Source: a virus. From it: a stretch of 34,026 bases of DNA. Below the pieces are notes generated by a model. The model made no database searches and was not told the DNA's origin. It was given only the letters and a program-made list of their open reading frames with translations. The stretch is taken from positions 1-34,026 of IMG/VR virus record IMGVR_UViG_3300005095_000056; one strand, given 5' to 3'. This document shows positions 1 to 34,026 of this stretch, in pieces; position 1 is the stretch's first letter; each line of letters opens with the position of its first letter. The position numbers were made by a program, and so were the translations under genes.

Positions 1-276
1 ATAGATAAACATTATCTCATTAAACATGATGATTTAGCACTTGATGATACAGATCTTTTCTTCTATAAAGATTTCTTTAAAGAAAAATCAGCATATGAAG
101 CGGTTAGAAAATACCTTATATATCTTCCTCAAGAAGGTGTTGTGTTATATAAAAATAATGAACCTGTTGCAAAAATAAGAAGAAAAGATTTTAATCTTGA
201 TAAAGAATATCCTTATTCAAAATATGATACAGGATTTCTTATTAAGATTCAAAATGGTATAACATCTGTTAAGTAA
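1..276 (+). CDS. C-terminal fragment of a probable RNA ligase-like nucleotidyltransferase
   Basis: The frame is open from base 1 to a TAA at 274-276, so the first part of the gene lies outside the window; 91 residues are visible. The segment EGVVLYKNNEPVAKIRRKDF has the look of nucleotidyltransferase motif IV (EGxV) followed by motif V (KIxRKDF), as in RNA ligases that end shortly after that motif. Such enzymes seal RNA nicks in phage-infected cells. The upstream KxDG lysine motif would decide this and is not visible. The next gene follows after 13 bases in the same direction. Family assignment is an inference from one short motif pair. Confidence 0.45.
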   Translation: MDKHYLIKHDDLALDDTDLFFYKDFFKEKSAYEAVRKYLIYLPQEGVVLYKNNEPVAKIRRKDFNLDKEYPYSKYDTGFLIKIQNGITSVK

Positions 277-289
277 AAAAGGGAATAAA

Positions 290-590
290 ATGTTATTTAG
301 GTATGGGACGCTTGGCTATAACTGTAGTACATGTGATAAAAAATATGCATATATTGAACTTGATAAAGATTCAATTGATAAGATTGTTTTTGAAAACTGG
401 GAAAGATCTTCATAACATTAAACCAGTATTAGCTCGTAAATGCGCATATTTCGATGCAGGTGCATATCACGCAAATTGTACAGAGCCAGCTATTTTAGAC
501 CCATATAAAGGGTGGCTCGGTGATGAACCAAATCGTTATGATCCATATTATGAGTATAACGGTGAAGGGTTTGAAATTGTTGAGGCCTGA
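290..590 (+). CDS. Small Cys-containing protein, reading frame apparently split by a +1 shift
   Basis: An ATG at 290 sits behind the ribosome site AAAAGGG and opens a 41-codon frame that stops at 413-415. Its product contains a CSTC pair near residue 12. The +1 frame is open through this stretch to a TGA at 588-590 and reads protein-like from about base 403 on (for example ARKCAYFDAGAYHANC). That second half has no ATG, GTG or ribosome site of its own after 403. Joining the two frames between about 380 and 412 gives one protein of about 99 residues with four or more cysteines, possibly metal-binding. The shift may be a real lesion, programmed frameshifting or a sequencing error near the runs TTTTT, AAAA and GGG at 387-404. 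No family recognised. Confidence 0.5.
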
Positions 591-625
591 GCATGCCTTT
601 TAAAACTGCTCTTATTTATTTTTTC
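589..625 (+). terminator. Weak hairpin plus T-rich tract
   Basis: GAGCA (589-593) pairs with TGCTC (607-611) across a 13-base loop and is followed by TTATTTATTTTTT. The stem overlaps the TGA of the split gene. The five-pair stem is weak, so termination is plausible but partial. Confidence 0.35.
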
Positions 626-662
626 TTCTCTCTAAATAACAATTAATAAAAGGCTATATTAT

Positions 663-1424
663 ATGGGTGCTTGGTCAACTATAAAAATAGATAATAAGTA
701 TACTATTGGTGAAGTTAAATATGGCGTTCCATATTTTATTAAATTTATTCCTAAAAACAAAATACATACTGATTATAATAAGTTTGTTGCTACAATTAAC
801 AAAAAAGATTATATTGGTGCAATGGTTAAATTATTAACTATATCAAAACATCCTTTTGCGAATTATTTTTTATATGCAGGAATAAAAGAACTTGAAAAAA
901 TACCAGGTAAAGTTATAACTATTGATTATAGTGATGTTAATTTAGATTGGCAAAAAGATCTACATGTTCACGATATAGTTGCAGGAAATCCTAACATAAC
1001 AACAAAAGAACTATTTAAAATAAATGAACATAATATGTGGCTTGATTTGATGACATTAACAGGGCTATTATCATATGAAACTGATCTAGTTGGTGCATTA
1101 AAATATTTAAAAGATGCTTATCATTCAAATATAAATAAGTTTGTTTATTTGAGAGAACCTAAATTATTTGGAAGTAGTCCAATGTATAAAATTCCTATTT
1201 TGCAAAATAAATATATAAGTTCAAACTGGATTAATTTTATAGGACATAGTCATAATATGACTCAACAGTTTAAAGTATTTATTGGAACATTTGTAAAGTA
1301 TCATAAGTTTCCTATAAAATATTATCTTAAATCTGATTCAAGTGAACTTAAACCTAAAAATTTCACAAATAAAAAATTTGCATTTTATGATATAGGTGTT
1401 GTAGAAAGCAGTAGCAGAATATAA
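663..1424 (+). CDS. Unrecognised 253-aa phage protein
   Basis: The ATG at 663 is preceded by AAAAGG with nine bases of spacing, the type of ribosome site seen in front of virion genes here rather than the AAGGAGTTTG type of the early genes. The product is soluble-looking, lysine-, tyrosine- and asparagine-rich, with no signal peptide, membrane segment or nucleotide-binding motif that I can see. It starts MGAWSTIKIDNKYTIGEVKY and ends VVESSSRI. Those last codons double as the 5' arm of a strong terminator. The stretch CTCTCTAAATAAC about 27-39 bases upstream is a poor relative of the T4 late promoter core. Function unknown. Confidence 0.75.
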   Translation: MGAWSTIKIDNKYTIGEVKYGVPYFIKFIPKNKIHTDYNKFVATINKKDYIGAMVKLLTISKHPFANYFLYAGIKELEKIPGKVITIDYSDVNLDWQKDLHVHDIVAGNPNITTKELFKINEHNMWLDLMTLTGLLSYETDLVGALKYLKDAYHSNINKFVYLREPKLFGSSPMYKIPILQNKYISSNWINFIGHSHNMTQQFKVFIGTFVKYHKFPIKYYLKSDSSELKPKNFTNKKFAFYDIGVVESSSRI

Positions 1425-1445
1425 TGCTACTGCTTTCTTTTATTT
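1404..1445 (+). terminator. Strong rho-independent terminator overlapping a gene end
   Basis: GAAAGCAGTAGCA (1404-1416) is perfectly complementary to TGCTACTGCTTTC (1425-1437), a 13-bp stem with an 8-base loop followed by TTTTATTTTTT. The stop codon of the preceding gene (1422-1424) lies in the loop. Confidence 0.93.
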
Positions 1446-1451
1446 TTTATT

Positions 1452-1492
1452 AAATTAAAGAAAATTTTTTATATAAATCATATTTAGAAAAT
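1452..1492 (+). promoter_or_regulatory. Early-type promoter, copy 1 (core ATATAAATCAT)
   Basis: The core ATATAAATCAT is at 1471-1481. It is preceded by an A-rich then T-rich block (AAATTAAAGAAAATTTTTT) and followed by TTTAGAAAAT. The same layout occurs at 6889 and 7144, and the core plus TAGA alone at 1928. All four are on the plus strand, intergenic, and just upstream of a gene or leader. The core resembles the T4 late box TATAAATA, while the downstream TAGAnnAT could serve as a host -10; which part is recognised cannot be decided by eye. Confidence 0.65.
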
Positions 1493-1496
1493 CTTA

Positions 1497-1591
1497 GGGA
1501 CCAGGAGCTCTACTGGTTAAAAATTGAGCAGGGTTTGTGTTGACTTCTGACCCGGAAGTAGGTTTTTATTAGTCCCAGGTGAAGTAAGGAG
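1497..1591 (+). ncRNA. Folded 5' leader with possible pseudoknot
   Basis: Directly after promoter copy 1, GGGAC (1497-1501) can pair with GTCCC (1572-1576) and enclose two hairpins: ACCAG/CTGGT (1500-1504 with 1513-1517) and ACTTC/GAAGT (1543-1547 with 1555-1559). The loop of the second contains ACCC (1550-1553), complementary to GGGT at 1531-1534, so an H-type pseudoknot is possible. The ribosome site AAGGAG (1586-1591) follows at once. This is a cis-acting leader candidate; no known riboswitch family recognised. Confidence 0.5.
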
Positions 1592-1597
1592 TTTGAG

Positions 1598-1888
1598 ATG
1601 AAAGTATTTTATGAAATTAGTGGGAAAATATTTTTCATAGAACCAGGAGAAGTCGCACATATTTTCCCATCTGATCTAAAAGGTGTTTATAGAATATTTA
1701 TTCTCCCAGAAGGAATTGGTCTGGAGGAAGAAATGGGGAAGGAAATGGAGATCCTCCCGTGGGATGAAATCCCAATGGATGTTCCTGTAGCGATAGGGAG
1801 AATTTCAGAAAGTGGTCAAAAAATAGATGAAATATTAATCCTCCCAAGAGATATTGAGAAATATAGGAGAATTATAGAAGGAGAGTAA
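1598..1888 (+). CDS. Unrecognised 96-aa early-type protein
   Basis: The ATG at 1598 follows AAGGAGTTTGAG, the extended ribosome site shared by the early-type genes of this window. The product is acidic, with a regular alternation of hydrophobic stretches (VFYEISGKIFFIEPGEVAHI near the N-terminus, DEILILPRDIEKYRRIIEGE at the end). It suggests a small globular beta-rich fold, with no motif that I recognise. The gene looks somewhat richer in G and C than its neighbours, which may mean separate ancestry. It is the only gene between promoter copy 1 plus its folded leader and a terminator-like hairpin, so it looks like a one-gene transcription unit. Confidence 0.75.
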   Translation: MKVFYEISGKIFFIEPGEVAHIFPSDLKGVYRIFILPEGIGLEEEMGKEMEILPWDEIPMDVPVAIGRISESGQKIDEILILPRDIEKYRRIIEGE

Positions 1889-1927
1889 GTTCTCTTCTAA
1901 TATCTCTTTTTTATTTTTTTATTTTTT
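1876..1927 (+). terminator. Imperfect hairpin with long T tract
   Basis: AGAAGGAGA near 1876-1884 pairs imperfectly (one bulge) with TTCTCTTCT at 1890-1898, overlapping the stop codon of the 96-aa gene. Long T-rich DNA follows (1905-1927) and leads straight into promoter copy 2. Confidence 0.5.
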
Positions 1928-1947
1928 ATATAAATCATTACTAGATA
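1928..1947 (+). promoter_or_regulatory. Early-type promoter, copy 2
   Basis: ATATAAATCAT at 1928-1938 followed by TACTAGATATT matches the other three copies in core and in the TAGA element. Unlike those, no folded leader follows; the ribosome site AAAAGGAG lies at 1954-1961. Confidence 0.6.
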
Positions 1948-1967
1948 TTAATGAAAAGGAGTTCGCT

Positions 1968-2546
1968 GTGGTTAAAACAGAAAAAACAGAAAAATTTTTC
2001 AAAGGGTGTAGATTGTTTGGTTATAAGTTTGTAGATGGGATTAGTGGTCAAGAAGCAGTATATTTTGAAGAAGACAGTACAATGATTACTAACAGAATTG
2101 AAAAAGTTTTTCTGTTAAAAATAAATAAAATAATCACTTCAAATATTGATGAGATAAACGGTTGGTATAAATTCAAAGTTAAAAGATTATATCAACCATC
2201 AAAAAAACAAAAAGAACTTGTTGAAAAGCATATGAAAGAAATTATGTGGAGATATGGTAATACTTATCTACAGCAAATTAAAGATATTGAGGAGTATATA
2301 AGTAGTGTAGAAGAAGATGAGGTAATTACTGTATTAAAAAAGTTAATTGATGTTGCAAAAAATATCGAAAAGAAAATTTCTGATAAAAGTGATCACTTAG
2401 CTCAATATATTCCATCAGGTGTGTTTATTGATGTTAATATCAATAATTGGATGGTTGATAAAAGAGGCAATTTGATCAATCCTGATGGTTTATGGATGAG
2501 ATTAATAGGAGAAGATAAACACAAATTTAAAGAAATCTTCTTCTAA
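1968..2546 (+). CDS. Unrecognised 192-aa early-type protein, GTG start
   Basis: The start is a GTG at 1968, chosen because AAAAGGAGTTCGCT sits immediately upstream and matches the extended early ribosome site. The product begins MVKTEKTEKFFKGCRLFGYK, is highly charged, and has a probable helical region rich in E and K at about residues 70-140. A C-terminal segment rich in W, N and D (residues 150-180, with INPDGLWMRLIG) ends in EIFF. No membrane segment or catalytic motif is visible. It stands alone behind promoter copy 2. Function unknown; its position among small plus-strand genes suggests an early host-takeover or regulatory role, which is inference only. Confidence 0.75.
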   Translation: MVKTEKTEKFFKGCRLFGYKFVDGISGQEAVYFEEDSTMITNRIEKVFLLKINKIITSNIDEINGWYKFKVKRLYQPSKKQKELVEKHMKEIMWRYGNTYLQQIKDIEEYISSVEEDEVITVLKKLIDVAKNIEKKISDKSDHLAQYIPSGVFIDVNINNWMVDKRGNLINPDGLWMRLIGEDKHKFKEIFF

Positions 2547-2592
2547 TTTTATTTTTTATAGTGAGTTAATCTTTTAATATATTTTATTTCTT

Positions 2593-3135
2593 TCATTTTT
2601 CTATGTTTTTCTTTTGTCTTTCACAAATTTTTCTAACTAATTTATTTGTTTCAAACACAAACTTTTCTCCAATTAATAATCCTTGAATAATATTTTTAGT
2701 TGATTTAGAATTTATTTTAATTTCTAAATAACCGTCATCATAATCAACATCTACATCTACTTTAAATTTAAGTTTAATTGCATGTTTAATAGTTCTGAAT
2801 ATTTTATCATTATCACAAAAACTATCTACACTTATTATTGTATAAAAGTATTCTGCATATAAATAAGCAGTATTATTTTTTATTACACTCTCACATTTTG
2901 CTGTTTCATGAGATAGTCCGCAAAATGTTTTTGTATCTAATCTATAAACTAATAAATCACCATTATTAATTGCTACAATAAAACCTTTATTACATAAGCC
3001 TGCTTCATTTAAAATCCTTTCATAGTAATTATCATCATTCATAATATGATACTCTTTTCTAGATTTATCAAATATTTTTTTAATTGACTTTGGTAATTTT
3101 TTTGATAGTTCATTATAACCTAAACATTTACTCAT
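2593..3135 (-). CDS. Unrecognised 180-aa protein
   Basis: The frame is open from 3162, but the ATG at 3135 is preferred because AAAAGGATTAATA precedes it and the upstream ATG has no such site. The product starts MSKCLGYNELSKKLPKSIKK, contains five cysteines after this region and an acidic strand-like run (KVDVDVDYDDGYLEIKI) near residue 140. No known domain recognised. It is the only minus-strand gene left of the capsid gene and is divergent from the homing endonuclease, with a short shared promoter region (3136-3210). The minus-strand sequence CTTATAAAAGG upstream could be a weak late-type promoter. Confidence 0.65.
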   Translation of the reverse strand: MSKCLGYNELSKKLPKSIKKIFDKSRKEYHIMNDDNYYERILNEAGLCNKGFIVAINNGDLLVYRLDTKTFCGLSHETAKCESVIKNNTAYLYAEYFYTIISVDSFCDNDKIFRTIKHAIKLKFKVDVDVDYDDGYLEIKINSKSTKNIIQGLLIGEKFVFETNKLVRKICERQKKNIEK

Positions 3136-3161
3136 TATTAATCCTTTTATAAGATGTTTCA

Positions 3162-3169
3162 TATAAATA
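3162..3169 (+). promoter_or_regulatory. T4-late-like promoter TATAAATA for the endonuclease gene
   Basis: TATAAATA on the plus strand, 41 bases upstream of the chosen ATG at 3211, in the divergent gap before the endonuclease. The octamer is expected several times by chance in DNA this AT-rich, so position and strand carry the argument. T4-type free-standing homing endonucleases commonly have their own late promoter. Confidence 0.45.
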
Positions 3170-3210
3170 ATGATAAGAATATAAAAAACAAAAAAAAAAG
3201 GATTGTTATT

Positions 3211-5208
3211 ATGAAACTAGAAGAAAGAATTAAAATACTTGAACAAAATAATTATACTGTTTTATTACATACAAAAAATAATTCAGGTGAAGTTATTTAT
3301 CATGTTAAGTGCAATAGTTGTAATACTGAATACAAGAAAACTTATTCACAACTATTAAAAGGCTGCACTAAATGCAAAAAGAAACAAGAAGCAATTAATA
3401 AGTTTCAACAAAAGATTGATTCAAAATTTGGTGAAAATAAATATCAAGTTATAGAATACATTAACTCAGATACAAAAGCAAAAGTTAAATGTTTAAGATG
3501 TGATTCAATAGTTGAGTTTAAACCGAGTGATTTGAGTAGGAAAAGATATATTTGTAAAAGGTGCTTAAAAGAAGGAATTGATTCATATGTTGATAATATT
3601 GTTATTCAAAAAGAAGAAATTCCATATGATCAAAAAATTAATTCAATCATTTCAAAATATGATTATATCATCTGTGAAAATTGTGATCAAGAAATAAAAT
3701 ACAACACACGATTAAAATTAATTTGTAAAAAACATAATTATTCATTCATAAAAGAAGCATCAAAAATACTTGAAACATTACACCCTTGTCCAAAATGTGC
3801 AAAAGAGATTCAAACATTAAATACCAAAAAGAAAAATTATGAAAAATTTATTCAAAAATCAAAAGAAAAATATAAAGATCAATTTTCATATTTTTCGTTT
3901 GAAGAATCAAAATTTGATAAAATGAGCACAAAAGTAAAACTTCATTGTAATAAACATAATCTTGATTTTGAGTGTGAAGTAAATAGTCATTTAAAATCAC
4001 CAGTAGGTGCATGTCCACAGTGTGTTTATGAATATAGATACTATTCTAAAGCATGTCCTGAAATTAATAAAGTATTTGATAAAGAAACTATGCAAAAAGA
4101 ATCAGATAAAAAATTTGGTTGGTATGAAATTCTTGATTATAAAGGCAGAAGTGGTATGTCAACTTTATTATGTAAAAAACATAATAAAGTTTTTAAAATA
4201 ATATCATATTACCACTTCTATTCAGAATCTGGTGCATGTCCAATTTGTTATCAAGAAAATAATGTTATGTTTAAAAAAGAATCCAAAACACAAAAAGAAA
4301 TATCAACTTATGTTAAAAATATCGTTGGTGAAGATAATGTAAAAGATAACATAAAAATTTTACAATCTTCAAGTAGTGATATAATAAAAGATATTGATAT
4401 ATATGTGCCAAGTTTAAAATTTGGTATTGAATATCATGGATTATTGTGGCATTCGTTTGGTAAATCAAAATATCCTTCATTAAATAATTATAATAAAATC
4501 CCTTCTAGAAGGAATGATCATAAATGGAAAGCAGATAAATGTGATGAATTGGGAATAAATTTATTTCAGATTTTTGAAAATGAATGGCTCGATCCAATTA
4601 AGCAATCAATATGGAAGTCTATGATTAATGTTAAACTAAATAATATTCATGACAAAATATATGCAAGAAGCTGCAAGATAAAAGAAATTACTGATAATCG
4701 TATTATTAAAGATTTTCTTACATATAATCATCTACAAGGATATTCACCGTCCAAAATAAATATTGGGTTATATTATAAAGGTGAATTAGTTTCAATTATG
4801 ACATTTTCAGAACCAAGGTTTGATTCTTCATATCAATATGAACTTATTCGATTTGCATCAAAGAAAAATACCATTGTTATAGGAGGTGCTTCTAAATTAT
4901 TTAAGTACTTTATCAAAAAGTATGATCCTGATTCAATTATCAGTTATGCAAATAGGAGGTGGAGTAATGGGAATTTGTATAGAAAACTTGGGTTCATTAA
5001 TCAAGGAATAACAACACCTAATCATTTTTATGTAAATCTTGGAGAAATGAAATTATATAGCAGGTTAAAGTTTACTAAAAATAAATTAGAAGAACTATTA
5101 GTTAATTATAATCCAAATAAGTCAATATTAGAAAATATGCTAGATAATGATTTTCGAATTATTTATGACGCAGGCAACTACAAATTTGTATGGAAAAAGG
5201 AAAAATAG
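3211..5208 (+). CDS. Free-standing homing endonuclease: zinc-ribbon repeats, Vsr-like (EDxHD) nuclease, Mom/GNAT-like C-terminus
   Basis: The ATG at 3211 is preferred over 3154 because AAAAAAAGGATTGTT precedes it and a TATAAATA box would otherwise lie inside the gene. The 665-aa product has four parts. Cysteine pairs at about residues 34/37, 52/55, 94/97, 115/118, 155/158, 193/196, 268/271 and 343/346 form repeated zinc-ribbon/treble-clef modules, several with CKKHN or CNKHN. Residues about 390-460 carry DIDIYVPSLKFGIEYHGLLW, then H437 and a CDELGINLFQIFENEW stretch, as in the Vsr/PD-(D/E)xK-like EDxHD homing nucleases (I-Bth0305I type). Residues about 485-610, with YANRRWSNGNLYRKLGF and TTPNHFYV, resemble Mom/GNAT-like tails found in phage endonucleases. 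It probably cuts and spreads between related phage genomes. Confidence 0.8.
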   Translation: MKLEERIKILEQNNYTVLLHTKNNSGEVIYHVKCNSCNTEYKKTYSQLLKGCTKCKKKQEAINKFQQKIDSKFGENKYQVIEYINSDTKAKVKCLRCDSIVEFKPSDLSRKRYICKRCLKEGIDSYVDNIVIQKEEIPYDQKINSIISKYDYIICENCDQEIKYNTRLKLICKKHNYSFIKEASKILETLHPCPKCAKEIQTLNTKKKNYEKFIQKSKEKYKDQFSYFSFEESKFDKMSTKVKLHCNKHNLDFECEVNSHLKSPVGACPQCVYEYRYYSKACPEINKVFDKETMQKESDKKFGWYEILDYKGRSGMSTLLCKKHNKVFKIISYYHFYSESGACPICYQENNVMFKKESKTQKEISTYVKNIVGEDNVKDNIKILQSSSSDIIKDIDIYVPSLKFGIEYHGLLWHSFGKSKYPSLNNYNKIPSRRNDHKWKADKCDELGINLFQIFENEWLDPIKQSIWKSMINVKLNNIHDKIYARSCKIKEITDNRIIKDFLTYNHLQGYSPSKINIGLYYKGELVSIMTFSEPRFDSSYQYELIRFASKKNTIVIGGASKLFKYFIKKYDPDSIISYANRRWSNGNLYRKLGFINQGITTPNHFYVNLGEMKLYSRLKFTKNKLEELLVNYNPNKSILENMLDNDFRIIYDAGNYKFVWKKEK

Positions 5209-5210
5209 CA

Positions 5211-5250
5211 AACGAGTACAGCATAAATAGCTGTACTCGTTTTTTTTTTT
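5211..5250 (+). terminator. Strong terminator after the endonuclease
   Basis: AACGAGTACAGC (5211-5222) and GCTGTACTCGTT (5230-5241) form a perfect 12-bp stem with a 7-base loop, followed by a run of eleven T. It starts three bases after the endonuclease stop. On the minus strand it may also end capsid transcription, though its T tract there is poor. Confidence 0.93.
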
Positions 5251-5266
5251 GTTAATTTGATTGATA

Positions 5267-6754
5267 TTAAGAGAAATTGATTAATCCTATACCTTGAGGT
5301 CTGATTAATTTTTTGCTATATCTTGATTTAAGTGTCAAGCTAGGCACACTTCCAAGAGGGAATGGTTGCATATACAATGGCTTATAGTAGTACAATCCAT
5401 AAACACTTTCTTTAGGGTTTGCAGATTTCAATAGTACTGGAACTTTTCCTTGTGGTACAAGTGGTGTAGTTAGGATTTTCCATTTGTTATTGATTGTTCC
5501 AATCTCATACGCACCACCTTGTAGTCCCATATCACCATCAGCTGCATTTCCAGTTGCTGTATATCCATTGATTGACTGGAATACTGTAGCATCAATTGGG
5601 TTTACAAGTAATACATTACCTTGACCAATGTTAGTATCGCTGTAGATGATGTTACTGATTTTGTTAATTACTGGAACAACATTTTCATGCCACGCTTTAG
5701 TACCAAATGCGAATGTGCTTGGTGGTTGAACTGTGAATGTATCAATTGCGTTTGCATGTTGATTTTGTGCGATACCGATTATATCTTGAATAATTTCGCT
5801 ATCGATTTCTGTTGCAATTTGTGCACCAAGAATTGCGATCATTTCAGATTTAATATCAATATCAAGTAATGCTTTTGCATCTTGTTCTAGTTCGATTGTC
5901 CAGTTAGTTTGTAGTGCTCTTTCTTTAGTGTTGATTTCAACTTTTTCAGTTTGTAGTTCAACTCTTCTGTTGAAATCATTCATTTCTGTAGATACGCTAC
6001 CAGCAAATACGATTTGTTTTGCATTTCCGTTAACTGCCATAATAGTAGCATCACCAGTTTTGAAGTTAACATTACCAACAATAATATCAGTAGTTCCGTC
6101 TGCTAGTGTAATTTCAGAACTATATACTCCACCATCAATTTGAACTGGGATGTCAACATCTACTGCGTTTCCATTTGCATCAAGAACTTTTACGATTTTA
6201 AGATCTCTTTCAAGAGATGCTTCAGTTGTTACGCCTACTACATCTGTTTTAATATTTCCGTTGAAGTTAAGATCAACTGGAGTATCAGGAATTGGCATAG
6301 ATGTAGTTGTATTGTAGTTTGGTAAGTTACCAATTACATTACCATCTTTGTCTTTCATTACATATTTAATGAAATATCTTACAACTGTTGGAGCTTCGAT
6401 ATTTTCAAGAGTTACAGCTTCTTTAGCTACAAGTCTTGGGAAGTATACTCTGATTAGTGGGAAAATCATTTTTTGGTATGGGTTAATTGTACCAAAAGTA
6501 GTTGCTTCCATTAAAGCTGATTCTCTTAGAATTGGAGCAGCTTTAGTAATTAGTTCTTTAGTAGTTGCGTCTGCACCTTCAGTAAGACCTTTAATATAAT
6601 CATTGAATGCGTCTTTGTTTGTTAAAAGCTTGTCAAATTCCATAAGTGGGTCAATATTATGCATACTTTTAACTGCATCATAAGACTCAGTTAAAACTTC
6701 TTTTACCACTTTAGGATTAACAGTCATTCCTGCTGAAACATTTTCTGCGAACAT
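5267..6754 (-). CDS. 23: Major capsid protein, T4 gp23-like
   Basis: This is a 495-aa shell protein of the T4 gp23 family (T4 gp23 is 521 aa). Diagnostic stretches are NWTIELEQDAKALLDIDIKS, matching the gp23 region before the conserved ATEI segment (here AQIATEIDSEIIQDI), and the C-terminal SRYSKKLIRPQGIGLINF. Prohead-protease-type sites LTE-S (residues 21-24), LRE-S (76-79) and LME-A (81-84) lie in the N-terminal region that is removed from gp23 in T4. The start follows AAAAAGGATACAAAC. In T4 this gene comes directly after 21 and 22; here a plus-strand island (6755-7673) separates it from the protease, so it must have its own promoter. No clear TATAAATA is seen upstream. Confidence 0.92.
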   Translation of the reverse strand: MFAENVSAGMTVNPKVVKEVLTESYDAVKSMHNIDPLMEFDKLLTNKDAFNDYIKGLTEGADATTKELITKAAPILRESALMEATTFGTINPYQKMIFPLIRVYFPRLVAKEAVTLENIEAPTVVRYFIKYVMKDKDGNVIGNLPNYNTTTSMPIPDTPVDLNFNGNIKTDVVGVTTEASLERDLKIVKVLDANGNAVDVDIPVQIDGGVYSSEITLADGTTDIIVGNVNFKTGDATIMAVNGNAKQIVFAGSVSTEMNDFNRRVELQTEKVEINTKERALQTNWTIELEQDAKALLDIDIKSEMIAILGAQIATEIDSEIIQDIIGIAQNQHANAIDTFTVQPPSTFAFGTKAWHENVVPVINKISNIIYSDTNIGQGNVLLVNPIDATVFQSINGYTATGNAADGDMGLQGGAYEIGTINNKWKILTTPLVPQGKVPVLLKSANPKESVYGLYYYKPLYMQPFPLGSVPSLTLKSRYSKKLIRPQGIGLINFS

Positions 6755-6888
6755 GTTTGTATCCTTTTTATGTTTTTATTTTACTTAATTCAAAAGTTGT
6801 TATCATCGTTACAACTAATTGAAAGAAATTTAATCAAATTAATTTCTTATTCAAATAGATGTTATTTTATTTTTTGTATTTGAAACAG

Positions 6889-6928
6889 AAAAATTAAACA
6901 AAATTTTTTATATAAATCATTTTTAGAT
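6889..6928 (+). promoter_or_regulatory. Early-type promoter, copy 3
   Basis: AAATTAAACAAAATTTTTT leads into ATATAAATCAT (6910-6920) and TTTTAGATG. It is nearly identical to copies 1 and 4 including the upstream A/T block, although the DNA between copies is unrelated. This is the sign of a selected promoter. Confidence 0.65.
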
Positions 6929-6967
6929 GCTAGGGCCGTTTTATAGTTTATGAGTATGCGCCCTAGC
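6929..6967 (+). ncRNA. 5' leader hairpin next to a strong ribosome site
   Basis: GCTAGGGC (6929-6936) pairs perfectly with GCCCTAGC (6960-6967) across a 23-base loop, GC-rich in an AT-rich genome. It lies just after promoter copy 3 and three bases before AGGAGG (6971-6976), so it can hold or expose the ribosome site of the following tiny frame. Confidence 0.6.
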
Positions 6968-6985
6968 GAAAGGAGGTAAATTTAT

Positions 6986-7057
6986 ATGAATTATCTCGTC
7001 ATTGGGGCTGGGGAGTACAAGGAAAACTATGGTTCGAGCTCTTCTAGAGATTATTGA
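6986..7057 (+). CDS. 23-codon mini-ORF (possible leader peptide)
   Basis: The ATG at 6986 lies nine bases after a full AGGAGG, the best ribosome site in this region. The frame encodes 23 residues (starting MNYLVIGAGEYKENYG, ending in S-S-S-S-R-D-Y) and stops with TGA at 7055-7057. Its codons run through the 5' arms of the long stem at 7004-7100, so ribosomes moving along it would open that structure. It may be a real small protein, a regulatory leader peptide, or an accidental frame inside a non-coding RNA. No upstream or downstream gene shares its frame, and the next gene has its own promoter. Confidence 0.4.
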   Translation: MNYLVIGAGEYKENYGSSSSRDY

Positions 7058-7100
7058 AGTAATCTTATAAATCTCTAGAATTGAGCTCCTCCTCAGCCCC
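7004..7100 (+). ncRNA. Long RNA rod (12-bp plus 17-bp stems)
   Basis: GGGGCTGGGGAG (7004-7015) pairs with CTCCTCAGCCCC (7089-7100), 12 pairs with one G-U. Directly inside on the 3' side, GAGCTC (7036-7041) pairs with GAGCTC (7083-7088), and TTCTAGAGATT (7042-7052) pairs with AATCTCTAGAA (7070-7080), 17 pairs interrupted only by a 2-base bulge. A smaller alternative hairpin AGATTA/TAATCT (7048-7053 with 7060-7065) could compete. T-rich DNA follows from about 7115. Candidate small RNA or regulatory element; no known family recognised. Confidence 0.6.
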
Positions 7101-7143
7101 ATCATTATAAAAATATTTTTTGTTTTTTCTATTTTTTACCATA

Positions 7144-7184
7144 AAAATTAAAGAAAAATTCTCATATAAATCATATATAGATAA
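7144..7184 (+). promoter_or_regulatory. Early-type promoter, copy 4
   Basis: AAAATTAAAGAAAAATTCTC leads into ATATAAATCAT (7164-7174), then ATATAGATAAT. It matches copies 1 and 3 in block order and spacing and would drive the two overlapping genes at 7252-7673. Confidence 0.65.
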
Positions 7185-7186
7185 TT

Positions 7187-7245
7187 TAGGGAACTGAGGA
7201 TTGTGCTCCCTTCGGGTTGAGCTGCATCAGTTCCTATAGTAGGAG
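7187..7245 (+). ncRNA. Folded 5' leader with UUCG-capped hairpin
   Basis: GGAACTGA (7190-7197) pairs with TCAGTTCC (7227-7234), extendable by TA/TA past one bulged G. Inside it, GCTC-CC-TTCG-GG-TT-GAGC (7205-7222) forms a second stem capped by a cUUCGg tetraloop. The ribosome site AGGAG (7241-7245) follows seven bases after the outer stem. The layout is the same as at 1497 and 6929: promoter, hairpin close to the likely 5' end, ribosome site. Confidence 0.6.
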
Positions 7246-7251
7246 TTAAGG

Positions 7252-7473
7252 ATGATGAGCTATTTTAAAATAAGACCAAACTATATTAGAATTTTAAGTA
7301 ATCCTACAAATGAGCAAATCAAACTTGCAAGAATGTTGCATCAAAATGTTGCAGATATAGATGTAATAGTGAGAGATGAGAATTCTCTGTTATGCGACAT
7401 TATGATTGCAAGTGATGATGAAGAGCTCGTGGCTGCAATTGAAACTATTTTGAGGAAAGGAGTTATGAAATGA
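7252..7473 (+). CDS. Unrecognised 73-aa early protein
   Basis: This is the first gene after promoter copy 4. AGGAGTTAAGG precedes the tandem ATGs at 7252 and 7255; either may be used. The product reads MMSYFKIRPNYIRILSNPTN and is a small mixed alpha/beta protein with an acidic middle (ASDDEELVAAIETILRKG). No motif recognised. Its last bases overlap the next start (ATGA-type overlap), so the two genes are probably translated together. Confidence 0.7.
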   Translation: MMSYFKIRPNYIRILSNPTNEQIKLARMLHQNVADIDVIVRDENSLLCDIMIASDDEELVAAIETILRKGVMK

Positions 7474-7673
7474 GAGCATATGATTATGTGAAAGGCATGT
7501 TAAAAGAACTAACTAAAGTCGATGGTGTAGTTGTTTTAGGGTATAATGTAAGTAAAGGTCTTTTAGTTGAACTATATAAAAATGAAAAAAGAATCGCTAA
7601 ACTATGGTACAACGATAATATTGATAGATTTTGTACTCAAATTAAAGCGGTGAAAAGAATTATCGCTGCTTAA
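7470..7673 (+). CDS. Unrecognised 67-aa early protein
   Basis: The ATG at 7470 overlaps the TGA of the preceding gene, with AAAGGAGTTATGAA as ribosome site. The product (MRAYDYVKGMLKELTKVDGV at the start) looks like a small single-domain protein with a beta-hairpin-like middle (VVVLGYNVSKGLLVELYKNE) and a basic C-terminus ending AVKRIIAA. No family recognised. It is the last gene of the plus-strand island and converges on the prohead protease gene; the gap between the two holds a terminator for the minus strand. Confidence 0.7.
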   Translation: MRAYDYVKGMLKELTKVDGVVVLGYNVSKGLLVELYKNEKRIAKLWYNDNIDRFCTQIKAVKRIIAA

Positions 7674-7700
7674 TTTTCTCTTTTTATTTTTTATCAAAAC

Positions 7701-7739
7701 AAAAAAAATGAGTAGCCAAATTTTATTTTTTGACTACTC
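7701..7739 (-). terminator. Terminator ending the virion operon
   Basis: Read on the minus strand, GAGTAGTC pairs with GGCTACTC (plus coordinates 7732-7739 and 7710-7717; eight pairs with one G-U), then a T run (A run at 7701-7708). The protease stop codon (7734-7736) lies in the stem. Confidence 0.85.
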
Positions 7740-8528
7740 TAAATTTTCAAGATTTTTCAAATAATCTAATCCTTCAAGTAATGATCCTCTTAATGCAGTA
7801 ACTTTTACTGTTTCTAATACATCAGGGTTTTGAATTGATTCTTGTAATGCACATACACCGTTAATACATATTGCACCATTAGATGCTTGTGTATTGTTTG
7901 TGTTTTTCAATAAATAATCAGTTGATTCTAACATTGGAGATTTAACCATTGGTTTTACATTTGGGTTAAATTTAGCAATTGGGTTTGATGGATTAATAAC
8001 TGCATCATAAGTTACAAATACAAAGCCTTGTGGTACTACATAATTAATACCATTTCTTTCTTGTGTACTACCAATAGCTCTTAAACTAAATCCGATTGTT
8101 CCTTTATCAAGAACAATAAAGTTAGTCATATCTTGTCCCCAATGAGTATGCAATGTTCTCACATGTCCCATTATATATTTTCCATCAATCCAAATTTTGT
8201 CAATACTGTGTGACATTAGTTTTGGATCAATAGTTGTAATTCTTCTTAAATACTGTTCAGTAGTAGGCATTACACCTGCTTCAAATACAGGGTGTCCATA
8301 TTCACCTACTAAATGTTTTTCTCTTACTAATGGTTGAATAGATTCAATAACTGGTCTCATTAATTCAGTAGAATATACTCTTGCATTATTATTTACATCA
8401 TCTAATTTTTGTAGAGGAACTTCTATTGTACAGCTCCATCTACCTGTATTTACATCTTTTGATTCAGTCAGGACTTTATAATCTCCATGTCCTGCAATAA
8501 ACATATCACCTAACGGATGTAACATCAT
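7734..8528 (-). CDS. 21: Prohead core protease, T4 gp21-like
   Basis: This 264-aa protein (T4 gp21 is 212 aa) is the serine protease that processes the head core and shell during maturation. Family marks are NNNARVYSTELMRPVIE (residues 46-62, the 'N-G-R-x-Y' type opening), GEYGHP with probable catalytic His79, and IGFSLRAIGS with probable catalytic Ser148. Own-cleavage-type sites LTE-S (20-23), MLE-S (199-202) and LQE-S (228-231) fit self-processing at both ends, as known for gp21. The start follows AAAGGATAAAAG. A CNGVC-like cysteine pair (ICINGVCA, about 220-227) in the C-terminal extension is unusual. Head-gene neighbours support the call. Confidence 0.88.
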   Translation of the reverse strand: MMLHPLGDMFIAGHGDYKVLTESKDVNTGRWSCTIEVPLQKLDDVNNNARVYSTELMRPVIESIQPLVREKHLVGEYGHPVFEAGVMPTTEQYLRRITTIDPKLMSHSIDKIWIDGKYIMGHVRTLHTHWGQDMTNFIVLDKGTIGFSLRAIGSTQERNGINYVVPQGFVFVTYDAVINPSNPIAKFNPNVKPMVKSPMLESTDYLLKNTNNTQASNGAICINGVCALQESIQNPDVLETVKVTALRGSLLEGLDYLKNLENLE

Positions 8529-8540
8529 CTTTTATCCTTT

Positions 8541-8573
8541 AAAAACACAACAAGCATTATTTAGCTTGTTGTG
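8541..8573 (-). terminator. Hairpin terminator between head gene and protease
   Basis: CACAACAAGC and GCTTGTTGTG (plus coordinates 8564-8573 and 8546-8555) form a perfect 10-bp stem. An 8-base loop contains the stop codon of the upstream gene, and a T run (A5 at 8541-8545) follows on the minus strand. It would reduce read-through into the protease gene. Confidence 0.8.
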
Positions 8574-9579
8574 CTAATATTTTTTGTTTGAATGAACTTA
8601 CAGATTCACAACTTCCGCCTTCTTTATATCTATATCTTTTTGCTTTAGAGTCCCATTCAATACAATCACAAGCATCATATATAATAGTATGACCTTTATT
8701 ACCAAGAGCATCAGCCATTGCTAATGTTACTCTTGCACTAACATATTTTGCTTTATTTAATCCAGAAAGTTGTGAACTAATTCCTGCAGCATCTACAAGT
8801 AGGGCATATTTAAGAATTTTACATACCATTGGTCTTGATACAATTGCAAGTAACATAAAGATACCAACACCAACCATAATACCAAGAACAGTAACAATAA
8901 AATTCATTGCTGCATCTTTAATATTTTTTAATAGATCAATAATTTTTCCAAATATAGTTGGTGCTTTTTTAGTGAAAGATTCACTAATACTTCCATCACT
9001 TTCAACTAATGCTAATGGTTTAGTAGAAATTGAGAAATCAGTTGATTCCATATTTCCTGATTTTTCTTTTAGTTTTTTAACAAGATATCCAACTGTTCCT
9101 ACTAAAACAAATGTTACTACACCAAAACCTACAAGTTCTTTACCAGTAATTTTTTCACCAGCAATTGTAGATTCTTTATCAATATCCTTTCCAAGCATTT
9201 TTGCAACTTTATTAGCAAGTGCATTTACACCTGGAACATGTGTTTTAATCCAATTCCACAGAATTTTAAATGCTTTAACAATAGTGTTAAACCAATCTTT
9301 TATCAATCCCATAATTTTAGAACCAAACCATTTGATAAATGCTAATGGTTTACTAATTTTTTTAGGATCAGCTTTAACCATCTCATGTTTAGCTTCAGCA
9401 ACTTGATTAGATTTAGATTTAAAAAGAGAAGCTATTTTTTCTTTAAATACTTGAAAGACGCCTTTTTTAACATCATCGCCTTTTTCATCATCTTCAAGTA
9501 ATGCAGATCCAATATATAAAGGTTGTCCTGATTCTTGAAGAACCATGATATCTTCATATAAGTTTACTTGTTTTATCAT
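8557..9579 (-). CDS. Membrane-spanning head-cluster protein with protease sites
   Basis: This 340-aa protein lies between the GNAT/acidic gene and the prohead protease, where T4-like phages keep core and scaffold genes. Two hydrophobic segments are likely membrane-spanning (about residues 149-167, GFGVVTFVLVGTVGYLV, and 225-247, with VLGIMVGVGIFMLLAIV). An amphipathic, Trp-rich stretch lies at 80-115. LQE-S (14-17) and LVE-S (191-194) match the prohead-protease pattern; the second falls between the membrane segments. The C-terminal domain has cysteines at CDC (about 304-306). The start follows AAAAAGGACTTTGAT. It could be an internal head protein ejected with the DNA, or membrane-linked head assembly. 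No family recognised. Confidence 0.75.
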   Translation of the reverse strand: MIKQVNLYEDIMVLQESGQPLYIGSALLEDDEKGDDVKKGVFQVFKEKIASLFKSKSNQVAEAKHEMVKADPKKISKPLAFIKWFGSKIMGLIKDWFNTIVKAFKILWNWIKTHVPGVNALANKVAKMLGKDIDKESTIAGEKITGKELVGFGVVTFVLVGTVGYLVKKLKEKSGNMESTDFSISTKPLALVESDGSISESFTKKAPTIFGKIIDLLKNIKDAAMNFIVTVLGIMVGVGIFMLLAIVSRPMVCKILKYALLVDAAGISSQLSGLNKAKYVSARVTLAMADALGNKGHTIIYDACDCIEWDSKAKRYRYKEGGSCESVSSFKQKILAQQAK

Positions 9580-9608
9580 ATCAAAGTCCTTTTTATAGTT
9601 GTTTCACG

Positions 9609-10037
9609 CTATATCAATTTATTAATTTGATTTACTATTTGTTTTAGAACATCATTAAACTGTTTTATAATTTTAGTTTGTTCTTTTGGTTCATATTGGT
9701 TATAGTTGTTTACAAAAATAACAAATAAATATCTTAATTTATATAGTTGTGTTAAAATATCACTAAATTCAGAACTATTTGTTATCATCATATTTTCTGA
9801 TAATTTAATTAGTTTATCAATGTTTGATTTTATTGATGCAAGTTGTACTTTTGTTTTAACATCAATATTACCTAAACTATCATCATCTTCATTTGAATCA
9901 TCATCACTATCAGTATCATCATCAGAATCAGATTCGTCATCATCTTCTAATAAAATTTCTTGATCTTCTAAAAATGGATTTTGCGATTCGAATAGTTCAT
10001 AATATTCTTTATCAATAGTATTAATTGATTCACTCAT
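9609..10037 (-). CDS. Acidic core-like protein from an internal in-frame start
   Basis: Codon 154 of the GNAT gene is an ATG preceded by CAAAAAGGCTCTGAA, the same AAAAAGG plus 7-9 base spacing used by nearly every virion gene here. Translation from it gives 142 aa: MSESINTIDKEYYELFE, then S18 in an LFE-S protease-type site, an acidic run of D, E and S (about residues 28-55), and a helical C-terminus rich in K, N and I. The position of the LxE-S site, 17 residues from this start, matches the neighbouring capsid, protease and membrane head protein. It resembles a small prohead core protein in character (T4 gp67/gp68 are small and charged); homology is not shown. Confidence 0.6.
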   Translation of the reverse strand: MSESINTIDKEYYELFESQNPFLEDQEILLEDDDESDSDDDTDSDDDSNEDDDSLGNIDVKTKVQLASIKSNIDKLIKLSENMMITNSSEFSDILTQLYKLRYLFVIFVNNYNQYEPKEQTKIIKQFNDVLKQIVNQINKLI

Positions 10038-10496
10038 TTCAGAGCCTTTTTGTTGAGATTGTTTATTAAAACATAATACTAATAATTCTTTACTATCAAT
10101 TTTAATCTTTTGGAAATTAAATCTCTGATAATATTTCACAGTGTTACTGTTTAATGGTTTTAAGATAATACAAGAATTTGTTCTTTTTGCAAGTTTCATA
10201 ACAAAATTTAATAAATATGAACCAATTCCTTGATTTTGAATTAGTGCTGCTAAATTTGTTATATAAATTGCATTTTTTACTTTTAATGCTTTACAATATT
10301 TATCATTAGATTTTAAATATCTAAATCTAATTAGACCTAAAACTCTACCATTTTTGACATAAATATAGATTTTAAATGTTTTTAGTTGGTCCTTTATAAC
10401 TTCAGGATAAATATCAATGTTAAATCTTTTTTGATAAATCTTTCTATAATCATCAAAATATTTATCAAGATTATCTTTTGTTAATTCTATAATCAT
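9609..10496 (-). CDS. GNAT acetyltransferase domain fused to an acidic head-core-like domain
   Basis: The full frame encodes 295 aa. Residues 1-150 are GNAT-like: a substrate-side N-terminus, strands around IYIYVKNGRVLGLIRFRY, the acetyl-CoA loop QNQGIGSYLL (about 87-96) and a YYQRFNFQKI stretch (122-131) typical of the fold's last helix and strand. Residues 154-295 form a different protein: a D/E/S-rich run (about 180-208) and a helical C-terminus. The second part has its own ribosome site and start at 10037 (separate entry), so both a long fusion and a short acidic protein may be made. The start here follows AAATAAGGATTAATT. The acetyl acceptor is unknown. Confidence 0.72.
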   Translation of the reverse strand: MIIELTKDNLDKYFDDYRKIYQKRFNIDIYPEVIKDQLKTFKIYIYVKNGRVLGLIRFRYLKSNDKYCKALKVKNAIYITNLAALIQNQGIGSYLLNFVMKLAKRTNSCIILKPLNSNTVKYYQRFNFQKIKIDSKELLVLCFNKQSQQKGSEMSESINTIDKEYYELFESQNPFLEDQEILLEDDDESDSDDDTDSDDDSNEDDDSLGNIDVKTKVQLASIKSNIDKLIKLSENMMITNSSEFSDILTQLYKLRYLFVIFVNNYNQYEPKEQTKIIKQFNDVLKQIVNQINKLI

Positions 10497-10505
10497 AATT
10501 AATCC

Positions 10506-10922
10506 TTATTTATTCCAATGAGACCAACCAAATAATCTAACAGCAATATAAAATACAGTTGCAAAGAATCTAGAAGCTAATGTATTATTTCCTAAAACTT
10601 TTAGTCCACATCTTAATATTTCATCTGCTGTCTTTCTATCTACTTCATGTGTTGTATATAGATAATCATGAACCACAACAACAGGATTATATACATATCT
10701 ATAAGGAACTAAAGGTTTTAGAAAACGAGGAACAGAAGCAAAATCTGTTTCAAATCCTTTTGGAACTACAAAATATATATTTTTTATTATTACTTTAAGG
10801 TCTTCATAAAGGATCCAATTTTTAGGATCCTTTGAATTAAGCTTAACAACAACAGTTGATTTGATTTTATTATGTTCTTTTAAGTACTTTTTATCTTTCT
10901 TATTAAAATTTATAACTGGCAT
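10506..10922 (-). CDS. DUF1353-family protein
   Basis: This is a 138-aa product. The ATG at 10922 is chosen over 10934 because GAGGTG lies five bases before it. The region VPKGFETDFASVPRFLKPLV, then VVVHDYLY and a D-rich R-K-T-A-D helix, then AVRLFGWSHW, is the signature order of the DUF1353 phage family. In that family a conserved His-Asp pair (here in VHDYLY) and the DFASVP loop are the invariant parts. The biochemical role is not established; family members are common in tailed-phage structural or lysis regions. The adjoining GNAT gene begins 10 bases downstream in the same operon. Confidence 0.85.
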   Translation of the reverse strand: MPVINFNKKDKKYLKEHNKIKSTVVVKLNSKDPKNWILYEDLKVIIKNIYFVVPKGFETDFASVPRFLKPLVPYRYVYNPVVVVHDYLYTTHEVDRKTADEILRCGLKVLGNNTLASRFFATVFYIAVRLFGWSHWNK

Positions 10923-10960
10923 AATACACCTCATTAGTCTTTTAATAAGTGTTCTTAAAA

Positions 10961-11662
10961 TTAATCACATTCAGGAGGAATGAACCCTAAGATATCAATT
11001 ACTGAAGAAATTTGTGGAGTTCCATCATCATTAGTAGGGGCAAGTTGCCCCATTTCATCAACTAAACCAGCTGTATAATCAAGATACATTTGAGGTGTAA
11101 AATCAGGATTAGAGAAAATATATTTCATGAATACTATTCCTCTTCTTGCATGTTCAAAATCTTTACCACATACAAGTAATTTTGTTCCTCTTCTAACCCC
11201 TTCAATTTTTGCAATAAGAGCATCATATATCTGTTTCCATTGTTCACCATTTTGTAAAACTATATTAATTAAGTCATCAACTGAAACACCTGATGTTTGA
11301 GCTTCCCATTCAAAAAATTCTTTATCTCCTTCAAGTGCTTTTTCATATTTAAGTTTGTAATTATCTACCTGTTGCTTAGGAACACCTGGTAAAATCAAAT
11401 ATGGTGCTTCATCAGTTAATTTTGCAGCAACTTTTTTGATAATATCAAGGTAATTTTGTTGTAAATCATATTCATATTTATCTTGATCAAAAATCCATGT
11501 ATTATTTTCTTCATCAAAATGATAATATTCACCTTTTGATAATTCAGGTATTTCTACTTCTGTATAAGCATAAATATCACCAACATTTAGCTTATTAAAT
11601 GCATCAATTGATTGTAATACCATTTTGAAATATTTTGTTTCTTTATCATAAACATATAACAT
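10961..11662 (-). CDS. Unrecognised 233-aa protein of the fibre cassette
   Basis: The start at 11662 follows AAAAAGGAGCTAGATA. The N-terminal part (MLYVYDKETKYFKMVLQSID and YYHFDEENNTWIFDQDKYEY) has the compact 'write-then-state' layout seen in tail-fibre assembly and DUF4376-like proteins. The middle is helical (about 75-150), and the protein ends with an Asp- and Pro-containing tail, GFIPPECD. It follows two fibre-like genes in the same operon, so a fibre chaperone or fibre-tip role is a guess. No catalytic motif or membrane segment is visible. Confidence 0.65.
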   Translation of the reverse strand: MLYVYDKETKYFKMVLQSIDAFNKLNVGDIYAYTEVEIPELSKGEYYHFDEENNTWIFDQDKYEYDLQQNYLDIIKKVAAKLTDEAPYLILPGVPKQQVDNYKLKYEKALEGDKEFFEWEAQTSGVSVDDLINIVLQNGEQWKQIYDALIAKIEGVRRGTKLLVCGKDFEHARRGIVFMKYIFSNPDFTPQMYLDYTAGLVDEMGQLAPTNDDGTPQISSVIDILGFIPPECD

Positions 11663-11676
11663 TATCTAGCTCCTTT

Positions 11677-12528
11677 TTAACCAAATAGTGCATGAAATAG
11701 ATCAGTATATGTTACAGTACCGCCATTCCACGCATCATCAGTAACAGTCCACATTACAACAAGTACTGCTTGTGCTCTATCAAATAAATAAGCATCATAA
11801 TCATTATCAGTATTGGTATCGTAATCATGAACTTGTACAGGTTTATTTGAAAATACTATATGATGTATTGATGGATCTTCTCCTCTACCGTGTTCAACTA
11901 CTTTATATGATGTATAAATTTCTTTATTTTCATCTATTTTTATATTATGTTCAGCTAATACATCACCATATCCATCAGCACCAGTGTTACCTGAGAATTT
12001 AATATTATTAACTGAGTCAAATTTAAAAATTAGAAATCCTACTGATCTATAAATTGAGTTACTATATGCAAGCCTAATATCATCAATTGTAATATAATTT
12101 CCCCTATCATAAATATCATCACCACCATCATTAATATAATAGTCATCACCATCATACCTAATAGGATATGTATATTTTTCATACGCTCTCAAATTATCAC
12201 GCCATGTATCAACTAATACTAATGGCGGTGCATCATCAGGAACAGCACCATCAGTAACAACTGATATTTTTCCAGTTTCTGGATCAATAAAAAATTTACT
12301 TGTATCAAGATAAGATTGTAAAAATTCATCAGGTGAAATTATTTCTGTTTGTTGAAATTTTTCTTTAAATGTATCTTCTGTTAATATTAAGTTAACATTA
12401 TCATTAACATCTTTTGTATGTAATTCTCCAGTATCAGCATTTAATACAATTTCGCCTTGTTTCATAGCACTTTTAATATCATCTGTTAAATCACCACTAT
12501 ACCTTCTTGGTAAAAATATAATTCCCAT
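11677..12528 (-). CDS. Fibre-like virion protein, 283 aa
   Basis: The start follows AAAAAGGATATTACAA. The N-terminus MGIIFLPRRYSGDLTDDIKS and the phrase GEIVLNADTGELHTKDVNDN match the opening of phage fibre and appendage proteins, in which a short 'value appears as sampled data' module (GELxxxxDTGELYxxD) precedes a shaft or tip. The adjoining gene at 12612 opens in the same style. The C-terminal two thirds are aromatic- and Asp-rich, beta-like, with no recognised binding domain. Lying between portal and protease, it may decorate the head or neck rather than the tail tip; that is inference. Confidence 0.6.
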   Translation of the reverse strand: MGIIFLPRRYSGDLTDDIKSAMKQGEIVLNADTGELHTKDVNDNVNLILTEDTFKEKFQQTEIISPDEFLQSYLDTSKFFIDPETGKISVVTDGAVPDDAPPLVLVDTWRDNLRAYEKYTYPIRYDGDDYYINDGGDDIYDRGNYITIDDIRLAYSNSIYRSVGFLIFKFDSVNNIKFSGNTGADGYGDVLAEHNIKIDENKEIYTSYKVVEHGRGEDPSIHHIVFSNKPVQVHDYDTNTDNDYDAYLFDRAQAVLVVMWTVTDDAWNGGTVTYTDLFHALFG

Positions 12529-12557
12529 TTGTAATATCCTTTTTATTAAAAATTTAA

Positions 12558-12597
12558 CAAAAAATAAAGTGAAACAACCTTTGTAGTTGTTTCACTT
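12558..12597 (-). terminator. Terminator between two fibre-like genes
   Basis: On the minus strand AAGTGAAACAAC and GTTGTTTCACTT (plus coordinates 12586-12597 and 12567-12578) form a perfect 12-bp stem, followed by TATTTTTTG. It begins about 15 bases after the stop of the 229-aa gene. Confidence 0.88.
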
Positions 12598-12611
12598 ATG
12601 TATTCTCAAAA

Positions 12612-13301
12612 TTAGAACCATCCACCATCAACTTGATCAACAAATTCTAATCCTGATTCATCTTCTTTAACTGCTACAAGTTTACCGCCTTGTCCACTAT
12701 ATGAACCAGGTGTATCATCTAAACCTAAGAATGTTGTTCTACCAACATTAGATGCTGCAGTTGAAACCCATTTACTATTATTTGCATCCCAAATTAAAAC
12801 ATCACCATTATTTGGGTTTAGATTATCATCAACATCTTTAATATCTTTTAGGTAAAGAACAACATCACCAGTTTTACCATTTACTGATGTAACAGCATCA
12901 GGAGTTAATATTTCTGTCCAATCAGACATATCACCGTTATTATTGTTATTTCTAATATAAGTTTTTCTTTCATCAGTTCTTACTGCGATATCTCCTGTTT
13001 GTGCATCAAGATTTAATTGTTCATCTTCACTATTTACAACAAATACTTCTGAAATTGATAGCGCAGGTAATTGATCAGTAGGAATTTTTCCATTTTCATC
13101 AAGTGTAGCTACACCATTAGCTTGTGCTTTTTCAGTTTGTGGTATGAAATAATTTCCATCTATCTTAATACCACCAGCAGTAGACCCATCACCTACATAT
13201 AACTCATGAGTATCAGTAGTATAGATTAACTCACCTTCAGCAGGAGTATAATTTAATCTATCTTTACTTAACCCTCTTTTTATAGTAATAGTTACTTGCA
13301 T
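12612..13301 (-). CDS. Phage fibre protein, 229 aa
   Basis: Several phrases are typical of phage tail- or head-fibre shafts: PAEGELIYTTDTHELYVGDG (residues about 20-40), ANGVATLDENGKIPTDQLPA (about 61-80), VTSVNGKTGDVVL (about 138-150) and a closing LGLDDTPGSYSGQGGKLVAV block ending in GWF. Each is a small module used in many unrelated phages to build trimeric fibres. At 229 aa it is short for a receptor-binding fibre, so it may be an adaptor, a head decoration or a neck fibre. The start follows AAAGGAAGGAATA. Confidence 0.75.
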   Translation of the reverse strand: MQVTITIKRGLSKDRLNYTPAEGELIYTTDTHELYVGDGSTAGGIKIDGNYFIPQTEKAQANGVATLDENGKIPTDQLPALSISEVFVVNSEDEQLNLDAQTGDIAVRTDERKTYIRNNNNNGDMSDWTEILTPDAVTSVNGKTGDVVLYLKDIKDVDDNLNPNNGDVLIWDANNSKWVSTAASNVGRTTFLGLDDTPGSYSGQGGKLVAVKEDESGLEFVDQVDGGWF

Positions 13302-13335
13302 TATTCCTTCCTTTTATATGTTTTTTTAGTTATTT

Positions 13336-13566
13336 TTAAAATGTTCCACAATCAAGAAAACTAACTTCATCAACAATTTTCTGACTTGACCAAGTTGTTT
13401 CATTTGATACATTATCATCATCAATACAACAAGAAACATTATCTAATTCTTGTTGTATTTTTTGACTTGACCAAGTTGTGTAATTTGTTATAGCATTGTC
13501 GTCAATTTCAGTTTGTGGAAAATAATAGTTCAATATATTTTCAATACTATGTGATGTAGTAGTCAT
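13336..13566 (-). CDS. Small fibre-like protein with duplicated TTWSSQKI motif
   Basis: The 76-aa product contains two copies of one motif: N-A-I-T-N-Y-TTWSSQKI-QQELDNV (about residues 24-44) and N-V-S-N-E-TTWSSQKI-VDEV (about 52-68). The S-x-x-TTWSSxKI pattern is common in fibre and appendage proteins of tailed phages, often next to a coiled coil. The start at 13566 follows AAGGAAATAAT. It is the first gene after the portal and heads the fibre-like cassette. A disulfide-capable CC pair (46-47) and CGTF end are present. Role unknown. Confidence 0.65.
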   Translation of the reverse strand: MTTTSHSIENILNYYFPQTEIDDNAITNYTTWSSQKIQQELDNVSCCIDDDNVSNETTWSSQKIVDEVSFLDCGTF

Positions 13567-13611
13567 ATTATTTCCTTATTTATAACGACCTATTCTATCT
13601 TTTTAAGTTGT

Positions 13612-15483
13612 TTAGAATAGATCACCTTCATCTTCACCACCACCTGATTCTTCTGTTGCATTCATAATTTCTTCAATTTTTTCAGATAATTCTGCATCAT
13701 CAATAGTATCAATATCAAGCCAAGGTAATAATAATTTGATGAAGTATTTTTTAGGTAATCCAAGATTTTTAGCTGTTTCTGCAATAGTTCCTATATTAGA
13801 GAACATTTCACTCATTCTTTCAATAATAAGTGCTGTTGGCGGATTTAGTTTAACTTGAACATTATTAATTAATGGATCTGGACCAATAGTTTTAATATAT
13901 AATAGTTTAACAAGTTTATCGATCCCTCTATTTAATGGTCTTTGTATTTTAGCGATAGTTTTAGAATATTTAGCATTCATTTGTGCTAATGTATATCTAC
14001 TATCTTCTGGCCTTTCTAAACCTAAATAGTTAGGAGGTGTATCTAATCCAGATATAATTTGATCATTCATAAATTTTAAATCTTCAATTTTACTTTGTAA
14101 ATCACCTGATGGTTGAATTTCAATTTCAAAGAACTGTTGTCCTTGTCTCATAGGAACCCATAAATCTTCAAATTGAGTTAATTGTTTTGTTAATGTATCA
14201 ACATCCTGTGTCATATCAATAGCATATTTTCTTTGTGTTAACTCTCTTTTGATTTGTTGAATATATTTAGCACTATCATGATCAAGACCAATATCTACTT
14301 TAAATATTCTTATATCAGGAGCTCTTGTGAATCTATAGAGCATTGTTGCATTATTACCTATAATTAAATACTTTGCAAGCTCTCTAATAGCATCAAGTCT
14401 TGATGTTCCATAAGGAAATTTGTTACCAAGGTAATTATAAACCATATTATCAACAGGAATAAATTTAGTTTGTATATCACTTATTCCTTGATCATATGAA
14501 CTTAATAATTTAGCAACATATGCTTCATACTGTGGATTGCTATCAAGTAACTTTTTAACATTTTTAATATTTGAATCTTGGAATAATTTTGTTAAAACAT
14601 CACGAGCTAATTGCTCATTAGGGGTAATACTTCCTGGTTGTGGTATAATTACTAAAAATCCAAGTATTGTATTAAAAGCGTGAACGATTAATACATTTTT
14701 TGGACTAATAACATTTACTTCAATTTCATCTAAATTTGATAATAATGGTTCATCTCCATCTTTTTTATCATCTTCAAGTAATATCATACTTTCTGATAAT
14801 TGTAAAATATTATCATATTCTTTATCAAAATCAACAATATTAATTTGTGATTTTCCTTTTTCATCTTTTGACTCAAGAAGAGTGAATCTTTTTTCTAGAT
14901 AAAAATCTTGTTTATTTTCTTGAGGAATTTTTTCTTCTGAGTCTTGCAATACTTTATATTTTAATAGTTGCTTTTTATTTTCTTTAATCTCAATAAAATA
15001 ACAGCCGAATACAGCAAGATCTCTTGCTGCAGCTTCAGCAATACTTTCTAAATCTTTTGATTTTACAATATTTTTCATACTTTGAATTATTTTCTTTAAT
15101 TCAGGGGTAATTTCTACAAAACCATCAGTCTCATATCTAAAAACATTACTAAAATTATTATCAGGTGTAATTGTATTATCAACTAAAGTTTCAATTGCTG
15201 CTGCAACTGTTGGTAGTTTTTCCATTATTTTTTCGTAATCATTATATTTACTTAATCTATCTGGTTCTAAACTATATTGATTTTTTTCAGCTTCAGAAAA
15301 TAACTTCTCAACTTCACCATTTTTATCAATAGCATTACTCTCTGCTGATAAAAGAGAGTTTATAGAAATATTTTTTAACTGTTCAAAATTTGATGATTTT
15401 TCTAATGTTTTTACAATAATAGAATCTAAATCTACATTAGATTTAGTAACTAATTTTTGTAACGCTTCAAAAGGATTAGCCAT
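13612..15483 (-). CDS. 20: Portal protein, T4 gp20-like
   Basis: The 623-aa product (T4 gp20 is 524 aa) forms the twelve-subunit vertex through which DNA is packaged and to which the neck attaches. The key stretch is NNATMLYRFTRAPDIRIFKVDIG (about residues 377-399), the T4-family 'YRxTRAPExRVFYxDVG' signature. It is preceded by FPYGTSRLDAIRELAKYL and followed by the stem-forming LTQFEDLWVPMRQGQQFFEI. The GLERPEDSRYTLAQMNAKYS region fits the C-terminal wing and crown. Extra length lies in an acidic, low-complexity insert at about 200-250. The C-terminal run GGGEDEGDLF is acidic. The start follows AAAAGGCTAAATA. It is T4 gene order with the intervening core genes replaced. Confidence 0.92.
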   Translation of the reverse strand: MANPFEALQKLVTKSNVDLDSIIVKTLEKSSNFEQLKNISINSLLSAESNAIDKNGEVEKLFSEAEKNQYSLEPDRLSKYNDYEKIMEKLPTVAAAIETLVDNTITPDNNFSNVFRYETDGFVEITPELKKIIQSMKNIVKSKDLESIAEAAARDLAVFGCYFIEIKENKKQLLKYKVLQDSEEKIPQENKQDFYLEKRFTLLESKDEKGKSQINIVDFDKEYDNILQLSESMILLEDDKKDGDEPLLSNLDEIEVNVISPKNVLIVHAFNTILGFLVIIPQPGSITPNEQLARDVLTKLFQDSNIKNVKKLLDSNPQYEAYVAKLLSSYDQGISDIQTKFIPVDNMVYNYLGNKFPYGTSRLDAIRELAKYLIIGNNATMLYRFTRAPDIRIFKVDIGLDHDSAKYIQQIKRELTQRKYAIDMTQDVDTLTKQLTQFEDLWVPMRQGQQFFEIEIQPSGDLQSKIEDLKFMNDQIISGLDTPPNYLGLERPEDSRYTLAQMNAKYSKTIAKIQRPLNRGIDKLVKLLYIKTIGPDPLINNVQVKLNPPTALIIERMSEMFSNIGTIAETAKNLGLPKKYFIKLLLPWLDIDTIDDAELSEKIEEIMNATEESGGGEDEGDLF

Positions 15484-15506
15484 TATTTAGCCTTTTAAGA
15501 ATGTTC

Positions 15507-15959
15507 TTAATTGATTCTTGCCTCATATATATTTTTCAAATGATCTTTTGTTAGAATTTGATTATCAAATAATAATATATCAAAATCATGAATTAAAAAT
15601 TTAACAAATGCCTCTTTGTTACCATATTTAATATCAATAATTTCTTGAACAGCTTCACTTTCTCCATATAATTCAAAAAATAACTTAACATAGTTTCTCA
15701 CAAGATTATTATATTCATCTTGTAATATTTCATTATTCTTAATAAATGTATATCTACCAAGTTCATATTTCATAAAATAATTTTTATATTCTTCAAGAAT
15801 TGTAATATAAACACCGTATATAGATTTAATATAATCAGCATCATGTTGCTTTTTTGTTTTGTTTTTCATTTTATATATAAATGAACCTACACCTAACCCA
15901 ACAAGTAAACCATAAACTGAACCTTGAATCATTGGATTTGCTAAAATATCTGTAAACAT
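15507..15959 (-). CDS. Small membrane-anchored protein
   Basis: The ATG at 15959 is chosen: AAAAAGGAG sits six bases before it, whereas the longer frame would need a TTG start within that ribosome site. The 150-aa product begins MFTDILANPMIQG and has one N-terminal membrane segment (GSVYGLLVGLGVGSFIYKM, about residues 13-31). A basic stop-transfer run (KNKTKKQ) and a long helical soluble part rich in Tyr, Lys and Glu follow. It lies between the acidic protein and the portal, on which neighbouring T4 genes act at the prohead initiation site on the membrane. A role in anchoring prohead assembly is possible but not shown. Confidence 0.7.
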   Translation of the reverse strand: MFTDILANPMIQGSVYGLLVGLGVGSFIYKMKNKTKKQHDADYIKSIYGVYITILEEYKNYFMKYELGRYTFIKNNEILQDEYNNLVRNYVKLFFELYGESEAVQEIIDIKYGNKEAFVKFLIHDFDILLFDNQILTKDHLKNIYEARIN

Positions 15960-15979
15960 TATATTCTCCTTTTTCAAAT

Positions 15980-16028
15980 AGTTAGTTAATAAAAAATAAA
16001 TGTGAGAGTAGAATTATTCTACTCTCAC
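15980..16028 (-). terminator. Terminator after the acidic protein gene
   Basis: On the minus strand GTGAGAGTAGAA and TTCTACTCTCAC (plus 16017-16028 and 16002-16013) form a perfect 12-bp stem with a 3-base loop, followed by ATTTATTTTTTATT. Confidence 0.9.
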
Positions 16029-16042
16029 TATATAACTTAATT

Positions 16043-17353
16043 TTATTCTTCATCATCTTCATCAAAAGAAAGATCTAAATCTTCATCATCCTCTTCATCA
16101 TCATTATCATTATCATCATCTTCGTCTTCATCATTGTCGTCATCAGAATCTTCATCACCATCATCAAATTCTATATCTTCATCATCAGAATCATCATTAT
16201 CATCATCACAGCTGTTACTATCATCATCGTCAGAACTATCGTCATTGTCATCGCTGTCGCTGTCATCGTCAGAACCTTCATCGTCTTCGTCATCATCAGA
16301 ATCAGTTTCATCATCTGATTCGAATAAGAAACTTAAATCATCAGATTCATGAAGATCTTCGCTTTCTTGCATACTATCACATTCATCTAAATCATCAGCA
16401 TAACCGTGATCATATTCATCATATTCACTTGGTTCATAATCTGCTGGTAATTCGCCATGAGGTTCTTCAACATCAGGGATTCCATCACCATCTAAATCTG
16501 CTTCTGGATCTTCTGCATAAATTGGATTAATATCATCTTCTACATCAGCAGTATCAACAGCTACAGCTGGCTCTTCGATAACATCTTCTTCAGGATTTTC
16601 TTCTAGAAATCTATCTACAAGTTCAATATCAGCAGGATCTACATAATCTTCAGCAATTCCGTCAAAATCGTCATCAATTGCTAAATCTTCATCTTCGTCT
16701 TCATATAATCCTTGATTTCTAGTAGTGTGAGCATTCATATCAGAATCTTTTGATTCAACATCTCTAATAATTTGCTCAGATAATGAATCAAGTTGAGCCA
16801 TTGCTTCAGCTTCTTCTAAAATTACAGATTCTTCTAACGGTCCGATATCAGTAAATTCACTTTCAAGTAAATCTACATTTAGTGACTCTTCTAGAGCATC
16901 GATATCTGCAACATCACCGAATACATCATTTTCTGTTAATGCATCACTTTCACCATTATCAATAGCAAATTCACTTTCTAAAAACGCATCAAAATCATAA
17001 TCTTCAGATGCTACAGATGTCATATCTTCATTTTCAAATAATTGATTAACTACTTTATCAGTTTCGCTAATTAAATCATCAACATCATTTGATTTTTCAA
17101 ACGCATCGATATCAAGATTCCCATAATCATCAAAATCTAAACCTTCATCGAATAGTTCAAAATCTGGTTCATCAACTTCAGGTTTATCTGGATTTGAGAT
17201 TGGATCTTCTTTATCTCTTTTTACCTTGTCGAAAATTTCAGAAAACTTGATTTCTTCAAGTTCGTCTTGAATTTTATCAACTCTTGTAAGAGCATCACCT
17301 TCTAAAAGAGCATCTCTTACAACTTTTAATTCATCATTACTTAGCATTCCCAT
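16043..17353 (-). CDS. Very acidic head-core-like protein with many LxE-Ser protease sites
   Basis: The 436-aa product is dominated by Asp, Glu and Ser, and about the last 85 residues (from 350) are almost only D/E/S/N. Seven sites of the prohead-protease type (xxE-S) are visible: FLE-S (124-127), LEE-S (154-157), LLE-S (162-165), LEE-S (173-176), MQE-S (328-331), LHE-S (334-337) and LFE-S (343-346). ADLDGDGIPDVEEP (286-298) matches the calcium-binding thrombospondin-3-type repeat. This fits a scaffold or core that is chopped up during maturation, as T4 gp22 is; sequence homology to gp22 is not shown. The start follows AAAAGGATATAGTT. A DNA-mimic role is an alternative. Confidence 0.68.
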   Translation of the reverse strand: MGMLSNDELKVVRDALLEGDALTRVDKIQDELEEIKFSEIFDKVKRDKEDPISNPDKPEVDEPDFELFDEGLDFDDYGNLDIDAFEKSNDVDDLISETDKVVNQLFENEDMTSVASEDYDFDAFLESEFAIDNGESDALTENDVFGDVADIDALEESLNVDLLESEFTDIGPLEESVILEEAEAMAQLDSLSEQIIRDVESKDSDMNAHTTRNQGLYEDEDEDLAIDDDFDGIAEDYVDPADIELVDRFLEENPEEDVIEEPAVAVDTADVEDDINPIYAEDPEADLDGDGIPDVEEPHGELPADYEPSEYDEYDHGYADDLDECDSMQESEDLHESDDLSFLFESDDETDSDDDEDDEGSDDDSDSDDNDDSSDDDDSNSCDDDNDDSDDEDIEFDDGDEDSDDDNDEDEDDDNDNDDEEDDEDLDLSFDEDDEE

Positions 17354-17429
17354 AACTATATCCTTTTACCTTTTAATTGTTGTTATTTAAAAAAGATTCA
17401 CTAGTTGTTACTAAAAGATTGATATTATA

Positions 17430-17474
17430 TACAGAAAAAATAAAAAATAAGAGAGTGAAAAGATTCACTCTCTT
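17430..17474 (-). terminator. Terminator after the helicase gene
   Basis: AAGAGAGTGAA and TTCACTCTCTT (plus 17464-17474 and 17449-17459) form an 11-bp stem with a 4-base loop. On the minus strand ATTTTTTATTTTTT follows, and the stem begins two bases after the helicase stop. Confidence 0.92.
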
Positions 17475-17476
17475 TA

Positions 17477-18949
17477 TTACAGTAGAGATCCTAATGTATT
17501 ATCCTCACCAGGTTGTGTTGCAGGTATAATATTTTGTTGATACTGCTGGTCTCCTTGTTCTTGTGATACATTAAATAATGAATAAGTACTAAAATCAACG
17601 CCAAGTTTAAATGTAACACCTTTAATATAATTTCTTTGTTTTTCAATTTTCATAAATAATTCTTTTTGGTTTGCATTAGCAAGATTTATATACTCACCTT
17701 GCCAAGCAGCAATAACAACATCACTGTTATCAATAATACCAGAACTCTCCTTAATATCAGATAATGATAATTCACCTTTATCAAAAGAATCTTTTTTAAC
17801 TTGAACTCCTGTTACAACAGGAACATTATAAAGTACTGCGATATTTTTTAACCCTGCTGTAATTTCTTCAAGTTGTAATCTTTTTTCTGATCTTTGAGTA
17901 TCAGAAATCATAATTCCTAAGTAATCAACAAATATTGCTACTGGGAATTTACCTTTTACTTTTTCTTTTTCAATATATTGAATAATTCCTAATGGAGATG
18001 TAGTAAATCCTCCTCTATATTCCATATCAAGAACTGTATCAAATTCACTTAATTTTTCTTTCAATTCATCAATATTATTTTCTATATCTTTTATTGAATT
18101 TATAGGTCTCCCTAACACTCCAGGTAAATATCTCTCAAGTGATTCATCAATACTATTTTCAAATGTAAAATAATATATAGTAGGCTTTCCCTCAATTCCT
18201 GCATATTCTTCTTTCATTTTTTCTTGAATTATATTATAAATAGGTGTGCCTTGTTTAAGAATTCTTTGTATTTCTCTGGCAAGAGACAGCATCACTGTAG
18301 ATTTCCCATCACCTGATTTCATAGCGAATGTATATAATCTTGAACTATGTAACCCGCCATTCAAATATCTATCAAAATGTTCAAGTTCAGTATATAAAAC
18401 AATTCTATCTTTTAAATAATATTGTTTAATTCTTTCAATAATTCCCTCAATATTTTCAGCAGAGATTTCTATACTATCATCTGCTGCACTTTTATCAAGA
18501 TTCACTAATACATTAATAAGTTCACTCATTACTGTTTGGAAATTTTGTTTTATTTCTGAAGTAGATTTTAGTTCTTTATTCAAAATCTTCATAGATACTT
18601 CTTGTATCTTTTTAACATTTTTCATTATATTTATTGTTGATACTGTCTCATTAATTACATATTTTAATTGAACAATATCATTTTCTGTTAAAGTTTGCGT
18701 TTTTAGTGAGTTAATTATATCATCTGCAGTAAAGTCAGCAGCAATAACTGATGCTACTGCTTCATGTATAGTTCTATTATTCATTAGTTCTTTAACAATA
18801 TTTATTAATATTGACCCAATTGAATTTGATTCATCAATATATTCATTTTTGATTAAAGAATTTAAATTTCTTATAAAAGTTAAGTCATCAAATCCATCAT
18901 AATTTAATAAATATATTAATGCATTTTTTACATATGATAATGGCAACAT
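17477..18949 (-). CDS. 41: Replicative DNA helicase, T4 gp41/DnaB-like
   Basis: A 490-aa hexameric 5'-3' helicase (T4 gp41 is 475 aa). Residues about 1-170 are the helical N-terminal domain. The RecA-like core shows Walker A AMKSGDGKST (209-218), the catalytic Glu in YFTFENS (E264), Walker B VAIFVDYLGIM (D342) and the DNA-contacting/sensor stretch VPVVTGVQVKKDSFDKGELS. It then shows IKESSGIIDNSDVVIAAW, the DnaB-type segment before the arginine finger region. Gly is replaced by Ala at the start of Walker A. The start follows AAAAAGGATTGTATCA, with a TATAAATA box 19 bases upstream. A replication gene inside a virion operon is out of place compared with T4. Confidence 0.92.
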   Translation of the reverse strand: MLPLSYVKNALIYLLNYDGFDDLTFIRNLNSLIKNEYIDESNSIGSILINIVKELMNNRTIHEAVASVIAADFTADDIINSLKTQTLTENDIVQLKYVINETVSTINIMKNVKKIQEVSMKILNKELKSTSEIKQNFQTVMSELINVLVNLDKSAADDSIEISAENIEGIIERIKQYYLKDRIVLYTELEHFDRYLNGGLHSSRLYTFAMKSGDGKSTVMLSLAREIQRILKQGTPIYNIIQEKMKEEYAGIEGKPTIYYFTFENSIDESLERYLPGVLGRPINSIKDIENNIDELKEKLSEFDTVLDMEYRGGFTTSPLGIIQYIEKEKVKGKFPVAIFVDYLGIMISDTQRSEKRLQLEEITAGLKNIAVLYNVPVVTGVQVKKDSFDKGELSLSDIKESSGIIDNSDVVIAAWQGEYINLANANQKELFMKIEKQRNYIKGVTFKLGVDFSTYSLFNVSQEQGDQQYQQNIIPATQPGEDNTLGSLL

Positions 18950-18968
18950 TGATACAATCCTTTTTAGT

Positions 18969-18976
18969 TATTTATA
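18969..18976 (-). promoter_or_regulatory. T4-late-like TATAAATA before the helicase gene
   Basis: The minus strand reads TTATATAAATAACTAAAAAGG; the octamer TATAAATA ends 19 bases before the helicase ATG, giving a leader of about 13 bases by T4 spacing. It falls in the short gap after the preceding gene. The octamer alone is common by chance here. Confidence 0.45.
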
Positions 18977-18981
18977 TAAAA

Positions 18982-20472
18982 TCACCAACCTCTCCTATAT
19001 TCACTTGGAACATTAAGTTCACCGTGTTTGAATATCTCAAGATCAGGAAATACTCTTTTATTCATTTGTAATATTTTATCATGATTTAATTCTTGCAATA
19101 GTTCAACAGCTTCCCAATAATTTTTCATTTTTGCATGAAGATTTCTTGTAAGTTTTCCTTCATTTAGCATCATTAAATATTGCTCAATAACATGATTAAA
19201 TTTAATTCTATCACCTTTTTCATAATAATCAAGAGCAATATCAGCCATTTTAAGTGCATAGTTTTGTAAATTACTATAGAACATATAACTTGTTAAAATA
19301 ATATAAGCCCAATATTTTTGATTTATTCTATAAGTTGATCTATTATCATCATACAGATAAATTTCTTCTTGTGAAATATCAGGAAATCCATAATCATTAG
19401 CAATTTTTCTCACTATTTTTCTTAAAAGAGCAGCATTTGTGATATCAGCACTTAATCCATGAACTCTTTTTTCTAAATCTAGAGATTTAAAACTCACTGT
19501 TACAAGTTTATTATTCAAAAATACTCTAAATTTTGCTGCAGCAGATTGTCCTCTTAAAATAGATGAACCATCATTTGATACATGTAAATTGATTCCATGA
19601 AATCTTTTTGCACTTCTTTGAATCAATGCAAATTGTAGGAAATCTAATGGTGCCATTACTCCAAGAATATGTAATAAATAGTAATCAGCCCATAAATTTT
19701 CTTTAATTCCGTGAAGAATTAATGCTGCAGGAATTACATATAGTGGATAAGCTACTGTTTGCGGATTGCTTCCTTGTGCAACACCACCAATAGCAAATTT
19801 ATTCATCTTTTTAAATATATCATATTTTACATGTAAAGCATCCCATAAATTTAATAATTGTCCTTTAAATTGTAAAACCCAAATTATTTTTTGTAAAGAT
19901 TTTTCATCAAGTGTGCTTAACATATTATCACATGATTTACAATTTGCTTCCCATAATATTTGAGGATGAGTAAATCCTGGTGTTGGAATATCTGCATGAA
20001 TATCCAAACTAAATGCAAAATCAACATCATCACTATTATGAACAAAATCAAAATAGTGTTCAGTCCATGTTAAAGCATTTTCTAATGGTAAATATCCCAT
20101 GATTACCTGGTGACCAGCACTATCTAGCATTAATTTATGTTTTTTAAGAAATGGCTGTTTCTTAACAGAATGAATATCTTTGTTGAAATAATCTTTTGCT
20201 TTACCATTAATAATACCTTCTTTTTGTTTCTTAGGGTCATGTCTATTTGTAGTCATATATAGACCTGTTGAATAAATATATCCCGGAAGATATTCATCTA
20301 AAAATTTAGTTATTCCTTCTACAGTAAATGTCCCTTCATTAATTCTTCTCTCCATAATCCCACTTGAAGTAGTGATTGCTGCTTCAATAAAAGATAGTGA
20401 ATCATCAAATTTATTATTTCTTGTAGAATCAATTAATCTATATTTATCATCAATATGAACTAAATTATTCAC
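18982..20472 (-). CDS. TGT-superfamily protein, DpdA-like (7-deazaguanine insertion into DNA or tRNA)
   Basis: The start is taken as the GTG at 20472, because AAGGAGATTGTA lies directly before it and the ATG at 20490 has no ribosome site; this gives 496 aa. TGT landmarks appear in family order: LDSAGHQ (D117; DSGGFQ in TGT), SLDIHADIP (D157; the substrate-recognition Asp), LQFKGQ (Q201), AIGGVAQGSN (Gly-Gly 229-230), HILGVMAPLDFLQFAL (the LMGVGxPED segment) and SNDGSS (D301, candidate nucleophile). TGT enzymes swap guanine for preQ0/preQ1 in tRNA; the phage DpdA branch does so in DNA. The usual C-terminal zinc site is missing; a CKSC pair lies at about 178-181. Length fits DpdA better than tRNA enzymes (about 375 aa). 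No preQ0 genes are in view. Confidence 0.74.
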   Translation of the reverse strand: MNNLVHIDDKYRLIDSTRNNKFDDSLSFIEAAITTSSGIMERRINEGTFTVEGITKFLDEYLPGYIYSTGLYMTTNRHDPKKQKEGIINGKAKDYFNKDIHSVKKQPFLKKHKLMLDSAGHQVIMGYLPLENALTWTEHYFDFVHNSDDVDFAFSLDIHADIPTPGFTHPQILWEANCKSCDNMLSTLDEKSLQKIIWVLQFKGQLLNLWDALHVKYDIFKKMNKFAIGGVAQGSNPQTVAYPLYVIPAALILHGIKENLWADYYLLHILGVMAPLDFLQFALIQRSAKRFHGINLHVSNDGSSILRGQSAAAKFRVFLNNKLVTVSFKSLDLEKRVHGLSADITNAALLRKIVRKIANDYGFPDISQEEIYLYDDNRSTYRINQKYWAYIILTSYMFYSNLQNYALKMADIALDYYEKGDRIKFNHVIEQYLMMLNEGKLTRNLHAKMKNYWEAVELLQELNHDKILQMNKRVFPDLEIFKHGELNVPSEYRRGW

Positions 20473-20507
20473 TACAATCTCCTTGTTCATTTTTAGTTTG
20501 TTTGAAT

Positions 20508-20515
20508 TATTTATA
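20508..20515 (-). promoter_or_regulatory. T4-late-like TATAAATA before the TGT/DpdA-like gene
   Basis: The minus strand reads CTATATAAATAATTC just after the terminator of the tape-measure gene. By T4 spacing transcription would start near 20502, leaving about 30 bases before the GTG at 20472. Terminator followed at once by promoter argues for a new transcription unit. Confidence 0.5.
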
Positions 20516-20516
20516 T

Positions 20517-20564
20517 AGAAAAAATAAAAAGAAGAGTAGATCTCATTAAGAGAAATCTACTCTT
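20517..20564 (-). terminator. Terminator after the tape-measure-like gene
   Basis: On the minus strand AAGAGTAGA pairs with TCTACTCTT (plus 20556-20564 and 20532-20540), with a partly paired inner loop (TCTC/GAGA), then CTTTTTATTTTTT. Confidence 0.88.
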
Positions 20565-23500
20565 GAATTTCCACCTGTTGTAATAGTATTCTGTGCAACA
20601 TGAGTGCTATTTGTTGAAACATGTGTATTTGACATATTGTTAATAACTTGTTGATTATTAATAATAACAGGCATATTAACTTGTGCTTCTTTTGTTGTTT
20701 CAGTTTTAGTATGCACTTCTTTAGTTTGTCTATATGTTGCATTTCTATTTGTGATTAATTGTTCAGCAAGTTCAGTATATTGCATTGTTAAACCTGTTGG
20801 TTTTGTGTTATTTTCTGCAATAATATTTTGATTATTTGAAATCTGTTCACTTACATTACTTACTAAGTTACTATTTGTAATAGTAGGTTTTGTTATGTTT
20901 GTAGTAATTGTTGTTTGTTGAGTTGGTGTGTATACAGGTTGAGTATTTTGTGCAACTACTGCTTTTTCTACTTGATATGGTGTTATATTTGTAGTTCCTA
21001 CTACATTAGATGCAACCATTGTAGGAACATTTATATTTTGATCAAGTATTTTAGTATTAGCAGATGCTACTTTATATTCTGTTTCAGTTAATGTATTTAT
21101 AAGTTTCGCAAGTGTTGATTTATCTTTAAATTTAAGTGAACTTATATTAATATTATTTTTAACAAGTAAACTTTCAAACTTATCTCTTGTAACATATAAT
21201 TGTTTTTCAGCTATTTGTTTTACAAGAGTATTAAGTCTTTGATCTTCAAATTTTCCTTCATATTTTTTAAATACTGAACTTAATACTTTATTGGTAACAG
21301 GACTTTGTGTTAATACAATATTTTGTGCTACAGGATTAACAACAGGAGTAGTTATGTTTGATGTTACTGGTTGTTGAAATCTAGATATATTCGGTATATT
21401 ATATGAAGCAACTGTTGTTTTGGGAATATTTATTGTTTTATTTTGAACAAATGCTTGATTTCCTCTTGTTATAGGCGTTACTGATGTAACAGTAACATTA
21501 TTACCATTTACATTTAAATTAATATTTAGATCAACTATAACTTTTGGAATATTTTTTAATGTTGTAGTAGTTGTAATTATATTTTGTTTAGATTCATTTG
21601 ATACAACAGTATTTTCAACAGGTGTTGGTTTTGTTGAATGTAATGCAGCAGTTAATGTTGTAGCAGTTGTACTTGGTGCTGTTGTATGATAAATTTCTGT
21701 TTTTGTTGTTGTATTTTGTGCAGGTTGAATATTAGTTGGTGATGGTGTTCCTGCAACTAATGATGTTGCAAGTGCTGTGCTTGCTAGTAATTTTTTAATA
21801 GGTGATGATTTTTTAGTTGGTTGTTCATTATTATAGTTTGTGTTATTTGATGCAACAACAGTTGATACACTTTGTGGTACTCCACTTTCAGCAACAATAG
21901 TTGGAGTTATTGGATGTTCTTGTAAATATTGTCTATATTTATTATCAAAATCCATCATTTGTGCAACAAGTTCTCTTGATCTTCTCCCTGTTTGGAAATA
22001 CCAAGCAGAATCTTGCATTTCTATTGCTGCTTTTCTATAATCACCTTGTTTAATGGCTCTGAGCATTTTCTTAAATTCGCCAAGTTTACCAACACCCATA
22101 TTAAATGCCATATCAAGTAAAATATGTTGAACTTCTAATGGTTGTTTTTTAACCCAAGGATATTTTGAATAAAGAGCTTTTGCAGTTCTTGCTATATCAT
22201 AATATAGAATAGTTTCATTTTCTTCCATTGTAATAGTGTCTTTATCAACACCAATAATTTTTCTTAATGGAATTCCGCCATGTGCTGTATCAATATTATG
22301 TCCAGTTCCTATTGTCCAAATACCTTTACTATCTTTATATTTATGAAGTTTAACACCTTCATATCTTTTAATTCTTTTTGCAAATTCATGTATATTAGGC
22401 ACAAGTCTTGCAGCTTCATTATAATATTTTTTATACAACAATTGAATTTTATTTTCATTACCAGTTATTTTTAAAGGTTTTGCATAAGTTAATTTTGGTT
22501 GAGATGTAATTCTTACATTTTTTAATTCTTTATTGTATCTATTAACATTATTATTAACAGGAATAACTGGTACTTCTACATTAGGTTGTGTAAATGTTGT
22601 TATATGTTGTTCTTTATTAACAAAATCATTTACTGTTTTATTATTAGGAATTACTGTATGTTTTGGCTTATATGATGTTGTTGATACTTGTTGTTTAATA
22701 GGTTTTACTGGTTTAGGTGGAACTGCCTTAACAACATTTTTATTTTGTGGTTCACTCACATGTTTAATTTCAGGTTGAACTACAGAACTTAATGCAGTTT
22801 TTAAGTCACCTGTTTCTTTATAAGTTTCAACAAATTTCTCCATCTGTTTATCAGTTAATCTATAACCTGCAACACGCCATATTTTATTTTTAACATCATA
22901 AACAACTGCTGCATTTTTCTTATTTTTACTTTCAATTGAATAAACTAAAAATCCATTTTCAGGAGCATAACCTAATACTTTATATTTAGATTTATTGAGA
23001 ATTTTTTCTTCACTCTTAATTGCTTTTAAAACTTGACTAACTGGTAAAAATTTTTGTTTAATAGTTTCAGCAAGTTTTTTAGGAACTTTACCTGTTTTAG
23101 TAAATGCTTCTTTTACTTTATAAATATATTCATTAGGAACAAATCTTCCCAATACCGCCCATCTTTTAACTTTATCTGAATAAAATAAAGATAATCTATT
23201 ATGTCCTTTTTCTAAAAATCCAACAGCAGTTTCACCATATTTCTTATTATGTATTACTCTTAAGCTTTTAATTCCTTTTGGAACTAAATGAGTTTTCATA
23301 AATTCAAGAGCTTCTTTTTGTCTTTCATACTCTTGTTTTTCATATTCATTCATTAAACCAAATTTGTATTTAAAACTTTGAATATAACTATAATATTTTT
23401 TAGTTGCTTCTTCTTTATCAATAAATCCTAAAGAAAAATGATCAGCAAGTGTCCCTAAATACATAGAAACTGATTGTGATGTTGAAGCAGGATTATAGTT

Positions 23501-26170
23501 ATCACCAAATATTTTTTTACCTTCTTTATCTCTATTAACAATATTACTAGTAATATCTGCTGTTAACATTAAAGGTTCAGCAACTTTACCTAAAAATTTT
23601 AATGGTTTTGATACTACTTTTAATACTTTACTTTCTTTTATACCTGTTTTGATTTTTTGGAGAATAGATTTTTCTTTCACTTTTCCAAATTTATCAGTTA
23701 CATTTTTTACAGTATCAGTAACTTTCTTAACTGGTGTTTTAGCTTTAATTTTATCTTTTAATAAAGTAGCAATTCCTAATGCACCAAGAACTTTAGTTCC
23801 TCCAGGTATAACTTTAAGAATACCAACAACGCCTTTAATAATAGCTTCACCTATTGGTTTTATTTTATCAACAACAATGGATGCTGCTGTTGATATATTT
23901 TTTATAACTTTATTTTCTTTGAAGAAATTTCTTATACTTGTTTTTATGTTATTGAGAAAAGCATTTCCTGTTAGAAAATCTTTAATTGAACTAACCACGC
24001 CTTTAATTTTAGAAACAATACCCTGTATAAATTCGTTACTTTTGATATATTTATATAAGTTTTCAACTTTTGAAGAGAGTGAAGCAAATATTTTTGAATC
24101 TTTTAATCCTGTTACTAATTTTTTAATATTTTCAATTGGATTTTTGACAAATGTTTTTAATCCATCAAATATTTTTGTAAATAGTGGTAATGTAAAGAAC
24201 TTTTTCGCAAGTGAGCCGATTGTTAGTGCTGCCTTACCTACATTTTTTACAAGAGAAAATATTCCACTCACTCCTTTTTTAAGCATAGCCATAAATCCCA
24301 ACCCACCAATAGCAAGTAATGCTGTTTTAAGTAATCCAAATCCTGATCCTATAAGCCCTGTTACATTACTTAATAAACCGCCTAATCCTGCAAGTAGTGA
24401 ACCAAAAATACCACCTTTAAATAATGACTTACTCTTATCAATAACAGTTTTACTATATTTATGCTCTTTTAATAGTTTTTGTAACAAAGAAATCATTTTC
24501 TTATCACGAATTTCTTCTCGTTTTTCTTTTCTTTGTTCTCTTATTCTTTCAGCAAATCTTTCTTTTTGTGACCCAAGAGCATCAGAAATCTTTTTAAGTA
24601 AAACTTTTTGTTTTGATAAAATTTTAATTTCTTGTTTTTCTGCTTTTGTTTCACTCTTTTTAACAATTGCTTTATTACTTATTGATTTTATTACTGAAGA
24701 TTCTTTTAGTTTTGTAAATAATTTTTTAGTATTATTTACAATAGTTTTTGCTAACGATTTTTCTGATCTCTTATCTAAAATTACTGTTATCTTATTTATA
24801 GTACTTTTACTCGGTATATTTATTGCTTTAGCACTAGCAATAGCTCCTGTAGTTGCACCTGTTACAATTTTTTGTTTTTTAGTAACTTTTTCTTCAATAA
24901 TAGATTTTGGTTTTTTAAATATAGAAAATACACTTTTAACTTTAGAAATTAAAGTAGTTCTTTCTTTTTGTGATTCACTTTTTTGTTTTTCTCTATGTTT
25001 TCTTGCTTCTTGTCTGTTTTTTTCTTGTTGTTTTTTAATATCAGTAAAAATCCCACCACTAATAGTTCCAGTAGCAGCACCTGCCACAGTTGATGGTCTA
25101 AATGTAGTTGCTGATTCTTTAACAGGTTCAGGTTTGTATGGTTTTTTAGAAAAGAATCCTTGTTTAAATTCACTAAACTTAGCAAATGGTGAACCTTCAC
25201 CAGCTTTACCTAATGTATGACCTTCACTTATTTTTCCAAGTTTAGAAACAGCTCCATATATTTTAGATATAAGTTTATTATTCTCACCGAATGCTGTTCT
25301 TAAAAGATCAACACCTTTTTTAACTGAATCAACTCCTTTAATTAATGCTGCTGATGTTTTAACAGCTGCTGCACCTGATTTAGTTGGTGAAAATATTTTA
25401 GACATTAATCTTGTAAATAAATATTTAACAGGACTAAACATTCCTTTCATTAACCATTTACCAACAGTAAGAATTGAATCTTTAATTAATCCTATTGCTT
25501 TTTCAATATAAGGCCAAAGCATTTTAACAAACGGACCTAAGAAACCTGCATTTGTTAATATATTTGCGAAGAAATCATCAGTTGATGTAACAAAATTAGA
25601 CGCCATTTGTTTTACTTCATTAGAAATAACTGTCCCTATTGTTTTCATATACTTAAATGCTTCTGATCCTGTTATTTTAATTATATCAATTGCTGTTTCA
25701 AATTTTTTAATTAATTTATTTTTAAGAGTGACTCTTCTTGCTTCTTCTGCTCTTAATAAACCAGTAGAAGTAACAGATAAAAATTGTTTTAATAAAGGAT
25801 TGTTTGTTGTTTCTATAAGTTTCCTAATAGTAGGTGCAAGTAATTGAACAGCTTCTTCTTGCATTCCTACAATACCAGCCAGTTTAAAAACTAAATTAGA
25901 AATAACATCAAGATTATGAGCTTTATCAAAATATTTTCCTTGTTTATAAGCTTCACTAATTTTATCTTTGTTTTTCCATTGCTCATAACCTTCAGCATAT
26001 TTTCCTACAAATTTTCTTGTTATTTTTTCATCAAAACTTTTTGTAGCATTATTTATTTTTTTGAACAATGATTCACTAAATCTTGTTTGTTCAGGAATAT
26101 CTACATCTTCAGCTGGTTTATTCATAGCTTCGCTGAATGATGTGTTAAATTTTATTTTTCTATCTTCCAT
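20546..26170 (-). CDS. Tape-measure-like virion protein with embedded T4-type lysozyme
   Basis: The 1874-aa product has several zones. Residues 1-330 are helical with hydrophobic patches; about 370-570 is a basic, K/R/E-rich coiled region. Residues about 580-810 are long Gly/Leu/Ile-rich hydrophobic helices (for example FGSLLAGLGGLL, IGGLGFMAML), as in tape measures. About 965-1131 is a duplicated module. About 1255-1410 is a GH24 lysozyme with E1271, D1280 and T1286 in exactly the T4 lysozyme spacing (E11, D20, T26), including WTIGTGHNID. About 1420-1874 is T/N/V-rich low complexity. The protein probably sets tail length and digests peptidoglycan at DNA entry. It is much longer than T4 gp29 (590 aa), so a long tail or a different internal virion role is possible. 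The start follows AAAAGGATTTATCT. Confidence 0.78.
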   Translation of the reverse strand: MEDRKIKFNTSFSEAMNKPAEDVDIPEQTRFSESLFKKINNATKSFDEKITRKFVGKYAEGYEQWKNKDKISEAYKQGKYFDKAHNLDVISNLVFKLAGIVGMQEEAVQLLAPTIRKLIETTNNPLLKQFLSVTSTGLLRAEEARRVTLKNKLIKKFETAIDIIKITGSEAFKYMKTIGTVISNEVKQMASNFVTSTDDFFANILTNAGFLGPFVKMLWPYIEKAIGLIKDSILTVGKWLMKGMFSPVKYLFTRLMSKIFSPTKSGAAAVKTSAALIKGVDSVKKGVDLLRTAFGENNKLISKIYGAVSKLGKISEGHTLGKAGEGSPFAKFSEFKQGFFSKKPYKPEPVKESATTFRPSTVAGAATGTISGGIFTDIKKQQEKNRQEARKHREKQKSESQKERTTLISKVKSVFSIFKKPKSIIEEKVTKKQKIVTGATTGAIASAKAINIPSKSTINKITVILDKRSEKSLAKTIVNNTKKLFTKLKESSVIKSISNKAIVKKSETKAEKQEIKILSKQKVLLKKISDALGSQKERFAERIREQRKEKREEIRDKKMISLLQKLLKEHKYSKTVIDKSKSLFKGGIFGSLLAGLGGLLSNVTGLIGSGFGLLKTALLAIGGLGFMAMLKKGVSGIFSLVKNVGKAALTIGSLAKKFFTLPLFTKIFDGLKTFVKNPIENIKKLVTGLKDSKIFASLSSKVENLYKYIKSNEFIQGIVSKIKGVVSSIKDFLTGNAFLNNIKTSIRNFFKENKVIKNISTAASIVVDKIKPIGEAIIKGVVGILKVIPGGTKVLGALGIATLLKDKIKAKTPVKKVTDTVKNVTDKFGKVKEKSILQKIKTGIKESKVLKVVSKPLKFLGKVAEPLMLTADITSNIVNRDKEGKKIFGDNYNPASTSQSVSMYLGTLADHFSLGFIDKEEATKKYYSYIQSFKYKFGLMNEYEKQEYERQKEALEFMKTHLVPKGIKSLRVIHNKKYGETAVGFLEKGHNRLSLFYSDKVKRWAVLGRFVPNEYIYKVKEAFTKTGKVPKKLAETIKQKFLPVSQVLKAIKSEEKILNKSKYKVLGYAPENGFLVYSIESKNKKNAAVVYDVKNKIWRVAGYRLTDKQMEKFVETYKETGDLKTALSSVVQPEIKHVSEPQNKNVVKAVPPKPVKPIKQQVSTTSYKPKHTVIPNNKTVNDFVNKEQHITTFTQPNVEVPVIPVNNNVNRYNKELKNVRITSQPKLTYAKPLKITGNENKIQLLYKKYYNEAARLVPNIHEFAKRIKRYEGVKLHKYKDSKGIWTIGTGHNIDTAHGGIPLRKIIGVDKDTITMEENETILYYDIARTAKALYSKYPWVKKQPLEVQHILLDMAFNMGVGKLGEFKKMLRAIKQGDYRKAAIEMQDSAWYFQTGRRSRELVAQMMDFDNKYRQYLQEHPITPTIVAESGVPQSVSTVVASNNTNYNNEQPTKKSSPIKKLLASTALATSLVAGTPSPTNIQPAQNTTTKTEIYHTTAPSTTATTLTAALHSTKPTPVENTVVSNESKQNIITTTTTLKNIPKVIVDLNINLNVNGNNVTVTSVTPITRGNQAFVQNKTINIPKTTVASYNIPNISRFQQPVTSNITTPVVNPVAQNIVLTQSPVTNKVLSSVFKKYEGKFEDQRLNTLVKQIAEKQLYVTRDKFESLLVKNNINISSLKFKDKSTLAKLINTLTETEYKVASANTKILDQNINVPTMVASNVVGTTNITPYQVEKAVVAQNTQPVYTPTQQTTITTNITKPTITNSNLVSNVSEQISNNQNIIAENNTKPTGLTMQYTELAEQLITNRNATYRQTKEVHTKTETTKEAQVNMPVIINNQQVINNMSNTHVSTNSTHVAQNTITTGGNSRVDFS
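22778..23278 (-). repeat. Duplicated protein module inside the tape-measure-like gene
   Basis: Two stretches align: residues about 983-1036 (VGFLEKG, LFYSDKVKRWAVLGR, VKEAFTKTGKVPKKLAE) and about 1072-1130 (NGFLVYS, VVYDVKNKIWRVAGY, FVETYKETGDLKTALSS). Shared positions are GFL, a Y-x-x-K-x-x-W-x-V-x-G strand pair and a K/E-rich helix ending xTGxxxxxL. The DNA copies have diverged, so the duplication is old. Confidence 0.6.
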
Positions 26171-26185
26171 AGATAAATCCTTTTA

Positions 26186-27916
26186 TCAATAATATGATAT
26201 CACTTTATCTATTTTATTGTGATTAAGTAAAATAGATTTTAAAGTTAAATAATATTCAATAGGTAATGTGTTATCTTTTAAAAATGCTGTATAAAACATT
26301 CCAATGCTATATTGTGATTTCTTCAATAAAATAATATCATCTAAAGTATTTATTTTTATTCCTACATTATTAAATGTTTTATTATAAAAGATCACATCAT
26401 CATATTCAAGAGAATTAATACTCACTAAACATGATAAAATTATATTATATGATTTAAGTTTTTCAATAAAGTCATTAAAATCATCAGGATTATTCTTGTA
26501 ATCTAATTCTAATGTTTCTAAATCAATATAGAATTCGAAATTATTCGGTAATTCATTATTATCTAAATAATCAGTTAAATCATCTCTTGTGATATCTTCA
26601 TTCATACAGTAAATGTAACCATAATATATTCCTAATTCTTTATCTTTAATATCTACAATATCATCTAATTTATCAACAACATAGTATTGGTTTAAGTTTT
26701 TATTATCTGAATAATTATAATTAATTATTCCTATTCTAGTTGATAATAGTTTTGAATTTCTCTCATGTAATGAATTATCATACTTCATTACAAATAGTGC
26801 CTTTTGTATTTCTGATTTTGTATCATCATCTAAATCAAGTGAATCATTATAATTTAAAAATAAATCAAATTTATTATAGAAAGAATATGTTTTCCAAATT
26901 TGAGTACTAAATCCAGGATACGATATCTCCCCAACTGTTGATAATAGATTTTCATATTTAGAATCATTCACTAATTTAATAAATAAAATATTTTGAAATT
27001 CATCAAACAAAAAGTGTGAATCATTTAACAAATCTTCTTTTGTTAAAAAACTATTAATAATAATTACATCTCTAAATTGAGAAGTTCTATCATTAATGGA
27101 GTGAATCATATAAAAAGCATCAGTATAATTCATTTCAGTTAAACCTAATGATGCAATTATATTTGATAATAATGATTTTGAGAAAAAATTCATTTTGAAA
27201 TTAGAAATAAATGAATATAAATCGAGAATTAAAAGAGGAATTGCTACATTCTTTATTAGTAAAACTGTTTTATAAAATGTATCTGTTTTATTGTATTTTG
27301 AGAATATTTCATTAAAAATGAATGAATAAAAGTTATCAACAATATATGTAATTCTATGAGTAATTTCATCATATTGTCTTAGTGTTTTATTACTCAATAA
27401 ATCATGAGAGTTAAAAGTAACACTCAAAACTTCATCAATAAACTTATATACATATTCTTTTAGATTATATTCATGCTCTAATTTTGTCATATTTGAAAAT
27501 GTAATTCCATTAGGACAATCATTTGTAGTTCCATCATCATTATAAGTTTTTGAATTTGCGATACAATATTCATAAAAATATTTTATTGGAAATAATCTTG
27601 GATTTAAGTTTTTCACTGCACCATAATTAGTTACTGTATTACTTTCTTCACATAATTCACTCAATTCAGATGTATCAATATTATTTGGATTAACTATGAA
27701 AATATTCCTTAATTTTAAATAATAATATTTGAATAAATCAAAAACAACACAATCATTACAATTTAATGTTTCCTTTAAAGAATCTAAAACATTATTATTA
27801 ATTGGCTTAAAAGGATATTCTGTTTCAGTAATATCAGGGTTCTCTAATAAATTTTGTATATAACTTTTGTTAATATTAAAATCATTAGTTACAAAAAATA
27901 AATTCCTATTTCTCAT
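26186..27916 (-). CDS. Unrecognised 576-aa protein, first gene of the virion operon
   Basis: The start at 27916 follows AGAGGAATAGAG. The product (MRNRNLFFVTNDFNINKSYI at the start) is rich in Asn, Asp, Tyr and Ile. One hydrophobic stretch (LLIKNVAIPLLILDLYSFIS, about residue 230) could be a buried helix, and acidic loops such as SLDLDDDTKSEIQ are present. Cysteines are few (NCNDC near 53). No enzyme motif or repeat is seen. It lies 15 bases upstream of the tape-measure-like gene and at the head of the long minus-strand run, so a tail or baseplate component is the natural guess, without sequence support. Confidence 0.65.
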   Translation of the reverse strand: MRNRNLFFVTNDFNINKSYIQNLLENPDITETEYPFKPINNNVLDSLKETLNCNDCVVFDLFKYYYLKLRNIFIVNPNNIDTSELSELCEESNTVTNYGAVKNLNPRLFPIKYFYEYCIANSKTYNDDGTTNDCPNGITFSNMTKLEHEYNLKEYVYKFIDEVLSVTFNSHDLLSNKTLRQYDEITHRITYIVDNFYSFIFNEIFSKYNKTDTFYKTVLLIKNVAIPLLILDLYSFISNFKMNFFSKSLLSNIIASLGLTEMNYTDAFYMIHSINDRTSQFRDVIIINSFLTKEDLLNDSHFLFDEFQNILFIKLVNDSKYENLLSTVGEISYPGFSTQIWKTYSFYNKFDLFLNYNDSLDLDDDTKSEIQKALFVMKYDNSLHERNSKLLSTRIGIINYNYSDNKNLNQYYVVDKLDDIVDIKDKELGIYYGYIYCMNEDITRDDLTDYLDNNELPNNFEFYIDLETLELDYKNNPDDFNDFIEKLKSYNIILSCLVSINSLEYDDVIFYNKTFNNVGIKINTLDDIILLKKSQYSIGMFYTAFLKDNTLPIEYYLTLKSILLNHNKIDKVISYY

Positions 27917-27962
27917 CTCTATTCCTCTTTATGAATTGTTCAAAATATCTTGTCCTGCTATA

Positions 27963-28023
27963 ACCATATTAGATGAATAAACTTTTAAAATACTTGATTC
28001 TTTTACCATATTAAATGAATAAA
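27963..28023. repeat. Direct repeat ACCATATTA(G/A)ATGAATAAA, spaced 42 bases
   Basis: Copies at 27963-27981 and 28005-28023 differ at one of 19 positions. Their starts are 42 bases apart, four helical turns, so bound proteins would lie on the same face. A third, inverted 16-base match (TTTATTCATCTAATAT) is at 28129-28144. Confidence 0.65.
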
Positions 28024-28170
28024 TTTTTTATTTTTCATTCAAAAATAATGATAAAAATAAGATTCACTCTTAATAATTCACAACTGATAATCATAAAATA
28101 AAATCTACCATTATTATTGTTTTTATTTTTTATTCATCTAATATTTTTATTATAGATTCCCTGTATTATA

Positions 28171-28188
28171 ATATCTACTATTAGATAT
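28171..28188. promoter_or_regulatory. Palindrome ATATCTA-N4-TAGATAT, possible operator
   Basis: A perfect 7-base inverted repeat with a 4-base spacer (ATATCTACTATTAGATAT). It lies next to the minus-strand GATAAATCATAT, so a dimeric regulator could control leftward transcription there. Confidence 0.45.
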
Positions 28189-28312
28189 GATTTATCTGTT
28201 CATGTTTTATAAGATATTAATAAGAACATAAACTATATCTTTATTACAACTTCTATGAATTGTAGTACATGATTATTAACAACAATGTTAACTATATTAG
28301 TTACAGAGTACA

Positions 28313-28342
28313 TGATTCCTGAACATTAAGTGAGAGGAATCA
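28313..28342 (+). other. Stem-loop in the leader of the 304-aa gene
   Basis: TGATTCCT (28313-28320) pairs perfectly with AGGAATCA (28335-28342) across 14 bases. No T run follows, so this is not a terminator; it may be leader RNA structure or a protein site. Confidence 0.4.
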
Positions 28343-28444
28343 GTTGTAGTAGTTATTTTAAATTCATTAGATACTACATTAACAATAGTGAAAATCATAA
28401 TAGTTTATTCAATCTGTTAAGAACATTTTGAAAAGGTTACAGAT

Positions 28445-29359
28445 ATGTCTATCGAAGTAAATCCTCAATCTGTATTATCAATGAAAACACAAATGGAATC
28501 AAGTATTCAACAAATTGCAAAACAAAGTTATGTTGAAGCTAAAAGCTCAAGATTATTTAAAAATCCATTTGTAGGAATGAGATTATTTGTACTTGCTAAA
28601 TTACTTGGTATAAAAGATTATAATAATTTATCGAGTGAAGGATTAGTTGAAGAAATTAGATTAAAAATTGCTCAATCATTTAGTTTAAAACAGTTAGCTA
28701 TTGTTGGTTTAATAGTTACAGATACTGTTCAGTATGAATTAATGAAGAAAATGCCTTTATTAGTTCCTGATACTCTTGTTCATTTTTTAGTAAATAAAAT
28801 ATTAACACCATTAGTTGATAAATTGATATCAAGAACATATAAAGTTGACACTAGAGATGTTGTATTAGAAGCCTTTTATATTGCAGCAGTTTCTAATGTG
28901 TATTTAGATTTAAAATCAACAAAATATGAATTTGAAAATTTAAGTGAACAAGAAAAAATAAAATATGTTAAATTTGTAGTTAAGAATGCTTTTATGTTAG
29001 GAAGTTCATATGATTTATCACAATCTATTGCTGATAAGATAGGTGTTGGTAAATCTTATAATAATTTTAGAAGCTTTTATATGATCTATAAATTTTCAAG
29101 ATTTTATAAACAATATAAATTTGAAATTACATCTGCAAGATTTGTAAATTTATTTACTGAAAGAATTAAAGTTGCTGTTATGAGAATTTTAGGTAAATTT
29201 ACTGGTAACAAATATTATTGGGTAATTAGAGGTTTATTTGATGTAATACTTGGACCTTTGATGATTGCTGTGTTATTAGACTTTGGTGAAGTGAGTAAAA
29301 GAATGGCTGACTCTTATAGAGGTTCTGAACAAAATTTGTTAAAAGGAATTGAACTATGA
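28445..29359 (+). CDS. Membrane-associated protein, first of two tandem paralogs (304 aa)
   Basis: The start follows AAAAGGTTACAGAT. The product is helical and hydrophobic in places, with candidate membrane segments at about residues 82-97 (KQLAIVGLIVTDTVQY) and 262-283 (IRGLFDVILGPLMIAVLLDF), and no signal peptide. Residues 80-150 align with residues 70-140 of the next gene: D-x-x-QY-x5-M-x3-VPD, then P-L-V-D-K-L-I against P-V-I-K-K-I-D and a shared A-x-Y segment. So the pair arose by duplication. Stop and next start overlap (ATGA). No known family recognised. Confidence 0.75.
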   Translation: MSIEVNPQSVLSMKTQMESSIQQIAKQSYVEAKSSRLFKNPFVGMRLFVLAKLLGIKDYNNLSSEGLVEEIRLKIAQSFSLKQLAIVGLIVTDTVQYELMKKMPLLVPDTLVHFLVNKILTPLVDKLISRTYKVDTRDVVLEAFYIAAVSNVYLDLKSTKYEFENLSEQEKIKYVKFVVKNAFMLGSSYDLSQSIADKIGVGKSYNNFRSFYMIYKFSRFYKQYKFEITSARFVNLFTERIKVAVMRILGKFTGNKYYWVIRGLFDVILGPLMIAVLLDFGEVSKRMADSYRGSEQNLLKGIEL

Positions 29360-30306
29360 AGAATGAAAAAATAGTATATAAAGAAATTGAACAAGCTAAA
29401 AAACTTTATATGCCTTTAGTTATGAAAAGTTATGCAAGAGTTAAACAGAATACTACAGGAATTAAAAATATTTTCTTATCATTAAGATTTGAAATGATTA
29501 ACCAGGTATTAAACATTAATATTAACTCTCTTGATGAATTAAAAAGAATACAACTAACAAAACAACAAGAAAGAAAATTATTACTAGTATTATTTGTTGT
29601 AGACTTCTTTCAATATAATATAACAAAACATATGCATCATATTGTTCCTGATAGTGTTGTTAATGCAATTTTAAAATTATTGTATTATCCTGTTATTAAA
29701 AAAATTGATAAAATTATCACAGGAAAATCAGTAAATTTAGATAATAAATATTTATATGATAGTGCGTGTTATTCAATTCTTATCGCAGTAAGTACTCATC
29801 ATGATTTAGGTATTCCCAAAATTAACCCAAAAATAATAAAAGATGATGAGTGTGATAAAACCGAATTAAAGAAAGCATTCACAAGTATCATTGCTATGAC
29901 TGAATCGTTTTCATTAAGTGAATATTTATTAGGATTAATTGATCCACGCTTAAAAACAAAATATATTAACATGCAACTTATCTATTCGATAGGAAAATTA
30001 TTATTTGATGCAAATAGATTTAAAAGTTTATATATAAAGAGTAATTCTGAAAAAGCAGCACATGATTTTGGGACATATACAGCAATAATTGCAGTACTTG
30101 CTAATTCAATAATATATAATATTGTTCAAAGATTAATTAAATCAAAAATTTCTATTTATGTAAGAGCATTTTTAGTTTTATTTGTTGAATCTTTTGCAAT
30201 TTATTATTACATTAGACAATTATTTTCTAGTATATTTGATCATGATTTTGATTTTGAATTTAATTTTGATGGCGCATTTGATAATGTTATTCCTGATAAA
30301 ATTTAA
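29356..30306 (+). CDS. Membrane-associated protein, second of two tandem paralogs (316 aa)
   Basis: The ATG at 29356 overlaps the stop of the first paralog, so translation is probably coupled and the two may form one complex. Hydrophobic stretches lie at about residues 74-88 (KLLLVLFVVDFFQY), 136-146, and 270-295 (YVRAFLVLFVESFAIYYYIR, then LFSSIF). The shared block includes VVDFFQYNITKHMHHIVPDS. A C-terminal run of alternating D and F (DHDFDFEFNFDGAFDN, about 298-312) is absent from the first copy and is unusual. Function unknown; an envelope or membrane remodelling role is only suggested by hydrophobicity. Confidence 0.75.
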   Translation: MKNEKIVYKEIEQAKKLYMPLVMKSYARVKQNTTGIKNIFLSLRFEMINQVLNININSLDELKRIQLTKQQERKLLLVLFVVDFFQYNITKHMHHIVPDSVVNAILKLLYYPVIKKIDKIITGKSVNLDNKYLYDSACYSILIAVSTHHDLGIPKINPKIIKDDECDKTELKKAFTSIIAMTESFSLSEYLLGLIDPRLKTKYINMQLIYSIGKLLFDANRFKSLYIKSNSEKAAHDFGTYTAIIAVLANSIIYNIVQRLIKSKISIYVRAFLVLFVESFAIYYYIRQLFSSIFDHDFDFEFNFDGAFDNVIPDKI

Positions 30307-30330
30307 ATATTTTTAATTGTATATAAATAA

Positions 30331-30372
30331 TAACAGAGATCACAATCAAGATCTCTGTTAATTTTTATTTTT
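30331..30372 (+). terminator. Terminator after the tandem paralogs
   Basis: TAACAGAGATC (30331-30341) and GATCTCTGTTA (30350-30360) form a perfect 11-bp stem with an 8-base loop followed by ATTTTTATTTTT, separating the paralog pair from the early-type gene run. Confidence 0.92.
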
Positions 30373-30401
30373 CAAAATCAAAAATGTAAAGGAGTTTAGC
30401 G

Positions 30402-31001
30402 ATGGGTGAAATGAATATGAATCTTCAAGATTTATTAGGAGAAGATTTAGAAGTTGAAGCAAAAATTGAATCAGAAATTAAACAAATGAAACCTCAAGAA
30501 ACAAAAAGTGAAGTAACGAGTGAACCTGTTACAGATGTTGATACAACAGATGTGAATCTTGATGTAATTAGTGAAGATGAAAGTCAACCAGCTGAAGATG
30601 TTAAATATGATAAAGAGATTATTCCACCATTTAAAGATAAATATCTAAAAGATTTATTAACTGATTACAATTGGATTGAGAGAGATGGTAATTACTATAT
30701 TCAAAAAGCAGGCGAAAGAATTTTAGAGCAAAGAAATAAATATTTTTATCTTGCTCCAGAATTGCTTGAAAAACTTGGATTTGAAATTCTTGATGTTACT
30801 GGTATCAATGGTGGATCATTTGTTGCAACAGCAAGAAAAGATAACATGTTGATTGTTGCAAATGAAAGTGTTACTGGTTATTATCCTTCAACAATTACAA
30901 TTATTGAAAATGATAATGTTGAGGTGATTAAAATTAAACACAACAAAAAAGCATTTCTTGAACTACTTGAAAGATTAAATAAAGGAGGACAAAATGGCTG
31001 A
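30402..31001 (+). CDS. Unrecognised 199-aa early-type protein with acidic N-terminus
   Basis: The start follows AAAGGAGTTTAGCG, the extended early ribosome site. Residues about 1-75 are acidic, low-complexity and probably disordered (rich in E, D, S, T, V). Residues about 76-199 form a compact domain with LLTDYNWIERDGNYYIQKAG and a beta-rich core (GGSFVATARKDNMLIVANES) ending in a helix, LELLERLNKG. The phrase DYNWI recurs in the next gene (FDYNWIDTVHYYIRKQ), which hints at a shared or interacting fold. The next start overlaps this end by eight bases. Confidence 0.7.
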   Translation: MGEMNMNLQDLLGEDLEVEAKIESEIKQMKPQETKSEVTSEPVTDVDTTDVNLDVISEDESQPAEDVKYDKEIIPPFKDKYLKDLLTDYNWIERDGNYYIQKAGERILEQRNKYFYLAPELLEKLGFEILDVTGINGGSFVATARKDNMLIVANESVTGYYPSTITIIENDNVEVIKIKHNKKAFLELLERLNKGGQNG

Positions 31002-31326
31002 TAAACCACAATTTCCAAAAAATTTAAAACTTGTCCTCCCATATAGTAGTGAGGAGAAAAAAGCAGAATTTCATAACATTGTCAATAGACATAAAAAAGG
31101 CGAAATTAAAATATTCAAAATAAAATTCATCCAACCTCCTGTATTATATAAAAAAGGGTTTGATCCAAATAAACATCAAAAACAAGATCGAATTTTAAAA
31201 ACAACAGGATATATATTATCAATTGATAATGCAGAATTTACAGAAAATGGAATTATATATCACAATGCACTATTTGATTATAATTGGATTGATACAGTGC
31301 ACTATTACATAAGAAAACAAACATAG
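30994..31326 (+). CDS. Small early-type protein, first of a paralog pair (110 aa)
   Basis: The ATG at 30994 overlaps the previous gene's end and follows AAAGGAGGACAAA, which lies inside that gene, so the two are translationally coupled. The product aligns with the next gene: KAEFHNIVNRHKKGEIKI against TEYKNIFKRHINKEVQI near the N-terminus, and ALFDYNWIDTVHYYIRKQ against YLFDAVKYRVKKKE at the end. It is basic, lacks cysteines, and has no recognised motif. A small regulatory or nucleic-acid-binding role would fit the charge but is not supported by a motif. Confidence 0.7.
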   Translation: MADKPQFPKNLKLVLPYSSEEKKAEFHNIVNRHKKGEIKIFKIKFIQPPVLYKKGFDPNKHQKQDRILKTTGYILSIDNAEFTENGIIYHNALFDYNWIDTVHYYIRKQT

Positions 31327-31351
31327 TTATTAAAAATGAAAGGAGTTTGCT

Positions 31352-31687
31352 ATGAAGGAGGCTACACTATTTTTGAGTAGAGATTTAGAAACAAAAGAAA
31401 CTGAATACAAAAATATTTTCAAAAGACATATTAACAAAGAAGTGCAAATTACTGATGTTGTTCTTATGGATAAATCAAAAGCAGTGAATAAAGTGAAGAA
31501 TGGATTAATTAGTGAATCTTATGATGATATTGACAAATATTATGAATTTCATAAGAAAGGCGATATGATAGGAATTACTGAAGAGGGTGTTGGATATAAA
31601 TTTAACAATGAGGACATTATTGTTCCTGCATACTTATTTGATGCAGTAAAATATAGAGTGAAGAAAAAAGAACCTTCACTCGTTTAA
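31352..31687 (+). CDS. Small early-type protein, second of a paralog pair (111 aa)
   Basis: The start at 31352 follows AAAGGAGTTTGCT. The N-terminal helix (ETEYKNIFKRHINKEVQ) and C-terminal strand (YLFDAVKYRVKKK) match the preceding gene with a diverged middle. Paired small genes of this kind are frequent in the early regions of T4-like phages, where they act on host proteins; the specific role here is unknown. Confidence 0.7.
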   Translation: MKEATLFLSRDLETKETEYKNIFKRHINKEVQITDVVLMDKSKAVNKVKNGLISESYDDIDKYYEFHKKGDMIGITEEGVGYKFNNEDIIVPAYLFDAVKYRVKKKEPSLV

Positions 31688-31714
31688 AATTTATTAATTG
31701 AAAAGGAGTTTGTT

Positions 31715-32401
31715 ATGAGTCAGCAACTAATATATCAAGGGGTTGATAAGAAAGATATACTTATCAACCTTGTTGATTGGAAAAGTATTCAGGAAAATGA
31801 TAAAAGTGAAGTATTTCTTGAAGTTTACAATGTTGAAACTGCATTTACAAGTAAACCAAGTAAAGTCATTATCTATTTCAACAAAGAAACAGAACCTACT
31901 ATGATCAAGGTTGAAGATTCATGTAGATCAAAAAATATTTGGTTAAAGCTTGATGACGATAATAAATTTAGAACATTTAAAGTTGAAAAATTTAAACTGA
32001 TGTTCCATAGCGATGGAGATTTTCACTCTACTGATATTCCAATGATGATTTTCAATCCTGAAAAACCTTACTGGTGTTATAGTAACAGAAACCCAATCCA
32101 TTCATATGATGATACTCTAAATCTTGTAAATGAGTTATTTGAAGTAGTTTATGGTGAAGGTTTTGAAAAGGCTGTTGAATTATTTGATGAAGATTACAAA
32201 AAAGAATTAAGATATATTAATAAGATTAAAAGAGTATCTGAAGAACTTGATAAGTTACTTGAGCGTACAGGAAGGGAAGATTTCTATGCGTTAAAGTACA
32301 AATTTATTGATAAAGAGCTTGATAACGGCTACAAAATTAAAGTTAAATTTGAATCAGGAAATTATGCAGTAAAATATATAGAGGAAGTCATTTATGTTTA
32401 A
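31715..32401 (+). CDS. Unrecognised 228-aa early-type protein
   Basis: The start follows AAAAGGAGTTTGTT. The product opens MSQQLIYQGVDKKDILINLV, has a mixed beta-rich first half (SKVIIYFNKETEPTMIKVED; FKLMFHSDGDFHSTDIPMM) with NPEKPYWCYSNRNPIHSYDD near residue 120. A helical second half (about 130-185) contains INKIKRVSEELDKLLERTGR. No catalytic motif is certain. Its last codons form the 5' arm of a terminator, so it closes this run of genes. Confidence 0.7.
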   Translation: MSQQLIYQGVDKKDILINLVDWKSIQENDKSEVFLEVYNVETAFTSKPSKVIIYFNKETEPTMIKVEDSCRSKNIWLKLDDDNKFRTFKVEKFKLMFHSDGDFHSTDIPMMIFNPEKPYWCYSNRNPIHSYDDTLNLVNELFEVVYGEGFEKAVELFDEDYKKELRYINKIKRVSEELDKLLERTGREDFYALKYKFIDKELDNGYKIKVKFESGNYAVKYIEEVIYV

Positions 32402-32417
32402 CTTCCTCTATTTTTTC
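32378..32417 (+). terminator. Terminator overlapping the end of the 228-aa gene
   Basis: ATAGAGGAAGT (32378-32388) and ACTTCCTCTAT (32401-32411) form a perfect 11-bp stem with a 12-base loop, followed by TTTTTCTTTG. The stop codon lies at the loop and 3' arm edge. Confidence 0.92.
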
Positions 32418-32528
32418 TTTGTTTTAAACTGGAGCCTATGTTAAACCAACCTAAAAGAAAGAAGTAAATGTGGTCAATGTGGAATTAAATTATATTAAAA
32501 ATAAATTAAATTGTCAAGGAGTTTGAAG

Positions 32529-33170
32529 ATGAAATTTGAAGAATTTGTTAAAGAATGGTATGATGTGATGAATGATTCAGGAATGATGACTAATATTAAT
32601 GATTTTCGTATTGATTTTAAAAATCAACAAATAATCATAAATATTGACCCTACAGTTGATCCAGATGATTCAGAATTATATTGTGTATTAGGTGATTATT
32701 TAAATAATATAAATGTAGGTGATCACAATTATATTATTTATACCACACCCGTTAAATGGAGATATGTTATTAAAGAAAAAGATAGTAAAACATGTCCTCC
32801 TTCAAATATCAATTGTTTTGTTGAAGTGAAAGAATTTATTGTTGATATTCGAGGAATTGGTGTTGAATTAAGAACATATGATGATCAATTTTTATATGAT
32901 ATTAAAAAATTTAAAGAAGTATTAAAGAGATATCTTGAAAACAATATAGATGCTGTAGGTATTTATTCTGATACAATTATTTTGTATAAGAATACAGATA
33001 GAGGTTCGTTAAAGAGTTTTATTGAGATACATAGAGATGAACATGATATTATTAAAGATTATCCTGAATTTAGTCATCATTATGTTTATGAGTCATATGA
33101 TGAAAAATATAAAGAAATAAAGAAACTTGTAATTGATTATATTTTAAATCTTGTGAAAGGTGATTGCTAA
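32529..33170 (+). CDS. Unrecognised 213-aa protein upstream of the DNA ligase
   Basis: The ATG at 32529 is chosen because AAGGAGTTTGAAG lies directly before it; a longer frame would need a TTG at 32511 overlapping that site. The product opens MKFEEFVKEWYDVMNDSGMM and is acidic, with alternating strands (IIINIDPTVDPDDSELYCVL) and Y- and D-rich loops. Residues about 155-190 contain a HRDEHD run and an SHHYVYESYDEKYKE stretch. No family recognised. Its TAA overlaps the ATG of the ligase gene (TAATG), so it is probably co-translated with the ligase; a replication or repair link is possible from that alone. Confidence 0.72.
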   Translation: MKFEEFVKEWYDVMNDSGMMTNINDFRIDFKNQQIIINIDPTVDPDDSELYCVLGDYLNNINVGDHNYIIYTTPVKWRYVIKEKDSKTCPPSNINCFVEVKEFIVDIRGIGVELRTYDDQFLYDIKKFKEVLKRYLENNIDAVGIYSDTIILYKNTDRGSLKSFIEIHRDEHDIIKDYPEFSHHYVYESYDEKYKEIKKLVIDYILNLVKGDC

Positions 33171-34026
33171 TGATTCCAATGTATCAGATAATTGAAGAAA
33201 TAAGAAATGCTGAAGGCACAAATGCTAAAAAAGAAGTGCTTAAAAAATATCAAGATAATCAAGATTTTAGAGCTTTACTGAAGCTAACTTATGACCCAAG
33301 ATTTAAGTATTGGATTACAGAAAAACAATTTAATCCTCAAAGAACAGGTGATAAAATTATTACGAAAGATTTCTTAATAGAATCTTTAAATCCATTATTT
33401 AAAAGAGAAGTTACTGGTCATGCAGCAAGAGATTATATTAATTCAAAAGGCGAAGAGCTTATAAAAGAAGAACAAGAAATTCTTAAGCTCGTATTAAAAA
33501 GAGATTTAAGAATTTCTTTAAATAGAAAATCAATTAATTCAGTATTTGGTGATTATTTTGTATTTGATCCACCATATATGAGATGTCAACTATTAAGTGA
33601 AAAAACTCAAAAAAGAATCAAATTTCCTGCTTATTGTCAATTAAAAGCAGATGGTATGTTTGTTAATATCATTCACAGATATGAGAATAATAGGCACTGG
33701 TTTGAATTAATGAGTAGACAAGGTGAAAGACTCTATGTTCTTGAAGCAATATTAAAAAATGATTTGATGAAAATTTTTGAACATGAATCAGCAATTGATA
33801 AAAACTTTGTAATTCATGGTGAGTGTCTCATTGAAGGAGTTAATGATAGAAAAATCTCAAATGGTATCTTAAATAGAGATGAAATACCAAGTGAGTATCA
33901 TGATAAAATCTATTTTATGTGTTGGGATGAAGTAAATTATTTTGATTGGTTAAATGGAGAACATAAAGTTCCATATGAAAGAAGATTTAGTATCTTAAAA
34001 GACTTTATTGAGAATAAAACTGATCA
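33170..34026 (+). CDS. 30: ATP-dependent DNA ligase, T4 gp30-like (3' end outside window)
   Basis: 285 codons are visible; the frame runs off the window (T4 gp30 is 487 aa). The ATG at 33170 overlaps the previous stop and follows AAAGGTGATTGCTA. Motif I is QLKADGMF with the AMP-accepting Lys at residue 159, the same number as in T4 ligase. Motif III-like FVIHGECLIEGV and the region SRQGERLY between them are also present. The N-terminal part (about 1-130) is helical, with GDKIITKDFLIESLNPLF as in gp30. It joins Okazaki fragments and nicks during phage replication. Confidence 0.93.
   Translation, partial: MIPMYQIIEEIRNAEGTNAKKEVLKKYQDNQDFRALLKLTYDPRFKYWITEKQFNPQRTGDKIITKDFLIESLNPLFKREVTGHAARDYINSKGEELIKEEQEILKLVLKRDLRISLNRKSINSVFGDYFVFDPPYMRCQLLSEKTQKRIKFPAYCQLKADGMFVNIIHRYENNRHWFELMSRQGERLYVLEAILKNDLMKIFEHESAIDKNFVIHGECLIEGVNDRKISNGILNRDEIPSEYHDKIYFMCWDEVNYFDWLNGEHKVPYERRFSILKDFIENKTD

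Follow-up and report, generated by a model that had tools for sequence, protein, structure and literature searches.

Enzymes of the TGT/DpdA superfamily replace guanine by a modified base, either in tRNA or in phage DNA, and the DpdA enzymes insert 7-deazaguanines into DNA, thereby shielding phages from restriction. The preQ0 genes are commonly, and not universally, found beside the genes for DpdA and DpdA2 or elsewhere in the same genome. The DpdA2 of Vibrio phage nt-1 is encoded by a T4-like phage whose DNA contains dPreQ0 and dG+, and phages with DpdA alone also exist and may draw on a precursor from the host (PMC6884629). In Cap10 of type IV CBASS the TGT-family fold has been reshaped so that it binds a deazaguanine attached to a protein (PMC11996544). 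The gene analysed here lies in a linear virus fragment of 34,026 bases with 24-30% G+C, and this whole stretch is referred to as the window. It occupies positions 18982 to 20472 on the minus strand and encodes 496 amino acids from a GTG, or 502 amino acids if an alternative in-frame ATG at 20490 is used (18982 to 20490). The GTG at 20472, which the first-pass annotation had also chosen, is preferred because the ribosome-binding site AAGGAG (20479 to 20484, minus strand) lies six nucleotides before it and nothing comparable is found upstream of the ATG. Residue numbers are counted here from the ATG and are therefore six higher than those in the first-pass annotation.

Every sequence landmark that had been listed for this minus-strand ORF was found again and in the same order, namely LDSAGHQ at residues 122-128 (D123), SLD at 161-163 (D163), LQFKGQ at 206-211 (Q207), AIGGVAQGSN at 233-242 (G235 and G236), HILGV at 274-278 (H274) and SNDGSS at 305-310 (D307). 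The ordered catalytic landmarks of the TGT superfamily (the Asp of DSxG, FD, Q, the GG loop, xLG and the nucleophile Asp) are thus present, as judged with the controls given below. In all four MAFFT modes D123, the candidate general acid/base (codon 20122 to 20124, minus strand), aligned to D76 of nt-1 DpdA2, and D307, the candidate nucleophile (codon 19570 to 19572, minus strand), aligned to D266. From TGT chemistry we take the aspartate aligned to D123 to be the general acid/base and that aligned to D307 to be the nucleophile. The candidate base-recognition aspartate D163 (codon 20002 to 20004, minus strand), which would correspond to the FD of FDEIP in DpdA2, was opposite D112, the Asp of FDEIP, in one of the four modes and was gapped in the other three. 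H274 (codon 19669 to 19671, minus strand) is the equivalent of His196 of DpdA in the H-x-[LF]-G motif, here H274-x-L276-G277, and its column is His in 33 of 33 aligned DpdA2 proteins and also in the 9g-type DpdAs, whereas E. coli Tgt has a Tyr at this position. Neither the query, which has only Cys184 and Cys187, nor any of the 33 DpdA2 proteins has the CxCxxC zinc motif that is present in E. coli TGT. A separate observation concerns nt-1 DpdA2 itself (L108, 12913-14307), where H235 is invariant among the aligned DpdA2 proteins and occupies the H-x-[LF]-G position of His196, contrary to the description of DpdA2 as lacking the conserved His196 of DpdA (PMC6884629).

When the query protein was searched against the family libraries Pfam, PHROGs, NCBIfam and PADLOC and by sequence against the PDB, no match was found. 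No relative was detected by tblastn against phages and plasmids up to an E value of 10, in viral contigs searched with the single protein and motif masks, or in genome contigs searched with a motif mask. Two phage matches (H1 and H2, E 0.3-1) were rejected as they are located in unrelated ORFs, and a 500-aa ORF near the portal gene of Atu_ph07, considered for its length, was rejected as it does not have the motifs. Scans based on the helicase and the portal gave no close relative, the capsid-based scan gave 80 distant loci, and in the related phage records behind them (41-48) there was no detectable relative of the query, no DpdA and no conserved neighbourhood. This silence is not evidence against a TGT, because the Pfam TGT model (PF01702), which gives E. 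coli Tgt 560 bits, matches neither the accepted 9g DpdA and nt-1 DpdA2 nor the query. Likewise, hhalign with shallow profiles is uninformative because it fails not only for the query but also between DpdA and DpdA2. The DpdA2 family model, whether the PHROG or our DpdA2 HMM, did not recognise the query with a significant score. In plain HMMER against DpdA2 the p value by shuffles was about 0.02-0.03, and 20 of the 757 shuffles that were reported, as well as 15 of 317 decoys, scored at or above the query. The HMMER match to DpdA2 and DpdA is only suggestive.

In these searches no pairwise, HMM or hhalign score of the query was significant by itself, and plain HMMER gave a weaker signal than the calibrated tests. 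A DpdA2 set was built from nt-1 DpdA2 (YP_008125322) and six phage relatives, which led to 80 viral loci and 40 non-redundant sequences, and six blocks taken from the DpdA2-only alignment were scored in order with a spacing tolerance. The query scored 38.8 bits, while the maximum among 412 unrelated ORFs was 24.5 and none of them reached the query; the block edges were chosen when the query had already been viewed next to the aligned DpdA2 proteins, a choice that may slightly inflate this test. Shuffled sequences had a mean of 9.7 bits (sd 5.0), and one of 20,000 reached the query (maximum 42.4); in a first run of 3,000 none did. The only other outlier was E. coli TGT at 41.5 bits, which was not used in building the model and therefore supports the specificity of the blocks. 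Whichever block was left out, the query stayed above all unrelated ORFs, and with the DSGG block omitted 14 of 2,000 shuffles reached it. In the reversed-ORF control the single match was the query itself, reversed twice. At 37 columns that are invariant in 33 DpdA2 proteins the query matches 18 and differs at 19, the changed residues including the Ser that follows the nucleophile (G308 in the query) and the Gly that follows the strand-4 Gln (F208 in the query). Among 160 controls, 80 shuffles matched a mean of 9.9 columns (maximum 15) and 80 unrelated ORFs a mean of 9.9 (maximum 14).

The comparison of an AlphaFold model with TGT and DpdA had been proposed as a check. From the single sequence the pLDDT was 34.5, too low for the model to be informative. 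With 33 DpdA2 rows it was 55.4 with a pTM of 0.58, and this guided model has alternating strands and helices, with D123, Q207 and D307 at strand ends. In VIA-align of the guided model TGTs were 49 of the best 50 solved-structure rows (Z 11.8-13.2), where their Z was barely higher than the 11.9 of one unrelated barrel-like chain. Foldseek gave a TGT as the top solved match (E 8e-4) and nt-1 DpdA2 as the top viral match. The guided model is thus consistent with a TGT-like barrel at low confidence, and it is partly circular because the DpdA2 rows steered it, so that it counts as consistency and not as independent proof.

Taken together, the calibrated tests and the alignment-guided model support homology, and the query protein very probably belongs to the TGT/DpdA superfamily. 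Both catalytic aspartates, the glycine-rich loop of the base pocket and the DpdA-type histidine are retained. We conclude that it would be an orphan branch, one that none of the tests run places in a named family. Within the superfamily the DpdA side appears favoured over the tRNA-TGTs by the His196 equivalent, the lack of CxCxxC and DpdA2 as the closest profile. An enzyme acting on tRNA, with which the phage would re-tune wobble bases of host or phage tRNAs during infection, is an unlikely alternative. Consistent with it, the DpdA2 block test gives E. coli TGT and the query similar scores, the top of the fold list is taken by solved TGTs and Q207 is reminiscent of the Gln in the GIxQG motif of TGT. 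However, the zinc motif is missing, a His and not a Tyr precedes the glycine of HxLG, there is no tRNA gene in the window and the closest family is the DNA-modifying DpdA2. It is more unlikely still that there is no TGT homology at all and that another TIM-barrel or unrelated protein matches the motifs by chance. This would agree with the lack of any individually significant search, with the decoys that HMMER puts above the query and with the guidance of the model by DpdA2 rows, but the block test and the invariant-residue test, both with matched controls, and the independent alignments that concur on both aspartates argue against it.

The position of the gene between a tape-measure-like gene and a helicase was confirmed. 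Its upstream neighbour encodes a tail/tape-measure-like protein of 1874 aa (20546 to 26170, minus strand) with an internal T4-type phage-lysozyme domain (residues 1268-1402) and a T/N-rich low-complexity tail; the top profile partners of this protein belong to families of tail lysozymes and of internal virion lysozymes. The downstream neighbour is a DnaB-like replicative helicase by profile matches (17477 to 18949, minus strand). The gene had been credited with a terminator of its own, but the terminator-like hairpin at 20532 to 20564 (minus strand) overlaps the stop region of the 1874-aa gene and would terminate that gene instead, and a terminator scan between the TGT/DpdA-like ORF and the helicase found none. 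For the late-like promoter that had been noted, the T4-late-like motif TATATAAATAA, which contains TATAAATA, lies upstream of the gene at 20507 to 20517 (minus strand). A second copy is between the gene and the helicase (18968 to 18978, minus strand) and a third is before another gene (30320-30330), so that three are found in the window against 0.40 expected, while the 8-base core by itself is not enriched in the window. As had been noted, no preQ0 pathway gene is in view, none having been matched by Pfam among the 27 proteins scanned from this 34-kb fragment, and most of the phage genome probably lies outside it. The least likely alternative is a repurposed TGT fold, acting for example on a 7-deazaguanine-protein conjugate or being an inactive part of the virion or of the replication machinery, for which Cap10 is a precedent (PMC11996544) and with which the location among virion genes and the 19 altered invariant residues of 37 agree, but the retained residues are the catalytic ones (D123, D307, H274 and G236), needless in a scaffold, and PADLOC gave no match.

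The window holds other genes of note. Two adjacent ORFs of 304 and 316 aa (28445-30306, plus strand) are paralogous (28% over about 100 aa, E 4e-7) and have no family match. Between head genes at 3154-5208 (plus strand) is a 684-aa protein in which, by eye, CxxC zinc-ribbon units are repeated and the C-terminal part resembles a nuclease; it has no Pfam match and is perhaps a homing endonuclease. Between the helicase and the portal at 16043-17353 (minus strand) is an extremely Asp/Glu/Ser-rich protein of 436 aa with no family match.

The fragment encodes a T4-type portal, a Gp23 capsid, a prohead protease and the DnaB-like helicase. Its capsid (5267-6754) and portal (13612-15483), on the minus strand, are about 20-31% identical to their counterparts in jumbo myophages such as AR9/PBS1, BpSp, phiR1-37, PALS_2, Atu_ph07 and two huge-phage assemblies, and the remaining portal matches are T4-type enterobacterial phages and cyanophages. 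Some AR9/PBS1- and phiR1-37-like jumbo phages have DNA in which uracil replaces thymine. No close relative of the whole phage was found in the databases searched. An analogy had been drawn to phages of Campylobacter, but it is weak, as nothing in the window indicates that host, and it is irrelevant to this gene because those phages, which carry dADG, are listed among phages having no DpdA (PMC6884629).

The explanation that we consider probable is that the gene product is a strongly diverged guanine transglycosylase of the DpdA type, the most likely role of which is base exchange in DNA late in infection. The protein would fold as a TIM barrel in which D307 attacks C1' of the guanine nucleotide and guanine is released, D123 would serve as the general acid/base, D163 and Q207 would hold the incoming base, and a 7-deazaguanine, preQ0 or a derivative, would be inserted in place of guanine. 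The substrate polymer would be the phage's own DNA, modified late, as the T4-late-like promoter and the adjacent helicase and head genes suggest, and the modified DNA would be shielded from host nucleases. The precursor may come from the queuosine pathway of the host or from phage genes beyond the 34-kb fragment. A more far-reaching possibility, which we put forward tentatively, is that a deep-branching group of T4-like phages, with distant ties to those of the AR9/PBS1 type, carries a DpdA lineage of its own that has so far gone unrecognised. Its gene, next to genes for replication and for the head, would be expressed late, and the enzyme would modify the phage's own DNA with a host-supplied precursor. 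Alternatively, and just as tentatively, a TGT fold may have been turned against a deazaguanine-based host defence. As a diverged DpdA, the gene would show that further branches exist beyond family models that miss even accepted DpdAs, and hypermodified phages are therefore probably under-counted. D123, D307 and H274 are the residues whose mutation would directly test the function.

Among the known systems, Cap10 is a defence-system protein that has the TGT-family fold in common with the query by description only (PMC11996544), and the PADLOC defence models do not match the query. Bacterial TGT (E. coli Tgt, PF01702) shares the LDSGGFQ-like motif, the GG loop, the nucleophile Asp and, as predicted with low confidence for the query, the barrel, but the query has neither the Pfam match nor the CxCxxC site of that enzyme, and His replaces Tyr before the glycine of HxLG. 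The 9g DpdA and its relatives (phrog_887) share the DS motif, the GG loop, H-x-x-G and the Asp-Ser nucleophile region; however, 9g DpdA has 317 aa and is encoded near DNA polymerase and preQ0 genes, and the block similarity of the query to this family is lower than that to DpdA2. Compared to nt-1 DpdA2 and its relatives (phrog_10773) the query is 15-19% identical, half of the DpdA2-invariant residues are changed, there are about 50-80 extra N-terminal residues and folE, queD, queE and queC are not among its neighbours. Yet it is with this family that the query shares the order of the landmarks at nearly the same spacing, both aspartates, H-x-L-G, a T4-like phage as the carrier, a similar length (464 compared to 496-502 aa) and an alignable C-terminal part free of the zinc motif.
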